NCBI GenBank assembly: GCA_028819845.1
Contig: JAPPKS010000018.1
Coordinates: 1 to 64,000, forward strand
Source: Candidatus Poribacteria bacterium
GTDB taxonomy: Bacteria > Poribacteria > WGA-4E > PCPOR2b
Direction of reading: 5' to 3'
DNA length: 64,000 bases
Shown here: positions 1 to 64,000 of the stretch, piece by piece
Position numbering within the stretch: position 1 is the first letter of the stretch
Layout: each line of letters starts with the position of its first letter
Notes under the pieces: model-generated
Databases searched by the model: none
What the model saw: only the letters and a program-made list of their open reading frames with translations
Told to the model about the DNA's origin: nothing
Program-made: the position numbers and the translations under genes

Positions 1-55
1 AGTTAATGGCAACCATCACTTTCAGTCCCCTTTTCATCGGGGTAGAGGTTGTTAC
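1..55 (-). CRISPR. Leader-proximal repeat and partial spacer of a CRISPR array
   Basis: A single repeat-like unit of about 37 nt lies at 19-55, followed leftward by the start of a spacer (1-18) cut by the window edge. Its core is CCCCTTTTCATCGGGG (27-42), a four-pair stem with an 8-nt loop. Read on the minus strand it ends in ACTGAAAG, which resembles the ATTGAAAC-type 8-nt 5' handle of type I crRNAs. The array would therefore be transcribed leftward, in the same direction as the cas genes, with cas4 upstream. Only one copy is visible, so exact repeat boundaries are inferred from the handle and stem rather than from periodicity. Confidence 0.72.
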
Positions 56-448
56 CGACCTCGTGTAGAAGGGTGAGCATTGGACAAACACAGCAGTAGT
101 CCACGTTTGTAAGTTTCATCTCCTATCATGGTTGATATGCCTCATTAAGTCAATAGAATAGCGTTTATGTGCGGCGAGTTAAGTCACTGTCTGTATTGAC
201 GCCATTCTTACTCGAACTTTCGCAAATGTACTGATTTCTAACGAATACCGGCAGAACTCGTTTTACGCCAAGCTAGTCCGTCGAAAATCGGGCTAAAGTT
301 GGCTTAAATCCGCAATTCTAATCTCGTTTACGTGCGGCAACACTCTCAAAAAAAGCCTGTCAATCCGCGTGGCGTCCGGATTTTTCGTTAGCATAAACCT
401 TTCGCAAATCGCCCCGATTATTCCGCAGAAAACCGATTTGCGAAACGC
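56..448 (-). promoter_or_regulatory. Probable CRISPR leader
   Basis: This stretch of about 390 bp has no convincing gene and lies between the end of cas4 and the first repeat. Its position upstream of the array, in the direction of transcription inferred from the repeat handle, makes it the likely leader carrying the array promoter and the spacer-integration signals. I see no clear long repeat in it. The call rests on position only. Confidence 0.5.
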
Positions 449-1021
449 TCACAACACATCGGCGCAGAACCGACGAAATTCACATTCAACGCATTTTCCG
501 CGCTGCGGCGTCGGTGGCGGCATTCGCTCGTATGATAGAATAGTCCGTATCTCATCAATACTGTCGAGGGTTTTTCGCCGCAACGCCTCTGTAATCGGTA
601 CCGCGGTGATGCGCCTTGTAGGAATCCGATAGATAAATCCTTGGGATACTGTTTGACCTAGGCATTCCTCCACCATCATTGCATACGCAGTCAACTGGTA
701 TTTGGCGTTTAGATTCAGCCTCTGCCTTGTGGACTTAAACTCAACTGGAAAAGCACCTTCTTCTGTCTCAATGAGCAGGTCAAGCACGCCAGACAATCCG
801 AGAGCGTCCGCGTTCAGTGCGACATGAAACTTGCGGTTTCCCGATTCCAACCCATAACGGGAGAGGAGCCGGCGCCGCTCCAAGACGCTGAGCACCTCGT
901 GTTCAACCGCGCCATGCTGCATTGGATGCGTAACCGGGCGGTGGACCGGTGTGAAATAGGTGTGGTAGACCACCCGCGGACAGTAGAAATACTGTTTGAT
1001 GTCGCTGACGCGTATGTTCAT
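449..1021 (-). CDS. cas4: CRISPR-associated exonuclease Cas4
   Basis: Cas4 is a RecB-family iron-sulfur nuclease that trims prespacers and checks the PAM before Cas1-Cas2 integrates them. The 190-residue product has the expected layout. One cysteine sits at the N-terminus (Cys14 in YFYCPR) and three at the C-terminus (Cys177, 180 and 186 in CVECEFRRFC), together able to hold a 4Fe-4S cluster. Between them are the nuclease residues: a His in HGAVEHE, an Asp in GVLDLLIE and the EFKSTR motif. Length is normal for the family. It is the last gene of the cas1-cas2-cas4 adaptation group and sits next to the array leader. A hairpin repeat separates it from cas2. Confidence 0.93.
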   Translation of the reverse strand: MNIRVSDIKQYFYCPRVVYHTYFTPVHRPVTHPMQHGAVEHEVLSVLERRRLLSRYGLESGNRKFHVALNADALGLSGVLDLLIETEEGAFPVEFKSTRQRLNLNAKYQLTAYAMMVEECLGQTVSQGFIYRIPTRRITAVPITEALRRKTLDSIDEIRTILSYERMPPPTPQRGKCVECEFRRFCADVL

Positions 1022-1059
1022 TCTCGGTTCCTTTTAAAATCGCGGTGCAAAAGACACGG

Positions 1060-1093
1060 AGAAACCGAGTTTTGGGGAAAAAACTCGGTTTCT
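1060..1093. repeat. AACCGAG hairpin repeat, copy 1 (cas2-cas4 gap)
   Basis: AGAAACCGAGTTTT pairs with AAAACTCGGTTTCT around a short G-rich loop, giving a near-perfect hairpin of about 34 nt. It occupies the 96-bp gap between cas2 and cas4. The same sequence recurs at 1377-1410, 1497-1530 and 11117-11150, with degenerate copies at 3944-4067. Confidence 0.9.
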
Positions 1094-1117
1094 GCTGATT
1101 GATATTTTGCGTGTATG

Positions 1118-1369
1118 TCATTTGCCATTTTCCTCAATGACCGTTCGTTTATCGTAATCTTTTGCACATACACCCATGACTTCGATTACTCCTTCTGCCT
1201 TGCCGAGTTGAACTGCCAGTTTTTCCTCCAATGCGCGCCGCCGAGTGGTGTTGATGTCGCCGCGGAAGGCGCTGTATTGGATTCGGTGTAAGCCGTAATC
1301 GAGGCAAACATCGGCGATTTTTTTGCGGATACGGTCATTGACGATGTCGTAGATGACGTAGGTTTGCAT
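1118..1369 (-). CDS. cas2: CRISPR-associated endonuclease Cas2
   Basis: Cas2 forms the dimeric core that bridges two Cas1 dimers during spacer integration. The 83-residue product begins MQTYVIYDIVNDRIRKKIAD, the ferredoxin-like first strand with the conserved Asp after YVIYD, and continues with GLHRIQYSAFRGD, the usual strand 2/3 region of Cas2. The C-terminus is short and lacks a fused domain. The gene lies between cas1 and cas4 with hairpin repeats in both gaps, so the adaptation genes are probably co-transcribed but not translationally overlapped. The start ATG at 1367-1369 is the only sensible one. Confidence 0.92.
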   Translation of the reverse strand: MQTYVIYDIVNDRIRKKIADVCLDYGLHRIQYSAFRGDINTTRRRALEEKLAVQLGKAEGVIEVMGVCAKDYDKRTVIEENGK

Positions 1370-1376
1370 GGACTTT

Positions 1377-1410
1377 AGAAACCGAGTTTTTTCTTCAAAA
1401 CTCGGTTTCT
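1377..1410. repeat. AACCGAG hairpin repeat, copy 2 (cas1-cas2 gap)
   Basis: AGAAACCGAGTTTTTTC and GAAACCGAG-complementary arm CTCGGTTTCT form a hairpin immediately upstream of the cas2 start codon, so it would lie in the 5' untranslated region or leader of cas2. Same family as 1060-1093. Confidence 0.9.
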
Positions 1411-1496
1411 TTGCCTTTCGGAATCGATTTTATCTGATTTAACCTCAAATCCACTAAACGTGGCAGCTCGCGTCTGGAAACAATGCTGGAATTTCA

Positions 1497-1530
1497 AGAA
1501 ACCGAGTTTTGGGGAAAAAACTCGGTCTCA
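1497..1530. repeat. AACCGAG hairpin repeat, copy 3 (just after cas1)
   Basis: Third near-identical hairpin of the family, ending 13 bp from the cas1 stop codon. The right arm reads ACTCGGTCTC, a one-base variant of the other copies. Two copies in one 173-bp intergenic gap is unusual and points to a repeat that accumulates here. Confidence 0.88.
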
Positions 1531-1542
1531 AGAATTTGCCCA

Positions 1543-2643
1543 TTACCATGTGGCGATGAAAGGTTGATAATCCCGTTCGCGGCGTAGGAACATCGCCAGA
1601 TGACGTGCTTGGAGTTGAATGATGTTGCAGAGTTTCTGTTCTTTCCGCTCGAACCGCTCGGTCTCCTGTAGCCGCCCTAGCACACGGTCGGCAATTGCGC
1701 GGCGGGTTTCACGGCTTAGCCGGCGCTGCGACGGAGTATCAGCCGCGCTATCGGATTTTGAGGATTGGTGAGCGGCTTTTGCGGCTTCGCTGTCTGGCTC
1801 TTCCCACCCGACGTTGAACCTTTTGTTAATCATGGCAAACACAACCCTATCCACGACGGACTGGCGGAATTCTTCGATAAAGTCTAACACTAACGACGGT
1901 TTGCCGGGGCGGTCGACGTGCAGGAACCCCGCAAACGGCTCGAGTCCAGCGAGTGACAGCGCGCTCCAGACTTGCGAGTAGAGTATCCCGTAGCCGTAGT
2001 TGAGTAGTGCGTTCACGTCGTCGACTGCGCCGCGATGGTTTCGAGTGTTGAATCGTCCGGCGGGCAACAGCCGTTGGACGCATTCCCAGTAGAGGGCGCC
2101 GGCGCGTCCTTCGAGATTAAGGAGCGTCGATCGCATCGCATCAACGGGCGTGGTAGTATCCGCGGGCGTTTCCAGAGCGCTCAATTCCGACAGAATCGCC
2201 TCAATTTTTCCAATGCGTTCCATGAGTTCAGTATATTTTTTTGGTGCTTGTTTCTTGCGGTATTTTCCGAAATAACGGACGAGGTTTACTTGGTTCTTCA
2301 GCTTGCCCGCAGCGAACCGCTTGGCAATCTCCAATCCACGCGCGTCGTGGTAGGCGGCGAGTTGTTCGCGTCTTGAAATCACGGTGGCGGTAAGGGATGG
2401 GCTATTGAGTTTCGCGTACGGCTTACCGTTGAAACTGAGGAACGAGATTTCGATGCCGCGTTCGGTACACGCTTCAATCAGGTCAGAGGAGACGCTGACG
2501 CCGCGGGAGGCAATAACAATCTGGTCGAGATCCATCAGTGCGTGTTCCTCTTTTTTGCGCTCCTTGTCTCGGTAACGGACACTGACACGCTCGGAATGTT
2601 TGCCGAGATAGGTGCCGTAATCGGAGATAGTGAGTTGGTTCAT
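1543..2643 (-). CDS. cas1: CRISPR-associated endonuclease/integrase Cas1
   Basis: Cas1 is the metal-dependent integrase that joins new spacers to the leader-end repeat. The 366-residue protein has the N-terminal beta domain (about 1-90; ALMDLDQIVIASRGVSVS is typical) and the helical catalytic domain. Conserved catalytic residues are visible: Glu178 in NLEGRAGALYW, His242 in GFLHVDRPGK and the acidic DFIEEFR segment at about 254-260. It is somewhat longer than the usual 320-340 residues because of a polar stretch near 290-315 (rich in Ala, Ser, Asp). It starts the adaptation group cas1-cas2-cas4 and is divergently oriented from the DUF433 gene across a gap of about 180 bp. Confidence 0.95.
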   Translation of the reverse strand: MNQLTISDYGTYLGKHSERVSVRYRDKERKKEEHALMDLDQIVIASRGVSVSSDLIEACTERGIEISFLSFNGKPYAKLNSPSLTATVISRREQLAAYHDARGLEIAKRFAAGKLKNQVNLVRYFGKYRKKQAPKKYTELMERIGKIEAILSELSALETPADTTTPVDAMRSTLLNLEGRAGALYWECVQRLLPAGRFNTRNHRGAVDDVNALLNYGYGILYSQVWSALSLAGLEPFAGFLHVDRPGKPSLVLDFIEEFRQSVVDRVVFAMINKRFNVGWEEPDSEAAKAAHQSSKSDSAADTPSQRRLSRETRRAIADRVLGRLQETERFERKEQKLCNIIQLQARHLAMFLRRERDYQPFIATW

Positions 2644-2821
2644 TTTCTCTTTCCTTTCAATCTAATTGCATAGAATAATCTCGAAGTGTTTTCTTAATTC
2701 TTGCGCGTATGCCGAATTTCAGGTATACTTTAAAGACGATTGAACAATCGTTGAACCCCGTGCAGCGGCCCCACAACGCTACGCCATTTTCGACTCACGA
2801 TTGATTCAAAGGAACCAATTT

Positions 2822-3103
2822 ATGTGCCAACATTGCGATACTTACAGATTTCTTGAAGCCCGTCCGAATCATTGGCGCCGGCAACTCTGGATAAAGGGTA
2901 GAAACATGACCGTTTGGCACCTTATCGCCGCCATGCGCACCGAACGCGAGACACTTGAGGGAACGGCTAAGAACTTCGGGTTGCCGCTTGAAGCTGTCCT
3001 TGAAGCGACACACTACTATGTCCTCCACAAAGACATTGTCGAAGCCGACACGGAAGAGGAGAAACGCATTCTCACCGAAGAATTCGGTTATCACTTGGAT
3101 TAG
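2822..3103 (+). CDS. DUF433-family antitoxin-like protein
   Basis: Small protein of about 93 residues with the DUF433 pattern: a beta-strand and HTH-like segment (MTVWHLIAAMRTERETLEGTA) followed by FGLPLEAVLEATHYYVLHKD. DUF433 proteins are usually the antitoxin-like partner of PIN-like toxins. I chose ATG at 2822 because AAAGGA precedes it at good spacing; an upstream TTG at 2801 has no better signal. Its stop is two bases from the next start, so it is co-translated with the DUF5615 gene. The pair sits between the effector and adaptation parts of the cas locus, on the opposite strand. Function as an antitoxin is inferred from family and pairing. Confidence 0.8.
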   Translation: MCQHCDTYRFLEARPNHWRRQLWIKGRNMTVWHLIAAMRTERETLEGTAKNFGLPLEAVLEATHYYVLHKDIVEADTEEEKRILTEEFGYHLD

Positions 3104-3105
3104 CC

Positions 3106-3474
3106 ATGTCTCTCACAATCTACCTTGACGATTGTTCTGATGATAACCGTCTAATCCATTCCCTCACGCTGGCAGGACACACCGTTATATCACCCCGATC
3201 GACAAATACCAAAGACTTGGACGATGGCGACCACCTCCGTTACGCCGCGGCTCATGGTTACTGTGTACTTACCCATAACCCCTTAGATTTTCGCCGATTA
3301 CACCGTGATTGGCAGGATCGAGGATTTACGCATTCAGGAATTTTTGTTATCTACCGTGACAACAACATCCGCAAGGATATGAACAATATTGACATCGTCA
3401 GATCCATCGCAAACCTGTCGGCTTCGAACTTGCCTATCGCCAACGAAATTCACATCCTCAATCAGTGGCGATAG
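3106..3474 (+). CDS. DUF5615-family PIN-like toxin candidate
   Basis: This 122-residue protein matches the DUF5615 (Mut7-C-like PIN) layout: an N-terminal acidic strand (IYLDDCSDDNRLIHSL), GHTVISP, an Asp-rich segment DLDDGDHLRYAAAHG and the CVLTHNPLDF block. PIN-like proteins are metal-dependent RNases and the acidic residues would form the active site. In typical members the third block reads LVTxDxDF; here it is LTHNPLDF, so one acidic position may be substituted. The gene overlaps no other but is only 2 bp from the DUF433 gene, the usual toxin-antitoxin order. Activity is not shown by sequence alone. Confidence 0.78.
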   Translation: MSLTIYLDDCSDDNRLIHSLTLAGHTVISPRSTNTKDLDDGDHLRYAAAHGYCVLTHNPLDFRRLHRDWQDRGFTHSGIFVIYRDNNIRKDMNNIDIVRSIANLSASNLPIANEIHILNQWR

Positions 3475-3493
3475 TAACTTCAAAGCAGGCACG

Positions 3494-3577
3494 AGGTGCA
3501 TGTTAATTGCGACAGCCCAACCAAGAACGACAATCCGCCGTGAAAGAAGAACGTACCGTGACAGTTTCTCTCAATAA
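3494..3577 (+). pseudogene. BrnT toxin, C-terminal remnant
   Basis: The reading frame ending at 3577 encodes RCMLIATAQ followed by TIRRERRTYRDS. This resembles the last part of BrnT ribonuclease toxins, which ends in an ISAR...TRRERRxYE block. About 27 residues remain and the catalytic part is missing, replaced upstream by the DUF5615 gene. The remnant overlaps the start of the brnA remnant, as brnT normally overlaps brnA, which supports the identification. Confidence 0.6.
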
Positions 3578-3861
3578 CCTCCCGAAAAACACGCAAACCG
3601 ATCAACCGACTGAATAAGGAGGGCGATAGCAATTCCGCAGCGACCGAAGCCGAAATTAACGCGGCAGCGGTATCGGACCCCGACGCCCAGCCGACTGATG
3701 CGGCATTTTGGAGAGATGCCGAGATTGTGATACCCGAACCTAAACACGCCATATCTCTGCGCGTCGACAGCGATGTGCTCAAGTGGTTCAAATCTCAGGG
3801 CAAAGGTTACCAGACGCGCATGAACGCCGTGTTGCGGGCGTATATGAAAGCACATCAATAG
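3540..3861 (+). pseudogene. BrnA antitoxin, frameshifted
   Basis: A GTG at 3540 opens a frame encoding KEERTVTVSLNNLPKNTQTD, which stops at 3615-3617. The BrnA-like sequence resumes in another frame: TEAEINAAAVSDPDAQPTD, AFWRDAEIVIPEPKHAISLR, then DVLKWFKSQGKGYQTRMNAV and the C-terminal LRAYMKAHQ, ending at 3861. This is the BrnA ribbon-helix-helix antitoxin family (CopG-like C-terminus). The frame is broken at a copy of the 23-bp repeat unit (3600-3630), which appears to have replaced or enlarged the normal linker. The intact C-terminal DNA-binding half might still be made from an internal start, but none is obvious. Confidence 0.75.
3600..3630 (+). repeat. 23-bp-unit repeat copy inside brnA
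   Basis: GATCAACCGACTGAATAAGG and the following GGGCGATAGC match the interspersed unit found at 16080-16100, 16560-16610 and elsewhere (consensus TCAACTGACCGAATAG then GGCGATAGT). Here it brings the stop codon and a frameshift into brnA. Confidence 0.75.
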
Positions 3862-4111
3862 GGAGCTCTCAACCGAGTTTGAAACATCAATCGCGCTGCT
3901 ATTGCAAAATTTTTACGCTTTCACAGTTACACAATGATCCGCCGTGAAACCGAGTTTTTTGCACAGAAACCAAGTTTTTTCGGCGTAGAAACGCGAGATT
4001 GACGAAAATCGGAGCAATTTACCTTTTTTGATTTAGCATTCCTGAACCAAAAAATCGGTTTCTCGGCATATATTTCGGGCGTATTTGTGATGCCCGACAT
4101 TAGGCCAGAAA
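3862..4111. repeat. Noncoding gap with degenerate AACCGAG arms
   Basis: This 250-bp gap between brnA and cas5 has no gene. It contains direct, imperfect copies of the hairpin arm: GTGAAACCGAGTTTTTT (3944-3960), ACAGAAACCAAGTTTTTT (3963-3980), a shorter TAGAAACGCGAG near 3986, and an opposite-arm copy AAAAAATCGGTTTCTCGG (4050-4067). It looks like a decayed cluster of the same hairpin family found at the other cas junctions. Confidence 0.7.
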
Positions 4112-4801
4112 TCAAATGCCTAGACGTTCGTAATCACTAAAGCCACGACTCGATTTGCGCAACCGGTAGGGAAGCATGGCAAGGCAAGTGCGCCGCTCCT
4201 TACCAACACGGATGTTCTTCCCGCTGTAAATATCGGCTTGCTCGAAAGTCATCATATCGTCGCAATCATCCAAGTGTTGTAACTGACTTTGAATATGCCA
4301 TGTATCCGCTTGTTCACCCAGAGGCGTAAAGTCAGAAGGTAACCCCTCAACTTGTTGTATCGGCGGAAGAAATTGAAAGAACCCACCACGCTTCCCAAAG
4401 TATGTAATGTGAGGCAGTAACTGTTTCAACGATTCCATCTGTGAATTGTCGTGAATTTCAAAACCTAGCTTCATATTACCAGCGAAATGGACATATTCGC
4501 GGTAGCCGATAGTTCTATCGTATCCGTTCTTGCCCTTAGAACGAGTAGGCTTCAGAATACGCGTGAACACGTTGTTGACTAACGCACGTTCAGGTACACG
4601 TACTGCGAATGACAAGCCGCGTATCCACTGCCACGCTTCCTCCCCGGAACCGATTCCATCTGTGCGTATGGCGGCATCTAACAGCCCCATCTTTATCGCA
4701 TAAGGTGTTGGCGTCAACAGCGTTTTACCGCCTGATGATGTAGCATTGCTCGGCTTGAGCGAAAAGAACGTGGTGGGTTGATAGGTAGCTAACACCCACA
4801 T
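4112..4801 (-). CDS. cas5: CRISPR-associated protein Cas5
   Basis: Cas5 is the RAMP-fold subunit that caps the 5' handle of the crRNA in type I Cascade. The 229-residue product starts MWVLATYQPTTFFSLKPSNA and has KTLLTPTPYAIKMGLLDAA, the helix that follows the first strand in Cas5 proteins. The downstream PERALVNNVFTRILKP region and the following Lys/Gly-rich segment are also typical. It follows cas7 with a one-base gap, so the two are translationally coupled. The C-terminal region (SSRGFSDYERLGI) is not distinctive. Subtype is unclear; it is closest in style to I-A/I-B-type Cas5. Confidence 0.85.
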   Translation of the reverse strand: MWVLATYQPTTFFSLKPSNATSSGGKTLLTPTPYAIKMGLLDAAIRTDGIGSGEEAWQWIRGLSFAVRVPERALVNNVFTRILKPTRSKGKNGYDRTIGYREYVHFAGNMKLGFEIHDNSQMESLKQLLPHITYFGKRGGFFQFLPPIQQVEGLPSDFTPLGEQADTWHIQSQLQHLDDCDDMMTFEQADIYSGKNIRVGKERRTCLAMLPYRLRKSSRGFSDYERLGI

Positions 4802-4802
4802 T

Positions 4803-5843
4803 TTAGTTCCCTCCGTTGTAGCTTATCTTGTAAGGTTCAGTTGTATTGGCAAGACTTGCCATCAGTTCAGCGTAATTGCCAAGTGTGTCAAACTTCTGGC
4901 ATTCAATCGCTCCTGCTTCAATTTGGTTGAGCGCATTGGCGATACGTTGGATTTCTTCCTTGTAACACTTATTGAGTGGGCTGACCGTCGGTGCGGGTAA
5001 AATCTTGGTGCTGAGACTAACAACTCCCTCAAAGTTGACGAGATGCGGATTCTGTGCACTTCGCATCGCCCCGTTCGGCTCGACGAAAGTGCAAAGCAGG
5101 CTTTCAATTAACGCCTTGTAACGTTGATTGCGCTCCTCTTCACCAATAGCGTAAGCCTGACTTATATCGTTGAAGCCTAGCCGTGAAACCTCAATTCCTG
5201 CGACAATCGCATAAATCCCGGAATTGGCTGGACGATGGAAGATGTTCTGTCCCAGATTAGCCCCACTGTCATCATCGCTCGCGTTGTCACTAGGATTCTG
5301 GGTTCCGCTGTCACCAGTGCTCCCGCTACTATCTGCGTTCTGCACTCCACTATCCGATACATATTTGACATGGAAGTAGTTATCGGTCGTGTTCAACTCT
5401 GGTATGCCCACGACCCAACCAAACTCCACGATTGACTTGCGAGGTGTTGATTTGTTTTTCGCTGTTACGAGGATCCCCTCAACGTCATCAATGGTACAAG
5501 TTTGTAACATCGTAGTAATTATCTCGTTGTCGGGGGTGTTTTTGTCGAATGTATTGAGAAAGGTTTCATCGTCAAGGATGCGATTAGCGCTGAATTTTTG
5601 ACATCCTGAACATAGATTCAGACCGCTATTTCTACTAAAGTGAAACAGATGTTCAGCCTGAATATGTTTGAACATGTCTCCTGAAATCGCGTTAACAGCA
5701 GCGAGCTTACCCATCTGATCATAGACGTTGACCATACGGGTTGCAATCTGGTTGCCCTCACTTCCCTCGTTGTTGAGAGAGTGCATGTCAATTGTGGCTT
5801 GACCACAGATGGTAAGGGAGTAAATGGCTTTGTTATCGTTCAT
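4803..5843 (-). CDS. cas7: CRISPR-associated protein Cas7 (DevR/Csa2-like backbone)
   Basis: Cas7 polymerises along the crRNA to form the Cascade backbone. The N-terminus (YSLTICGQATIDMHSLNNEG, then GNQIATRMVNVYD and NAISGDMFKHIQAEHL) matches the DevR/MJ0381-type Cas7 family, where the AISG(D/E)MLKH block is characteristic. Residues 163-199 are an unusual Ser/Asp/Gly/Asn-rich stretch with no predicted structure. After it the RAMP fold resumes (GIYAIVAGIEVSRLGFND). The start overlaps the end of cas8 by 11 bp, and the stop is one base from cas5, so cas8-cas7-cas5 are one translational unit. Two Cys in CSGCQKF near 78-81 are also notable. Confidence 0.9.
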   Translation of the reverse strand: MNDNKAIYSLTICGQATIDMHSLNNEGSEGNQIATRMVNVYDQMGKLAAVNAISGDMFKHIQAEHLFHFSRNSGLNLCSGCQKFSANRILDDETFLNTFDKNTPDNEIITTMLQTCTIDDVEGILVTAKNKSTPRKSIVEFGWVVGIPELNTTDNYFHVKYVSDSGVQNADSSGSTGDSGTQNPSDNASDDDSGANLGQNIFHRPANSGIYAIVAGIEVSRLGFNDISQAYAIGEEERNQRYKALIESLLCTFVEPNGAMRSAQNPHLVNFEGVVSLSTKILPAPTVSPLNKCYKEEIQRIANALNQIEAGAIECQKFDTLGNYAELMASLANTTEPYKISYNGGN

Positions 5844-7665
5844 TTTGATCTCCTTGCTGGGTGTTGGAGGTTACATCGTCTGCCGGAGCCGCATCGCGGC
5901 TTGTTAAAGCGTATCCGAAAGCTACGAGCAAATGACAGACGGTTTGGGGGCCGTAACGATCAATCAATCGGACAATTTCGGTGATGTCGTCTTCGCGGAC
6001 GCTTTTCCGCCGGTAATGTTCAGATAACTCCACGGCGTCAGCGTTTTCTTCAGCACGGACATTTTCTGCGTTAAAAGTATGAAGAAAATCGCTTAATTCC
6101 TGAATGAACTCGCGAGGGTAATTTGCCTTGCGTCGCAGTTTCTCACCAAGTCCATATCGGACATCGTACGGTGGTTTTGGTTTTTTCTGCTTTTTTGCAA
6201 ATATTGTCTGGTATTGTAGCCTCACGGTACTCTGACGGATGGCTCTGGCGATGTTTTGAAACCCCTCGCTTTCAATAATCGGCGTGAGACGTTCTTCGGT
6301 ATTCATGAGTAACCTCCTCAAATTGGTTGTGCTCAACGGCTTCACCCAGAAGTGAGATTCGGCCAAAGCGTCAAGCAGATAGTTTGGATATTTCGCTGTG
6401 AAATCAAAGAATGCCATGATATCGTTGGCGGAAAGAAAATCTCGATAATGTTGAAGTAGCTGATAACCTTCGCTCCGTTCCTCCTCTAGGCTGCCGACGA
6501 TTTTCAGGTGTTCGGCTATCATCTGTTGGTATAATCGCACATCGTCAGAATCATTGACGTTCATCCAGCGGGGTAAATTAATAAAGGAAAGGTTCATTAC
6601 GGCAGACGAATTGCCGAGATCTTTATAAAACGCAGTGTAGAGACCTGCGACGAAATTCTCTGGGGCACGCCCCAGCAACTGCACAGCCAACGACGCGCTT
6701 GCTTCCGCTTCGCAGTGTTGTAGGAAGCAGTCCATGTACCGTAGCGAGGCAAAGATGTCCGATTTAATTGCGTGACGATTCCCTACTTCATCTCTGAATT
6801 TTGCAAAGATTGTATTGTGTTCCTCCAATGTGATGTTGACGGGCGCGAGCGCGAATGTTTTCCTGTCCTTTGGGGGTACTCCTTGTTTGACCAATACATA
6901 TCGAGGCACGGCACAATGGTAGAAACCTACCATCTTTACGTATTCGCATAGCCAGAACTTCTTTTGCGACTTCATTTCCAACTTGTCCGCTTTGGGAGCA
7001 ATTCCCCCTTTTCCCGTGCTCGGATTGAACACTTGGAGCATGGTCAAGCGGTCATCGCCAACAAGGTTCTTGTCTTTTTTGAGTATTTTCCATTTTTTCT
7101 CGCAGGCAGAAATTGGGTTTGGTGTTTCGGCGTGGAGTGCAAGCAACAACTTAATTACGTCTGCAGCATTCTCGCGATTTACAAACCAGTTGATAACAGC
7201 TGAATCGTACGTACTAATCCCCGACATTGTATTGATTTTTTGCCAAACCGGGTAGTAAGGTGAAGGTTTAGAGGGTAGCGTAGTATCGCTCTCATCTACA
7301 CCTCTATTCATCGTGTGACGAAGGTTTTGGCGAGCATCTCGGTAGGTATTATAAACCTCTTTCTGCTCTTCATAATCAACATATTTGATACCTTCGGGCA
7401 TAGCTGAAACAACCTTCGGCGTCTTCGTTTTAATGTAGTCAATCGGTGCAATGAATTTTGCGTTCTCAATCCATTCTTCTTTCAACGCATGATTGAGTTG
7501 AATCGCGTATGTTGCCCCTTGGTCCACTAATCGGACAATTCGCGAATCGCGAACGTCACGGACTCCTTGCAATACTAAATCTAGAATAGCAGCCAATCCA
7601 TAGGCTGAACAGACATCGGCGAATGTGCCAGTCTGTTTGTCGACGAAGTAAGTCTGTTGATACAT
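5833..7665 (-). CDS. Type I CRISPR large subunit, Cas8-like
   Basis: This 610-residue protein sits where the large Cascade subunit is expected, between cas3 and cas7. It has few recognisable motifs, as is usual for Cas8. Visible features are an N-terminal segment (YFVDKQTGTFADVCSAYGLA) reminiscent of Cas8a1/Cmx1-like proteins, a central KKFWLCEYVKMVGFY segment and a charged C-terminal helical region that could act as the small-subunit-like part, since no separate cas11 is present. ATG at 7665 is preferred over GTG at 7674 because AGGGAG precedes it at good spacing. Subtype assignment is open: I-A-like or Myxan-like is most plausible. Confidence 0.75.
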   Translation of the reverse strand: MYQQTYFVDKQTGTFADVCSAYGLAAILDLVLQGVRDVRDSRIVRLVDQGATYAIQLNHALKEEWIENAKFIAPIDYIKTKTPKVVSAMPEGIKYVDYEEQKEVYNTYRDARQNLRHTMNRGVDESDTTLPSKPSPYYPVWQKINTMSGISTYDSAVINWFVNRENAADVIKLLLALHAETPNPISACEKKWKILKKDKNLVGDDRLTMLQVFNPSTGKGGIAPKADKLEMKSQKKFWLCEYVKMVGFYHCAVPRYVLVKQGVPPKDRKTFALAPVNITLEEHNTIFAKFRDEVGNRHAIKSDIFASLRYMDCFLQHCEAEASASLAVQLLGRAPENFVAGLYTAFYKDLGNSSAVMNLSFINLPRWMNVNDSDDVRLYQQMIAEHLKIVGSLEEERSEGYQLLQHYRDFLSANDIMAFFDFTAKYPNYLLDALAESHFWVKPLSTTNLRRLLMNTEERLTPIIESEGFQNIARAIRQSTVRLQYQTIFAKKQKKPKPPYDVRYGLGEKLRRKANYPREFIQELSDFLHTFNAENVRAEENADAVELSEHYRRKSVREDDITEIVRLIDRYGPQTVCHLLVAFGYALTSRDAAPADDVTSNTQQGDQNER

Positions 7666-7677
7666 GATTGTCACTCC

Positions 7678-10101
7678 CTATCTACTGACGTGAGAGGTGG
7701 CTTCTTGGTCAGCAAGTCGCAAAGCACGCACAATTAGAAAATAAGTCAACAGTGGAATGTCTTTGTATGGGGATACAAACATCCCTGTCAATGGCTGAGG
7801 TTGCGCTTGTCTACAAATCTTCCCCAAGTGAGTTTGAGCAATCTCCCCCGCTTCTCCAATCATTTGCAAAGCGGTTTCGATTGAGGTTTGAGACGCGGGG
7901 TGAAGCGTATAAGCTTGATATTGATTTGCTTTCGGCGCATGATGGCGCGCGATTGCAGTAAGACTAGCTTTGAGAAGCACTTCTTGGTCACCACTGAACG
8001 TGTCCACTAATATTGGCGCAATCGCACGCATACTCTCAACGGCATGTGGCGGCCGTTTGACGCGGAGGTTCCTCTCTCTTTCACGCTGCACAAGATTGTC
8101 TCGCTCGTAATCGGTATGCGCCGCCATGTAGTCTTCATCCAAGGGACAATCAATCGCTTGTTGCCATCGGTGCGCCCATTCTTGCCATTTAACAGTGAGT
8201 TTTCCGACATCATGTAGAGCAATGCAGAGCCGAATTGCCTGATCGATTGCACCTTTGGATACTCCAAGTTTTTGCTCAAGTCGCGCGGCAGCGTAACTCA
8301 GTTCAGCCGCTAGACCAGATTGATATGTATTTAGCAGATGTTGAATATGTTGGGTGTATGTTTCGCGACATAAGCCTCCGCCGCGCTCGTTTTCTTGTGT
8401 GGTTTCATCGTCTGGAACGCCTAATGGGCAATGTGTTTCTCCTGCTTTAAGACGAAAGCCTATCTTGTCATTGTATGTAACCAGTTTTGGATGCACTACA
8501 AACAGTGGAGAAATACCCAAGTCTTTCTTTTGTTTTGCCTCACGCCACTCGTAGGCGATGACAATACGACTGTTTGGCGAGTTGTCTTCCATTTCCTTCG
8601 GATACTTCAGACACCAATTCAGCCCCTTGTCTTGCGCCGCTTGTTGAAGCTCATCCCACGCCCCAAACAGTGTGCCGCGATAAAGGCTGAAACCTTCAAC
8701 CCGAAATGGCTTTGGAAACGCTTCTTCTGGATGATCATGCACGAGCAATGTACGTGAATCATTTTTGCGAATCAACTCTCGGGCGAGACCTAGTTCCTGT
8801 CCAGAAATCGCTTCTGATATATGATTGCGTATTGGACGCGACCCAATGCCCTCCAATATTCTTTCATCACCGTCGCTGTGGACCTTGTTGATAATTTGTT
8901 GCTCAGCCGCAAAGTCTAACACATCTTCGTTTCGCTCTTGGAATGCGGTCAGCGTGGCTTCACAGGTTTCCTTGTCGTAAGGAGCATAATTTGGTGAATC
9001 GTCAGCGCTAGGTGGAACAGGATAGATTGCCACTGTTCCACATTCGTTTTCAAACCGCGCACACCGCCCCGCACGTTGAAAAATTGCGCTTGCGGGAGCT
9101 AACTCTGTGTGGAGGTTTTCAGACGTGATGTCTAACCCAACTTCAATCACTTGTGTAGCAACCAAAATCACATTGTCAGGTTCCGCGTCCTGTTTGAAAC
9201 GACAACGTATCATATCCTCTTTTACTTTTCGGTGTTCCTTCCGAAATCGGGAATGCAATAGAAATACTTCCGTTTCACCGCGGCGTTCCCACAGCGACTG
9301 GTATATCTCCTGTGCGCGTGCCACCGTGTTGCAGATGACAATGCTGCGTTGCTGATGTCGTTCAATAATCGCGTCCACGTTCTTCGAAAGCGTTCCCTTG
9401 TTAACCCGATACTCACGCCGTTTTCCTTGCTGAGAAGGGATTTGTTTAAGTTCAGCTTCTGTCACTGGCACGATTTCCGCGTTAAAGTATTTGCTTAAAC
9501 GCTCAAGAAGCACCTTTGAAAAAGTGGCAGTCATCAGTAGAAACGGAGTAATACCGTTGAGCATCTTTAACATTTCAATCACAGTTCCCAAAGAGGTATC
9601 AGGGTCAAACAAGTGAAATTCATCAAAAATCAGATACGAGCCAACAACTGCACCCGCGTTGACATTTCCCTGACGTAATCCCAACGAATACGGGATGTTA
9701 AGAAAACTACTCAGCACCTGATCGATAGTCGTGAAAATCAGGTCGCTACGAAACTGACGGTCATCTTGATTTTCACCTGTTTGGATTTCTGCCTTGAGAC
9801 TCGTCTGTTGCCCTACTGGCGATTCTTTGAAATCGGTGTGAAAGTTCTTTGCCAAGACTCGCATTGGCGTCGTGTAAAGTAGTTTTCGGGGAAACGGCAT
9901 GTTCTCCTGTTGAGCCAACAGATATGGAAACAAGGCGGCTTTCGTTTTGCCAGCTCCCGTTGGAGCTTGCAAAATAACATTGCGCCCATTCAAAATATGT
10001 TCTGCCACCTTACGCTGAAACTCAAAAGGAACAAATCCCTCGCCAAACATGTCCTGAAATTGGTTATCCCAATACTGTTTGTCTCTCTCAAATTTTGACA
10101 T
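7678..10101 (-). CDS. cas3: CRISPR-associated helicase-nuclease Cas3 with C-terminal HD domain
   Basis: Cas3 unwinds and degrades the DNA marked by Cascade. The 807-residue protein begins with the SF2 helicase: Walker A APTGAGKT (46-53), DEFH box (160-163), LLMTATFSK, and the motif VI region QRAGRCARFE near 350. The HD nuclease is at the C-terminus, around residue 620: ALHDVGKLTVKWQEWAH, then RPPHAVES, ARHHAPK and a final Asp in RLADQEA. Most Cas3 proteins have HD first; HD last is best known from type I-G. Gaps to cas6 (9 bp) and cas8 (12 bp) are short, so it belongs to the effector operon. Confidence 0.93.
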   Translation of the reverse strand: MSKFERDKQYWDNQFQDMFGEGFVPFEFQRKVAEHILNGRNVILQAPTGAGKTKAALFPYLLAQQENMPFPRKLLYTTPMRVLAKNFHTDFKESPVGQQTSLKAEIQTGENQDDRQFRSDLIFTTIDQVLSSFLNIPYSLGLRQGNVNAGAVVGSYLIFDEFHLFDPDTSLGTVIEMLKMLNGITPFLLMTATFSKVLLERLSKYFNAEIVPVTEAELKQIPSQQGKRREYRVNKGTLSKNVDAIIERHQQRSIVICNTVARAQEIYQSLWERRGETEVFLLHSRFRKEHRKVKEDMIRCRFKQDAEPDNVILVATQVIEVGLDITSENLHTELAPASAIFQRAGRCARFENECGTVAIYPVPPSADDSPNYAPYDKETCEATLTAFQERNEDVLDFAAEQQIINKVHSDGDERILEGIGSRPIRNHISEAISGQELGLARELIRKNDSRTLLVHDHPEEAFPKPFRVEGFSLYRGTLFGAWDELQQAAQDKGLNWCLKYPKEMEDNSPNSRIVIAYEWREAKQKKDLGISPLFVVHPKLVTYNDKIGFRLKAGETHCPLGVPDDETTQENERGGGLCRETYTQHIQHLLNTYQSGLAAELSYAAARLEQKLGVSKGAIDQAIRLCIALHDVGKLTVKWQEWAHRWQQAIDCPLDEDYMAAHTDYERDNLVQRERERNLRVKRPPHAVESMRAIAPILVDTFSGDQEVLLKASLTAIARHHAPKANQYQAYTLHPASQTSIETALQMIGEAGEIAQTHLGKICRQAQPQPLTGMFVSPYKDIPLLTYFLIVRALRLADQEATSHVSR

Positions 10102-10110
10102 AATAGATCC

Positions 10111-10983
10111 TCACTCAACCCGATACTTCCCCAACCCAAACGTCGCATTTTTGCCGACGTGTAGAAAAACGCCCAATGCGACAAATGGCAGGAACGCCGC
10201 CAAATTGCCCGCGTAGGTTACATTGCCGACTAACCCGCCGAGTTGCATCTTTTGGTTCTGGCGTGACGAGTAGCGTGTCCAATCCTTCCATCGCAGGCTG
10301 CTCTCAACTGTCTCGACTGTCTCTGCCTGTGCGATGAGTCCCGTAAAGTCGAGATCGAGCGATTCACCGCAGTGGAAATACGCCAACGCTGAGATGCGTC
10401 CAATGAGGCGCCGCCAGAAGAGGTGGAATGGGAGTTTATCAGTCACCTGTCCTTTGTGCGTGATGCGCGTTGGGTTGAGCAAGTGCACGGTCAACTGGTC
10501 GGTCGGTCGGGATACGGCTTCGCGCCGAATCTCGCCGAAACTGAGCGTGTTATTTCGATTGTGTACCATCTGGGTTTCATTGTCGTAGATACATTCACCG
10601 CTATCGGTCAAGACTTGGGTCACCAGGAATCGTCCGCGTCCCTTGCCAATACCGATCTCGCCGAGCTCGCGGAAACTGGCGAGGAAATAGGGGAGGTAAT
10701 CAACGGCGCGACCAATCAGTGTCAGTTGGAACGAGAACGATTCGCCTTTGCGGTATTCGCCGCGTGTATCCAACGGATCGATGACAAACGGTCGCGGCAC
10801 ATCCCCATAAGTTCGCAACTGCTGCGCCCCCTCAAACGGCGCCGTTTCAAAGATGTAGGGATACGGGCAGGCTGCCTTTAGTACGCAATCTCGGCAGTCG
10901 ATCGGTCCTTGGGTGCAGACCATTTTTCGGAAGGCGTGTCCGAATCCGCCGCGGAGTGTTGAGCCAGCGTATGGCGGCATCAC
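10111..10983 (-). CDS. cas6: CRISPR precursor-RNA endoribonuclease Cas6
   Basis: Cas6 cuts precursor crRNA at the base of the repeat hairpin. The product shows YAGSTLRGGFGHAFRKMVC, a cysteine cluster (CRDCVLKAACPYPYIFET) and a C-terminal glycine-rich loop (GVFLHVGKNATFGLGKYR) typical of the PF10040-type Cas6. The first usual start is GTG at 10983, directly followed by ATG. However, the frame stays open upstream and encodes LQNFRLARYRVILTARSTVV, which looks like a normal Cas6 N-terminus. No ATG, GTG or TTG lies in that extension; the likeliest initiation point would be an ATA at 11049. It is the first gene of the effector operon, followed by cas3. Confidence 0.88.
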   Translation of the reverse strand: MMPPYAGSTLRGGFGHAFRKMVCTQGPIDCRDCVLKAACPYPYIFETAPFEGAQQLRTYGDVPRPFVIDPLDTRGEYRKGESFSFQLTLIGRAVDYLPYFLASFRELGEIGIGKGRGRFLVTQVLTDSGECIYDNETQMVHNRNNTLSFGEIRREAVSRPTDQLTVHLLNPTRITHKGQVTDKLPFHLFWRRLIGRISALAYFHCGESLDLDFTGLIAQAETVETVESSLRWKDWTRYSSRQNQKMQLGGLVGNVTYAGNLAAFLPFVALGVFLHVGKNATFGLGKYRVE

Positions 10984-11067
10984 GACGGTTGACCGTGCGG
11001 TTAGGATTACCCGGTAGCGAGCGAGTCTAAAGTTCTGAAGTATATTTATTGGAGTGTCCTGTTATTG

Positions 11068-11091
11068 TTTAGTCCGCTTTTCATCGCGGTA
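11068..11091 (-). promoter_or_regulatory. Lone CRISPR-repeat-like hairpin upstream of cas6
   Basis: TTTAGTCCGC, loop TTTTCATC, GCGGTA aligns with repeat positions 20-44 of the array: 22 of 25 positions match, with one gap. The two substitutions fall on the two partners of one stem base pair (C-G became G-C at 11076/11087), so the stem CCGC/GCGG is kept. On the minus strand it is followed by ACTAAACA where the array has ACTGAAAG. The outer half of the repeat is not conserved. It lies 19 nt before the probable Cas6 N-terminus and would be in the cas6 mRNA leader. Confidence 0.7.
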
Positions 11092-11116
11092 TGTAAGGGA
11101 TGATAAGGAAAGCCTC

Positions 11117-11150
11117 AGAAACCGAGTTTTTTCTTGAAAACTCGGTTTCT
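11117..11150. repeat. AACCGAG hairpin repeat, copy 4 (cas6-WYL gap)
   Basis: AGAAACCGAGTTTTTTC and the pairing arm GAAAACTCGGTTTCT form the same hairpin as the copies around cas1, cas2 and cas4. It lies between the WYL regulator and cas6. In this window the family appears only inside the cas locus. Confidence 0.9.
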
Positions 11151-11243
11151 TGGTTATTCAGACAACTTCTGTCCAAATCTTACCCCAATTATACAGATCA
11201 ATACCGTCAGAACGTGTCGGCGATCTGAAATTTTGACGTTTTT

Positions 11244-12236
11244 TTAGGGATTTTCGTATTTTTTTGTCATTTTTTTGATTTCTAGAGTGATTTCCTGACG
11301 AAAATCGGCTGGTGCGACCACCTCCGCACATCTGCCCCATTGCAAGATCTGACGCATCAATCCTTCACGTCCTTCTGTATCGAAATGCAGCTCAATTTGG
11401 TCGTTCCCTTGGTCAATCTGTTTTTGCAAACCCTGCCATTTCTGGAGGCGTACCCAGCGGGAGGCGGGCGGATCGACACGGATGACCGCTTGCACAGGTT
11501 GATCTTTCATACCGCCAAACCCTCGTGCGATGTACTCGTTGAGGTCGAAGCCTGCCTGACCTTCAAAGGTTTCGTCGAGGATCGTCAGTGAGCGCATCCG
11601 GTCGTCAAACACAAATTCGCGGAGTGCTTTTCGGGTGTGGCAATAGCCGATTAACCGCAGTGCGTTGTCCGAATAGGCGATGCCGTAAGGGTCAATCTTG
11701 CGTTGGAGTGATTCGCCCCGGCTCGCAGAGTGATAAAGCAAGTTAAGTCGTTGTCGTTTTTCGCAAGCGTTTTGTGCTTGGTTGATGTGTGGTGCGACAC
11801 TTTGAAAATCTTTCACCGGTTGGAGGCGAAAGGCGAGGAGGTTTTGGATCCGGTTGAAGTAATCCTGACCTTCAGCGGGCAGGGTGGCGTGCATTTTTTT
11901 CATGGCGTTGGTAAGTGCTTCAAAGTATGGTGTGCCTTCGAGAAAGGTGGTTACGTCTTGTGCAAGGGTCAATGCCAACCGTTCGGGTAGGGATAGATCC
12001 AGTGCGGGAAATTGGTAGTCATCCTTGAATCTATATCGTTTTTGCCGCCCTTCCTTCTCTTCCAGAATTGATGGGAAATACCGCATGAGGATAGGGAGGT
12101 CCCGCTCGATCGTGCGTTCACTGGCCCCGGTTTCTTCAATCAGTTGTTTCTTTGTGACGCCGTTGCGTCTGGCGATCTTATTCAGAATAAACCATTGCCG
12201 TTCTATCTGCTTTTCGTCTGCAATTCGTTGAGGCAT
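11244..12236 (-). CDS. HTH-WYL transcriptional regulator
   Basis: A 330-residue regulator with an N-terminal winged HTH of the DeoR-like type (RNGVTKKQLIEETGASERTI, residues about 19-38) and a C-terminal WYL ligand-binding domain (RQRLNLLYHSASRGESLQRK, IDPYGIAYSDNALRLIGYCH). The end (QWGRCAEVVAPADFRQEITL) is the usual WCX tail. WYL regulators commonly sit beside CRISPR and other defence loci and sense nucleic acid or nucleotide ligands. It lies directly upstream of cas6 on the same strand, so it may control the operon. A truncated relative lies immediately upstream. Confidence 0.88.
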   Translation of the reverse strand: MPQRIADEKQIERQWFILNKIARRNGVTKKQLIEETGASERTIERDLPILMRYFPSILEEKEGRQKRYRFKDDYQFPALDLSLPERLALTLAQDVTTFLEGTPYFEALTNAMKKMHATLPAEGQDYFNRIQNLLAFRLQPVKDFQSVAPHINQAQNACEKRQRLNLLYHSASRGESLQRKIDPYGIAYSDNALRLIGYCHTRKALREFVFDDRMRSLTILDETFEGQAGFDLNEYIARGFGGMKDQPVQAVIRVDPPASRWVRLQKWQGLQKQIDQGNDQIELHFDTEGREGLMRQILQWGRCAEVVAPADFRQEITLEIKKMTKKYENP

Positions 12237-12281
12237 TGTTTTTCTCGCTTATGTTAAAATTGAGTGCAATAAATGCGCACG

Positions 12282-12420
12282 TTACTTTTTGGCGTAAAAT
12301 TTTTTCATTTTTTCTGCCTCGTCGTGGATTTCACGACGGAGGCTTTCGGGTTCGAGGATTTCCGCATGCGTTCCGAAACCCATAACCCAGCGTTTTACTT
12401 GGCCTAAGGTTTGGAATTGG
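12282..12420 (-). pseudogene. Second WYL regulator, C-terminal remnant
   Basis: On the minus strand this segment encodes FQTLGQVKRWVMGFGTHAEI then LEPESLRREIHDEAEKMKKF and YAKK before a stop at 12282-12284. It is the C-terminal WCX tail of a WYL protein, comparable with the tail of the intact neighbour. The frame is cut off near 12420-12432 exactly where a modular repeat array begins, so the rest of the gene has been lost or replaced by repeats. Confidence 0.78.
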
Positions 12421-12428
12421 GAGAAAAC

Positions 12429-12533
12429 GGGTGAAGACTATAAGGAAGACTATCGCGGCAGCCAGAAAACTATTGGAAAACTATCGCACTCCTTGTTCAG
12501 CCGCTTGATCCTTCGCAATTCGGTCAGTTGATC
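12429..12533 (-). repeat. Modular repeat array (10-11 bp and 23 bp units), reverse orientation
   Basis: Starts with GGGTGAAGAC and contains GGAAGACTATCGC, AAAACTATCGCACTCC and TTCGGTCAGTTGATC, which are the reverse complements of the units seen at 16080 and 16560. Units are degenerate. It abuts the truncated WYL gene. Confidence 0.7.
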
Positions 12534-12843
12534 TCGCCTACGATGGGGTAGCGTCTGGCCACGCACTCGGCGCCGTATAGATCGGGCATTGATAATCTGA
12601 GGTGGGTAGGCCTCAAAAGATTTGATTTATGGGATTTTATTGCGTACATAAGGGGATTTTACACAATGAAAGGCGGGGAAATCAAGCGCAATTCAAATTA
12701 CACCCAATTATAGGTAAAGTGTGCGGAGTTTTATGGCCGACCCAACCAACAAAACTGTGTCTTTTCAGTGGATAACTTGCTCTCTGAAACCCATTGCGTT
12801 ATATTGGGTTCAGTATTTATTTGGTAGGCGGACGGTTTTAAAA
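12534..12843. other. Noncoding spacer
   Basis: About 310 bp between two repeat arrays with no convincing gene. It contains a GGGGATTTTAC stretch (12651-12661) echoed at 13046-13060, but no clear promoter or RNA structure that I can support. Confidence 0.4.
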
Positions 12844-13000
12844 GCGTTGGGTTACGCAGAAGACGGGTGAAGACTAATGGAAGACTGATGGAAGACTATC
12901 GCCTTCGCTATCCGCTCAGTTGATCCCTCCCTTTTCGGTCGGTTGATCCTTAAGAAAACTATCGCACTCCCTATTCAGTCGATTGATCGGTCAGTTGATC
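12844..13000 (-). repeat. Modular repeat array nested behind GCGTTGGGTT arm
   Basis: Reading rightward: GCGTTGGGTT (one arm of the larger inverted repeat), CGCAGAAGAC, three 10-11-bp units (GGGTGAAGAC, TAATGGAAGAC, TGATGGAAGAC), TATCGC, then two 23-bp units ending in CTCAGTTGATC and GGTCGGTTGATC, and a further degenerate copy ending at 13000. This is the reverse complement of the arrangement at 16060-16126 with more units. Confidence 0.78.
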
Positions 13001-13170
13001 CCTGCCTACGAAAGGCGTATCGTCGGACTCCCGTTTTATAAAAGGGGGGGATTTTACGTGAGTAGGCTATTTATGCAAAAATAACCAGGCTGCGATGAAG
13101 TCGCATCAATTACGCCTTGAATCTTATTCATCACTATCTAAAGGATGGGGGAAAGTTCACAAGAAATAAT

Positions 13171-13250
13171 TTGACACTTACAAAGATGTATATAGTATAC
13201 TAAAGAATTCAGTGGGAATGCTCGTATTATGCAGCATAATTGCAATATTG
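13171..13250 (+). promoter_or_regulatory. Promoter and candidate operator of hicBA
   Basis: TTGACA at 13171-13176 and TATACT at 13196-13201 give a -35/-10 pair with a somewhat long 19-bp spacer. Downstream is a perfect inverted repeat ATTATGCAGCATAAT (13226-13240) and a short palindrome CAATATTG (13243-13250). HicB antitoxins repress their own promoter by binding such inverted repeats, so this is a likely HicB operator. Confidence 0.55.
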
Positions 13251-13279
13251 TGCAGCAGAAAAAAATGGGGTAACGTGGC

Positions 13280-13507
13280 GTGACAAATACAAACCAGAAA
13301 GAATATACCGCCATTATCCAGCAACACGATAAATGGTGGATAGGCTGGATTAAGGAAGTTCCGGGCGTAGTTTGCCAAGAACATACTTATGAAGAGCTTA
13401 TCGAATCACTACATTTGGGGTTAGAGGATATTCTAGACTGTGATAGCGAGAAACCTAGAAGAAACATATCCAAAAACGATTATCAGGAAGTGCCGATTTA
13501 CCTTTGA
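13280..13507 (+). CDS. hicB: HicB-family antitoxin
   Basis: A 75-residue HicB-like protein: EYTAIIQQHDKWWIGWIKEV then PGVVCQEHTYEELIESLHLG, the degenerate RNase H-like fold of HicB in which the strand pattern PGvxxqGxTxeEAxxnl is conserved. The C-terminus is short and lacks an evident HTH or RHH domain. Translation probably starts at GTG 13280, preceded by a GGGG-containing stretch. HicB neutralises the HicA mRNA interferase. Its partner downstream (13520-13705) is broken, so this antitoxin appears orphaned. Confidence 0.78.
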   Translation: MTNTNQKEYTAIIQQHDKWWIGWIKEVPGVVCQEHTYEELIESLHLGLEDILDCDSEKPRRNISKNDYQEVPIYL

Positions 13508-13519
13508 GTCGATTAATGA

Positions 13520-13705
13520 ATGAAAGGACAAAAACTGTTAAAGCATTGACTCACGAACAACTGTAAATTGCATAGAGAAGGATGAAACCACTCTATTTGG
13601 ATTAACCCGGAATCTAATTTGAAAACTACTGTACCACGGCACACTGAGATAGCTGATATAACTGCTCAAAAAATTTGTAGGTATTTAGGAATACCACGCA
13701 TCTAA
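13520..13705 (+). pseudogene. hicA: HicA toxin with two in-frame stops
   Basis: From ATG 13520 the frame reads MKGQKLLKH, stop, LTNNCKLHREG, stop, NHSIWINPESNLKTTVPRHT then EIADITAQKICRYLGIPRI to the TAA at 13703-13705. This is the HicA double-stranded-RNA-binding-like mRNA interferase: KLHREGxNHS carries the catalytic His region and TTVPRHTEI and ICRYLGI are conserved. The second stop sits where most HicA proteins have Gly (GGNHS), consistent with GGA mutating to TGA. The first may reflect a small deletion, since LTHE is readable in the neighbouring frame. Length is otherwise normal for HicA. Confidence 0.8.
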
Positions 13706-13711
13706 TCGTTC

Positions 13712-13738
13712 AGCCGAGGGCGAATGCTCTCGGCTTTT
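13712..13738 (+). terminator. Rho-independent terminator after hicBA
   Basis: GCCGAG (13713-13718) pairs with CTCGGC (13729-13734), followed directly by TTTT. It lies eight bases after the hicA stop codon and would end the hicBA transcript. Confidence 0.75.
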
Positions 13739-13799
13739 GTATTGCCGCAAGTTCTTTTACACGATGGGGACGGGAAAGACGAGGCAAGTACCGTCATGA

Positions 13800-13958
13800 C
13801 TATGAAATTGAAATCAAATCGGCATCAAGATTGAGTGCCTCGGCAATCAGGTTCAGCGATTCGGCAGATCCGGACGCTTGTCCTGTTTCAATTGTTGCCA
13901 AATCTATGAGTTGAATGCCCGTTTTTTCTGCAAGTTGTTGCTGTAATTTACCGTTGCC
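13800..13958 (-). pseudogene. HTH (XRE-like) protein, fragment
   Basis: The minus strand encodes GNGKLQQQLAEKTGIQLIDL then ATIETGQASGSAESLNLIAE and ALNLDADLISIS before a stop at 13800-13802. The pattern LAEKTGI...TIETGQASGS...LNLIAEALNL resembles the helix-turn-helix of XRE/Cro-type proteins. There is no plausible start codon because the DUF6785-like gene ends at 13960. It is probably the C-terminal part of a regulator, possibly the antitoxin of a lost pair. Confidence 0.5.
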
Positions 13959-13959
13959 A

Positions 13960-15933
13960 TCACTCAATCAGAATCTTATAGGTCGGGATTTGGAGGGTGA
14001 TGCCGATGAGGCTCCAGACGGCGCCGATTACGTAGTCGCCAAGAATTAGCCCGGCGAAGAACGGGATTGCGCTACGATAAGTGCGCAGACCGCCGTACCG
14101 CAGAACGATAGATTTGATTGCCCAGCCGACAAGGACAGGGAACCAGAAAAAATTCATATCCCCGCCCCATCGCCCTGTGCCGAGCACGTAACCGATTGGA
14201 TGGAGTCCCCACCAGAGAAACCGCATCTTCATGGCGGTGAGGAACATGGTGAAACCGAAGCCTATTCCCATGGCGGTCACGGCGGCATAGTCGGTGCCCG
14301 TGGGATGGACCAGCCGCTTTTCTAAGCTAATGAATCCCCAAGCCATGGGAAAATGCGTGTGAAATGCGCCGAGACCGCCGAGATTGTAGGAGAGTTGAAG
14401 GTAGGTGAAAAATGTCAGCGGTATGCCGACGCCGAGCGCAATTAACATCGCCGTGAGCAGGTGTCTCCCGTTAATTCCGGTTTGACGGCCGATGTGAAAT
14501 GCCTCCAATTGATTGGGCATCGGATGGGCTGTGTTGACGCGGTTCAACCAGAAAAAGAAGGACAAAACAGTTAAGTTCGCTGCGCCGATGTGCCGCGCAC
14601 CAAGGGCGGTGACCATTATGGCTCCGGGATCTTTTCCGTACATCTCGTGCAGGGGCGGACCGAGCCCCGCCCGAACCTTTGTCAGACTAATGGCGATAAT
14701 AAAATAGATGCAAAAGAAGACCGCCATCGCCCAAAGCGAAGCCCCGGCTTTGTAGCCGAACAGCATGATAAGGAGTAACCCTCCTATCATACCCCAGACG
14801 GCGTACCGGTACGGCATCGGCTCCTTGGAATCGTCTATCCCGCTCTTCACGGTTTCATCCAGGTCAGGCATACCCGGCAATTTGGGGTGCCTACCCGCCA
14901 CCGCGGCGAAGACGGTTTTCAGGTGGCGGCGGCTAATCCACAAGGCGAGCAGCCCCAATCCGATCCAGCCCCCCTGTGATTGTTCATCAAGGTAAGGGGT
15001 CGTATGCCATCCGAACGCATTGCATGCAACGAGTTGGATTTTCCCGAAAAAGTAAAAGAACAGCGCGGAGAACGCTAAATCTAGGGGCAGGAAAAACGCC
15101 AAGCCGACCACTGAGGGCCAAACTGAAAAAAGCACGCTGCCGACAGCGTCCCACGGTTTTTCCTGAAATATGCCTGAGAACACGCGTTGACCCACAGGGA
15201 TAGACGGGATGGCGGGGTACAGGAAATGAAATCCGTTGACTAGCTCAATCCCCCCTGCGATGCCGAACCCTATCCACATCAGGCGGTTTCGAAAAAAGCG
15301 TGCCGGCGTGCGACCCATCTCTAACGGCAGTTGGGCGATGGGATAGGTCAGCCGCTCATGGTTTGTGAACTGCCTTCGGAGAATCACATTCATGCAGATT
15401 AGGACAAAGTAGAGGACCAGTATAAAGGCGGACCATGCGAGCGCCGGAACCAGCCAGCCGTAGAGATTTTGGGCGGCAAAAAAGGATGACTCCCCTTCGT
15501 AAAATCCGCGTAGGACGTTTCTGTCCCGGACAGCGAACCAGTCGGGGATATGTCCTCCGAAAAGCCGTAGCCAGTCATTTTCTGCCGTGGCGAACCAGAA
15601 CGGATGCGCCAAATGATATATCAGATAGCCCATATTTGTGTTTCCGCCGAGCGTGGAAACCGTGACCAGCATGACGTAAACAACGAAGATTTCGGTGTTG
15701 CGGAGCGCGTGGCGGGGGAACGCTCGCTTCAATGCAAGATTTAATAGAACAAGCACAAATAGGCAGAATACCGTATTGACGAACAAGGAGATGTAGGTGT
15801 GCAACGTCCGACCGCCCCAAGCGGCATCATTCAACCAGTATGCGTTTAAAACCATCAGAACAATGCCGATGCCGAGTGCTCGGAGAGTGAGCCCTTTTGT
15901 TAAATTTGTGTGTGATTGGTTCGGTAGGTTCAT
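13960..15933 (-). CDS. Multi-pass membrane protein, DUF6785/DUF6784-like
   Basis: A large protein (657 residues from this start) with about a dozen or more hydrophobic segments, for example LRALGIGIVLMVLNAYWLND near the start and FVVYVMLVTVSTLGGNTNMG. The overall pattern, including GGNTNMGYLIYHLAHPFWFA and RVNTAHPMPNQLEAFHIG, resembles the uncharacterised DUF6784/DUF6785 membrane proteins common in Poribacteria and Planctomycetes, distantly reminiscent of oligopeptide-transporter-like proteins. ATG at 15933 has a weak GGAA upstream; an earlier in-frame ATG at 15978 gives 15 extra residues. Its 5' end and upstream region are duplicated at 16375-16459. No substrate can be named. Confidence 0.75.
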   Translation of the reverse strand: MNLPNQSHTNLTKGLTLRALGIGIVLMVLNAYWLNDAAWGGRTLHTYISLFVNTVFCLFVLVLLNLALKRAFPRHALRNTEIFVVYVMLVTVSTLGGNTNMGYLIYHLAHPFWFATAENDWLRLFGGHIPDWFAVRDRNVLRGFYEGESSFFAAQNLYGWLVPALAWSAFILVLYFVLICMNVILRRQFTNHERLTYPIAQLPLEMGRTPARFFRNRLMWIGFGIAGGIELVNGFHFLYPAIPSIPVGQRVFSGIFQEKPWDAVGSVLFSVWPSVVGLAFFLPLDLAFSALFFYFFGKIQLVACNAFGWHTTPYLDEQSQGGWIGLGLLALWISRRHLKTVFAAVAGRHPKLPGMPDLDETVKSGIDDSKEPMPYRYAVWGMIGGLLLIMLFGYKAGASLWAMAVFFCIYFIIAISLTKVRAGLGPPLHEMYGKDPGAIMVTALGARHIGAANLTVLSFFFWLNRVNTAHPMPNQLEAFHIGRQTGINGRHLLTAMLIALGVGIPLTFFTYLQLSYNLGGLGAFHTHFPMAWGFISLEKRLVHPTGTDYAAVTAMGIGFGFTMFLTAMKMRFLWWGLHPIGYVLGTGRWGGDMNFFWFPVLVGWAIKSIVLRYGGLRTYRSAIPFFAGLILGDYVIGAVWSLIGITLQIPTYKILIE

Positions 15934-16059
15934 ATTATCGTTCCGGGGGCAGTAATAGTCATCTACATTCATATTCACACATATTATGATGGTATGTCAA
16001 TTAACGATGACGGAGTGAATTAAAGACATTCGAAAATTGGGCAGGTTCGCGCATGGTTT

Positions 16060-16126
16060 TTGTAGGTTGGGTAGAGCGATCAACTGACCGAATAGGGAAG
16101 GCGATAGTCTTCTGCGAAACCCAACG
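16060..16126 (+). repeat. GTAGGTTGGGT inverted repeat with one 23-bp unit in its loop (copy 1)
   Basis: TGTAGGTTGGGTAGAGCG and CGAAACCCAACG form the outer inverted arms. Between them are one 23-bp unit (16079-16101, core TCAACTGACCGAATAG) and GCGATAGTCTTCTG. Compare with 16541-16651, where the same locus carries two 23-bp units and two extra 10-11-bp units. Confidence 0.85.
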
Positions 16127-16264
16127 ATTTTGAAATGTTCGGAAAGCCTAACGGTAGACGTCATCGCCAGAACAATAGGAACAGGGAAATGCAAAGGGAA
16201 TTTTTGAAATTCGAAGCGGTGTATTGAAGCCGGACCCTGTTAGGGTTGCGAGAGGTTACAAATG

Positions 16265-16370
16265 CGTTGGGTTTCGCTCCGCGTGTATTGACAGTAGCAT
16301 CCTTGGAAATTCGGAAAGGTTAAATCCTACCGGAACCGTTTTGGGATTATTCGCTCTACCCAACCTACAA
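16265..16370. repeat. Second GTTGGGT inverted repeat pair, copy 1
   Basis: GCGTTGGGTTTCGCTCCGCG and, about 75 bp later, TTCGCTCTACCCAACCTACA are the outer arms of the same family in the opposite orientation. The DNA between them carries no modular units here. The pair recurs in the second duplication copy at about 16790-16893. Confidence 0.7.
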
Positions 16371-16374
16371 GAAG

Positions 16375-16459
16375 CTTTTGTTAACTTTGTGTGTGTTTGG
16401 TTCGGCAGGTTCATAATATCGTTCCGGGGGCAGTAATAGTCATCTACATTCATATTCAC
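16375..16459 (-). pseudogene. Duplicated 5' fragment of the DUF6785-like gene
   Basis: Minus-strand codons read MNMNVDDYYCPRND, I, MNLPNQTHTKLTKAS, nearly identical to the start of the intact gene (MNMNVDDYYCPRNDN, then MNLPNQSHTNLTKG). Homology ends after about 28 codons, where the first duplication copy joins. It cannot encode a functional protein. Its conservation helps date the duplication as recent. Confidence 0.85.
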
Positions 16460-16540
16460 ACATATTATGGTGGTATGTCAATTACCGTTAGTGGCGTGAA
16501 TTAAAGACATTAGAAAATTGGGCAGGTTCGCGCGTGGTTT

Positions 16541-16651
16541 TTGTAGGTTGGGTAGAGCGATCAACTGACCGAATAGCGAAGGATCAACTGACCGAAAAGG
16601 GAGGGCGATAGTCTTTCATTAGTCTTCACCAGTCTTCTGCGAAACCCAACG
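16541..16651 (+). repeat. GTAGGTTGGGT inverted repeat with expanded modular insert (copy 2)
   Basis: Outer arms as at 16060-16126, but the loop holds two 23-bp units (each beginning GATCAACTGACCGAA) and three GTCTTC-type steps: after GCGATAGTC come TTTCATTAGTC and TTCACCAGTC before TTCTGCG. Relative to copy 1 this is one extra 23-bp unit and two extra 10-11-bp units. Confidence 0.88.
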
Positions 16652-16955
16652 TTTTTGAAATGTTCGGAAAGCCTAACGGTAGACGTCATCGGCAGAACGA
16701 TAGGAACAGGGAAATGCAAAGGGAATATTTGAAATTCGGAGCGGTGTATTGAAGTCGGAACCCGTTAGGGTTGCGGGAGGTTACAAATGCGTTGGGTTTC
16801 GCTCCGCGTGTATTGACAGCAGCAGCCTTAGGAATTTGGAACGGTTAATTACTACCAGAACCGTATTGAGATTATTCGCTCTACCCAACCTACAGAAATT
16901 TTTGGATATTGCGGCGCGATTGGTTTGTTGGAAGCGTTACGGACAAGCTGGAGTG

Positions 16956-16992
16956 GAGAAGACTATCGCCTTCCCTATTCAGTCAGTTGATC
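16956..16992 (-). repeat. Single modular repeat (reverse orientation)
   Basis: GAGAAGACTATCGCC followed by TTCCCTATTCAGTCAGTTG and ATC: one 10-11-bp-type unit plus one 23-bp unit, in the reverse orientation, with no outer GTTGGGT arm attached. A further partial forward copy (CGACCGAATAGGGAGTGCG) lies at 17150-17180. Confidence 0.75.
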
Positions 16993-17048
16993 CCCCTTGG
17001 TAAGGGGGAGGAATATTTGGGTTTTTTAAAAAAGGGAGGATACATTCT

Positions 17049-17339
17049 AACCGCCCCCCTTTATAAGCTTACTATTACCCACAAGTCTAGAAATTCCCAG
17101 CGGTCCACGCTGTGGGAGGAAAATCTTTCTCCCAATTGCCGAGAATCAAGCGACCGAATAGGGAGTGCGATAGTTTTAAGTGCCTCTCCTACAGTGAGAG
17201 CGCCCTGTCGGTCATTTCAATAATCATTCCCCTCCTTACTAAGGAGGGGTTAGGGGAGGTTATAGGTTGGGTTGAGCGCTGTTTCTAGCACCCTCCATTA
17301 AGATGGCGGTAATAGTAAGCCTTTATAAGGGGGGTGGTT
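17049..17339. mobile_element. MITE-like element with about 30-bp imperfect terminal inverted repeats
   Basis: The left end (17049-17078, ACCGCCCCCCTTTATAAG then CTTACTATTAC) and right end (17309-17339, GTAATAGTAAGC then CTTTATAAGGGGGG) are near-perfect inverted copies bounding about 290 bp with no gene. Inside are a perfect 10+1+10 hairpin built on CTCCTTACTAAGGAG (17229-17249), a partial 23-bp unit and a GTAGGTTGGGT-type arm at 17260. No target-site duplication was confirmed. Confidence 0.5.
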
Positions 17340-17433
17340 TGCCATAGTTAGGTGTCGAGATTTGGAAATTGATTTTACAGGAGGCCGGCCCCGACAGCTT
17401 TTGTAGGTTGGGTTAAGCGATGATGACGATATC

Positions 17434-18459
17434 TCATTCCAAATCAGGCGCTAGCACCGTAATTCCCTTGTCGGTCGGCGTCATCGAAACAGGTTGAACG
17501 CGGCTGGGGCGTTTGCCGTAAAGGTCGGGACGGTTCGCGGCGCAGGGGGTATCGAAGTTTGGTTGCGCGTAGGGCAGGTGAGTCGATCCGCGCGCGAGGA
17601 TATGCAGATAGTTTGCCGATTCGCCTTCGTAGGAGTTCTTCTTGTAGTTCCAGGGCACTAGCGAACGGGCGTTGCAGTAGTGGCCGACGAACGTGTGGCG
17701 GGACTGCGTCTTCGATCGGTTGGCGTGCGAACGGTGCAGAATGTGACCGTTGAAGAAGACCACATCTCCGGGTTGTGCTTCGACTTGCACCTCTTTCCCG
17801 GCATACTTGCGCGCCACCCGCGCCAAGCCGTTGAGCGATTCGTCAGGATGGCTGGCGGCTGCAATCGGTTGGATATCGCGCAGCCCCCAGTCGCCGTTCT
17901 CGGTGACGCCATCTAAGTCCGGGTAGATTGGCTCGCATTGTGAGCCGGCGACCATCCACATGCACCCGTTTTCCTCGGTCGCCGGCTCAAGGGCGAGCCA
18001 TGCTCCGCACAATGTGTCCGGCAACGTCGGGATGTAATAAGAATCCTGGTGATAACCCTGACCGGGTTGACCGGGCTGTTTGAAGAACAACATCGTCTGG
18101 AGCGCGAGCACATCCGGACCGATTATTGCCTCAAGCACGTCGAGGATACGGGGGTGGAGTAGATACCGCTCGTGCAGCGGCGAAACCCGGTGCAGCATGT
18201 GGACGCGCTCCCAGTAGTTGGCAATGTCGTTGGGCGGCAGGTGTTCGGGCGCCGGCGGGACTCCGGGGAACGACTCACGCCCTGCCAACACGTCGTCCAT
18301 GTGATTATTCAGTTCTTGGACATCATCGTGCGAGATTAAGCCGCGCACTGTCAGGAACCCGCGTTCCCGAAATTCGCTGTATTGATTAACGCTGACCCGA
18401 TAGGGTGTGTGGCCCCGGCTTTCAGCCTGCATAAGGGGGCTTCGATCTGTGCCAACCAT
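17434..18459 (-). CDS. Phytanoyl-CoA dioxygenase (PhyH) family protein
   Basis: A 341-residue Fe(II)/2-oxoglutarate-dependent oxygenase-like protein. The metal ligands are visible: His137 and Asp139 in GYHQDSYY, and His242 in GHILHRSHANRS; Arg254 in TQSRHTF would bind 2-oxoglutarate. The ENGCMWMVAGSQ segment after the first ligands is also conserved in the family. Such enzymes hydroxylate diverse substrates, and large numbers of PhyH paralogues are characteristic of Poribacteria. The physiological substrate cannot be told from sequence. It is followed by the HEAT lipoprotein gene upstream with a 50-bp gap but no obvious operon. Confidence 0.9.
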   Translation of the reverse strand: MVGTDRSPLMQAESRGHTPYRVSVNQYSEFRERGFLTVRGLISHDDVQELNNHMDDVLAGRESFPGVPPAPEHLPPNDIANYWERVHMLHRVSPLHERYLLHPRILDVLEAIIGPDVLALQTMLFFKQPGQPGQGYHQDSYYIPTLPDTLCGAWLALEPATEENGCMWMVAGSQCEPIYPDLDGVTENGDWGLRDIQPIAAASHPDESLNGLARVARKYAGKEVQVEAQPGDVVFFNGHILHRSHANRSKTQSRHTFVGHYCNARSLVPWNYKKNSYEGESANYLHILARGSTHLPYAQPNFDTPCAANRPDLYGKRPSRVQPVSMTPTDKGITVLAPDLE

Positions 18460-18511
18460 GAATTTCTTCTTGATATACGTATTTCCGTTTTGACTTAATA
18501 CCGTGCGGCGA

Positions 18512-19708
18512 TTACTTCAATACCTCTAGCAGCCGTCCTAACTCGCTCTTCACTAGTCCATGCTGTTCGGTGTTTTGGCGGTATTGTTCGAGGTCATATT
18601 TCAATTGCAACTCCACGGGCGCAGCCTCAATTTGGCGTATTAACTCCTTTTCCCGCAGCAGTTGAACAATGCGAAGCCTATCCTCAGGATTGCTGATGTT
18701 CCCGCCTAATAACTCCTTTCGGATTAAATCCGCCGCCAAACGCCTCGCCAACCCGTTCGCCACGTGTACCTTCAGCGCATCGAACGCCGCCTGTTTCGCG
18801 GCGTGGTCCGCATCACTCTTCAATACTCCTACAAGCGGCTGGACCGCAGCCTTATCCGGGTGCTTCTGAAGGACTGCCGCGACATATTCACGAACCCGAT
18901 CGTCTGAATCTCCAAGCGCTTTGATGACATCCGACGCAGAATGTTCCTCAAAATCAATAATCGCTTTCGCAGCGGCGCGGCGCACGTTCACATCACTAGC
19001 TCTTAAGCCTTTCAGAATCTGTGACTTATAGTTGCTCTTCCCTAGTTTATAGAGCGCTGCGTTGATTTCCATCTTCAAGCCGGCATCGGTCGTACTATCG
19101 CCGAGCGCCTCCACATCAGAAACGACCCCGGCATCGCCTATCCTTCCAATCAACCGGACAAGCGAAACCTTCACGGATGGCGCTGTATCGGGATTACTAA
19201 TCGCAGATATAATCGGAATGAGCGCATCGGAACCGATGGTTGCCAGCATGTCTTTGACATCGTTTTGGATGTTTTGATATTCGACATTGCCTAGTGCATT
19301 GATGAGCAGGGGGATAGCGCCAGCGCCTTTGTCAGTCAGGACTTTCATTGCGTCTTTCTGGACGCGGGAGCGTTTTACCAAGAGGTCGAGGAGGAATTTC
19401 ATCTCCGCATCGCCGAGCGCTTCAAGCCTTTTCTCCCGTTCGAGATTGAACTCTTCTTCCAGGCCGTGAGTTGTAGCGCTGCCGGAGGACAGCCCATGGT
19501 AGTAGGCGAGGATTAAGAGGGTTCGGGGTTCGGTTTTGTCGTATTCTTCTGTAACCGCGATTTTAAGCGGTTCGACGGCTTCGAGCGCGAGTCCTGCATT
19601 AAGCAACTTCCTGCGCCCAACTTTGAGATTGTCGACGCGCTGTTTTTGCTCGCACCCGATGCCAACAATCCAGATGAAGAGTATTGATATTGCAACAAAC
19701 TTTCTCAT
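18512..19708 (-). CDS. HEAT-repeat lipoprotein
   Basis: 398 residues with an N-terminal signal peptide and a lipobox-like end (FIWIVGIGC, Cys at about 19), so probably membrane-anchored. The body is alpha-helical with HEAT/PBS-lyase-like repeats: AGAIPLLINALGN, SDALIPIISAISNPDTAPSV, VSLVRLIGRIGDAGVVSDVE, VRRAAAKAIIDFE and VREYVAAVLQKHPDKAAVQP. Such repeats make protein-protein interaction surfaces. An N-terminal TPR-like stretch (LLNAGLALEAVEPLKIAV) precedes them. No enzymatic motif is seen. The partner is unknown. Confidence 0.85.
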   Translation of the reverse strand: MRKFVAISILFIWIVGIGCEQKQRVDNLKVGRRKLLNAGLALEAVEPLKIAVTEEYDKTEPRTLLILAYYHGLSSGSATTHGLEEEFNLEREKRLEALGDAEMKFLLDLLVKRSRVQKDAMKVLTDKGAGAIPLLINALGNVEYQNIQNDVKDMLATIGSDALIPIISAISNPDTAPSVKVSLVRLIGRIGDAGVVSDVEALGDSTTDAGLKMEINAALYKLGKSNYKSQILKGLRASDVNVRRAAAKAIIDFEEHSASDVIKALGDSDDRVREYVAAVLQKHPDKAAVQPLVGVLKSDADHAAKQAAFDALKVHVANGLARRLAADLIRKELLGGNISNPEDRLRIVQLLREKELIRQIEAAPVELQLKYDLEQYRQNTEQHGLVKSELGRLLEVLK

Positions 19709-20146
19709 GTTTAGATTCCTTAGCTAATTTTTTGAGTAAAATAAGTCTGAAAAGGCCTTACGCAGTTACACGGTTATGTGTTGTGTTTCGGTGATTCGTA
19801 ACGAATTCGCGGCAAGATGCCCCGCGTACCATGGGCGTAGCATAAAATTAAGGCGGAAATATTTTATCAGAATTCCGTGCCGTGTCAAGAAAAAAGCGAA
19901 TGGGAACCGTGCGGCGCGTTCACGCAGAGCAGCGCGGGGAGTAAATTGAATAATCGTGGTGCGCGCGGCTCGAAAAGTTTATCCTAGGCGTCCATTGTGT
20001 TGTGAGTCACGCCGGGTAGTTCGGCACGGTTTGGAGGTTGAACATGAAACCGCATTTTGATATAATTAGAATTTATGCACTTCCGGTTGGTGCGGCGGAA
20101 TTAGATAACGGTTTACGCACAACACGGGAGCTTTCGTGAGATTGAG
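19709..20146. other. Intergenic region between divergent genes
   Basis: About 440 bp between the HEAT lipoprotein gene (minus) and the AttH-like gene (plus), so it should contain two divergent promoters. I see no repeat of the families described here, and no RNA structure that I can support. Confidence 0.4.
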
Positions 20147-21322
20147 ATGCCACCTATCCAATTTACCCCATTCAGTAGTCAGGTTTTGCGTTTGATATTC
20201 TGCATATTTTTGGCAACGGTTTTATTGAGTCTCTGTTCAGCGTTCGGAACCGGAACGGAAGACGCCTCCAACTTCCTCAGCGTGATGCGCGGCGACGCCG
20301 ATGCGGGATTTGCCCGCGCGTTTGAGCCGATGGAATTTGAATTTCCACGAGACCACGGGCCGCATCCCCGCTATAAAATAGAATGGTGGTATTATACCGG
20401 AAATTTAAAATCCGACAGCGGCGATGATTTTGGCTACCAACTGACGTTTTTCCGCAGTGCGTTAACGCCGAAGGTACAGGAACGGTCATCGAACTTTTCC
20501 GCCAATCAAATCTATATGGCGCACTTTGCGTTGACTAATGCGTCACGCGGCGAGTTTTACAGTTTTGAACGCTTTAGCCGGGGTGCAGCCGGACTCGCGG
20601 GTGCGACCGGTGAACCGAGATATTCCGTTTGGCTTGAGGACTGGTCAGCGCGAGAAACAGATTCGGGCGTGGTACGCTTATCAGCGGTCGATGATCAGAC
20701 CGATCCCGGTGCGGGGATTCATCTAACACTGCGAGAGACTCGCCCCGCGGTGCTGCACGGCGATCGCGGTTTAAGCCAAAAGGCACCCGAACCGGGCAAC
20801 GCAAACTACTATTACAGCCTTGTGGGTTTGAACACAACAGGTTTTGTCACCGTTGACGGTAAAAAAGAGGCGGTCAGCGGTGTCAGTTGGATGGACCATG
20901 AGTTTGGAACGAGTGCCCTCGCCGAGGGCATGGTGGGTTGGGATTGGTTCAGCGTACAGTTGGACAATGGCGCCGCCCTGATGCTGTATTGCTTTCGTCG
21001 AACCGATCAGACGCGCGATTCACAAACGTTTGAAGGCACATTGGCTTACCCCGACGGCGTGCAGGTTGCCATTCGCCCCGGGGATTTTACACTGACCGTT
21101 ACCCGCAACTGGAAGAGCCCTGAAACCGGCATAAGGTATCCTTCTGGCTGGCGAGTTGCACTCCCCAAATTGAATTGCCAGTTTAGCGTTGAACCGCTCA
21201 TATCCAGTCAAGAGTTACACACTGAGTTCACCTACTGGGAAGGTGCTGTGCGAGTCGAGGGAGAGTTTAACGGTGCGCCGGTAAGCGGTTGGGGGTATAC
21301 TGAACTGACCGGCTACCAATAG
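20147..21322 (+). CDS. AttH/CrtC-like lipocalin-fold protein
   Basis: 391 residues with an N-terminal hydrophobic segment (LRLIFCIFLATVLLSLCSAF) followed by the AttH/CrtC-type domain: FEFPRDHGPHPRYKIEWWYY and TGNLKSDSGDDFGYQLTFFR are the hallmark start, and GVSWMDHEFGTSALAEGMVG a later conserved strand pair. Family members include carotenoid 1,2-hydratase CrtC and the secreted protein that often accompanies LolCDE-type ABC transporters. No carotenoid genes or transporter genes are adjacent here, so a secreted or lipid-handling role is an inference only. The next gene follows after 75 bp on the same strand and may be co-transcribed. Confidence 0.85.
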   Translation: MPPIQFTPFSSQVLRLIFCIFLATVLLSLCSAFGTGTEDASNFLSVMRGDADAGFARAFEPMEFEFPRDHGPHPRYKIEWWYYTGNLKSDSGDDFGYQLTFFRSALTPKVQERSSNFSANQIYMAHFALTNASRGEFYSFERFSRGAAGLAGATGEPRYSVWLEDWSARETDSGVVRLSAVDDQTDPGAGIHLTLRETRPAVLHGDRGLSQKAPEPGNANYYYSLVGLNTTGFVTVDGKKEAVSGVSWMDHEFGTSALAEGMVGWDWFSVQLDNGAALMLYCFRRTDQTRDSQTFEGTLAYPDGVQVAIRPGDFTLTVTRNWKSPETGIRYPSGWRVALPKLNCQFSVEPLISSQELHTEFTYWEGAVRVEGEFNGAPVSGWGYTELTGYQ

Positions 21323-21397
21323 TAATGCGCCGATAGAGGTCTTCGGGTAATCGGGTATTTTAACCGAGTAACCGTAACGAAGGAGCGCGAACATCGG

Positions 21398-24190
21398 ATG
21401 ACACCGATTCAACGCAGACGCATTTTCCTCATAATAACACCTATCGCAATTTTCATGCTTGGCAACGGCGGTCTATGGGCGCAACACAAACCGCAAACGG
21501 AAGCGGAAAAGGCATTGGCGGAGGAATTTGGCAGACGCGCGACAGCTACACTTAAAGGCGAGATTGTCTGGTCGGGCGAAGATTTGTCGCAGGCAACCGT
21601 GCAAGTCTACAGTGATGAGGACCTGAAGTCGTTATATACGGGTGTTACGGGGTTGAGGGGCGGTGAGTTTGAAATTCGCGTCGAACCGGGGGGCTACTAT
21701 CTCGTTGCTTTCGTGGATTTGGATCGCTCAGGAAAATTCAATATTGGCGACGGTATGGGTATTTACGGTATAACAGATTGGAATCATCCGAATCAGCGCA
21801 AGCAGTTGGTGAACATCGGTGCGCACAAAACAGTCAGCGGGCTTGCAATCGAAATAACGGCGAGAATGCAGAACGTTGATGGAAAAGGGAAGATAGTTGC
21901 AGCGTATGACTATCGCGAAAATCCATTTGAAGAATTTAAGAGGGATGTAACAAAGATTACCTCCGGCATCAAAGGGCAGCTGCATCGAACGGGGAACCAA
22001 TCGTTCGAAGACGCGCTCATTTTGGCATATACCGATCTTTCGTGGAAATTTCGCGCTGGGAGCGCACAGATTGAAAGCGACGGGAACTTTACGCTTAAAT
22101 TAACGCCCGGTAAGTATTACTTAATGGCAACCATTGATGCAAATCGTACCAATCTTTTTGATCACGGTGATGAATTAGGCATCTACGGAATTGACGATCT
22201 GCGTAACCAAGGGGCATTCCCACAGCCGATTTTGGTGGACGGAAACAGATTTACGAAGGATATTCAAATCGAGGTGACAGGGAAGCAGACCGAGAGCGGG
22301 AAAATTGTCCCGCTGGCGGAATTCGGTAAGGAGACGCTTCCAACGCAGCGCGCAACCGAACACGCACCGGCGAGTGTGTTGGGCGAAGTCGTGTGGGCTG
22401 AAAAATCGCTCAAAGGGAGTGCAATATATGTGTACCAGGACCCGGCGCTGGTGAAAATTGTGAAAAAGGTTGAGGCAGATGAAGAAGGGAAGTTCAGCCT
22501 ACAACTCCCGCCGGGCGGCTACTATCTTATTGTTAATGTTGATGCGGATGGTGACGGCAGCTACAGTCAAGGCGATGGCATCGGCGCGTACGGCAGCAAC
22601 GATATGACGAGTATGCCTCCATCCACGCTGGTTTTGAAACCGGCGGAGAGTTTTGACATCAAACTCCACGTTACCGCCCGCTTCAGTGCGGATGGCCAGC
22701 TCGAAGCGGTTCGGACAGCGGATTTGAACGACTTGAGCCAGAACACCGAAGGCGGAATAACAGGGCGCGTAATTTGGGAAGGAAAAGCATTCAGGGAAGG
22801 TATACTGTCACTTTCAAAAACACCCGATTTTGAATCGCCGATGCCAGTTACATTGAATTTGGAGGGCAATGGGCGTTACGAGGTGACGGTGCCGCCCGGC
22901 GGGTACTATGTGATGGCGATGGTAGATGTCGACGGCGATCGCAAAGCGGGATTGCAAGACGGTGTTGGCATCTACGGTACACGCTTTCCTGTGCGGGGGA
23001 CGCCGCAATTGGTTTCCGTGTTTAACGGATACACGACCCCCTATATTGACATCGAAATCTTCGCCATGTACATTGACGAAGAGGGTAACATGGCTGAAAT
23101 CGAGGATGGACACCGATCGGAAATTAAGTTCCAATACGGTGAGCCGGAAGACGTGTTAAACTTCACACGCTTTGGGCGCGAGATTGAACAGTGGTGGTAT
23201 TGGAATCAAGGCGTCGGTTTTATCTTTGAAGCGATTGGCGGCGGCTGGAGGTTGCAGAATCATCAGAATTTTGAGCCAAAATCGGTCCCGCCCCAAACTC
23301 AAAACGATTTCGCAATTCCATCGGAAAAATCTGCAGATGGGAGTACGGACACGGCATCTAACCCTTCTCATGCCAACGAAGAGCACCCGGAACTAGGGCT
23401 ACTGGACGCCATAGTCTACTATAGTTATGATGACATTATTTGGGGATACGCGCCAAACAACGTGCTGCAGCCGTTCGGTGCGGGTACGCGTCCAACGGCT
23501 TCACTAGACGATACGCTCACCTATATCGATCTCGAAGGGAACGTCATGGCGCGCGATTCTAGCGGCGAGGAAGAAATTTTGCTGCTCAGCAAGCGTGAAT
23601 TGGCATCAGACGCCGCAATCTCTCCGGACGGAAATTACATCGCCTTCGCGAGGCGCAGTGTTAATCGCAGCCGCATCTACATTCGGCATGTGCCCAGCCA
23701 GGAGGAGATACTTCTTCCGTCAACAGCGAGGGAGATGTTTACTCCGACTTGGCACAACAGCGGCGAGCTTCTCGCCTACAGCACGAGAGGAAGTATTGAA
23801 AATCCGGAAGCGGGGAACGATCGGAATATCTATGTCTACGATACGGTAACACATCGGCTGGAACCGGTAACCATCAGCCCTGATGATGACACGGAACCGG
23901 CATGGTCGCCATCCCATCCAAACGTTTTGGCGTTTTCCCGCGCCGACGGGCGGTTTCGCCAAATCTGGATTACTGAATTCAATTCGGAAGGGCAACCGGC
24001 GGAAAGGCAATTGACGCGGTACGGCGGGCAAAAGCCGATTTGGATGCCTAACGGTTCAATGATCATTTACGAAAATAACGGACAGCTTTGGATGGTCTCG
24101 CATGACGGCTCTGAAAACTATCCGCTCCGGTTTAAGGGCAGAGTCGTCTACGGTCATGAACCGTACGCGATTCCGGCTGCCAGGCCGTGA
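21398..24190 (+). CDS. Secreted protein: four tandem PGGYY repeats plus TolB-like propeller
   Basis: A 930-residue exported protein (signal segment LIITPIAIFMLGNGGLWAQ). Four tandem domains of about 110-140 residues cover roughly 40-560. Each begins G-E/Q/R-I/V-V/I-W and contains PPGGYYLIVNVDADGDGSYS-like sequence followed by GDGxGxYG. They look like carboxypeptidase-regulatory-like beta domains with an acidic, possibly calcium-binding, loop. After a linker with several Pro and Ser residues, the C-terminal part (about 690-930) is a WD40/TolB-like propeller: AISPDGNYIAFARRS, SGELLAYSTRGSIENPE, EPAWSPSHPNVLAFSRADGR. The whole is probably a periplasmic or surface binding protein. Confidence 0.85.
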   Translation: MTPIQRRRIFLIITPIAIFMLGNGGLWAQHKPQTEAEKALAEEFGRRATATLKGEIVWSGEDLSQATVQVYSDEDLKSLYTGVTGLRGGEFEIRVEPGGYYLVAFVDLDRSGKFNIGDGMGIYGITDWNHPNQRKQLVNIGAHKTVSGLAIEITARMQNVDGKGKIVAAYDYRENPFEEFKRDVTKITSGIKGQLHRTGNQSFEDALILAYTDLSWKFRAGSAQIESDGNFTLKLTPGKYYLMATIDANRTNLFDHGDELGIYGIDDLRNQGAFPQPILVDGNRFTKDIQIEVTGKQTESGKIVPLAEFGKETLPTQRATEHAPASVLGEVVWAEKSLKGSAIYVYQDPALVKIVKKVEADEEGKFSLQLPPGGYYLIVNVDADGDGSYSQGDGIGAYGSNDMTSMPPSTLVLKPAESFDIKLHVTARFSADGQLEAVRTADLNDLSQNTEGGITGRVIWEGKAFREGILSLSKTPDFESPMPVTLNLEGNGRYEVTVPPGGYYVMAMVDVDGDRKAGLQDGVGIYGTRFPVRGTPQLVSVFNGYTTPYIDIEIFAMYIDEEGNMAEIEDGHRSEIKFQYGEPEDVLNFTRFGREIEQWWYWNQGVGFIFEAIGGGWRLQNHQNFEPKSVPPQTQNDFAIPSEKSADGSTDTASNPSHANEEHPELGLLDAIVYYSYDDIIWGYAPNNVLQPFGAGTRPTASLDDTLTYIDLEGNVMARDSSGEEEILLLSKRELASDAAISPDGNYIAFARRSVNRSRIYIRHVPSQEEILLPSTAREMFTPTWHNSGELLAYSTRGSIENPEAGNDRNIYVYDTVTHRLEPVTISPDDDTEPAWSPSHPNVLAFSRADGRFRQIWITEFNSEGQPAERQLTRYGGQKPIWMPNGSMIIYENNGQLWMVSHDGSENYPLRFKGRVVYGHEPYAIPAARP

Positions 24191-24537
24191 TGTTCGATAG
24201 AAATTATTCGTGTTGTCTGAACTGTGATTCGTGTGATTATATGATGGGCTAAGATGAAGGGGAAGGCATCATTATTCGATGTTGAAGCCTTTGTAGGTTG
24301 GGTTAAGCGGTTGTGGTGAACAGAGGTGGGCATGCTGGGTGCGTTAGATGTTTTGAACGGGTTAGGATTTATGGTTCGTGTAGCGTAACCCAACGTTTTT
24401 GGTTAGTCGGAAAGTATTTGGGTTATCGGACCCGGTTCGGAAATTTGAAAAACGTTGGGTTCGCGTCGCGATTGCGTTGACATTCTGTCCGATTTAAAAC
24501 AAATTCTGTGAAAATCTTCAATCTCTCTCATTGTTAA

Positions 24538-24553
24538 TGCTAATATATTAGCA
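24538..24553. repeat. Perfect 16-bp palindrome
   Basis: TGCTAATATATTAGCA is a perfect 8+8 palindrome in an AT-rich stretch. It could be a binding site for a dimeric regulator or part of an inserted element. It is not adjacent to a start codon. Confidence 0.6.
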
Positions 24554-24591
24554 TATTAATCCGCTCAAAAGACTTAAAGATCTTTTTTTCT

Positions 24592-24670
24592 TGGTTACCT
24601 TTTTGTTACCTCACGATTCCAATGAACCCCCGCCACAAGCGGGTTCGGCGCAATTCGAAAAAGGTAACCA
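24592..24670. repeat. 79-bp inverted-repeat element
   Basis: TGGTTACCTTTTT (24592-24604) and AAAAAGGTAACCA (24658-24670) are perfect 13-bp inverted copies bounding a 53-bp interior. The interior carries a smaller hairpin, GAACCCCCGCCACAAGCGGG with TTC following. It is short enough to be a small nonautonomous element or a structured RNA. Confidence 0.6.
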
Positions 24671-24904
24671 TCAACATCAGCTCACCCGGAAAGCGGCCAT
24701 TTTCCACAGCTTGTCCTTTACGTACCCCCGATGTTTTTGGTTAGTCGGAAAGTATTTGGTTTATCGGAACCGGTTGGGATATATGAAAAGCGTTGGGTTC
24801 GCTGCGGATATCCTGCGATGCACGGTGCCGCAGATCTGGAACGTAATTTTCGCATGGCACGCATTAGCAGTTACCCGCTTAACCCAACCTACAGGAACTA
24901 GCGA

Positions 24905-24934
24905 GTAAATGTCGCGATTCGGAGATCGCTCGTA
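24905..24934. repeat. CGATTCGGAGATCGC interspersed repeat, copy 1
   Basis: CGCGATTCGGAGATCGCTC, preceded by GAGTAAAT, recurs at 57819-57846 preceded by GAGTGAAT. GCGAT and ATCGC can pair around TCGGAG. Two copies 33 kb apart in unrelated intergenic sequence suggest a dispersed repeat family. Confidence 0.7.
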
Positions 24935-24981
24935 CGGCGTGTTGATGGCGGTTGAAGATGAGAGGGTGAGGGACGTGCGGT

Positions 24982-26334
24982 TTACGCATCGCGTTTAAGT
25001 TTGAAATGGCGCATTTTGCGATGCAGATTGGTACGTTCAATGCCGAGTTGTTTCGATGTCTCGGTGATGTTCCAATCGTTCGCCTGCAGGCAATTGAGGA
25101 TAAAGCGCCCTTCAAATTCATGCCGGGCGTCTCTTAGCGGGGATTGGGTATTGATACCGTCAGCATCCGTGTAAAATAAATCCTCGGGGATATCTTCAAC
25201 GTCGATGTGTTGTTGCGGACATAAGATGACGAGTCGTTCAATGAGGTTGCGGAGTTGCCGCACATTGCCGGGCCAATCATAGCCGCGGAGAATGGTCAGG
25301 GCGGGTTCGGTGCATGCCATCTCAGGTTTACGGTTTTCCTGGCAAAACCGGTTTAAGAAGAAATTGACTAGCAAGGGGACATCGTCTCTTCGTTCCCGTA
25401 ACGGCGGGACATGAATGGGCACAACATTCAATCGGTAATACAGGTCTTCTCGAAAGGTGTGCTCACCGATTGAGGCTTGTAGGTCTTGGTTGGTGGCTGA
25501 GATGATGCGGACGTCAACGTGAATTGTCTTTTCGCCGCCGACTCGCTCGAATTCTTGATACTCAATCACTCGGAGCACTTTTGCCTGAGTTGATGCACTT
25601 GTATCTCCAATCTCGTCGAGGAAGATAGTACCTCCGTCGGCTTGTTCAAATTTGCCAACGCGTTGATTTGCGGCGCCCGTAAACGCCCCGCGCTCATGCC
25701 CAAAAAGTTCGGACTCTATCAGTTCATCGGGCAGCGCGGCGCAGTTCACCTTAACCAAAGGGGCTTGATTTCGGGCGCTGAGTTCGTGGATGGAATCCGC
25801 AATGAGTTCCTTGCCGGTACCGCTCTCTCCCGTGATAAGCACCCTTCCGCTAGTTGGGGCAATCTGTCGAATCTTCGCCATAATCCCCTGCATGGCGCCG
25901 CTGTCCCCAATCATTTGAAGACTGGCGCCTTCGCTAGCGTGCGACCGCCTAATCTCGAACTTCTGAACCTCCCGTTCAACCTTCTGCAGAACCGTGTCCA
26001 ACGAGAGGGGTTTTCCGAGAAAATCCAACCCGCCCAGCTTCCCGGCTTCCAATGCAAGATCGAATGAGCCGTGCCCGGTAATCATGATGACTTCAGTGTC
26101 AGGGGAAAGTTGTTTTATCCGCCGCAGCGTCTCGATGCCGTCAATTCCACCCGGCATCAGAATATCCAAAAACACCAGGTCGATTTGTTTCGTCGCCACG
26201 CGGCGAAGCCCTTCCTCGCCGCTAAGCGCGGTCTCTGCAGAATATCCTTCGTCGTGCAAGGCGCCTTGCAACGATTCGCAGATGCTGGGTTCGTCGTCGA
26301 TGATTAGGATTTTCAGCGCAGTAGCTTGCTTCAT
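24982..26334 (-). CDS. NtrC-family sigma-54-dependent response regulator
   Basis: 450 residues with the three classic domains: a receiver (about 1-125; acidic pocket DDEP and phospho-acceptor Asp57 in LVFLDILMPGG), a sigma-54 AAA+ domain (Walker A GESGTGKE, GAFTGA loop, Walker B-like GGTIFLDEIGD) and a C-terminal Fis-type HTH (SKQLGIERTNLHRKMRHFKL). It activates sigma-54 promoters when phosphorylated. No histidine kinase lies in the window, so it looks like an orphan. The stop of the TPR-amidase gene is only 15 bp upstream of its start, so the two are probably co-transcribed, tying the regulator to cell-wall remodelling by context only. Confidence 0.93.
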   Translation of the reverse strand: MKQATALKILIIDDEPSICESLQGALHDEGYSAETALSGEEGLRRVATKQIDLVFLDILMPGGIDGIETLRRIKQLSPDTEVIMITGHGSFDLALEAGKLGGLDFLGKPLSLDTVLQKVEREVQKFEIRRSHASEGASLQMIGDSGAMQGIMAKIRQIAPTSGRVLITGESGTGKELIADSIHELSARNQAPLVKVNCAALPDELIESELFGHERGAFTGAANQRVGKFEQADGGTIFLDEIGDTSASTQAKVLRVIEYQEFERVGGEKTIHVDVRIISATNQDLQASIGEHTFREDLYYRLNVVPIHVPPLRERRDDVPLLVNFFLNRFCQENRKPEMACTEPALTILRGYDWPGNVRQLRNLIERLVILCPQQHIDVEDIPEDLFYTDADGINTQSPLRDARHEFEGRFILNCLQANDWNITETSKQLGIERTNLHRKMRHFKLKRDA

Positions 26335-26349
26335 TGGGTTCCTCGTAAT

Positions 26350-27879
26350 TTAGTTGCTTGCTATAGGATTCAGATGTGCCGCCGCGAGCGGAAAATTTCT
26401 GACGTAGCGCTCGATGCCCTCGGCAATCGCCCGGACTATTTTACGCTGGTAAGTCTTGGCAACGAGCTTTCTCGATTCCGTTGAATTCGATAGAAACCCA
26501 ATTTCGACGAGCACCGACGGCACTTTTGTGCCAATCAGTACAACAAAGGGGGCGTGCTTTACACCGCGATTCCTGGCACCCGTTGCGGCAACCAGTTGTT
26601 CTTGAATAAACTGTGCGAGGCTGCGGCTTTCTGAACTCTTGCTTTCCTTGAGAATATCTCCTACCAACTTATCGAGTGCTTGAATGCTATAATTCGTACC
26701 TGCGTTTTCTCGTGCGGCGGTTATTCGCGCGGATTCATCGGACGCGAGCGCGAGATAGTACGTCTCGATTCCTGATGCCCCTGCGCTGTGGCTGGCATTG
26801 GCATGAATGCTGATAAAAAGATCGCCTTGCCCCTTCTTTGCAAATTTTGCTCGATTTTCGAGCGGGATATAGACATCGGTCTCACGGGTCATACGAACTT
26901 TATACCCCTTTTCCACCAAGAGATCGCGGAGCATTTTTGAGATGCCTAGCACAATACTTTTTTCCTGCCTCGCCCGATTAACCGCGCCGGGATCTTTTCC
27001 GCCGTGCCCGGGATCTATGATGATGGTTTTAACATCAAGTCCAAGTTGTTGAATCAATGACGGATTGGCAATTGGTTTGACGGGAGCAGCCTCCTTTTTT
27101 ACAGGCGTAGGCGCTGTCTTTCGTAATATTGGCGCCTTTTTTGGTGGTTGCGGCTTAGAAAGTACCGGCGCCCGTTCGATTGGTTTGGGCGGCAAACTGC
27201 TCTTATTAGCGGCGGTAGGTTCAATCTCTTTAGACTGCAGATTAGCAATGCGTTCCTTAGCTCGGGCAATAATCTCAGGGTTATTACTGCGCTCGGAAAG
27301 GGCTTGGTATGTGGTCTTTGCCAAGGTAAAGTGGCGTTGGTGTTCATACGACTGGCTAAGCTGTAACAGTGCTTCATCAGCAATCGGATGATCGAGGTAT
27401 CGGCTAATCACCTTCTGGTAGTACGCCGCAGCCCGATTATGGTCGCCGAGAACTGCGTGGCAATGCCCAAGCCAGTAGTGCGCTTCAGGGACATGCGGCG
27501 AATCGGGATAATCTTGAATCAACTTTTGAAACGCGCCAATCGCCCGCTGGATCGGCGTCAACTCCGCGTCCTGCCTCAACCACATCCAGCATGAACCTAT
27601 CGCGTATTGAGCATCGTCCGCCCATTCACCTTTTGCATCTGCGTCAATGACACGCTGAAATTCCTCTATGAGGGACACCCATGCCTGATTAGACACCGGG
27701 ACTCGGCCGTGAGCCATTTGCAGGTGTTTATTTGAAGCATTGGAGTACACCGCGGATGTTGTGTCAATCGCCGGGGCATGTACCGCTAGAGGCTGAATCT
27801 CGGGAGGAGGGTTCGAGCGAGCGCAAGAAAACACCGGCAATGCGGCTAATATGAGAGCGTAAATGTAATGTTTTTGCAT
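26350..27879 (-). CDS. N-acetylmuramoyl-L-alanine amidase with N-terminal TPR region
   Basis: 509 residues. The N-terminus is a lipoprotein-type signal (ALILAALPVFSCARSNPPPE, Cys at about 20), followed by TolA/YbgF-like tetratricopeptides (YAIGSCWMWLRQD, PEAHYWLGHCHAVLGDHNRA). A Pro/Lys/Ala-rich linker (about 225-275) leads to the Amidase_3 zinc hydrolase: IIIDPGHGGKDPGAVNR, FISIHANASHSAG and VPSVLVEIGFLSN give the metal ligands. It cleaves the bond between MurNAc and the stem peptide. The TPR part may position it at divisomal or Tol-like complexes, which is inference. Confidence 0.92.
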   Translation of the reverse strand: MQKHYIYALILAALPVFSCARSNPPPEIQPLAVHAPAIDTTSAVYSNASNKHLQMAHGRVPVSNQAWVSLIEEFQRVIDADAKGEWADDAQYAIGSCWMWLRQDAELTPIQRAIGAFQKLIQDYPDSPHVPEAHYWLGHCHAVLGDHNRAAAYYQKVISRYLDHPIADEALLQLSQSYEHQRHFTLAKTTYQALSERSNNPEIIARAKERIANLQSKEIEPTAANKSSLPPKPIERAPVLSKPQPPKKAPILRKTAPTPVKKEAAPVKPIANPSLIQQLGLDVKTIIIDPGHGGKDPGAVNRARQEKSIVLGISKMLRDLLVEKGYKVRMTRETDVYIPLENRAKFAKKGQGDLFISIHANASHSAGASGIETYYLALASDESARITAARENAGTNYSIQALDKLVGDILKESKSSESRSLAQFIQEQLVAATGARNRGVKHAPFVVLIGTKVPSVLVEIGFLSNSTESRKLVAKTYQRKIVRAIAEGIERYVRNFPLAAAHLNPIASN

Positions 27880-27993
27880 AATGTACAGTTTTAGTTCGGT
27901 GCGGACGTTTGTTATTTGGCTTGCGGATTTGCATGTGTCTTAGAGGGTCAATACTGGTTGCAGTAAAATCGCTGCGCGCTCAATCGTAAGAAG

Positions 27994-28860
27994 CTAACGC
28001 CCTGTGCCATCGGTTAATTCCGCAATGCCGTTTGCAAGGGCGGCAAACTCTGAAATTTCCAATGTTTCGCCCCGCCGGCGTGGATCAATTTCAAGTTTGT
28101 CAAATACGGAATCCAGTGCTTCGGCGGTGATAGGAACGTTATTTTTTAGCAGCGCGTTTCGCAACATTTTGCGGCGCGCTTGGAACGAAGCGCGAATAAT
28201 CCGAAAGAATAAGGCTTCATCAGCGACGCGAACCTTCGGTGCATCTCGTATCTTGAGCTTGACAATTGCAGATTCGACCTGCGGCGCCGGATAGAAACAA
28301 TCCGGTGGAATAACATCGACAATCTCAGTTTCGGCGTAGTAAGAAATTCCAACTGTGAGTGCCCCGTAAGTTTTGCGGTCGGGCAGCGCCGCAATTCGGT
28401 CAGCGACCTCCCTTTGCATCATCAGGACACAAATTCCAATGTGTCTGTGGTGACTCAATAACTTCCAGATGATTGGGGTCGTAATGGAATAAGGCAAATT
28501 TGCGATGACTTTTGTATTGGAGCGAGAGAATTGGTCGAGCAAAGGGGAGAGGTTTACTTTGAGAACATCGCCGTGAATCAACCTAACCTGCGGAAAATCC
28601 GTAAACCTACACTGTAATTCTCGAAATAATACGTTGTCTACCTCTATCGCAATGACGCGTTTGGCGTTAAGTGCCAGAGCCGATGTCAGAAATCCCAAGC
28701 CGGCGCCGATTTCCAACGCAGAATCTGCGTCTGTGATTTCCGATGCGGCGACAATCTTTTCTAGAACGTTTGGGTCAATTAAAAAATTCTGGCCCAGTCT
28801 TTTTCTAGGGCGGGTTCCTGTGCGGTTTAGAAACTCACGCACCAGTTGATAGTAGGTCAT
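27994..28860 (-). CDS. rsmA: 16S rRNA dimethyladenosine transferase RsmA/KsgA
   Basis: 288 residues with the class I methyltransferase fold: RKRLGQNFLIDPNVLEKIV at the start, SAM motif EIGAGLGFLT, LIHGDVLK and the catalytic NLPYSITTPII (motif IV). It dimethylates A1518 and A1519 of 16S rRNA in 30S assembly. The C-terminal helical part (RRKMLRNALLKNNV) is normal. It lies upstream of the amidase gene by 114 bp in the same direction, so readthrough is possible. All residues expected for activity are present. Confidence 0.95.
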   Translation of the reverse strand: MTYYQLVREFLNRTGTRPRKRLGQNFLIDPNVLEKIVAASEITDADSALEIGAGLGFLTSALALNAKRVIAIEVDNVLFRELQCRFTDFPQVRLIHGDVLKVNLSPLLDQFSRSNTKVIANLPYSITTPIIWKLLSHHRHIGICVLMMQREVADRIAALPDRKTYGALTVGISYYAETEIVDVIPPDCFYPAPQVESAIVKLKIRDAPKVRVADEALFFRIIRASFQARRKMLRNALLKNNVPITAEALDSVFDKLEIDPRRRGETLEISEFAALANGIAELTDGTGR

Positions 28861-29318
28861 CTTCAGCTCAAAGATTGGCTGATGCTAGGAAATGGTGCAT
28901 CTGGGACCGAGGTAATGGCAGACATTAGGCTCTGTTGGCGTTAAATCACAACCGCAAAGACACACAATCCACCGTAGGGGTTGGGGCGCCTAACCCGCTA
29001 TTCACACATCAAATCTGTATGGGCGGCGGACCGATACCGGCGTTGGTCAAAGGGCGAAATGACCCCGTCATTACTATTACGCTCAGCTTCACATAAATGC
29101 CGTCGCGCCCCGAATAAAACCGTAGTCACTCGCCGTATTTTGACCCAATTCCGATGAGGCTGTCAAGCGGAAAAACCGTTTCTCATGCGGTGTACAAGTC
29201 TATAGTGCGGCGGGTGACAACGCTCTGAACACTTGGTTTTGATATTCGGGTCAATCTGTGTTATTATTACCGTGTTTCGTAACGGACACAGTCCCTTCAT
29301 CTTACGTATTAAGAAAAC
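28861..29318. other. Intergenic region between divergent genes
   Basis: About 460 bp between rsmA (minus) and the RimK-type gene (plus). It must hold divergent promoters. I see no repeat of the families described here, and no supported RNA structure. Confidence 0.4.
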
Positions 29319-30197
29319 ATGAAAATTGCCATCCTCTCCCTCGCCAGCCAGAATTATGCGACCCGCCGATTGGTTGGTTCTTCCCGTGCGATGGGGCATA
29401 CTCCATTTGTCCTCAACCCGTTCGGGTTTTACCTGCACGTTGGCGGCGAAGGGAGGCAGATTTACTACGAAGATTCCCCGGTCAACGACTTCGATGTCGT
29501 CCTGCCTCGCTTGAGTTCTTCCACAGCGAAATACGGCGAGGAGGTCATTGCGCACTTTGAATGGGCCGGCGTCCCCGCAATCAACCGGGCGCAATCGATT
29601 GCCAATGCCCGGAACAAATTCCGAACCCTCCGCATCCTCGCTCAACACGGTTTGCCGGTACCGCCGAGTTTCACCGCCGGCTCAGCTCAATTTTTGGATC
29701 GATGCGTCCGGGAGGCGGGTGAATTCCCGTTCATCATGAAACCGTTCGAAGGAACGCACGGGAAGGCGTTTCTGCTTCTGGATACGCAGACCTCCCTCGC
29801 TTCTGCGGTCGATGCAATGTGCGACCTGCATCAAGATTACGTTATTCAGCCGTTTATCCAGGAATCTTCGGGACATGATGCACGCGTAATTGTTGTCGGC
29901 GGAAAGGTAGTCGCTGCGATGCGGCGTACGGCGCCCGCCGGAGAGTTCAGGACAAATATTCATCGCGGCGGAGAAGGACATCCGATTCATCTCCGAGACG
30001 AATACATTGACACAGCGCTCCGCGCCACGGCTGCGATGGGACTAGAAGTCGCTGGCGTTGATTTGTTGCAAACATCCGCGGGCCCGCTGATATTAGAGGT
30101 CAATCCATCGCCCGGCTTTGAGGAGGTCGAAGCGTCGACCGGCATCAAGGTCGCAGAAGCGATTATTGCGTTCGCTGAAGAATTTATTGCGAGTTAA
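29319..30197 (+). CDS. RimK-family ATP-grasp ligase
   Basis: 292 residues matching the RimK family: N-terminal MKIAILSLASQNYATRRLV and GHTPFVLNPFGFYLHVG, then the ATP-grasp core (PFIMKPFEGTHGKAFLLLD for nucleotide binding and VAGVDLLQTSAGPLILEVNP for the metal-binding strand). RimK adds glutamates to ribosomal protein S6; relatives make other amino-acid tails, for example in coenzyme or peptide tailoring. Nothing nearby narrows the acceptor, so rimK itself is only one option. It is monocistronic as far as I can see. Confidence 0.88.
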   Translation: MKIAILSLASQNYATRRLVGSSRAMGHTPFVLNPFGFYLHVGGEGRQIYYEDSPVNDFDVVLPRLSSSTAKYGEEVIAHFEWAGVPAINRAQSIANARNKFRTLRILAQHGLPVPPSFTAGSAQFLDRCVREAGEFPFIMKPFEGTHGKAFLLLDTQTSLASAVDAMCDLHQDYVIQPFIQESSGHDARVIVVGGKVVAAMRRTAPAGEFRTNIHRGGEGHPIHLRDEYIDTALRATAAMGLEVAGVDLLQTSAGPLILEVNPSPGFEEVEASTGIKVAEAIIAFAEEFIAS

Positions 30198-30481
30198 AAC
30201 GTAACAGATGAATCCCTTTTCACCACAATAGCCGAACCTGACTGCGTTTGCGGCATTGAGTTGTTGCATTAGACGTTTCACGGCAGTACCGGCCACTTCG
30301 AAACGATTCAAGCTCCCCACCTCATGCGTGACATTGATTCTTCCCCTTTTTTGTATCCATCAGTCTATTAAAGTCGTTTGTATGACAAAATTGTTCTGCG
30401 ATGTTAATGTTCATATAATAGAGGATACTGTATGGCGCGGCAGCGCAATACAACACACAACTCGGAAGTGGAGCTTGTACC

Positions 30482-32941
30482 ATGAAAACTCACAACAATC
30501 TTACAGTTTACGCACAGTTGGCATTGGCAATATTCATCTTCTCTTTTGGGCTCACATCAATTGGGTTGACAAATTCAGATTTCGAGCATCGCCGCCGGAT
30601 ATTCGTTGGAACTAATGTCAGGGCGCTCGGAATGGGAAGCGCATTCACCGCTGGAGAATCGTCAAGTGACAGCCAATTTTGGAATGCTTCAGCGTTGGGC
30701 TATTTGAACGGTTCAGAGACAACGCTGGTCGGGTTACCGTTCTCGGAATCGGCTGGAAAGCGAGAAGCCGCCTTTTCATTTGCACTTAATCCGCAGGAAT
30801 TAGGAATTGCAAAGCAAAATATCGGGAATGTGTCTGTATCCTCGTGGTTTGATGGATGGGGAAGCGATGTTGAAGTGAACCGGCTCATGATGGTCGGTTA
30901 CGGCCTTTCGTTAGGGCGGGATGTTGCGGCCGGCGCGGCGATTCGCCATCATCGCCGAAACTTTGCATTACGAACGCAGCTCGGATGGAGTTTCGATTTG
31001 GGATTTTCGTTTTCACGGAATTTGCATCGTGAAGGCCGTCGTATCGCCTTCGGTTTAGCTTTCGAAGAGTTGGGGGGGCATTTCTTTGAAAACGGTCAGC
31101 TTGTCAAAAAAATAGCGCCTATAACGCGGCTCGGAACGACCTACCGCCTCGACGGCAACACTATCTTTTCCGGCGATATCGTCCTCCACAACGATAAACA
31201 AGACCATTGGCAGAATCGCTTTCGAACGCATTTAGGCGCAGAGAGATGGTTATTCAATAATCGATTTGGCCTCCGAATCGGCTATACGGGAATCGCCAAC
31301 TACGACCGATTCACAGAAGGTGAATGGTCGAGGGGATTTGGGGTTCGCAGTGATTCCGGGCAGCTTGACTATGCTTATGTCAGCGGAGATGAATTGGATC
31401 AGGGAATCCATTGGATTTCGGCGACGATACGTTGGGGCGGATCCAAAAGCACACCTGCGCATCAACCGCCAATGGTAACCGCGGCAGAAGCGCAACCGAT
31501 GAAACCCGCGGAACCGCAGGGTCCGACTCAGATTTTGATGCCGCAACAGGTTCAAACAGGTTTGCGGGTTTCTGAAGAAGCCATCTCGCCAAACGGCGAT
31601 GGGGTCAAGGACGTGGTGACCTTTGAAATTGACGTGACTGGAGATGCCGCATGGCAATTGGAAATTCGGAACGAATTTCGCGAAATGGTACAGACGTTTT
31701 CTGGCACAGGAAAACCGATGAACGCTGTTGAGTGGAATGGAAAGGATGTGAAAGGGAATCCAGTGGGTGATGGGCGGTACACCGCGCAACTCATTCATTC
31801 GGATCAGGCAGGCAATCGACTTTCACAGCGCAAAATGGCATTTATTGTTGATACGACCCCTGCTGTGCTGAAAGTATCCGCTGAACCGCTGATTCTGTCG
31901 ACGCAGGCGGGGGTTCAACCTCACGATGAATTTGCGAGCAACGACTTAGTTGTCAACCTGCCGACCGTTCATGTGCAGGCTTCAGACCAGAATCCGATTA
32001 CGCATTGGGAATTTGAGTTCTTCAACGATGCCGGCCGCGCTATCGACCAGATAAAGGGAGAGGGCACTCCGCCGAATACGATGGTTTGGAACAACTGGCG
32101 CCGGCATGACCTTCCCGCGGGCACGGATCCCCGATACAGATGCGGTCTCACGGTCCACGACCTTGCGGGGAATCGTTCAACTAACGAAACGACCTTCGCG
32201 TTCATTGATTTGAATAGAGGGCTTGACGAAGAACCTGTGGTGACTGCACAAGTTGAAGCGCGCGAACGGATTCTGTCGTTGCCGGGATTGGCATTCGACT
32301 CAAACTCGTTCGAAATCAATGATGCGTCACGGCCATCACTTGAGAAGGTGGCAGAAGCACTCAACACTGACCCGTACGCTCGAGCCGTTATCGAAGGGCA
32401 CACCGATGACCGCGGCGATGCCGCATTCAATCTCGAGTTGTCTCGAAAACGTGCGAATGCAGTCATGGCGTATCTGGTAGATGAATTTGATATTGACCCA
32501 TCGCAGTTGTCGGCTGTCGGCTATGGTGAAGAACGGCCCGTCACCGACAATGAAACAGAGGCAAATCGACAAAAAAATCGGCGTGTTGAAGTTGTAGTAA
32601 TCAAAGATGAGGCGGATTTACAAGTGCAGGAAAACGCGGCGGTTTCGGCATCGCAATACACCGAAAAAGATGCGATTGAAGCTGAATCCATGTACGCGCA
32701 AAAGTTCACTCTCCTAGTGAGTTCATTCAAAAGCCGAGAGAACGCCGAAGTGCTCGTTGAGTTATTGGAATCGTTAGGCTTGGAGGAAGCAGTTCATCTT
32801 GCTCCGGTGATGATTGATTCTGAGCAGTGGTATCGTGTGACTGTCGGCCAGTTTAGCGATAAGGAAGAAGCCGCGGAATTGATTGACCAAATCAAAGCAT
32901 CGCATGAGCTTGAGCCGTTAATCATTACAGACACAAGCTAA
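30482..32941 (+). CDS. PorV-like barrel / FlgD-Ig / OmpA / SPOR fusion protein
   Basis: 819 residues with four parts in order. A signal segment (LALAIFIFSFGLTSIGLTNS) leads to a PorV/UPF0164-like outer membrane beta-barrel (about 35-300; RALGMGSAFTAGESSSDSQF and AAGAAIRHHRRNF). Next a FlgD-like Ig region (SPNGDGVKDVVTFEID; GRYTAQLIHSDQAGNR). Then an OmpA C-terminal peptidoglycan-binding domain (VIEGHTDDRGDAAFNLELSR, RRVEVVVI). Finally a SPOR domain (FTLLVSSFKSRENAEVLVEL; WYRVTVGQFSDKEEA) that binds denuded glycan. It would tie the outer membrane to the wall at two different glycan states. This exact four-part fusion is uncommon. Confidence 0.88.
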   Translation: MKTHNNLTVYAQLALAIFIFSFGLTSIGLTNSDFEHRRRIFVGTNVRALGMGSAFTAGESSSDSQFWNASALGYLNGSETTLVGLPFSESAGKREAAFSFALNPQELGIAKQNIGNVSVSSWFDGWGSDVEVNRLMMVGYGLSLGRDVAAGAAIRHHRRNFALRTQLGWSFDLGFSFSRNLHREGRRIAFGLAFEELGGHFFENGQLVKKIAPITRLGTTYRLDGNTIFSGDIVLHNDKQDHWQNRFRTHLGAERWLFNNRFGLRIGYTGIANYDRFTEGEWSRGFGVRSDSGQLDYAYVSGDELDQGIHWISATIRWGGSKSTPAHQPPMVTAAEAQPMKPAEPQGPTQILMPQQVQTGLRVSEEAISPNGDGVKDVVTFEIDVTGDAAWQLEIRNEFREMVQTFSGTGKPMNAVEWNGKDVKGNPVGDGRYTAQLIHSDQAGNRLSQRKMAFIVDTTPAVLKVSAEPLILSTQAGVQPHDEFASNDLVVNLPTVHVQASDQNPITHWEFEFFNDAGRAIDQIKGEGTPPNTMVWNNWRRHDLPAGTDPRYRCGLTVHDLAGNRSTNETTFAFIDLNRGLDEEPVVTAQVEARERILSLPGLAFDSNSFEINDASRPSLEKVAEALNTDPYARAVIEGHTDDRGDAAFNLELSRKRANAVMAYLVDEFDIDPSQLSAVGYGEERPVTDNETEANRQKNRRVEVVVIKDEADLQVQENAAVSASQYTEKDAIEAESMYAQKFTLLVSSFKSRENAEVLVELLESLGLEEAVHLAPVMIDSEQWYRVTVGQFSDKEEAAELIDQIKASHELEPLIITDTS

Positions 32942-33006
32942 TTGAGGCCCGCCGCCGCGCCAACTTCACACGGCTCGGTTTCCATGGTGATTGTTGACCG
33001 CTGCGT

Positions 33007-35838
33007 TCATTCGACAATCACCATCCGCCGAGTAGCAGCATAATCGCCTGCTGACAGACGATAGAAATATATCCCGCTGGAAACCCGCTCACCCGTATCA
33101 TTTCGGCCGTCCCAGTAAGCGGCTTCATCCTTTACAGTATACGCTCCTCTGGCTTTATTGCCTAACTGAAGCGTGCGGACGTGATTTCCGGTAATACCAT
33201 AGATTAAAATTTCAACATTTGCCGCCGTTGAGAGCCGATAGGGAATCCAGGTTTCGGGATTAAACGGATTGGGGTAATTCTGGAGGAGCGATGAGCGTTT
33301 GATTTGTCCGAGCGATGTTATCTTATTCGAAGACGGTTCCACGGCGAACGACTCGTTGGGCAGGATAAAATTGAGCGATCTGGGATTGAAGATATATGCC
33401 GCTCCTGCGTCATTTCCGGCTTCATCGTTGCCGGGTCCTCCAACAATGGCAAAATTTCTGCTAATGGCGACAGCCACGCCAAAATGCTCATAGCGGAATG
33501 GACTAAGCGCGTTAATTCTCTCCTTCTGAGTCCAGAAAAATCCGCTACGCAAAAAGGGATACACCGACCCTTTATCAATTTCCTCCGCTGGGTCATCTGT
33601 ATCGCGGAGTAAAGGGTGATCGTCCTTCCACGCGCCAACGAGAACGCGATTTCCATTTATAGCGACAGCTGCGCCGAATTCATCCGCTAACCCGGCGTCG
33701 TCCGCGACAATCTTCTCATCCTGTTGCCAACCTTCCTCGTTTCGAATAAAGATATACGCCGATCCGGCGTCGATTTCCGCGTGATCGTCCTTGCGCGCTC
33801 CCACGACGAGCAAATTCTCGTGGATAGCTACCGCGTAACCAAATTCGTCGCCGATTCCCGCATCTTTGGGTTGCAATTTTGTTTGTTGCGGCCACCGCGT
33901 GCCGTTGCGCGCGAAGACGTAGGCGGCGCCAGAATTAGGGCCAGCGGCGTCATTCTGATGGGCGCCGACGATGGCAGTATCACCGCTAACCGATACAGAG
34001 AATCCGAACAGGTCCTCTGTAATGGCGTCGTCACTCGTAATTTTGGCTTGTTGCGTCCAGGTATTTCCGTTGCTTGTGAAGATGTATGCCGCACCGGAGT
34101 TTTCTCCGGCATTGTCGTTGCCAAATGCCCCAATAACGGCGGTTGTGCCGTCGATAGCAACAGAAGCGCCGAAATGGTCAAACATCCTTGTGTCGCCGCC
34201 TATGAGTTTCGCCGCCTGAATCCAATCGATACCGTGACGCATGAAGACATAGGCGGCGCCGGCGCTAGGACCATTGTCATCATTGCCGCACGCGCCAATG
34301 AGCGCGACATCACCGCTTATTGAGACGGCGCATCCGAACAGTTCACCCAATGTTGCCTCGTTAGAAAAGAGCTTGGCTTGCAACGCCCAATTTGTGCCTT
34401 GACGCTCGAAGACATAAGCGGCGCCGGCGTTGCTTCCGGCATCGTCATTTTCTTGTGCGCCAACAATAGCAGTGTTACCACTGATAGATACTGCTCCGCC
34501 AAACCGGTCATCTATTGCGGTATCGTCATCAACAAGAATTCCGCGCTGCGTCCAACCGTTCTCATGAGATGCAAAGATATAGGACACACCGGAGTCGCTC
34601 CCGCCGGCGCTGTGCGACGGCGCCCCGACAATCAGATAGTCTTCACCGATGTCAACCGCGGCGCCAAATTTATCGTCCCTTTTTCCGTTGCTTGCGGCAA
34701 GTTGTTCTGATTGTCTCCAAAAAGTTCCTTCATCGGGCTCGAAGATGTACGCTGTACCCACTGCCGCCGTTCCTATCTTGGTGGATTGCGAACCGATAAT
34801 GATTTTCTTTCCGGTGATTGCAACGGAGTAACCGAAGCCTGACGCTGACTTTTGGATCAACCCCTTGCCTCTTGGATCGTATGGAAACATCCGAAGCCGA
34901 ACACGGTTCCTGCGCTGAACCCATTCGGCGCCTTCACGCTCAAAAATATATGCGGATCCCGTAGAGGTGTTGCCGGGCGAACCAATGACAACAATATCTC
35001 CGCTGACAGCAACAGAGAATCCAAAGTTGTCTCGCGGTTCTGTGTTATCTCCGACAAGTTTCGCCTGTTGCGTCCACAGGTCGCCGTTCCGCACGAAGAT
35101 ATACGCCGCCCCCGAATCTTTACCTGTTGTATTGGATCGAATTGCTCCAACGATGGCGGTGTCTCCGCTGATGGCGACAGCGTAACCGAACCACTCAAAT
35201 TCATTCGCATCATTGGCGATTAGTCTTGCCTGTTGAATCCAATCAGACCCGCGGCGCACAAAGATATAGGCGCTGCCGGCATCCGCGCCGGGCACGTTGC
35301 TGCGGTGAGATCCAACGATAACGGTATCGCCATCCATTGCGACTGAGAATCCAAATAGGTCTTCCGGCTCTCCGTCGGACGGGATTAGTTTTGCCTGTAG
35401 TGCCCAACCGGTCTGTTTGCGAATGAAAACGTACGCTGCGCCTGCGTCTGGTCCTAGGGTTGCGTCTCCCGGCGCGCCAACAATGGCGTAATCCCCCCTC
35501 AAAGAGACACTCGAACCGAATCTGTCGCTGGGCGCCGGATCGCTGCCGGTGAGTTTCGCTTGCCTAGCCCAACCTCTTTCGCTCAGAGAGAAAATTTGCG
35601 CCGTGCCGGAATCACCGATTTGTCCCGGCGCGCCAACGATGGCGTATTCTCCACTGATGGATACGCTGTGCCCCAAATTGTCGCGGCTTACCGAATCACC
35701 TGACTGGATTTTGACGATGTCCGCGTAGGTTTGATTCATTTGATTCACTTGCAAAATGCTGAAAATTACAAAGATTAGCGCAGATTTTTTGAAATTGATA
35801 CGTGAATTTTGATAAGAACATTTCTCGCCATTTGCCAT
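33007..35838 (-). CDS. Secreted FG-GAP repeat protein with FlgD-like sorting domain
   Basis: 943 residues: a signal region (FKKSALIFVIFSILQVNQMN), then about thirteen or fourteen FG-GAP-type repeats of roughly 55 residues, each with DxFGxSVxxxGDxAIVGA, a GAAYVFxRxGxxWxQQAKL strand pair and an acidic loop. They resemble integrin alpha-type propeller blades and probably bind calcium. The C-terminus (LLQNYPNPFNPETWIPYRLS, then an FlgD-like strand pattern ending in GIYFYRLSAGDYAATRRMVI) is the Poribacteria-type secretion/sorting domain. The protein is probably displayed or released; its ligand is unknown. Confidence 0.9.
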   Translation of the reverse strand: MANGEKCSYQNSRINFKKSALIFVIFSILQVNQMNQTYADIVKIQSGDSVSRDNLGHSVSISGEYAIVGAPGQIGDSGTAQIFSLSERGWARQAKLTGSDPAPSDRFGSSVSLRGDYAIVGAPGDATLGPDAGAAYVFIRKQTGWALQAKLIPSDGEPEDLFGFSVAMDGDTVIVGSHRSNVPGADAGSAYIFVRRGSDWIQQARLIANDANEFEWFGYAVAISGDTAIVGAIRSNTTGKDSGAAYIFVRNGDLWTQQAKLVGDNTEPRDNFGFSVAVSGDIVVIGSPGNTSTGSAYIFEREGAEWVQRRNRVRLRMFPYDPRGKGLIQKSASGFGYSVAITGKKIIIGSQSTKIGTAAVGTAYIFEPDEGTFWRQSEQLAASNGKRDDKFGAAVDIGEDYLIVGAPSHSAGGSDSGVSYIFASHENGWTQRGILVDDDTAIDDRFGGAVSISGNTAIVGAQENDDAGSNAGAAYVFERQGTNWALQAKLFSNEATLGELFGCAVSISGDVALIGACGNDDNGPSAGAAYVFMRHGIDWIQAAKLIGGDTRMFDHFGASVAIDGTTAVIGAFGNDNAGENSGAAYIFTSNGNTWTQQAKITSDDAITEDLFGFSVSVSGDTAIVGAHQNDAAGPNSGAAYVFARNGTRWPQQTKLQPKDAGIGDEFGYAVAIHENLLVVGARKDDHAEIDAGSAYIFIRNEEGWQQDEKIVADDAGLADEFGAAVAINGNRVLVGAWKDDHPLLRDTDDPAEEIDKGSVYPFLRSGFFWTQKERINALSPFRYEHFGVAVAISRNFAIVGGPGNDEAGNDAGAAYIFNPRSLNFILPNESFAVEPSSNKITSLGQIKRSSLLQNYPNPFNPETWIPYRLSTAANVEILIYGITGNHVRTLQLGNKARGAYTVKDEAAYWDGRNDTGERVSSGIYFYRLSAGDYAATRRMVIVE

Positions 35839-36136
35839 ATAATGTAGTAATCCCTTTATTGAACGTAATTTTGTCCGATGAACAATTTAATCCATTGCCG
35901 AATGGACTCGCACTCCCACAACAAATCACATTGTAGCATAATTGCGAAGCGTATAGAGAAAAATTATCCCAAGATTCGGTGTGCCTATGCAAAGTGCCAG
36001 TTGGCATTATACCGTCTAATAGGCGTTGGCAGGGCGGCATACCAAATCCGGTTGACCATAGAGTAGGGCAGAACGTGCTTCGTAGTCATTCATACCGAGC
36101 GGTTCTCTCGTCAGATGAGTACGATCGCGCACCTTT
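35839..36136. other. Intergenic region upstream of cytochrome gene
   Basis: About 300 bp between divergent genes, with no gene or repeat that I recognise. A promoter for the cytochrome-like gene lies just to its right. Confidence 0.4.
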
Positions 36137-36169
36137 TTGAGACAATTCTAGCCTAGAATATAGTATACT
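36137..36169 (+). promoter_or_regulatory. Candidate sigma-70 promoter of cytochrome gene
   Basis: TTGAGA (36137-36142) and TATAGT (36159-36164) are separated by 16 bp, in an AT-rich stretch about 65 bp upstream of the start codon at 36230. A second -10-like TATACT overlaps at 36164-36169. Confidence 0.45.
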
Positions 36170-36229
36170 ACCGGTACAAGCTGTATAAGTTACTATGGCC
36201 AGAAAAAATGGCAAATAAGGAACGAAGAC

Positions 36230-36628
36230 ATGAGACCCATAAAAGCATTATTGATTCTATTAATATGTTCGACATGCTTCCTTTTGTGGATTTGGGTATC
36301 GGTTTCGAGCAGCCGAGCGTTCCGCCTAGAAAAGCTGCCGGACAAAGGGAAAAATTGGAATTGCGCCACATGTCACAACGATCCGGCAGGGGGCGGGGCG
36401 CAAAACGCCTTCGGCAAAGATTACAGAGAAATTGCTCTCCCCGCAGGCGACCGGTATACGAAGGAACTTGGCCAGAAGGACTCGGACGGGGATGGGTTCA
36501 CGAACGACGAGGAATTCAACGCAGACCCGCCAACAAAACCGTGGGATGCGGAATCGCATCCGCCGCCAAGGACGGTGGAGCCGCGAGTTAAGCGGTTTAT
36601 GATGTGGGCGAAACTCAAGCAACGGTGA
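36230..36628 (+). CDS. Small secreted c-type cytochrome-like protein
   Basis: 132 residues with an N-terminal membrane or signal segment (ALLILLICSTCFLLWIWVSV), then a single haem-binding CATCH (CXXCH) in GKNWNCATCHNDPAGGG, and a calcium-loop-like DSDGDGFTNDEE near residue 80 as in thrombospondin type 3 repeats. The protein could be a one-haem electron carrier anchored in the membrane. No clear distal axial Met ligand is evident, so the axial ligation is open. It lies upstream of, and convergent with, the YdjM-like gene and is not near the ccm genes. Confidence 0.75.
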   Translation: MRPIKALLILLICSTCFLLWIWVSVSSSRAFRLEKLPDKGKNWNCATCHNDPAGGGAQNAFGKDYREIALPAGDRYTKELGQKDSDGDGFTNDEEFNADPPTKPWDAESHPPPRTVEPRVKRFMMWAKLKQR

Positions 36629-36661
36629 AAATGGCGGGATTTTTCGTCTACGCCATTGCGC

Positions 36662-37210
36662 TTAGCGGAAACGAAGAAGGATGCCATCAAGGTGCAGGTG
36701 GGTTGCGTACCCGATGACGCTAGCGGCGTAGAAGGGCAGTTCATCCTTAATCAGATCGAGGCTGAGTGAGGACAAGAGCTGCATCGGATTGAAAATTTCA
36801 CGCTCCAAACAAAATGGTATAATCAGAAAAATTGCCGGTAGTAGCAGCATGGTAAACCGAGAATGCGTCCAGCCCCGATGTTTTCCAATGAGCGGCAGCA
36901 TCGCGAAGAGTCCGAGAAACGCCGATTCGATATAGTGTTCACGCCAAATCAAAATCAGGTTGAATGCAAGAAAAATTCGATAGAAAATGGATTGGCTTTT
37001 GCTCTTGATATCTACATCGGGCCACAGCCCCGACAGCACAGCAATGGTGAAACAGCCCCCAATTTTCCAGGGGTCCAGAGAGATAGTTGGATTCCAATCT
37101 ATTGGGTATTGAAGTAAATAATGACTAGTTAACGATGCGCCGACTGAAATAACGAAAAACCAGCCGTAAGCGACTAACCCGCCGATGTAATGGTCACGGA
37201 AGACACTCAT
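36662..37210 (-). CDS. Membrane-bound YdjM-like metal-dependent hydrolase (DUF457 family)
   Basis: 182 residues with about five hydrophobic segments. The family motif is visible: GLWPDVDIKS and KHRGWTHSR (HRGxTHS), with His and Asp ligands as in LexA-regulated YdjM. The substrate is unknown; the family is described as inner-membrane metal-dependent hydrolases. It lies beside the pterin-4a-carbinolamine dehydratase gene in the same direction with a 17-bp gap, so they may be co-transcribed. Confidence 0.82.
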   Translation of the reverse strand: MSVFRDHYIGGLVAYGWFFVISVGASLTSHYLLQYPIDWNPTISLDPWKIGGCFTIAVLSGLWPDVDIKSKSQSIFYRIFLAFNLILIWREHYIESAFLGLFAMLPLIGKHRGWTHSRFTMLLLPAIFLIIPFCLEREIFNPMQLLSSLSLDLIKDELPFYAASVIGYATHLHLDGILLRFR

Positions 37211-37227
37211 GATACGGAGCCTTAATT

Positions 37228-37572
37228 TTATAACGATGAATAAATCTGATCGGTCTTTGCTGCCATGATGAAATCGTTGCGATGCAGCCCTCTAATCTTG
37301 TGTGTCCACCAAGTCACTGTGACTCTGCCCCACTCCGTTAGGATTGCCGGGTGATGCCCCTCTGTCTCCGCCAACTCACCGACCCTGCCTGTAAATGTCA
37401 ACGCTTGGGCGAAATTCGAAAATTGAAATGTGTGTTCCAACCGATTGATGCCCGCTCGTTCGATTAGGTGCCATTGGGGAATTTGCGGTTTAAGTTCGGT
37501 GATCTCCGCTTCCGTGACTAGCGGTGCGTCACGGCGGCAGGCGACACATGTTTCCTTTGATAAGCTTGCCAT
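37228..37572 (-). CDS. 4a-hydroxytetrahydrobiopterin dehydratase (PCD)
   Basis: 114 residues from ATG 37572, preceded by GGAAGGAGG at correct spacing, which decides this start over the longer frame. The PCD core is present: [20 protein letters not shown], the His-rich GHHPAI and [17 protein letters not shown], with the catalytic His residues of GHHP and WTH. It recycles the 4a-carbinolamine of pterin cofactors after aromatic amino-acid hydroxylation. No phenylalanine hydroxylase lies nearby, so its role here could be linked to another pterin enzyme. Cysteines in CVACRRD at the N-terminus are not a known feature of the family. Confidence 0.9.
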
Positions 37573-37840
37573 TGCAGTTTGCCTCCTTCCTTGTCCGAAT
37601 TGCAGGGATATATTGGTATTTTCAACCCGCCCCGAATCACGCAAAAAAAGTCCAATTATATAAAGTTAAAACGGAATTTTAACACAATAAATCAGCGGAT
37701 TCAACTGAATCGTGTACATTTGCGTCCAAGTCAAGTAGGGCAATTCCGATTTTAACGCTTTTTATCGAAACTGTTTGTTGGGTTTGAACGTATATCAAGT
37801 GCGATGTCAACGCAATCAACGGAAGGAAGTGACGGCCGCT

Positions 37841-38116
37841 ATGCCAGGAATCGAACCCCACAACACAACTGTTAACCCGTTGGTAGAGCTTTCCTCAGCG
37901 GCGCTCTGCTTGTACAGTGCGCTCGGTGTTTTTCGGGATAAAGACGTTCCGCCCAAGGCGCAGGAGTGGTTTCGCGCCCCCCGGCTGCATCACCGGGTGC
38001 GCCGGTTTGCTGGTCTATCCAAAGAAGAAATCGATCAGGGCTTGGAGGAACTCATGAAAGCCGAGCTGGTGCAGGTTAGAGCTGAAGGCAAACGTCGGTG
38101 GTATCGGTTAAACTGA
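37841..38116 (+). CDS. Small winged-helix-like protein of unknown function
   Basis: A 91-residue protein from ATG 37841, which follows GGAAGGAAG at good spacing; an in-frame ATG 22 codons earlier lacks such a signal. It shows ALCLYSALGVFRDKDVPPKA and HHRVRRFAGLSKEEIDQGLE, then LVQVRAEGKRRWYRLN. The helical pattern and basic C-terminus resemble a winged helix, so DNA or RNA binding is possible. It lies 9 bp before the Maf start in the same direction, suggesting an operon. No family name can be given with confidence. Confidence 0.6.
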   Translation: MPGIEPHNTTVNPLVELSSAALCLYSALGVFRDKDVPPKAQEWFRAPRLHHRVRRFAGLSKEEIDQGLEELMKAELVQVRAEGKRRWYRLN

Positions 38117-38125
38117 ACGTCTTCC

Positions 38126-38728
38126 ATGATTAAATCTGACTTGCTCGAACATTTTCCCGAAATCGTGCTCGCTTCAGCGTCTCCACGCCGTGCGAACTTA
38201 CTGAGACAGATTGGCTTCGAGTTCCAAATCTGTCCGAGCCGAGTCGATGAATCGCACACCCCACACGTGTCACCTGACAATGGTGCACAGAAGCTGGCTT
38301 TGGCGAAGGCTAAAGCGGTTGCGGCGAACCTCCAAAACGGGCTTGTCATTGGTGCGGACACCATTGTTGTCGTCAACCAGCAGGTCATCGGCAAACCCGA
38401 GCACGAAGCACACGCGATTGAGATATTGATGCAACTGAGCGGGGTGCGCCATGAAGTGATGACAGGCGTTGCGCTGGTGGATCTCGATCGAAAGCGTGAA
38501 ATCGTGTGGCGGGAAAAAACTATGGTTCAGTTTAGGAAGTTACACCGGCGCGAGATACTGGCGTACGCCGGCAGCAGCGAAGTGTTGGATAAGGCGGGCG
38601 CTTACGGTGTCCAAGGGCGGGCGGCTGCATTTGTCGAACGCATCGAAGGCTGTTATTTCAACGTGGTCGGTCTGCCGCTGGCAAGTTTGGTCGAACGGCT
38701 CTGGAATTTGGCTTCCAATGGCAAATAA
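38126..38728 (+). CDS. maf: Maf-family nucleoside triphosphate pyrophosphatase
   Basis: 200 residues, complete for Maf: LASASPRRANLLRQIGFEFQ at the start, SHTPHVSPDNGAQKLALAKA, GADTIVVVNQQVIGKP (substrate pocket and general base), and IEGCYFNVVGLPLASLVERL at the C-terminus. It hydrolyses noncanonical nucleotides such as dTTP/UTP or modified pyrimidine triphosphates to limit errors. It directly follows the small winged-helix-like gene. All conserved acidic and Lys residues appear intact, so it is likely functional. Confidence 0.93.
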   Translation: MIKSDLLEHFPEIVLASASPRRANLLRQIGFEFQICPSRVDESHTPHVSPDNGAQKLALAKAKAVAANLQNGLVIGADTIVVVNQQVIGKPEHEAHAIEILMQLSGVRHEVMTGVALVDLDRKREIVWREKTMVQFRKLHRREILAYAGSSEVLDKAGAYGVQGRAAAFVERIEGCYFNVVGLPLASLVERLWNLASNGK

Positions 38729-38922
38729 CCGTGAGCTACACAAACGCTCGGATTCGCATTCGTTCATGGTAAACAGCTTGTAATCTCCCCCGTTATCCTT
38801 TCCCTTTTATCCACTTCATTATCTTCACTTCATGTCCTGCAGGTTGATGCTGCGGGCATTCTCCACGCCGATTTACCCACTCACGAGATTCCGTGTTTTA
38901 CTTCAGCTTTTTCTTGCGCTAG

Positions 38923-39666
38923 ATGTATAGATCAGTTATAATGTACCAATCTTTTTTCGCCTTGAAGTTTGGTCTAATGTTTGGTCTAATGCTAGAATCG
39001 CGCACAAGTTCTTTTCAGTCTGAAACCATCTCCGAAGGGACAATTCATCGGCTATCTCTATACTCTCGACTCCTTGCAACACTAGAGGAAGAGGGAACCA
39101 CCGTTGTTTCGTCACGTGATTTATCGGAACGAATCAATTTTCCGGCAACGCAGATTCGGAGGGATCTCGCCTATTTTGGCCAGTTTGGCAAGCGGGGGAT
39201 TGGTTATGAGGTTTGCGCGCTCGGACGGTCAATCAACGAGATTCTCGGCGTTCACGTCCGCCGAAGGATTGCGCTTGTCGGCGTTGGGAATTTAGGCAGT
39301 GCCTTGCTCGGTTACCGGGTTCTGCGTGAACACAATTTTGAAATTGTCGCTGCGTTTGACAACGATGCACGAAAATGGGATCGGGTCATCAACAATGTGG
39401 TCATCCATAATCCTGATCGGCTGCCTCAGATTGTCGAATGCGAGCAGATAGAAATTGGAATAATTGCTGTTCCGCCGCAGGCGGCTCAGAATGTACTAGA
39501 TGTTTTTGTTTTAGCGGGTGTCCGCTCGATTCTTAATTTTGCTCCGGCTCGACTGTCGGCGCCTCGCCGCATCAAGTTGAGGAACGTCGATTTTTCAATA
39601 GAACTGGAACGGCTCTCTTACTTTTTGCAGCATGAATGCGATACTACTTCGAAATCAGTCGTTTGA
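38923..39666 (+). CDS. rex: Redox-sensing transcriptional repressor Rex
   Basis: 247 residues with an N-terminal winged helix (IHRLSLYSRLLATLEEEG then VSSRDLSERINFPATQIRRD) and a C-terminal NAD(H)-binding Rossmann domain (RIALVGVGNLGSALLGYRVL, FDNDARKWDR, IIAVPPQAAQNVLDVFVLAG). Rex senses the NADH/NAD ratio and represses respiratory and fermentation genes. The long N-terminus (to about residue 30) is uncertain: other starts at 38989 and nearby are possible. It precedes the hem/ccm block, as in many bacteria that place haem or cytochrome genes under Rex. No clear Rex operator (TTGTGAAN6TTCACAA) was found. Confidence 0.93.
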   Translation: MYRSVIMYQSFFALKFGLMFGLMLESRTSSFQSETISEGTIHRLSLYSRLLATLEEEGTTVVSSRDLSERINFPATQIRRDLAYFGQFGKRGIGYEVCALGRSINEILGVHVRRRIALVGVGNLGSALLGYRVLREHNFEIVAAFDNDARKWDRVINNVVIHNPDRLPQIVECEQIEIGIIAVPPQAAQNVLDVFVLAGVRSILNFAPARLSAPRRIKLRNVDFSIELERLSYFLQHECDTTSKSVV

Positions 39667-39755
39667 CGCTTTCTGAATGCGTGTGTGTTTTGGTTAATGT
39701 GCGTCAGAGAGTCGATGATTCAAGGACGGTCTAATTTACGGAATCTTACACTCAA

Positions 39756-39920
39756 ATGAAAGGAATCAAACAGTCATTCAATCCTGAAACATGGATACCG
39801 TATCAGTTAGTAGAGCCGGGAGATTTTAAATTGGCAAGTTACGATTCGAATGAGATTCGGACATTTTACTTCGGAAAGGCGCGTGGCGATGCGCAAGTAG
39901 GATTACACCGAAATCCCTGA
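39756..39920 (+). CDS. Short ORF resembling the FlgD-like sorting domain
   Basis: The 54-residue product MKGIKQSFNPETWIPYQLV continues with EPGDFKLASYDSNEIRTFYF and GKARGDAQVGL. FNPETWIPYQL is the core of the secretion/sorting domain seen at the end of the FG-GAP protein. It has no signal peptide and ends before the usual final strands. It may be a remnant of an exported protein whose 5' part was lost when the hem genes were placed here, or a diverged domain. It lies 15 bp before hemB. Confidence 0.6.
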   Translation: MKGIKQSFNPETWIPYQLVEPGDFKLASYDSNEIRTFYFGKARGDAQVGLHRNP

Positions 39921-39935
39921 ATCGAGGAATAAAGG

Positions 39936-40913
39936 ATGAGCCAATTTCCAATCTACCGACCACGGCGGCTGCGCGCCAACGAGAACTTGCGGCGATTGGT
40001 TCGTGAAACGGCACTGTGCACGGATGACTTAATCTACCCGATGTTTGTTGTTCATGGAGTTGATGCCGCGCATGAAATCCCATCAATGCCGGGCTGTTTC
40101 CAATACTCCGTCGATCGGCTCGTCAGGGCGGCGAGAACTTTGGTGGACCTTGGGATACGGGGAACCATCCTATTCGGGATCCCACAATACAAGGACGCAT
40201 CCGGCTCGGGAGCTTATGCTGAGGATGGGATTATCCAGCAAGCAGTTCGAGCGGTCAAGGATGCCGTACCGGATCTCCTCGTAATGACCGATGTCTGTCT
40301 CTGCGAATATACGGATCACGGACATTGCGGCGTTGTTCATGAGGCAGAAGTGCTGAATGATGCAACTTTGTCGCTGCTAGCCAAGGCAGCGCTGTCCCAC
40401 GCCCGTGCAGGAGCGGATGTCATCGCGCCTTCGGATATGATGGACGGGCGAATTGGCGCTATTCGAGAGGCGTTGGATGAAAATGGATACGAACAGATTC
40501 CAATAATGGCGTACGCCGCGAAATACGCCTCGGCTTTTTACGGACCCTTCCGTGAGGCTGCGGAATCCGCCCCCCAGTTCGGCGACCGCCGCTCTTATCA
40601 AATGGATCCTTCGAATTCTGACGAAGCGCTGCGGGAGGTGGGGTTGGATCTTGACGAAGGCGCAGACATTCTCATGGTCAAACCTGCACTTTCCTATCTT
40701 GACGTAATTTCGCGCGTGAAAGAGAGTTTTCAGGTGCCGATTGCGGCGTATAACGTGAGCGGGGAATATGCGATGATTAAAGCCGCCGCACATAACGGTT
40801 GGATTGATGAACGGCAGGTTGCACTTGAGGTGCTCACAAGCATTAAACGTGCAGGCGCGGATATAATTTTGACTTACTTTGCGAAGTCGGTTGTGGAATG
40901 GCTTGAAGGATAA
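39936..40913 (+). CDS. hemB: Delta-aminolevulinic acid dehydratase (porphobilinogen synthase)
   Basis: 325 residues. HemB condenses two ALA molecules into porphobilinogen. The Schiff-base lysines lie in [18 protein letters not shown] and [12 protein letters not shown], and the zinc site is [14 protein letters not shown] with three Cys. The allosteric/substrate [18 protein letters not shown] segment is also present. It is the first core gene of the hem block, starting 15 bp after the sorting-domain ORF and 18 bp before hemL. The Cys-rich site points to a zinc-dependent rather than a magnesium-dependent enzyme. Confidence 0.97.
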
Positions 40914-40931
40914 TCTCAGAGGAGGAACCCG

Positions 40932-42215
40932 TTGAACAACACCAAGTCCCTAGAAGCGTGGCAAAAATCCCAACAGTTCATTCCCGGCGGCGTCAATAGC
41001 CCGGTGCGGAACTTTCGCGCGGTCGGCGGCAATCCCCTTTTTATTCAAAGCGGCAATGGATCGAAAATTGTTGACATTGATGGAAATGAGTATATTGATT
41101 ATGTCGCGTCCTGGGGGCCTTTAATCCTCGGACACGCACACCCGCGAGTGGTGGATGCAATCAACGGCACAACGGCGAACGGCACGAGTTTCGGTGCGCC
41201 GACGACGTTAGAAACCGAACTCGCCGAGCTAATCGTGAATGCGGTGCCTTCGATAGAATTGGTTAGGATGGTAAATTCGGGCACGGAGGCGACAATGAGC
41301 GCAATCCGTGCGGCGCGCGGGTATACGGGGCGCGACAAGGTCATCAAAATTGCAGGCTGTTATCACGGGCATGTTGATGCGCTCCTCGCCAAAGCCGGCT
41401 CCGGTGTTGCAACGTTTGGGCTTCCAGATTGTGAGGGTGTCCCCACGGATTTTACGAGTCACACGCTAGTGGTTCCTTTTAATGACGCCGACGCAGTGCG
41501 CCGAACAATCGAAGCCAACGACAGTCAAGTTGCCTGTTTAATCATCGAGCCGATTGCAGGAAATATGGGCGTGATTCCGCCGCATGACGGCTATTTGGCT
41601 GAACTTAGAGAGATTACGTCTGAACACGGTATTCTCCTAATTTTCGACGAAGTCATCACCGGATTTCGGGTAGCGTACGGCGGGGCGCAATCCCGATACG
41701 ACGCCATTCCCGATATGACATGTTTAGGCAAAATTATCGGCGGAGGGATGCCGGTTGGCGCGTACGGCGGTAAAAAAGATATCATGCAAAGCGTAGCCCC
41801 TATCGGCGATGTTTATCAGGCTGGTACGCTATCCGGCAATCCACTGGCGATGTCCGCCGGGATTGCCGCGCTGAAAACACTTGCTGAACCCGGTGTTTAC
41901 GAACAACTCGAAGGTCGCGCGCAAGCACTCGCTGAAGGGCTAAGAGATGCGACGGATCGGCACGGCATTGATGCTTGCCACAACCGAGTCGGCTCGATGT
42001 TGATGTTTTATTTCACGAATAATGCTGTCACCGATTACGAGACTGCGCAAACATCGGACATTAATCGATTTGGCACCTATTTTTCGGGACTGCTTGAACG
42101 GGGTGTGTACATCGCACCCTCTCAATTTGAAGCAGGTTTTGTTTCGCTCTCGCACTCTCAAAGCGACATAGAACGCACCGTGCGCGCCGCGGATGAAGTG
42201 TTGTCCCGAATTTAA
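40932..42215 (+). CDS. hemL: Glutamate-1-semialdehyde 2,1-aminomutase
   Basis: 427 residues; PLP-dependent enzyme of the C5 pathway that converts glutamate-1-semialdehyde to ALA. The catalytic lysine lies in TCLGKIIGGGMPVGAYGG, and GSGTEATMSAIRAARG-like sequence (NSGTEATMSAIRAARG) and FDEVITGFRVAYGG are PLP-site motifs. The start is TTG at 40932 (MNNTKSLEAW), preceded by GGAGG at 40921-40925, a clear ribosome binding site. It follows hemB by 18 bp, so the two are co-transcribed. C5-pathway genes (hemA later in the same block) show that this organism makes ALA from glutamate. Confidence 0.97.
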   Translation: MNNTKSLEAWQKSQQFIPGGVNSPVRNFRAVGGNPLFIQSGNGSKIVDIDGNEYIDYVASWGPLILGHAHPRVVDAINGTTANGTSFGAPTTLETELAELIVNAVPSIELVRMVNSGTEATMSAIRAARGYTGRDKVIKIAGCYHGHVDALLAKAGSGVATFGLPDCEGVPTDFTSHTLVVPFNDADAVRRTIEANDSQVACLIIEPIAGNMGVIPPHDGYLAELREITSEHGILLIFDEVITGFRVAYGGAQSRYDAIPDMTCLGKIIGGGMPVGAYGGKKDIMQSVAPIGDVYQAGTLSGNPLAMSAGIAALKTLAEPGVYEQLEGRAQALAEGLRDATDRHGIDACHNRVGSMLMFYFTNNAVTDYETAQTSDINRFGTYFSGLLERGVYIAPSQFEAGFVSLSHSQSDIERTVRAADEVLSRI

Positions 42216-42338
42216 GGTGCGGCAATGAGGAGAGATGGGTAAAACAGAAACGTCTGATTTTTCAAAATTCGTGTACGATTCGACATTCAATGGTGGTTTC
42301 CACGAAAAGATAATAATTATTCTCACGGATGAAGATTG

Positions 42339-43325
42339 ATGTCAACAACGGACCTCAGTGAGATTTGCCAGTTTATTGCTGCCGATTTAGATGCAATCGA
42401 AAGTAAGCTTCTCGAAAAAACGACGAGCCATTATGATTTTGTCGATCTTGCCGTTCAGCATGTAATCGAAGGCGGCGGCAAACGGCTTCGTCCAATTCTG
42501 CTGGTACTTTCTGCAAAAGCGTGCGGATATGAAGGCGAGGACGCACACACGCTTGCAGCCGTTACTGAGCTGATTCACGTTGCTTCGCTCGTTCATGACG
42601 ATGTCCTCGATGAAGCCCCGATTCGGCGGGGCCATGAAACGTTGCACTCCAAGTGGGGGAATAAGGTTGCAGTGCTTGTGGGGGACTACCTTCATGCGCG
42701 AGTGCTTTCAATGCTTGTCGCTCGACGCGCCGATGACGCGGCGATGCGAATTCTCTCCGACACAACTCAAGCAATGTGTGAAGGGGAAGTCATTCACGCC
42801 TACAAAAACGGGGATTTCAATGTTGCGCAGGATGATTATCTGAAGATTATTGGACTGAAAACCGGGAAGCTTATCACTGCTTCGTGTGAAATGGGAGCGA
42901 TGCTTGGAACAGAAGATTTGGAGACCATACATGCATTCACAGAATACGGTGAATCAATTGGTACCGCCTTCCAAATTATCGATGATCTTCTCGATCTTGT
43001 ATCCGATGAAACAAAGCTGGGCAAGGAATCCTTCAACGATATGCGTGAAGGAAAGTTGACGTTTCCAATAATCTATACACGCGGCGTCTGTACTTCGGAT
43101 GAAAAAGGCACGTTAGAACGAGTCTTTAGCACGGAAGCCGACGAGGATTGGGCAATAGATTGGATTACGAAACTGCTTCGGCGGTATCAGGTCCAGGAGT
43201 ATTGCGTCCAGATTGCCCAAGAATATGCGGATCGCGCAAAAGCGGCTTTGGTTGGGTTGCCAGACGCGCCCGCCAAGACCGCGCTTGAACAACTTGCAGA
43301 TTATGTCGTATCTAGAGATCGGTAA
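42339..43325 (+). CDS. Polyprenyl diphosphate synthase
   Basis: 328 residues of the trans-isoprenyl transferase family. The two aspartate-rich motifs are present: DDVLDEAPIRRGHETLH (DDxxD-like, near 83) and DDLLDLVSDE (near 213), with GGGKRLRP, KTGKLI and GTAFQIIDD. Chain length (C35-C45 for menaquinone or similar quinones) cannot be read from sequence alone. It sits between hemL and the sirohaem gene on the same strand. Association with haem and cytochrome genes suits a quinone-linked respiratory role. ATG at 42339 is preferred over TTG at 42336. Confidence 0.92.
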   Translation: MSTTDLSEICQFIAADLDAIESKLLEKTTSHYDFVDLAVQHVIEGGGKRLRPILLVLSAKACGYEGEDAHTLAAVTELIHVASLVHDDVLDEAPIRRGHETLHSKWGNKVAVLVGDYLHARVLSMLVARRADDAAMRILSDTTQAMCEGEVIHAYKNGDFNVAQDDYLKIIGLKTGKLITASCEMGAMLGTEDLETIHAFTEYGESIGTAFQIIDDLLDLVSDETKLGKESFNDMREGKLTFPIIYTRGVCTSDEKGTLERVFSTEADEDWAIDWITKLLRRYQVQEYCVQIAQEYADRAKAALVGLPDAPAKTALEQLADYVVSRDR

Positions 43326-43383
43326 TGACTTCGCGGCACGGCCTTAGGCGCCCTAGCTGACTGTCGGTTTAAATACAATCTCT

Positions 43384-44601
43384 ATGTTCTACCCTGCACA
43401 TTTGAACCTCCAGAATCGAAAATGCCTCGTTTTCGGAGGAGGAATCGTCGCCGAGCGAAAAGTCATCTCCCTGCTGCGTTGCGGCGGGCAGGTGACGCTG
43501 ATTAGCCCCGAAACGACGACTGTGCTCTACCAGCTGTCACAAGCAGATTGGATTCAATGGCGCCAACGCCAATTTCAACCGGGCGACTCGGCAGGGATGT
43601 TCCTTGTTTGTGCCGCAACGGATTCCCCCGAAATCAACACACGGGTATTTCATGATGCCCACGAGGAGCATGGCATTAATCTGGTTAACGTCGTCGATGT
43701 AATCCCCGAATGTACCTTTGCGGCGGCGTCAGTTGTGACGCACGGAGATCTGACGATTAGTATCTCCACGAGCGGGAAGAGTCCGGCGATTTCTCGACGC
43801 ATCCGAGAATATCTCGAAACAAAGTTCGCTGCCGAGTCTCTTTACACAACGCCGATTGAGGCTAAATTCACACCTTCGCGCGGGAAATACAGCCACCCGT
43901 ATCCGGTCTATTTTTTGGTTGAGAATCGCCGGTGCAAAATCATCCGCAACAACAATAGCATGAGCGAGGAGATTGGGCGGCGCGTGCATCTATTGAAGCA
44001 GTGCGGCGCATCTATTGAACAGATTGACGCCGCGCACGAGGATTTGAATCGAATATCGGATGCGTTTCTAGTCTACTTCGACAATATAGAATCGAACTGT
44101 GGTGACAGCGCTTTCGCCGCACGAACAGGGAATGGGGCGACAAGAGTGCCCAATCGGATTCAGTTGTTTGAATGCCTCAATAACGCGAAGTTGGGGACGT
44201 TTGTCACTCCAATTCTGGTGGTAGACGGGAATATGATAATCGGCATTACTGCTAAGACGCCAACCGAAAAAGCACAGGAAACGGCCAAGCACCTACAGAC
44301 GGAACTGGCAAATCAATTTGAGAGTAATGGGTACGGACCGTTCATTGACTTTCTCGGAGCATTGCGCCCCCTCGTAATGGACGCCGTTCCAACTCAGCGG
44401 TATCGGCAGGAGTTTTTCGAGAACCTCATCGATCAAGTTCCACTCCACCAACGGGGGGCGGGCGAAGGAAAGAAATGCTGTTTACGCTTTGAAAATCCTG
44501 GTTGCTCGGCGGAATGCGCGTTTAACCTCGTTTGTCAAGGCCAGGGTGATCGGGTACGCCAACACGTTCTTCATCAAATTGGGGATCGAAAAATAAACTA
44601 A
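43384..44601 (+). CDS. Precorrin-2 dehydrogenase-like protein with a duplicated domain
   Basis: 405 residues. The N-terminal half (1-150) is a Met8/CysG-type precorrin-2 dehydrogenase/ferrochelatase: YPAHLNLQNRKCLVFGGG with GGGIVAERK, VCAATDSPEINTRVF, VDVIPECTF and ISTSGKSPAISRRIREYL. Residues about 172-310 repeat the same pattern in degenerate form (YPVYFLVENRRCKIIRNNNS, LFECLNNAKLGTFVTPILVV, GITAKTPTEKAQETAKHL), but the nucleotide-binding GGG is replaced by RNNN. A Cys-rich tail ends the protein. It should act in sirohaem formation from precorrin-2. The usual protein is about half this length. Confidence 0.82.
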   Translation: MFYPAHLNLQNRKCLVFGGGIVAERKVISLLRCGGQVTLISPETTTVLYQLSQADWIQWRQRQFQPGDSAGMFLVCAATDSPEINTRVFHDAHEEHGINLVNVVDVIPECTFAAASVVTHGDLTISISTSGKSPAISRRIREYLETKFAAESLYTTPIEAKFTPSRGKYSHPYPVYFLVENRRCKIIRNNNSMSEEIGRRVHLLKQCGASIEQIDAAHEDLNRISDAFLVYFDNIESNCGDSAFAARTGNGATRVPNRIQLFECLNNAKLGTFVTPILVVDGNMIIGITAKTPTEKAQETAKHLQTELANQFESNGYGPFIDFLGALRPLVMDAVPTQRYRQEFFENLIDQVPLHQRGAGEGKKCCLRFENPGCSAECAFNLVCQGQGDRVRQHVLHQIGDRKIN

Positions 44602-44676
44602 GGATTATTTAAAGACGTGTACTCGGACGGTTTCCTTTTTGCTTTTCGGATACACACATAATTCGTTTTTCGGCTC

Positions 44677-45489
44677 ATGGACTTTCTATTTTTACTGACG
44701 CTACTGATATACTTGGCAGCAAGTATTTTTCACGCGCTATTCCTCACTACCGGCGATCGAAAAATTGATCGGTTCGCTTATTGGATAACAATCGGGGGAT
44801 TCGCGCTGCACTCGTTTTATTTGGTTTTACGCTGGCTGCGCCAAGGGGAGTTCCCAATGGCGTACTGGTATGATTCAGCCTCATTTTTCGCATGGGCAAT
44901 AATTTTGATTTACTTGTGTATTGCTCACCTGACTCGCCTGCGCACTGTCGGGAGTTTCGTTGTTCCCGCTGCCTTCATTGCAAACCTAATCGCCTATACC
45001 TTACCGAAGGGGAACGCAGCAGTCTCCCCTGCGCTGCAGAATTACTGGCTCATCACCCATTCATCCTTCATTTTTCTGGCTTATGCGGCATTTGTCGCGG
45101 CGTTTGGATTTGGGCTAATGTATTTAATTGAAGAAAAGCGGATACGGGAAAAGAAGCACACGCTCCTTTATAACCTTCTGCCCGCGCTTGGGAGGTCGGA
45201 TCGGATTGGCCATAAGTGTATCCTCGCCGGTGTGATTCTAATGACCATTGGAATCATTATCGGAGTTTTTTGGACGCGAAATGTCCAAGAGGTCACTTGG
45301 AAATGGGTTGACCCAAAAGTTATCTTCACCATCGCAACATGGCTTATTTATGTTTTGCAACTCAGTATTCGCCAAATATTCGGCTGGTATGGGCGTAAAA
45401 CTGCTTATTCAGCAATCGTCGGTTTTGCCGCTGTGCTGTTTACGTATGCCGGCGTTAATCTGTTTTTACCTAGTATGCACGCATTCTAA
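44677..45489 (+). CDS. HemX/CcsA-like membrane protein
   Basis: 270 residues with about eight hydrophobic segments. It belongs to the CcsA/CcmC-like cytochrome c assembly superfamily: FSFGLMYLIEEKR-like positions (FGLMYLIEEKRIREKKH) and the conserved TWKWVDPKVIFTIATWLIYV segment (WxWDPK). HemX proteins precede hemA in many bacteria and modulate glutamyl-tRNA reductase level; the same fold also acts in haem transport to cytochrome c. It ends directly at hemA's ATG. Either role fits here, and the ccm genes follow 4 kb later. Confidence 0.85.
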   Translation: MDFLFLLTLLIYLAASIFHALFLTTGDRKIDRFAYWITIGGFALHSFYLVLRWLRQGEFPMAYWYDSASFFAWAIILIYLCIAHLTRLRTVGSFVVPAAFIANLIAYTLPKGNAAVSPALQNYWLITHSSFIFLAYAAFVAAFGFGLMYLIEEKRIREKKHTLLYNLLPALGRSDRIGHKCILAGVILMTIGIIIGVFWTRNVQEVTWKWVDPKVIFTIATWLIYVLQLSIRQIFGWYGRKTAYSAIVGFAAVLFTYAGVNLFLPSMHAF

Positions 45490-46806
45490 ATGATGAACCA
45501 GATATTTGTTGTCGGCACCAGCCACCATACTGCCCCGCTCGATTGCCGAGAACGGGTGTCATTTTCCGAAGATCAATATGCGGAAGCGTTCCGATTATTG
45601 AAGGATAATCGCCAGATTGAAGAAGCCGTTATCCTCTCGACATGCAACCGGGTCGAAATTTATGCGGCGGCAAACAGCAAAGACGGCTGTACCTTGCTTT
45701 TCGATTTTCTATCGGATTACCACGAAGTCGATCGGCGTCAACTCGCGCAATTCACATACAATTACCAGAACCTCGATGCCGTTCGGCATCTTTTTAACGT
45801 TGTTACCAGCCTGGATTCCATGGTTGTTGGAGAGCCGCAAATTCTCGGACAGGTAAAGGCGGCGTATGACCATTCTCTATCTGCTGGAGCTAGCGGTGAT
45901 GTTCTTAAGCGCTTATTCACAAAAGCAATTCGCGTCGGGAAGCGGGTTCGTACGGAAACCGAAATTGGCGCCGGTGCGGTGTCAATCAGTTTTGTCGCGG
46001 TTCAACTCGCCAAGAAAATCTTCCAGAGCCTTGAAGACAAAACGGTTGTGATTATCGGTGCGGGTGAAATGAGCGAATTAACGGCGCAACATCTTGTGGA
46101 GAACGGTGTTTCGAAAGTAATCGTTGCGAACAGAACTTACGAGCACGCGGTGGAAATCGCTGAAAAATTCAGCGGCACCCCATTAACCTATGATGTCAAT
46201 TTGAACTTCCTCGTTGACGCCGACATTGTGATTACTTCAACCAACGCCTCGCATCACTTAATCCACCGCAAAGCACTTGTGGAAATTATGAGAAAGCGGA
46301 AACACCGCTACATGTTTCTAATCGACATAGCGGTGCCTCGGGATATTGACCCGCAAGTGGGAGCGGTAGAAAATGCGTTTCTATACAACATCGACGACCT
46401 TGAAGCTGTGGTCACGTCGAACCTCAAAGAGCGGGGGCAGGAAGCGGAAATTGCGGCACAAATTGTCGAAGCAGAAGCTGTAAAGTTCCATTTAGAATTG
46501 CAAGCATACGATGTAAGCCCAATAATTAAGGCTTTATACCAAAAATTTCAGGGTATTGCTTCAAGAGAATTGGAAATCTGTTTGGACAAGGCGGCGCTGT
46601 CACCCCAGCAGCAGAAAATCGTTGAATCCATGATTCAATCCATTACTAAAAAGTTACTGCATCAACCAACGACGCATCTGAGGCAGGTTGCTATGGATTC
46701 CGATTCTCTTGAGATAGCGGACAATCTCAATGAAGATCATGTCCCGTATGTTCGCGCATTGCAGGTGCTGTTTGGTTTGGAGCGGACTCGTGAAACGGAT
46801 GTTTGA
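45490..46806 (+). CDS. hemA: Glutamyl-tRNA reductase
   Basis: 438 residues; reduces glutamyl-tRNA to glutamate-1-semialdehyde with NADPH, the committed step of the C5 pathway. The catalytic Cys lies in LSTCNRVEIYA, GTSHHTAPLDCRERVSF is the N-terminal signature, and the NADPH site is VIIGAGEMSELTAQHL with EPQILGQVK. The start overlaps the preceding gene's end (tandem ATG ATG at 45490), so translation is coupled to the HemX-like gene. It is followed by hemC with a 20-bp gap. Confidence 0.97.
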   Translation: MMNQIFVVGTSHHTAPLDCRERVSFSEDQYAEAFRLLKDNRQIEEAVILSTCNRVEIYAAANSKDGCTLLFDFLSDYHEVDRRQLAQFTYNYQNLDAVRHLFNVVTSLDSMVVGEPQILGQVKAAYDHSLSAGASGDVLKRLFTKAIRVGKRVRTETEIGAGAVSISFVAVQLAKKIFQSLEDKTVVIIGAGEMSELTAQHLVENGVSKVIVANRTYEHAVEIAEKFSGTPLTYDVNLNFLVDADIVITSTNASHHLIHRKALVEIMRKRKHRYMFLIDIAVPRDIDPQVGAVENAFLYNIDDLEAVVTSNLKERGQEAEIAAQIVEAEAVKFHLELQAYDVSPIIKALYQKFQGIASRELEICLDKAALSPQQQKIVESMIQSITKKLLHQPTTHLRQVAMDSDSLEIADNLNEDHVPYVRALQVLFGLERTRETDV

Positions 46807-46826
46807 AACACGGACGGATGCAACTA

Positions 46827-47735
46827 ATGAAACAGACCATCACCATTGGCACACGCGGCAGTCAACTTGCGCTCTGGCAGGCAGAGTATGTTAAGAAGCG
46901 GATAAACCGCCAATTCCCTGACATCGGGGTAACGCTTCAAATCATCCAAACAACAGGGGACAAAATCCAAGAAAGCTCTCTTGCCGGGCTTGGCAAAGGA
47001 GTTTTTACAAAGGAGATTGAAATTGCGCTTTTGGACGCTAGCATTGACCTCGCGGTCCATAGCATGAAAGATTTACCGACAGATTTACCGGACGGGCTTT
47101 GTATTGCCGCCATTCCTGCACGCGAAGATCCGCGCGATGTGCTAGTTTCACAATCCGGACTTGGCCTCGATAATCTCCCAAAAAGAGCAAAAATTGGTAC
47201 GGCGAGTCCGCGCCGAAAATCCCAACTTTTGCACTTACGCCCTGATTTACAGGTTGTAAATGTTCGAGGCAATCTGGACACACGCCTCCGCAAACTGCAC
47301 GAAACCGAGCTTGATGGAGTAATCCTTGCTGCGGCGGGAATTAAACGGCTGATTGGCGGTGATATTATTACGGAGTATTTTGAGACTAGCCGGATGGTAC
47401 CCGCCGCCGGACAGGGTGCCTTGGGCATTGAAGCACGCGAAGATGACCTTGAGATAAAAGCGTTGTTGACCGCAATCAACGATAATCAATGCGAAATCGA
47501 GGTGTTCGCGGAAAGGGCTGTGTTACGGGAATTGGGCGGCGGCTGTCAAGTCCCAATCGGCGCATTTTCAGAGTTGAAGGACGATAGGCTTCATTTAATG
47601 GGCGCGGTATGCAGCCCGGACGGAAAGCACCGCATTCTTGAGCGGCTTTCAGGTAGCGCGGCGTGCGCCGATGAACTGGCTTCCAACGTCGTTAGCAAAC
47701 TGATTCAAGGCGGGGCAAGTAAACTTCTAAGGTAA
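46827..47735 (+). CDS. hemC: Hydroxymethylbilane synthase (porphobilinogen deaminase)
   Basis: 302 residues from ATG 46827 (ITIGTRGSQLALWQAEYV). An in-frame TTG at 46803 and ATG at 46818 upstream would add a few residues. The active-site Asp lies in HSMKDLPTDLPDG, and GTASPRRKSQLLHLRPDLQV and VNVRGNLDTRLRKL are substrate-binding motifs. The dipyrromethane cofactor Cys is in GGGCQVPIGAFSE. It makes the linear tetrapyrrole for HemD, encoded next. The frame overlaps the hemA 3' end region, so expression is tightly linked. Confidence 0.97.
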   Translation: MKQTITIGTRGSQLALWQAEYVKKRINRQFPDIGVTLQIIQTTGDKIQESSLAGLGKGVFTKEIEIALLDASIDLAVHSMKDLPTDLPDGLCIAAIPAREDPRDVLVSQSGLGLDNLPKRAKIGTASPRRKSQLLHLRPDLQVVNVRGNLDTRLRKLHETELDGVILAAAGIKRLIGGDIITEYFETSRMVPAAGQGALGIEAREDDLEIKALLTAINDNQCEIEVFAERAVLRELGGGCQVPIGAFSELKDDRLHLMGAVCSPDGKHRILERLSGSAACADELASNVVSKLIQGGASKLLR

Positions 47736-47755
47736 AGGGTGAAAGCAACACATGC

Positions 47756-49297
47756 ATGATGTCCGCTAAATTTGGGAAAGTCTACCTTGTCGGAGCGGGG
47801 CCGGGCGACCCAAAACTAATCACGCTCAAAGGTATTGAATGCCTCCAACAGGCAGATGTTGTAATCTATGACCTCCTCGTCAACGTCAAATTACTTGGGC
47901 ACGCGTCGCCTCACGCCAAAAAGATTTATGGCGGAAAAATGGCGGGAGAGCAGGAACGTCAACAGTCTGAAATTAACGAGTTGATGGTCCAGCACGCGAC
48001 AGCAGGAAAGACGGTCGTGCGGCTTAAAGGCGGCGATCCGTTTGTCTTTGGGCGAGGCGGGGAGGAAGCTTTAATACTTGCAGATGCGGGGATTGACTTC
48101 GAAATTGTGCCCGGAATTAGCTCGGCTATCGCCGCGCCGGCGTATGCTGGCATCCCGGTGACACACCGAGAATATGCATCTTCGGTTGGCATTGTGACAG
48201 GACATTCAGCCGCATTGGGGTCAGATTCGCCCGTTCGTTGGGAACAGCTATCAACGGCTGTCGATACGCTGGTTGTCCTCATGGGCATCGGACATTTGCG
48301 CCAAATTACAGAGCGACTCATTGATTATGGCCGTAAACCGGAAACCCCTGCCGCCTTGATTCATTGGGGCACAACACCGCAGCAAGAAACCCTTGAGGGG
48401 ACACTTTCGGATATTGCACACAAGGCGGAATCGGTTGGTTTCCGCTCGCCTGCGGCGATTGTTGTGGGCGAAGTGAACACGCTCCGCAATGATCTGCGTT
48501 GGTTTGATCGAAAACCACTTTTTGGGCGAACGATAGTCGTGACGCGTGCCCGTGCGCAAATCAGCGAATTGGCAGAAAAATTGGAATCCTACGGCGCACA
48601 AACAGTTCAGTTTCCCACAATTGAGATTCAGCCAATCAACGACAATGCGGCATTTGATGCGGCAATCGGCGGACTCGCCGAATACAACTGGATAATCTTC
48701 ACGAGCGTCAACGCGGTTGAGGTTTTCTACTGCAATTTACGAGAATTGGGCGGTGATGCCCGATCGTTCGGAAAGGCGAGAATCTGTGCGGTTGGCCCCA
48801 AAACGGTCAAAGCGTTGGACATCATTGGGATTCGTACAGATTTTGTCCCATCGCAATCTCACAGCGCGGCAATTGCCGCTGAGTTGGAGCCGGTCACAGC
48901 ACAAAAAATCTTGGTGCCGCACGCAAAAATCGCTTCTCAAGAGCTTCCGGACGGATTACGCGAGCGGGGGGCGATTGTCGATGTTGTTCCAATCTACGAT
49001 ACCGTTAAAGCCTGCATGGAACGAAGCGGGGAAATCGAAGCTAATCTGGTCAACGGAAGGATTGACATGGTCACGTTTACAAGCGCATCTGCTATCACAA
49101 ACTTTCTGGATATGTTTAATCGGCATTCGCCGGCTGCGCTGCTTGAAAACGTCCACACCGCGGTTATCGGCCCTTCAACAGCATCAGCCGCCCAACGGAG
49201 CGGGTTAAGCGTGGATGTAGTTGCGAGAGAAACGACAATTGAGAACCTCGCGGACGAAATAGCCATATTTTACGCGGGCAAGGAGAGCAAATCGTGA
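47756..49297 (+). CDS. Uroporphyrinogen-III C-methyltransferase / uroporphyrinogen-III synthase fusion
   Basis: 513 residues. The N-terminal part (about 1-250) is CobA/SUMT: VYLVGAGPGDPKLITLKG, VVRLKGGDPFVFGRGGEEA, PVTHREYASSVGIVTGH. The C-terminal part (about 265-513) is HemD: TIVVTRARAQISELAEKLES, YNWIIFTSVNAVEVF, VTFTSASAITNF. The fusion makes uroporphyrinogen III and methylates it to precorrin-2, which the double-domain protein upstream would oxidise. It lies 20 bp after hemC and overlaps ccmE by four bases (GTGA), so translation into the ccm genes is coupled. Confidence 0.95.
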   Translation: MMSAKFGKVYLVGAGPGDPKLITLKGIECLQQADVVIYDLLVNVKLLGHASPHAKKIYGGKMAGEQERQQSEINELMVQHATAGKTVVRLKGGDPFVFGRGGEEALILADAGIDFEIVPGISSAIAAPAYAGIPVTHREYASSVGIVTGHSAALGSDSPVRWEQLSTAVDTLVVLMGIGHLRQITERLIDYGRKPETPAALIHWGTTPQQETLEGTLSDIAHKAESVGFRSPAAIVVGEVNTLRNDLRWFDRKPLFGRTIVVTRARAQISELAEKLESYGAQTVQFPTIEIQPINDNAAFDAAIGGLAEYNWIIFTSVNAVEVFYCNLRELGGDARSFGKARICAVGPKTVKALDIIGIRTDFVPSQSHSAAIAAELEPVTAQKILVPHAKIASQELPDGLRERGAIVDVVPIYDTVKACMERSGEIEANLVNGRIDMVTFTSASAITNFLDMFNRHSPAALLENVHTAVIGPSTASAAQRSGLSVDVVARETTIENLADEIAIFYAGKESKS

Positions 49298-49740
49298 ATA
49301 GAAGAAGATTTAAGATCATTTGTGCGAGCGCAATCATCGCTGGCGCGCTGGTGTTCTTGGTTGTTGCTGGGGTAAAAAACACCGGCATGCGGCATTTCAC
49401 GCCCGATGCGCTCGTAGCGCACGCACAAGAAGTTGACAATAAGGGCATCCAAGTCGACGGGTTGATTTCTGAGGGCACAACCGAATGGGATCCAACGACG
49501 TTTCAGCTTACCTTTGCCGTGCGGGATCGTGAAAGCAAAGCGGAAGTAAATGTCCTGTATGCAAATAGAATCAAACCGGATAATTTCAAAGATGGTGGGA
49601 ACGTTTTTGTTCAGGGGAATTATAACGCGTCGGAAAATCTTATCGTTGCCACCAAACTCCAAACGAAGTGTGCGTCGAAATACGAAGCAGTTGAAGGAGT
49701 CACTGCGCAAGCTAGCAAGCCAAGTGAAGGCGAATATTAG
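49294..49740 (+). CDS. ccmE: Cytochrome c maturation haem chaperone CcmE (CxxxY type)
   Basis: 148 residues with a membrane anchor (FKIICASAIIAGALVFLVVA), an OB-fold core (IQVDGLISEGTTEWDPTTFQ, GNVFVQGNYNASENLIVATK) and the haem-binding motif at 126-130: CASKY. In the classical protein this motif is HxxxY, with His binding haem; Cys replaces it in archaeal and some bacterial System I variants. GTG at 49294 overlaps the end of the cobA-hemD gene. The protein passes haem to CcmF, which follows after 23 bp. Confidence 0.9.
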   Translation: MNRRRFKIICASAIIAGALVFLVVAGVKNTGMRHFTPDALVAHAQEVDNKGIQVDGLISEGTTEWDPTTFQLTFAVRDRESKAEVNVLYANRIKPDNFKDGGNVFVQGNYNASENLIVATKLQTKCASKYEAVEGVTAQASKPSEGEY

Positions 49741-49763
49741 GCATACGCAGGAATAGTCATACA

Positions 49764-51776
49764 ATGGCAGAATTGGGACAAGCAGCAATTTGGCTTTCTG
49801 TTTTTTCGTGCCTGTGGGCGATGGCAATGCTGTGGATGGGACTGCGCCGCAAAAATTACAATGCCGTCGTCAGCGGACGCAACGGCGTCGTTGGCACGTT
49901 TGCTTTAATAACGCTCGCAACTGGCGCGCTAATCTACGGTTTTGTGACGGACGACTTTTCAATGAAGTATGTCGCCGAGGTCTCCAGCACGGATCAACCG
50001 ATGATGTATAAAATCACTGCGTTGTGGGGGCGAATGTCAGGATCTCTGCTGTTTTGGCTTTGGCTGGTGACGCTTTTTGGCGCCTTGGTTGTATGGACAA
50101 GCCAGCGTGCGGCAGATCATTTGGCGGACTATGCCCTCATCCCAATTTCAATAGTGCAGCTCTTTTTTATCATACTTGTAACGGGTTTAATTGAGGGCGT
50201 CTATAATCCACTGGAGCGTTTTCCAAACGACAGAGCTGCCTTAGACGGCGCCGGAATGAATCCGCTGCTTCAAACGCCGAGTATGGTTTTTCATCCGCCG
50301 TCACTTTACGTCGGCTTCGTCAGCCTAACCGTACCCTTCTCCTTTGCGATCGGCGCACTAGCCGCAGGCAAGACAGGCGGCGAATGGATAGTCAAATCTC
50401 GGCGGTGGATGATGGTATCCTGGCTCGTGTTGACGCTCGGCATTACGCTCGGCGGGAATTGGGCGTATCGCGAACTCGGGTGGGGCGGCTATTGGGCGTG
50501 GGATCCGGTCGAAAATGCCTCGTTCATGCCGTGGCTGCTTGGGACCGCCTATCTGCATTCGGTGATGATTCAAGAAAAGCGGAATATGCTCAAACTCTGG
50601 AATATCATCTTGATTACTCTGGCGTTTGAGTTTACACTGTTGGGGACATTCATCACCCGCAGCGGAATCGTCTCTTCCGTGCATGCGTTTGCGCAGTCCG
50701 ACATCGGACACTATTTTCTGATATATATAGGCCTTTCCACACTGGGTGTAATTGCGCTTATTGCATACCGCTGGAACGACCTGAAAAGCCCAAATCGACT
50801 CGAATCCCTGCTTTCCCGTGAAAGCGCATTCCTGCTTAATAATTGGATGCTTGTGGGATTGACGCTGATAATACTCTGGGGAACGCTGTGGCCAATTATC
50901 ACAGAAGGTGTTACGGGTGAGAAAGTTGCCGTGCCCGAGTCATTCTTCAATCAGGTTGTCATTATTCCCGGACTGCTCCTGTTGTTATTGACGGGTATTG
51001 GACCTATCACTTCATGGAAAAAGTTGACGCCAAGCAACTTCAGACGGATGTTTGCCAAACCTATAGTCTTCGGTTTAATCGGAGCCGTGCTCGCGTTGGT
51101 ATATCTTGCTTTGAATGGCCACACTTCAGCAGTCTACTCTGTGCTATGCGTTTTTGCCGGTATATTTGTCCTCGCGGCTATCTCTGACGAATTCTACCGT
51201 GGCGCAAAATTGCGCGCCAAACGCCAAGAAACCGGTTTCGTTGATGGACTTTTCCGATTGGTTAAACGTAACAAACGCCGGTACGGCGGATACATTGTCC
51301 ATATCGGAATCGTAATTGTATACATTGGAATTCTGGGGTCTAAGGGTTATTATTTGTTGGAATCGAAGGGGCTGCAACATGGGGAATCAATGGAGATAGG
51401 GAAATTCAATCTCACGGTGGAAAGTGCGTTTCAGGAGGAGCACCCGAATTTCTCGCTCGGAGGCGTAGTATTCGCGGTTGAAAAAGACGGTAAGCCGATG
51501 GGAACGATGCGGCCGGCGCGCGGATTTTATCACAAAGCCGGGCAGGGCGAACAAGATACGATCGAATCTTCGATTCGTCATTTCGGATTAAATGACTTGT
51601 ATATTGCATTAGGCCCCCTCCCTGAAAACGTGCCAGCCCATTTGGAGTCGGGAGGCATCGTTTCTGTCCAAGTTTACCATAATCCGCTTGTCAATGTAGT
51701 CTGGCTTGGCGTTGCCGTTATGATGATTGGCGGTTTCGTCGCAATGTGTGAGAAGCACGCAAAAGGCAATGTGTAA
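49764..51776 (+). CDS. ccmF: Cytochrome c haem lyase subunit CcmF
   Basis: 670 residues with about fifteen hydrophobic segments. The haem-handling WWD domain is clear: GGYWAWDPVENASFMPWL, preceded by LGGNWAYRELGWGG. External His ligands occur in FHPPSLYVGF and HSVMIQEKRN. CcmF receives haem from CcmE and joins it to apocytochrome with CcmH. It is placed after ccmE and before a CcmH-like gene whose start overlaps its stop region (51778). A C-terminal soluble segment (ESAFQEEHPNFSLGGVVFAV) is normal for bacterial CcmF. Confidence 0.95.
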   Translation: MAELGQAAIWLSVFSCLWAMAMLWMGLRRKNYNAVVSGRNGVVGTFALITLATGALIYGFVTDDFSMKYVAEVSSTDQPMMYKITALWGRMSGSLLFWLWLVTLFGALVVWTSQRAADHLADYALIPISIVQLFFIILVTGLIEGVYNPLERFPNDRAALDGAGMNPLLQTPSMVFHPPSLYVGFVSLTVPFSFAIGALAAGKTGGEWIVKSRRWMMVSWLVLTLGITLGGNWAYRELGWGGYWAWDPVENASFMPWLLGTAYLHSVMIQEKRNMLKLWNIILITLAFEFTLLGTFITRSGIVSSVHAFAQSDIGHYFLIYIGLSTLGVIALIAYRWNDLKSPNRLESLLSRESAFLLNNWMLVGLTLIILWGTLWPIITEGVTGEKVAVPESFFNQVVIIPGLLLLLLTGIGPITSWKKLTPSNFRRMFAKPIVFGLIGAVLALVYLALNGHTSAVYSVLCVFAGIFVLAAISDEFYRGAKLRAKRQETGFVDGLFRLVKRNKRRYGGYIVHIGIVIVYIGILGSKGYYLLESKGLQHGESMEIGKFNLTVESAFQEEHPNFSLGGVVFAVEKDGKPMGTMRPARGFYHKAGQGEQDTIESSIRHFGLNDLYIALGPLPENVPAHLESGGIVSVQVYHNPLVNVVWLGVAVMMIGGFVAMCEKHAKGNV

Positions 51777-51777
51777 A

Positions 51778-52284
51778 ATGAAAATCCGCAGCACCGTTCT
51801 CTTGATTTTAATGTCCTTTGGCTGCTTAATTTCAGCAGAGGATGGTCAAGAACAATTGTCCGCAAGCGAATCATCGCTCGATTCAAACCTAGAAGAATTG
51901 ATGACAAGCGTGTACTGCCACTGCGGCTGCGTGCGAGAAACGATAAGGAATTGCGTCTGCGGCACTGCTCAACAGATTGAAACAGATTTTCGCAGTCACC
52001 TGGCCGCTGGGGAAACGGTTCAACAGATTCGGACCGACTATCTTGAAATGTACGGAACGCAGTTCTCGGCTCTGATGCCTGCCAAGGGATTTAATATCGT
52101 CGCATATGCGATGCCGGCGGTTATCATCATTTTGCTCGGCGTGATTATCTTTTTGGTGCTTAGATCGAAGCGCAGCACGACATTATCCGATTCGACAGTT
52201 CCGACCGAGCAGGGGCCGTCGGAATCAGCCAGTCAATACGCTGAAATTGAGGAAGAATTGGAACGATACAAACAGCAAAGGTAG
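51778..52284 (+). CDS. CcmH-like cytochrome c biogenesis protein
   Basis: 168 residues from ATG 51778, one base after the ccmF stop. After a signal segment it shows the CcmH-like fold: SNLEELMTSVYCHCGCVRET, NCVCGTAQQIETDF and VQQIRTDYLEMYGTQF, ending with a membrane helix (VAYAMPAVIIILLGVIIFLV). The CHCGC and CVCG cysteines (47, 49, 51, 59, 61) replace the single RCxxC of proteobacterial CcmH and could hold the apocytochrome thiols. Classical CcmH variants with this multi-Cys motif occur in several phyla. The tail ends EIEEELERYKQQR. Confidence 0.85.
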   Translation: MKIRSTVLLILMSFGCLISAEDGQEQLSASESSLDSNLEELMTSVYCHCGCVRETIRNCVCGTAQQIETDFRSHLAAGETVQQIRTDYLEMYGTQFSALMPAKGFNIVAYAMPAVIIILLGVIIFLVLRSKRSTTLSDSTVPTEQGPSESASQYAEIEEELERYKQQR

Positions 52285-52297
52285 CGTCGGGCATTAT

Positions 52298-52651
52298 ATG
52301 CCGGGAGTAATTATGTTTTTTGTGTTTTTATGGATATTATTGCTTGGAATGCCCCTTTTGGTCTATCTAGGTCTGCCGCTTTGGTCTCAACCCCGCATTT
52401 CGCCAGACATTCAACCTGCGGAGGCGCGTATGCAAACGCTATTCCTTGAGCGTGAGCGCGGCTATTCAGCGCTTGTAGACCTTGAGGAAGATTATGAAAC
52501 GGGCAAGTTATCGCAAGCGGATTATCAAACCCTACGAGCGCAACTGCTTCAAGAAACAGCAGCGGTTATGACACGGATTGATACGACTGCCACCGTGTCG
52601 GTGGAAGAAGAAATCGAGAGATACAAACAAGAGAAGCATTCACGGGGTTGA
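52298..52651 (+). CDS. CcmI-like small membrane protein
   Basis: 117 residues from ATG 52298 (MPGVIMFFVFLWILLLGMPL), 14 bp after the ccmH-like stop. It has one or two N-terminal membrane segments followed by a coiled-coil-like soluble part (ALVDLEEDYETGKLSQADYQ then TLRAQLLQETAAVM). That pattern matches the first domain of CcmI/CcmH-type assembly proteins. Its C-terminus EEEIERYKQEK resembles the tail of the preceding protein. The role is inferred from position and layout; TPR repeats typical of full CcmI are absent. Confidence 0.65.
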   Translation: MPGVIMFFVFLWILLLGMPLLVYLGLPLWSQPRISPDIQPAEARMQTLFLERERGYSALVDLEEDYETGKLSQADYQTLRAQLLQETAAVMTRIDTTATVSVEEEIERYKQEKHSRG

Positions 52652-53922
52652 AAAAATTCATGCGCGACAACCGTGTAGTTAATAAGGTGCCCAACGTGCG
52701 CATGTTGCGGTTTATTCCCCAGGTTCTATTTTTATTATTCGTGGTTTCAATCATTCAGTCTCCTGTGGATGGACAAAACGCCGCCGGCAGAATCGAAGGG
52801 CGCGTCATAGATAAGGGGAAGGATCAACCGGTATCTCAACAGATAGTAATTTTGCGGATTCACCAGGAAAGCAAAGATGTCCAGCAACGCGACACTAAAA
52901 CTGACAACAGCGGGGCTTATGCCTTTGATAATCTTTCAACGGCTTTCGATGTACACTACGTTGTTTCGACCACGTACGACGGAGAGGAATATGTCGAGAA
53001 AGACATTGTTCTGTCGGAGTGGGTGCCTAGAGTCAAGGTAAATATTGACATTGGAGGTTTTACCGATGACCCCTCGAAGGTGAAGATTCGGCAGCATACA
53101 ATTGTTATTACCCCGCCTCCGGCAGATCATGCTCAACACCAAGCCGTTTCGGTGATGGAGATTATTGGGGTCGAAAACACGAGCGATGCAGTGTTCCGAT
53201 TCGATCTTGACAATCAATCGACGGGTCTGTATTTTAATCTGCCGAAGGGGTACGAAGCACTACGGATCGATTCGGGTTTCAAACAGGATATGACTGCCCA
53301 GACGGCTCGGTTGATTGCTAATCAGCCGCTGGAGCCGGGCAATTCAAGAGTTGGGTTTTCTTATGTCGTACACATTGACTCTGGATTAGATCTATCTCGG
53401 AAACTGACATTTGATACGGATGAGGTCTACGTTTTTGTTTCGGAAGGAACCCCATTGACATCACAATCGAGAATTTTGGGTGCGGGGCGCAGGGAGCAAG
53501 TCCACGAGCAGATTTACACGATTTATGCGACGGATCCGGCAAAGCCCTTAACAACCGGGCAAATTGCAGATTTGCGCTTCAAGGCGATGAACCGGAATCC
53601 GTCAAATCCAACGCTGATTGCGCTGATAGCCATCTCAGCCGCCCTTGCAGGTGGTTTTTTGGTAGCGGCAATCTTCAAAATGCGGCGTCCTACACTGAAT
53701 ACTGCTGACGATACTCAGAAGCCGAAAGGATTACCCGATGCAAGTTGGCTGGGCAAGTTAGACGCTGCCGACCTTGAGCGCACGCGCGTTGCCCGACTCG
53801 AGATAATTACGCGGTTGGAAGCGTTGTACGAAGCGCGCGAAATCTCTGAGCGGGTGTATAACCGGCTGCGGAAAGAGCAAGTCGACCGGCTTGAGTCCGT
53901 CCTGGTGCAAATCAACGGATAA
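52648..53922 (+). CDS. Membrane-anchored protein with carboxypeptidase-regulatory-like domain
   Basis: About 424 residues; the start is TTG 52648 or ATG 52660 and overlaps the preceding stop by 4 bases. After a signal segment (FIPQVLFLLFVVSIIQSPVD) comes a regulatory-like beta domain (GRIEGRVIDKGKDQPVSQQI, DNSGAYAFDNLSTAFDVHYV), a further beta-rich region, one membrane helix (LIALIAISAALAGGFLVAAI) and a cytoplasmic coiled tail (EIITRLEALYEAREISERVY). It belongs to the same transcription unit as the ccm genes by spacing. The function is unknown; a role in cytochrome assembly is only positional. Confidence 0.7.
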   Translation: MKKFMRDNRVVNKVPNVRMLRFIPQVLFLLFVVSIIQSPVDGQNAAGRIEGRVIDKGKDQPVSQQIVILRIHQESKDVQQRDTKTDNSGAYAFDNLSTAFDVHYVVSTTYDGEEYVEKDIVLSEWVPRVKVNIDIGGFTDDPSKVKIRQHTIVITPPPADHAQHQAVSVMEIIGVENTSDAVFRFDLDNQSTGLYFNLPKGYEALRIDSGFKQDMTAQTARLIANQPLEPGNSRVGFSYVVHIDSGLDLSRKLTFDTDEVYVFVSEGTPLTSQSRILGAGRREQVHEQIYTIYATDPAKPLTTGQIADLRFKAMNRNPSNPTLIALIAISAALAGGFLVAAIFKMRRPTLNTADDTQKPKGLPDASWLGKLDAADLERTRVARLEIITRLEALYEAREISERVYNRLRKEQVDRLESVLVQING

Positions 53923-54020
53923 GTACACGCATTTTATTTCATCTTCAGTTATCTCTGGGTTTAAATGATTGACGCTGCACCTCAGGCGTGGATGTTAAAT
54001 ACTCTGGAGGAGAGAGAGGC

Positions 54021-55061
54021 ATGAATACCAGTCGCCGGATACAAGCCGATAAGCTTCAGACCTTTATCGCGCAGCTTTGTGAGACTGTTGGAACCCCTCG
54101 CAACATAGCGGAATCGGTGTCAAGAATCCTTGTGAACGCCGACCTCAAAGGCCATACTTCTCACGGTGTGTTCTTAATGAGGCATTACATGCATTCAATA
54201 GAGCACGACGGTTTATTTCCTAGCAATGTACCGGAGATTCTTCAGCAAACCCCGAGTACCGCATTTGTGGATGCACGCAAAGGCTGGGGGCACTATTCCG
54301 CACAATGGAGTATGAATCTCGCCATGCAGAAAGCGCGTTCTACCGGGATAGGAGCGGTCACCTTCGTAAACATGAACCATATTGGTAGATTGGGCGAATA
54401 CGTTGAACAAGCTGCGTCGGAAGGGTTTATCGGCATAGTGACCGAGGGGTGGGGTGCGCCGGGCCCCGGGGAAATGACCGAGCATGGAGTGATTGCTAAC
54501 CGTCTGAGCACAAACCCGGTGGCGCTTGGCGTTCCGAGTGCCGATGGGAAGCCTTTCATATCAGATTTCGCAACAACAGTGTTTGCGAATTCAAAAGTCC
54601 ATGTCTACAAAATGAAGGGAATGAAACTGCCGCCCGGATGTATTGTAGATAAGAATGGACAGCCAAGCATTGAGCCTGATGATTACATTGAAGGCGGCAG
54701 ACTTCTGGTTTTTGGCGGTATCAAAGGCTATGCGATTTCTTTAATGACATGTCTTCTCGGGGCGCTTGGGGGTGCCTTCAACCGCCCATCAGGCGGTATC
54801 GGCGGGACGCTTTTTCAGGCGATTGATGTGAGCGCCTTTCAGCCTCTTGAGGATTATCAGCAGAATGCCAGCGCTTTTCTTGAAGGTATGCGGTCCACGC
54901 CGCCAGCGCCAGGGTTTTCGGAAGTACTTGTGCCTGGAGACCTGGAACGAAGGGTTGAACAAGAACAGTTGCGCGATGGGATTGAATTACCGGAGACTGT
55001 CTGGAGCAAGCTTCTGGAATACAGTGAGAAATACAACTTAGAACTAGAACTAGAACGCTAG
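54021..55061 (+). CDS. Malate/L-lactate dehydrogenase (Ldh2/MDH2) family protein
   Basis: 346 residues from ATG 54021, which follows GGAGGAGAGAGAGG at good spacing. Family motifs are present: LKGHTSHGVFLMRHYM, VDARKGWGHYSAQWSMNLAM, VTFVNMNHIGRLGEYVEQAA and TNPVALGVPSADGKPFISDF. These NAD(P)-dependent enzymes oxidise 2-hydroxy acids such as malate, lactate, ureidoglycolate or sulpholactate, so the substrate is open. It is not obviously in an operon; a 240-bp gap precedes the next gene. Confidence 0.9.
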   Translation: MNTSRRIQADKLQTFIAQLCETVGTPRNIAESVSRILVNADLKGHTSHGVFLMRHYMHSIEHDGLFPSNVPEILQQTPSTAFVDARKGWGHYSAQWSMNLAMQKARSTGIGAVTFVNMNHIGRLGEYVEQAASEGFIGIVTEGWGAPGPGEMTEHGVIANRLSTNPVALGVPSADGKPFISDFATTVFANSKVHVYKMKGMKLPPGCIVDKNGQPSIEPDDYIEGGRLLVFGGIKGYAISLMTCLLGALGGAFNRPSGGIGGTLFQAIDVSAFQPLEDYQQNASAFLEGMRSTPPAPGFSEVLVPGDLERRVEQEQLRDGIELPETVWSKLLEYSEKYNLELELER

Positions 55062-55301
55062 GCAAATTCGTCGGTTAAAGTTAAATCAATTATAATTTGT
55101 ACACTGCGCCAGGTTCGGTTTCCTAATCGAACCGGTATTTATCCAGTCCGTAAGTGCGGTTGGCAACCGCGCCTGCGGAAACATGTGCAAATATGAGTGG
55201 AAATGACGATATCCTTGATGCCGTGTGAAATCGGAGTTAAAGTGCATTAGGACTCTTGCCGATTCTAGTAGAAAATTTATGAGGTAAATGGAGAACAACA
55301 A

Positions 55302-57758
55302 GTGAACACAACTGCAATAGCGGGTATGCACGGAGGAAATTCCGGTCATCGGAACAACCGGAGGCTTTTTTCTACAGATGCGCCGGTGCTTGAGTGGTCA
55401 CAATTCCCGGCGGACGGGTTTAGCGAACCTGCATGCGGCGTGATATACAGACGCAAACAGCGAATTGAGAACGGGATGCCTTTAGGCGGGATTGACACAG
55501 GACGACTCGATTTGAACACGGATGCAACCTTCGGATACTGCACGATTTTTAACTCCATCTGTCCCGAAGGCGGTCCGCTGGAACTGCCGTTTCTTGGCAT
55601 GACAGTAGGTGAACAGGTCTGGTTGCTTAGCGATCCGCGGGAAGCGTACGGCGGTTACATGTGGTTTGGCATCCAGACGCCGCGTGAAATCCATTATTGG
55701 GGGCATTATCCCGTAGCGGACCTGGAATACGAGATGCCGGGATCGCCTGTCAATGTTGGACTGCGCGCCTGGGCGCCGTTTCTCCCCGGAGACTCTGGGG
55801 CCACCAACACTCCCGGAATCGTGTTTGAAGTACATCTCCGCAATGCGACGGACACGGCGCAGGAGGGGCGATTAGCTTTCAGTTTTCCCGGGCCGACCCA
55901 GGCTGAAGCCCAGATTGAAGCGCACAGCTCGCGTGAAAAAGCACGGATGCCGTACGGCCATACGTGGATTGCACTTGCGCCGGAACCGGTGAAGGCGGAG
56001 CGGCAAACCGTACACGGAGAATTTACCGGGTTGGTTGTTACATCGGAAAAAGTTCCAGAAATCGGCTACGCACTCGGTGTAGTTGGTGAGGCGGAAATCG
56101 AAATCGGCGGCGGACTGGCGATTCGGAGCCCGTCTATGAGCAGCGGTAAAGCTTGGGCGAAAATTGGCTCTGAACTTCCCGAACCCGGTGAAACGGACTT
56201 TAGCGGTTCGATTTCCGTCGGCTACCAACTGCCGCCGGGAGAGGAAAAAGTCGTTCGGTTTGTGCTTGCATGGTATGCGCCCATGTGGATAGGAGAAGGT
56301 CCGCACACATTCACGCACATGTACACTACCCGGTACAAGAGTGCCCTTGATGCGGCTCAATTTCTAAGCCGCGAACACGACTCTCTTTTGCGGCGCGTCC
56401 TAGCGTGGCAGGAGGTTATCTATACGGAGGCGAACCTCCCGAATTGGCTCCAAGATTCGCTGATAAATATACTTCACCTATTCGCTATCAACGGCCTGTG
56501 GGCAGCGGCGCGCCCTCCGATTGGACCGTGGTGTCACCCGGAGGAAGGGCTGTTTGGGCTGATTGATGGGATCACGGAGAATCCAGCCGTTGAGCCTATC
56601 CCCGACACCTTTTACGCCAATGCACCTCTCGTTTTCTTTTTCCCCGATCTCGCCCTTTCAACGCTGCGCGGCTACAAAGCCTACCAGTTTGCGAATGGCG
56701 CAGCGCCGTGGATATTTGGCGGCGTTGTGGGCGCTGCTATAGGCGGCTACGAGCCGACGATGGGCGCCGAGTTTGCGATGCCAACACCGGGATATCAGAC
56801 GACGACCAATGGGCCGTGCTACGTTGATTTAGTTGACCGATACCTGCTCCGCACGGGCGACAAGGGAATCCTTGCAGAGTTCTACCCATCCATTAAGAAA
56901 AATACAATCTACACGATGAACCTCAGGCCAGAGGATGGCGCCGACGGTATCATCAGTGTACCGAGTGGGAATTTGGATCCGTACGGACCTAATCAGCCGC
57001 CGGGACACCACCTCGAATGGTTTGAAGCGGTATTGTGGTTTGGGATGACATCCCACGTGGGAGGCATCCACCTAGCGAATTTGAGAATGGCGCTACGGCT
57101 GGCAGAGCAGGTAGGTGATGACGAGTTTGCCCGGCAATGCAAAGATTGGCTTGAGCAAGGGAGTCAATCGATGGAAGACAAGATGTGGGCAGGGTCATAT
57201 TACTTGAGCTACAATGAGCCCAAAACCGGCCGAAAATCAGATGATGTATTTGGGTATCAACTTGACGGGCAGTGGATGGCAAGATTCCACGGGTTGCCGG
57301 GCGTTTTTCGATCGGACCGAGTCAAGGAAACTCTGGAGACAATCAAAAACACTTGCGCGGCGTTGACCCCCTATGGCGCATTGAATTTTTCTCGTCCAGA
57401 CGGAAGTCTTTCCCAGGGTTTGGGATATGGCCCAACTGCATATTTCACGCCCGAGCTGTTCATGCTTGCGATGACTTACATGTACGAGGGGGATAAGGAT
57501 TTTGGCCTGGAACTGGCGCGCCGGTGTATTCATAATCTTACCATCAACACGCTGTCTACCTGGAACTTGCCGAATCTCGTACGCGGCGATAACGGCGACC
57601 GGTTGTTTGGTGCGCACTATGTTCAGAACTTGATGCTTTGGGCGTTGCCGGCGGCTATGGAGGGCAAGGACATTTCTGCGTTCTGCGCATTGAACGGGTT
57701 GGTTGACCGTATTATTCAGGCGGCCGGAAAGCGTCAATTCGACGTTGAAAACGTCTGA
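55302..57758 (+). CDS. GH116-like glycoside hydrolase (DUF608 type)
   Basis: 818 residues from GTG 55302. The N-terminal beta domain (about 40-340) begins GMPLGGIDTGRLDLNTDATF, and the C-terminal (alpha/alpha)6 domain (about 370-800) shows GLWAAARPPIGPWCHPEEGL, DLALSTLRGYKAYQFANGAA and YQLDGQWMARFHGLPGVF. The closest known enzymes are bacterial GH116 beta-glucosidases and mammalian GBA2. No secretion signal is evident. Where GH116 enzymes usually have ADQLxGQW, this protein has GYQLDGQW; if that Asp is the acid/base, activity could be altered. The substrate is unknown. Confidence 0.82.
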   Translation: MNTTAIAGMHGGNSGHRNNRRLFSTDAPVLEWSQFPADGFSEPACGVIYRRKQRIENGMPLGGIDTGRLDLNTDATFGYCTIFNSICPEGGPLELPFLGMTVGEQVWLLSDPREAYGGYMWFGIQTPREIHYWGHYPVADLEYEMPGSPVNVGLRAWAPFLPGDSGATNTPGIVFEVHLRNATDTAQEGRLAFSFPGPTQAEAQIEAHSSREKARMPYGHTWIALAPEPVKAERQTVHGEFTGLVVTSEKVPEIGYALGVVGEAEIEIGGGLAIRSPSMSSGKAWAKIGSELPEPGETDFSGSISVGYQLPPGEEKVVRFVLAWYAPMWIGEGPHTFTHMYTTRYKSALDAAQFLSREHDSLLRRVLAWQEVIYTEANLPNWLQDSLINILHLFAINGLWAAARPPIGPWCHPEEGLFGLIDGITENPAVEPIPDTFYANAPLVFFFPDLALSTLRGYKAYQFANGAAPWIFGGVVGAAIGGYEPTMGAEFAMPTPGYQTTTNGPCYVDLVDRYLLRTGDKGILAEFYPSIKKNTIYTMNLRPEDGADGIISVPSGNLDPYGPNQPPGHHLEWFEAVLWFGMTSHVGGIHLANLRMALRLAEQVGDDEFARQCKDWLEQGSQSMEDKMWAGSYYLSYNEPKTGRKSDDVFGYQLDGQWMARFHGLPGVFRSDRVKETLETIKNTCAALTPYGALNFSRPDGSLSQGLGYGPTAYFTPELFMLAMTYMYEGDKDFGLELARRCIHNLTINTLSTWNLPNLVRGDNGDRLFGAHYVQNLMLWALPAAMEGKDISAFCALNGLVDRIIQAAGKRQFDVENV

Positions 57759-57818
57759 TATGATCTGACGAAGTCAGAATTGAGTTTAAGTCTTGAATTG
57801 GTGCGGGTTTTGAGTGAA

Positions 57819-57846
57819 TATGCCGCGATTCGGAGATCGCTCCTAA
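57819..57846. repeat. CGATTCGGAGATCGC interspersed repeat, copy 2
   Basis: CGCGATTCGGAGATCGCTCC after GAGTGAATATGC, matching the copy at 24905-24934 (GAGTAAATGT then the same core). GCGAT and ATCGC can pair. It lies about 65 bp after the GH116-like gene. Confidence 0.7.
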
Positions 57847-57950
57847 CGTGTCAAGTTCTAAATTAATTCCATTTTCTCACTAAACCCTGAAGAGCCAAAT
57901 TATCTTGTGGCGAGGTATAGAAACCCTAAATCAGAATAAGGAGATTGCAA

Positions 57951-58658
57951 ATGCAAATTCTCATCATCGGGTGCGAATATACAGGCAAGACGACGCTTGC
58001 CCAAGGCATCACAAGATGGCATGAGGAAATGATGGGGCCTATCGCATATCCGTATTGGCACGACCACTTCGTGTTGCCAAACGTCGGCCAAGGGCCCGAT
58101 AGCCAAGCGGAGAATGAGGCTATCATTGAACTCCTCAAAACGGTTCCCTCGCTGGTCGAGAAATTTCAGCGTTTCCAATTCCTTTACCACCTACAGCCGC
58201 ACCTTCTTCGAGGCGACGATTTCTTTCTGGTTAACTGGTATTATGCCGACGCTGTGTATGGCCCGCTATATTACGGCGACTTTAAATCATCGTGGGAACC
58301 AGGTCACCAGTGGCTTGCTCAGTTTGTTGAGCATGAGGTAAAGGCGTTGGTACCGGAAATGCTCTTGACGCTGGTGAAGGCGTCACCAGACGTCATCCGT
58401 GAGCGTATGCACCGGAATCCACTCCCGAACTGCCCGATAAAAGAGAGTGATATAGAGATTGTACTGGATCGTTTCGAAGAACATTTCACGAATTCGCTAT
58501 TCGATGCAAAAATTACGATAGATACAACGAACTTAACCGTAGAACAGACCCTGAAGGACTTCGTGCACAGAGCAGAACCCTTCCTACGATCTGTAGACCG
58601 GCAGCGGATTCTTAACCACCAAGTGTTGCAACAAACGAAATCCGTGGATTCCCCATGA
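57951..58658 (+). CDS. P-loop NTPase, nucleoside-kinase-like
   Basis: 235 residues from ATG 57951 preceded by AAGGAG. The Walker A motif is IIGCEYTGKTTLAQ (GCEYTGKT) at residues 6-15. Later features include DDFFLVNWYYADAVYGPLYY (DE-like strand and a lid-like region) and VIRERMHRNPLPNCPIKESD. The size and pattern resemble deoxynucleoside/thymidylate kinase-like P-loop proteins, but no substrate-specific motif is decisive. Another possibility is an aminoglycoside or adenylylsulfate-type kinase. It stands alone between the GH116-like and DUF1080 genes. Confidence 0.7.
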   Translation: MQILIIGCEYTGKTTLAQGITRWHEEMMGPIAYPYWHDHFVLPNVGQGPDSQAENEAIIELLKTVPSLVEKFQRFQFLYHLQPHLLRGDDFFLVNWYYADAVYGPLYYGDFKSSWEPGHQWLAQFVEHEVKALVPEMLLTLVKASPDVIRERMHRNPLPNCPIKESDIEIVLDRFEEHFTNSLFDAKITIDTTNLTVEQTLKDFVHRAEPFLRSVDRQRILNHQVLQQTKSVDSP

Positions 58659-58801
58659 TTTCAATGCAGCGAGGAATAGGCATTGGGTCGGGTCATCCGA
58701 TTTTTGAGGAAACGCTTTACATGCCCGCGCCGCTTGCGGGCCAGCGTTGGGAATACGTGGTTCAAAACTGATAAACCTCTAATCAAGAAAGGAACGCGAC
58801 A

Positions 58802-59419
58802 ATGCTACAAGCACCAGATTCAGCAGTTGTTCTTTTTAACGGCCAAGACGTTGACAATTGGACGCAACGCAATGGTTCGCCAGCGACTTGGGCGATCGCA
58901 GACGGTGCGATGACCACCTGTGACGCCGATATTCTAACCGAGGAAAAATTTACAGACTTCATGCTGCACCTGCAGTTTATGACTCCCGATATGCCGGAGG
59001 CAACTGGTCAAGCGAAGGGCAACAGCGGGGTATTCCTGCAAGGCCGATACGAAATTCAGGTGTTGGATTCTTACGGCATTGAAGTACCCGGCATGGGCGA
59101 CTGCGGTGCAGTTTATAACGAACACGCTTCATTAGTGAATGCATGCAAACCGCCGCTTCAGTGGCAAACGTACGATGTAATTTTCCGGGCGCCGCGAGTC
59201 GATGATTCGGGCAATCAGGTAGAGGCGGCTCGAGTAACTGTGTTGCAAAACGGGTTGGTAATTCAGAACAACGTCCATATTCCGAGCACCTCGGCAGGTG
59301 CGGTGGACGAAGATATTTTAGAGCCCGGTCCGCTATTGCTGCAGTATCATGGTGATGAGGTGCGGTATCGTGATGTTTGGGCCGTACCGCTGCCGCTTAA
59401 GGGGTCGGACGTATACTAA
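58802..59419 (+). CDS. DUF1080 (3-keto-disaccharide hydrolase-like) protein
   Basis: 205 residues: VVLFNGQDVDNWTQRNGSPA, FTDFMLHLQFMTPDMPEATG, KGNSGVFLQGRYEIQVLDSY and QWQTYDVIFRAPRVDDSGNQ are hallmarks of the DUF1080/concanavalin-like family. Some members hydrolyse 3-keto-glycosides. No signal peptide is seen. The gene is well spaced from its neighbours, so it is probably monocistronic. Together with the GH116-like gene it suggests carbohydrate metabolism in this region, but no operon ties them. Confidence 0.9.
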   Translation: MLQAPDSAVVLFNGQDVDNWTQRNGSPATWAIADGAMTTCDADILTEEKFTDFMLHLQFMTPDMPEATGQAKGNSGVFLQGRYEIQVLDSYGIEVPGMGDCGAVYNEHASLVNACKPPLQWQTYDVIFRAPRVDDSGNQVEAARVTVLQNGLVIQNNVHIPSTSAGAVDEDILEPGPLLLQYHGDEVRYRDVWAVPLPLKGSDVY

Positions 59420-59771
59420 TCTTTTCGCATTGCGTCGTTTTAGATCGCAATCGTTACGTGTAAAGCACTCCCTACACTGAGATTAGCTTGAAGGCGCTTT
59501 CATTTCTCTTTCAACGCTTTACTGTTAGTGCGTCCATTAAACGCTGAGTTCCTTGTGTATACTCTTGCTTGGGTGTTTCACGCGCCTAGTCATGCTGACA
59601 CGCGGGTGCTAGCATTGACAGCCGTAGGGATGCATAACACCGGGTGTGGTAGGTTCGCGACTTCTGTAGACTTCCGGTCAGCATTAAACGAGCGAACGTA
59701 GATTCCTTGTGGTTGCTAGGTTCTCTGCGGAAAGGTTTGTGAAAATACTGTGTATTGGCGCGGGGATCCAT
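59420..59771. other. Intergenic region
   Basis: About 350 bp with no gene, repeat or structure that I can support. It should hold the promoter of the TPR lipoprotein gene. Confidence 0.4.
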
Positions 59772-60143
59772 ATGAAAGAAATGCGGTATACCACTGCGGT
59801 TATGGTTTGCGCTTTTGTGCTGGGTGGATGCGGTAACGCATACCGCTCGCAACAAGCGGGCGAACCGATGACAACGGGATATGGCAACCTATACTTTGAA
59901 CAGGGCAACATTTATATTAAGGAGAATCAATTTCACAAGGCAATCGAACAATACAGACATGCGCTGCGCTTAAATCCGCATTCCGCCGTTATCCACGCCG
60001 CCCTCGGCTGGGCATATTACAACGTAGGCAACCTTGATGCAGCAATCGCTGAAGGCGAAAAGGTGATGCGTTTAGAACCGGATAACGACGATGTCAAGAA
60101 GTTGATGGATTTGCTCTACCGCCAGCGGATTCACGGACGTTAA
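59772..60143 (+). CDS. TPR lipoprotein
   Basis: 123 residues from ATG 59772. A lipoprotein signal (TTAVMVCAFVLGGCGNAYRS, with lipobox VLGGC) is followed by a TPR pair: YGNLYFEQGNIYIKENQFHK, IEQYRHALRLNPHSAVIHAA, LGWAYYNVGNLDAAIAEGEK. It is probably anchored in the outer membrane or outer leaflet of the inner membrane and mediates protein contacts. Short length and two repeats give little clue to the partner. A short upstream in-frame extension lacks a good ribosome binding site. Confidence 0.85.
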   Translation: MKEMRYTTAVMVCAFVLGGCGNAYRSQQAGEPMTTGYGNLYFEQGNIYIKENQFHKAIEQYRHALRLNPHSAVIHAALGWAYYNVGNLDAAIAEGEKVMRLEPDNDDVKKLMDLLYRQRIHGR

Positions 60144-60339
60144 CTTGTCACAGCCGGACAAAACGCATAGAGTTCGCTTATCCAAAACTATTGCCTACCA
60201 CCCGCTAATTCGAGGTTCTCTCCACGGCTCGATTTCCCATCATTTTCGGTGTTATCCCGCATACAACTCACTATGAAAAAATGTCTAACTTCCAATATGA
60301 ATCGCGAAAATTTGTGTGCTAGCCAAGGGTTGTTTCTTA

Positions 60340-60384
60340 TTGACACGTGTTCGGCTAGTTGATAAAATTTTGTTCACAAGAACA
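60340..60384 (+). promoter_or_regulatory. Promoter and palindromic operator of the cNMP-SpoIIE gene
   Basis: TTGACA (60340-60345) and TAAAAT (60363-60368) are separated by 17 bp, an excellent sigma-70 promoter. Immediately after, TGTTCACAAGAACA (60371-60384) is a perfect 5+4+5 inverted repeat that would cover the transcription start, 15 bp before the GTG start at 60399. Confidence 0.65.
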
Positions 60385-60398
60385 GCGGGGAGAACACC

Positions 60399-61571
60399 GT
60401 GTTGCAATCGAAGGAGTCTCTGGACACCCTAAAGGCGATGGAGTTGTTCGCCCATGCGCCGAGCGAAATACTCTCCTCCATCTGGGATAAGATGGAAGAG
60501 GTGCGGCTGTCCGCGGGAACGGCTCTTTTTAACGCGGGGGAACCTGGTGATGGCCTTTTCTTAATTTTAGAAGGTAGGCTTGGGATTCATTCGGGCAGCG
60601 TACTAATCGGGACGAGAGAGCCCGGGGAATATGTGGGCGAATTAGCGTTGTTAGATGATTCTCCACGCAGCGCCACGGTTGAGGCAATAACTGATGCTGT
60701 ACTCCTAAAACTCTACCGCGAGGATTTCCATCGTGCCTTGACGACCTCACCGCAGATTGTGAGTGCGTTACTCCGGCTGCTAGTTCAGAAGATTCGGAGC
60801 GATACGCAACAGCGCGCCGCCATCCTCCACGAACAAGAACAACTCCAATATAACCTCCAGCGCGCACACGAGATTCAGGCCGCGATGCTGCCCAGCGGCA
60901 ACCTGACGCTGGATTGGGTTCACCTCACCGGAAGAAGCCAACCGGCTGCGGTAGTTGGCGGCGATTATTATGACTATTTCCCATTGCCCGATGGGTGCGT
61001 CAGCGTCGCAATTGGTGACGTTGCCGGGCACGGGTTTCATTCCAGCCTGTTAGTTGCAATTGTCAGCAGCGCCTTGCACTTTCAGGCGGAGCGGGACGCG
61101 TCACCCGAGTCGGTTCACGTTGCTTTAAACAAAGTCGTGCGAAACTACCGCCACACCCGCCTTCTGATGACGTTTTCCTACATGATACTCAACCCCGCCG
61201 ACGGTACCTTTACTTTGACCAACGCCGGTCACCCGTACCCCTATTTGTACCGGCGCGGCGAGCGTAGATGGACAACACTGGAGATTGACTCGCTTCCTTT
61301 GGGAACCCTTCTCCGTCAACGCCCGGCGGAGATGACGGTGAAATGGGAGCACGGTGACCGGCTGTTTCTGTATTCTGATGGTGTCATCGAAACCCAAAAC
61401 CGGCATGAACAGATATTTGGCGGCGATGCATTGGAGAGTTTTCTGTACAAATACGCCGCCCAGGCGCCTAGCGAAATGATTGCCCGCATGTATGAGGAAC
61501 TTAAGGATTATCGCGGAGGACAAGCGTTTGACGATGATGTTACAGTTGTCGTTGCTGAGTTTTCGCCATAA
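60399..61571 (+). CDS. Cyclic-nucleotide-binding domain fused to SpoIIE-type PP2C phosphatase
   Basis: 390 residues from GTG 60399. The N-terminal cNMP-binding domain (about 15-130) shows LFNAGEPGDGLFLILEGRLG, GEYVGELALLDDSPRSATVE. A helical linker (QQRAAILHEQEQLQYNLQRA) leads to the SpoIIE-type PP2C domain: VVGGDYYDYFPLPDGCVSVA, IGDVAGHGFHSSLLVAIVSS, NAGHPYPYLYRRGER, LFLYSDGVIETQNR and AFDDDVTVVVAEF carry the metal-binding aspartates. Such proteins regulate sigma factors via anti-anti-sigma dephosphorylation. No anti-sigma or STAS gene lies nearby. Confidence 0.92.
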   Translation: MLQSKESLDTLKAMELFAHAPSEILSSIWDKMEEVRLSAGTALFNAGEPGDGLFLILEGRLGIHSGSVLIGTREPGEYVGELALLDDSPRSATVEAITDAVLLKLYREDFHRALTTSPQIVSALLRLLVQKIRSDTQQRAAILHEQEQLQYNLQRAHEIQAAMLPSGNLTLDWVHLTGRSQPAAVVGGDYYDYFPLPDGCVSVAIGDVAGHGFHSSLLVAIVSSALHFQAERDASPESVHVALNKVVRNYRHTRLLMTFSYMILNPADGTFTLTNAGHPYPYLYRRGERRWTTLEIDSLPLGTLLRQRPAEMTVKWEHGDRLFLYSDGVIETQNRHEQIFGGDALESFLYKYAAQAPSEMIARMYEELKDYRGGQAFDDDVTVVVAEFSP

Positions 61572-61654
61572 TTCTCTTTTGGGTGGTGGCTACGGGCTGA
61601 TTCCAAAATTTAGCATGAGCATTTGCCTCTTTACCTGCAGAAGGAATGTAGATT

Positions 61655-62443
61655 ATGTCAGATTTCAAGGATAAAGCGGTAATTGTAACAGGCGGCGCCA
61701 AGGGTATTGGACGAGGTATTTGCATGGCTTTTGCCGAGGCAGGCGCCCAAGTGATGTGCGCAGACGTGGACGAAAGTGCCGGCGCCGAACTTTCCGCCGC
61801 ATGCAAGGCGCTAGCTGGCACCATCCGCTTCCGCCAAACTGACGTATCGCAAGGCTGCGAATGTGAGGCGCTGGTCGAGGCAACGGTGTCGGCATGGGAC
61901 GGCGTAGACATTCTTTGCAACAACGTTGGTATCCAGCCGGCGAGCAGCTATTTACCAGCCCATGAACTCCCCGAGGCGTTGTGGGACCGAATAATCGATG
62001 TGAACCTCAAAAGCTTTTTCTTGATGACGAAGGCGTGTATCCCGGAGATGAAAAAACACGGCGGCGGAGTAATCGTCAACACCGCCAGCGTACAAGGACT
62101 ACAATCCATGAAGGGAGTACCGGCTTATGCGGCTAGCAAGGGCGGCATCCTGTCTCTGACCCGCCAGTTAGCCCTAGAGTATGCCGAAGACAACATTAGG
62201 GTACTGGCGGTCAACCCCGGAACAATCGACACGCCGTTGGTTGCGGAATCGCTGGAAATCATTGAGGGCGGCGAGGCGGAATTGAGAGCGAAACTTGCAA
62301 CAGCGCACCCGATTGGGCGCATTGGACAACCCGAGGATATCGCCCATGCAGTGCTGTTCCTCGCCAGCGGCAAGGCTTCTTTCATGACGGGGGAGTACGT
62401 ATGCGTGGACGGCGGTCTGATGGCGAAAGGGGCTTGGACATAA
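61655..62443 (+). CDS. Short-chain dehydrogenase/reductase
   Basis: 262 residues with the classical SDR pattern: VIVTGGAKGIGRGICMAFAE (TGxxxGxG), DVDESAGAELSAACKALAGT, ILCNNVGIQPASSYLPAHEL (NNxG), NTASVQGLQSMKGVPAYAAS (Ser then YxxxK as YAASK), and VLAVNPGTIDTPLVAESLEI. An acidic residue after the second strand favours NAD over NADP. Substrate unknown. It precedes the phosphoesterase gene by 90 bp on the same strand. Confidence 0.93.
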   Translation: MSDFKDKAVIVTGGAKGIGRGICMAFAEAGAQVMCADVDESAGAELSAACKALAGTIRFRQTDVSQGCECEALVEATVSAWDGVDILCNNVGIQPASSYLPAHELPEALWDRIIDVNLKSFFLMTKACIPEMKKHGGGVIVNTASVQGLQSMKGVPAYAASKGGILSLTRQLALEYAEDNIRVLAVNPGTIDTPLVAESLEIIEGGEAELRAKLATAHPIGRIGQPEDIAHAVLFLASGKASFMTGEYVCVDGGLMAKGAWT

Positions 62444-62536
62444 CGGCGATGGCCGCACAACCGATTTGCAATAAAACGCGGAAACCCGATTAATTGATGT
62501 CTGAGCCATTATCCGCGCAAAATTCAGGAGATGACG

Positions 62537-63019
62537 ATGAAAATCGGCGTTCTTTCCGATAGCCACGACAATGTACCCATGATTGATAATGCTGTGGAGT
62601 TATTCAACGATGAAGCGGTTGCGTTAGTGATTCACGCCGGAGATTTTGTTGCCCCATTTGCGGTAGCAGCGTTGCATAACCTGAAATGCCGTGTCGTCGG
62701 CGTCTTCGGTAATAACGACGGGGAGCGTATTGGCATTGCCAGACAATTTGAAGCCATCGGTGAGATTCACCCAAATCTCGCCATCATTGAAATTGAAGGG
62801 CGCACGATAGCGGCGACCCACTACCCCGAACTTGCCGAACCCATCGCGAAAAGCGGCCGATACGACATCGTCATTTATGGGCATACCCATGAGGTGGATA
62901 TTCGCAGACAATGTTCACTACTTCTTAACCCCGGCGAGACCGGCGGTTGGACAACCGGCAGGTGTACCGCAGCGATTGTGGAACTTGATTCACTGGAAGC
63001 AGAAATTCGTGAGTTGTGA
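62537..63019 (+). CDS. YfcE/MJ0936-like metallophosphoesterase
   Basis: 160 residues. Metal ligands are visible: LSDSHDN (DxH), HAGDFVAPF (GD), FGNNDGERIG (GNxD), ATHYPELA and YGHTHEVDIRR (GHxH). The start ATG 62537 has GGAG at a suitable spacing; an ATG two codons earlier is also possible. These small phosphodiesterases cleave cyclic or model phosphodiesters. No specific substrate can be inferred. The next gene on the same strand follows after about 75 bp. Confidence 0.9.
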   Translation: MKIGVLSDSHDNVPMIDNAVELFNDEAVALVIHAGDFVAPFAVAALHNLKCRVVGVFGNNDGERIGIARQFEAIGEIHPNLAIIEIEGRTIAATHYPELAEPIAKSGRYDIVIYGHTHEVDIRRQCSLLLNPGETGGWTTGRCTAAIVELDSLEAEIREL

Positions 63020-63094
63020 ATTCTCAAAAGAAAAGCCATCGATGATTCAATACTAGTAACACATTTGTGATTCTGGATATGAAGGAGTTGATTG

Positions 63095-63898
63095 ATGTCG
63101 GTTTTGAAGTTAAACGAAAATGGCGGCTACGGATTTCAATTGAAGAGGCTGAACGGAGTCATACATCCGCGCGGCACCGGTAACGGACTTTTCCTTGAGG
63201 TAAACGGCACGCCAATCACTCGCTTTGGAATGTGCGCTATCAACCTTGAACTCTACCTTTCAAGTAGCGATAGGTTGAGATTTTTTATCCCCATCGTTGA
63301 ATCGTACTATGAAGTTGATGAAGGTGTGCTGTCTGTAGACTTCGACGACATGGACGCGTGGAACATCCATACGGTGTTGACCTACGATTTTCAACCCGAT
63401 GACTGTATTGATGTGACTTTCGATTTTAAGTTTTCTCGCGGCTACGGGGGTTTTGAAGCCGTCGTCTCTTCCTACTTCGATGAGCAGTACGCCCCCTTAC
63501 TTAATGTCGGCCAGGAGTGGATACGACCACATTTTCAACCGAATGAACAACTCTTTTTTACGCGCGATGATGAGGCATCCGTGCTCATGCTGGATGGGCG
63601 GTGGGATTGGCTTCAAAATTACGGCCGCTGTGCCAACGACGACGGACGGAAGTATTCGCTGCCAGTGATAGTTTATAGGAGTGAAAGCACCAAGTTCGTT
63701 CTGATTCAAATGATCGAACTTATGAGATGCCCCGCGATTTCGGTCAACATGTTCCCGATCGGGCAAGCATTCTCGCTAATTGGCGAAAATGTGAGTTCCG
63801 GGGAACAAATCTCTGTACGGTCGCGACTATTGTATCGCGAAGCCGCCGATCTTGATGCCGTTACGGAATGGTATGAGGCATGGGATACTGCGCGTTAG
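63095..63898 (+). CDS. Hypothetical protein, unknown family
   Basis: 267 residues from ATG 63095 (preceded by GAAGGAG). No motif I can name. It begins SVLKLNENGGYGFQLKRLNG and has many Asp-rich turns (SVDFDDMDAWNIHTVLTYDF), tyrosines and aromatic residues, and predicted mostly beta structure. It has no signal peptide or membrane segment. The pattern suggests a beta-sandwich or lectin-like fold of about 270 residues, possibly cytoplasmic. It may be a Poribacteria-specific family. It is the last gene in the window and may be co-transcribed with the phosphoesterase. Confidence 0.6.
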   Translation: MSVLKLNENGGYGFQLKRLNGVIHPRGTGNGLFLEVNGTPITRFGMCAINLELYLSSSDRLRFFIPIVESYYEVDEGVLSVDFDDMDAWNIHTVLTYDFQPDDCIDVTFDFKFSRGYGGFEAVVSSYFDEQYAPLLNVGQEWIRPHFQPNEQLFFTRDDEASVLMLDGRWDWLQNYGRCANDDGRKYSLPVIVYRSESTKFVLIQMIELMRCPAISVNMFPIGQAFSLIGENVSSGEQISVRSRLLYREAADLDAVTEWYEAWDTAR

Positions 63899-64000
63899 TG
63901 TGTCGTTTGTCAGGCTGCAAATGGTTAAAGCTTTTTGGCCGGACAACCGAGCGACTGGTAATCCCGCTGTTTAGTATCAACCGATGCTCACGATTTAGGA
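63899..64000. other. Noncoding right edge
   Basis: Last 102 bp carry no gene or structure that I can support. Confidence 0.4.

Follow-up and report, generated by a model that had tools for sequence, protein, structure and literature searches.

A stem-loop derived from a CRISPR repeat stands alone directly in front of cas6 in the type I-A cas locus of this Poribacteria genome. It has probably been kept as a site within the 5′ leader of the cas6 mRNA that Cas6 recognises in cis, a reading that we draw from the sequence and from its comparison with related loci. The preservation of the hairpin in relatives and its recurrence in other phyla suggest that Cas6 may control its own production. An initial annotation of this DNA had proposed that Cas6 acts on its own leader, and the proposal gains comparative support here, since the hairpin keeps a fixed distance to the start codon, travels with cas6 and recurs in other phyla.

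The cas locus and the start of cas6

In the window (the whole 64,000-nt stretch of DNA that was analysed), the cas locus lies on the minus strand in the order WYL regulator, hairpin, cas6, cas3, cas8a, cas7 and cas5a, with cas1, cas2, cas4, the array leader and the first repeat further on. Its features are the following:

11244-12236 (minus): transcriptional regulator with a WYL/WCX domain, kept in relatives and upstream of the hairpin
11187-11212 (minus): promoter-like block TTCTGACGGTATTGATCTGTATAATT, conserved in three genomes
11117-11150 (no strand): palindromic repeat AGAAACCGAGTTTT...AAAACTCGGTTTCT, between the promoter-like block and the lone hairpin
11066-11091 (minus, sense of the cas6 mRNA): lone CRISPR-repeat-like stem-loop, which reads TACCGCGATGAAAAGCGGACTAAACA
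11086-11089 with 11074-11077: stem of the lone element, CCGC/GCGG, closing the loop GATGAAAA at 11078-11085
11050-11073 (minus): 24-nt leader from the predicted cut site to the start codon, with the degenerate handle ACTAAACA and then a Shine-Dalgarno-like AGGA at 11057-11060
10111-11049 (minus): cas6 (PADLOC PDLC01477, E 1.2e-107)
7678-10101 (minus): cas3, helicase with an HD domain toward the C-terminal side
5833-7674 (minus): cas8a (PDLC01417, E 1.1e-60)
4803-5843 (minus): cas7, DevR/Csa2 family, I-A
4112-4801 (minus): cas5a (PDLC01390, E 4.6e-63)
1543-2643 (minus): cas1
1118-1369 (minus): cas2
449-1021 (minus): cas4
19-55 (minus): first visible repeat of the array, GTAACAACCTCTACCCCGATGAAAAGGGGACTGAAAG

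Between cas5 and cas1, the opposite strand carries a small two-gene unit (2801-3474, plus), which may be a toxin-antitoxin pair because its second gene is DUF5615. A small BrnA-like ORF remnant (RVDSDVLKWFKSQGKGYQTRMNAVLRAYMKAHQ), apparently frameshifted, lies at 3536-3862 (plus) and adjoins a short dispersed repeat; an intact relative lies in G013 (L087 5575-6066). The palindromic repeat is separate from the CRISPR element and is dispersed genome-wide (16 places by strict pattern), with three copies in the cas locus (1060-1093, 1377-1410 and 11117-11150).

The conserved N-terminus of Cas6, LQNFRLARYR, begins at about 11049, upstream of the first ATG or GTG (the first listed start is GTG at 10983). 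By analogy with the handle of the array, the cut of the lone element by Cas6 is predicted between 11074 and 11073, and because the protein begins at about 11049 and not at 10983, the predicted cut site is 24 nt ahead of the start codon. The placement upstream of cas6 given in the initial annotation is therefore correct, and the element is nearer to the gene than it had looked. The aligned start codon is ATA at 11047-11049 in the present genome and ATG, in register, in three relatives. The gene thus appears to start at ATA, which may mean that cas6 is weakly translated, that it is decaying in this genome, or that the contig is mis-assembled or holds a base error at this point. Compared with solved structures, Cas6 gave a single marginal match, to Cas6-RT-Cas1 (E 0.018).

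Transcription through the hairpin is suggested by the conserved promoter-like block, in which a putative −10 box, TATAAT, would place the hairpin in the 5′ UTR; no match to the sigma-70 consensus was found on the cas6 strand.

The lone element and the CRISPR array

The main repeat of the array, TACCCCGATGAAAAGGGGACTGAAAG, which weakly resembles CRISPR-DR10 and DR32 of Rfam, is identical to the lone element at 21 of 26 positions. The five mismatches are both partners of one stem pair and three positions in the handle. A match of 22 in 25 had been claimed before, with the two stem-pair partners as the sole substitutions; the element is indeed present and above chance, the true count is 21 of 26, and the three handle differences come in addition. 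The loop had been described as identical, and it is, since GATGAAAA and the trailing GGAC match the CRISPR repeat. When the last 27 nt of the repeat were compared with the window, the lone element scored 21 and the next best site 17 (the array repeat itself excluded), while the maximum over 200 dinucleotide shuffles of the window was 20 of 27. A 26-position covariance model, whose 15 input elements comprise both lone and array ones, gives the lone element 31.2 bits and an E value of 2.8e-6 in 64 kb, partly by construction, as the element is included in the model. A search of 10950-11250 against Rfam returned nothing credible, with sub-threshold matches that fall mostly on the palindromic repeat.

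The array appears to run on from the window (contig C17) into contig C32, across a presumed join of the two contigs. On contig C32 there are 83 more repeats, and the last five of them show the CCGC variant: four have the stem CCGC/GCGG, and the terminal one has CCGC/GGGG. New units are usually inserted at the leader end of an array, so that the distal repeats are the oldest. The lone element matches the four distal CCGC/GCGG repeats at 23 of 26 positions; the first 21 positions are identical, and the differences lie only in the handle. The double change in the stem is thus a variant of the array repeat, and the compensatory reading of the initial annotation, as a change that only the lone element has, is ruled out by these four repeats of its own array. 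In the relative G022, the 3′ side of the stem is GGGG in every array repeat found and the 5′ side is CCCC in nearly every one, whereas the lone element of G022 keeps CGC/GCG, which indicates that the lone element does not simply track the current array.

Conservation in Poribacteria

The hairpin is kept in all four genomes that have this cas6 at an identity of at least 82% (the present genome and the relatives G022, G020 and G013), with distances from the predicted cut to the start codon of 24, 23, 24 and 20 nt, respectively. When the WYL-cas6 intergenic regions of the present genome, G022 and G020 are aligned, no invariant run is longer than CGCGATGAAAAGCGGAC (17/17, at a background identity of 46.5%), which ends directly after GGAC; G013 keeps 15 of the 17 positions of this core. 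The second-longest invariant run, TTGATCTGTATAATT, lies within the promoter-like block, about 100 nt upstream. Among these genomes, 34-68% of the four-fold degenerate sites of cas6 differ. A strict search for the core in 85 genomes of the phylum found only the four cas6 leaders and the CRISPR arrays of the present genome and of G048.

According to the initial annotation, its proposal would be contradicted by relatives without the hairpin or with stem changes that are not compensated, and on this the outcome is mixed. The hairpin itself is present in all four genomes, but in three of them the outermost stem position reads A-G. The same A-G is found in the CRISPR repeats of G048 and in the leader repeat of G020, so that a 3-bp stem also occurs in the CRISPR repeats of these genomes. 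Three of the four lone stems are accordingly only 3 bp long (predicted −4.2 kcal/mol), and in the minimum-energy fold of the long leader of G022 and of G013 the hairpin is not formed.

These data also bear on the possibility that the element acts as DNA, with the inverted repeat CCGC-N8-GCGG serving as an operator for the WYL regulator or for another protein and the likeness to a repeat being secondary. The dyad does adjoin the conserved WYL gene. However, it is merely CGC/GCG in the three relatives, the match to the CRISPR repeat extends to the loop and to the trailing GGAC, which a dyad does not need, and every strict-core match in the phylum falls in a CRISPR repeat or a cas6 leader. We consider such an operator very improbable.

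In G013, a second repeat-like hairpin, CCCCGTTGAAAAGGGGACTGAAAA (L087 13960; G013:C66:84456-84476), precedes the lone one by exactly one array period (74 nt) and overlaps the end of a sigma-factor-like ORF. No second closing repeat was detected in the present genome, G022 or G020. This second hairpin would agree with a fossil origin, in which the lone element is the functionless, degenerate terminal repeat of a former array between the WYL gene and cas6, as would the older CCGC/GCGG stem that the element shares with the distal end of the array and the confinement of the degeneracy to the handle half. Yet the core is the longest invariant intergenic run although silent sites have diverged to near saturation, the invariance stops after GGAC with the spacing to the start codon held at 20-24 nt, and an equal placement recurs in other phyla, as described below. 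A mere fossil is therefore unlikely, although it retains some small weight.

The hairpin is absent at the 62%-identical cas6 of G002, at the more distant cas6 genes of Poribacteria (mostly 35-42% identity) and at an orphan cas6 copy on contig C26. The orphan gene (G000:C26:29646-30590; L062 3641-4597) is about 70% identical to cas6 and has no cas neighbours, and it may be inactive, as the His of GFGHAF is replaced by Pro.

Linkage to cas6 through effector exchange

The WYL-hairpin-cas6 segment and the cas1-cas2-cas4 segment are constant around three unrelated effector modules. Between cas6 and cas1, the present genome has a type I-A effector, G022 and G013 have I-B, and G020 has a divergent I-B (the exchanged region is seen in L085, L086 and L087 against 1543-11043 of the window). 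The arrays keep the handle ACTGAAAG with rare single changes, and the lone elements read ACTAAACA, ACAACATG, ACAATATA and ACTGGATA. Since Cas6 is shared while the effectors differ, and since the ACTGAAAG handle is kept only in the arrays, the element is tied to Cas6 and not to Cascade.

G013 also has two duplicated pieces, one of 33 codons from the 3′ end of cas6 (L087 12026-12124) and one from the start of cas8b (12906-13034), which look as if they were scars of effector exchange.

Recurrence in other phyla and stem covariation

The covariance model was used to scan 1.02 Mb, made up of 80 loci that carry related cas6 genes. Beyond Poribacteria, standalone matches just before cas6 and on its sense strand are present in two Planctomycetota loci (L099 and L110) and, more weakly, in one Bacillota locus (L107). 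The match at L110:7660 has an E value of 0.0099, the lone element of L110 being outside the model, while the element matched at L099:2528 is part of the model. The Cas6 proteins of L099 and L110 are orthologues with 72% identity and a four-fold divergence of 0.46, and the best local match between the 300-nt regions upstream of the two genes is the repeat-like block. For L107 the match (L107:2841), whose lone element is also outside the model, has an E value of only 1.5 over the whole 1-Mb search, so that its weight comes from its position. The relatives of L107 (46-56% identity) lack the hairpin, and we therefore rejected this locus as a conserved case and keep it as a single weak instance.

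Two further candidates, repeats that lie 150-230 nt upstream of cas6, were set aside. That of L096 is the end of an array and not a lone element, and a solitary CRISPR-repeat-like sequence in Nitrospirae (L142:9819-9844), about 180 nt upstream of cas6, is too distant to count.

Across array repeats and lone elements together, all 45 cells of the 3-bp stem are paired, 13 double changes are seen, and sliding one partner destroys the pairing; the double changes lie mostly between array repeats of different genomes. The four lone stems of Poribacteria are all CGC/GCG, so that the covariation looked for in related Poribacteria, following the initial annotation, is not found among these four.

Is the element a guide?

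For type I and V-A systems, reviews treat it as established that standalone repeats can serve as guides, and a guide of the CreR/CreA kind had also been put forward for the present element. The degenerate-repeat RNA, cut by Cas6, would then direct Cascade to a cas promoter with which it is partly complementary, so that transcription is repressed. The second hairpin of G013, one array period upstream, lies as it would in a two-repeat mini-array, which an often degenerate second repeat closes. However, a guide requires a handle that Cascade can use, and here the hairpin is kept while the handle is not conserved; what would be the spacer consists of the Shine-Dalgarno sequence and the first codons of cas6; and the element persists although the effector has been replaced.

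A guide also requires partial complementarity to a cas or toxin promoter. Seeds in the 36 nt after the handle were compared with about 13-21 kb per locus (less for L107 and L110), in a scan that covered the loci only and included the elements of the present genome, G022, G020, G013 (with its upstream repeat), L107 and L110. In none of them did the seeds do better than shuffled spacers (P 0.3-0.7), and the search for a protospacer proposed at the outset thus came out at the level of its controls. With an unconserved handle, a ribosome-binding site following it and no target above chance within the locus, the CreR-type guide is disfavoured, and we regard it as quite unlikely; a Cas6 site in the leader is favoured instead. 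If the element were nevertheless a guide, a guide-length RNA beginning with ACUAAACA would be found in Cascade.

Proposed mechanism and related systems

According to the Cas6-site reading, Cas6 would bind the leader hairpin just ahead of the ribosome-binding site and would probably cut at the base of the hairpin, leaving a leader of 20-24 nt. Cas6 would in this way regulate its own synthesis by feedback, and perhaps that of the operon behind it as well. The transcripts of the array would compete for Cas6, such that, when much uncut pre-crRNA is present, the leader would be released and more Cas6 would be supplied. A negative feedback that is relieved by pre-crRNA seems the likelier sign, because the site competes with ribosomes by its position and the repeats of the array would compete for Cas6. 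Alternatively, cutting might free the start site and raise expression. More generally, we tentatively suggest that Cas6 may be under autogenous control by a decoy of its substrate, placed at the ribosome-binding site of cas6, with the pre-crRNA load setting the supply, and that such a guide-free use of a repeat may have arisen or persisted in several phyla and may survive the replacement of the effector.

Autogenous control through the leader of the own mRNA is known for other RNases, namely of rnc by RNase III and of rne by RNase E. The proposed logic is alike, in that a processing nuclease would limit its own synthesis by recognising, in the 5′ UTR of its own mRNA, a copy of the substrate that it naturally processes; here, in contrast, Cas6 would be the proposed nuclease and a CRISPR repeat would stand for the substrate. 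Shmakov et al. (NAR 2023) reportedly described standalone repeats and crRNA-like regulatory elements in cas loci, mostly mini-arrays with a spacer that matches a promoter. The present element is likewise a solitary repeat-derived element in a cas locus, outside the array and conserved among related loci, but it differs in that no target was found in the locus and in that the hairpin is followed by a ribosome-binding site.

CreR/CreA (PMC12737573, PMC8730458) shares with it a degenerate repeat beside the cas genes and a maturation that is likely Cas6-dependent in both cases, whereas the element described here has no conserved handle and no above-chance target in the locus and is linked to cas6 instead of the effector. 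The solitary-repeat Racr RNAs of phages (PMC10651486) are similar in that a solitary repeat mimic could occupy a Cas protein that handles crRNA. Racr RNAs are phage anti-CRISPRs, while the present hairpin is host-encoded and acts, as proposed, in cis in the cas6 leader, and no relative of this Cas6 was found in viral contigs. Among the titles and abstracts of the literature collected, we found none describing Cas6 acting on its own leader, which is weak evidence given the limited collection.

Stray CRISPR repeats are known in cas loci and have been explained as guides for Cascade or Cas12a. The conserved hairpin described here, with its fixed spacing to cas6 and with neither a usable handle nor an above-chance target in the locus, points to a guide-free use, in which a nuclease would read its own mRNA. 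If this is true, the supply of Cas6 would be linked to the load of pre-crRNA, which would help to account for cas6 keeping in register during the exchange of the effector modules around it.
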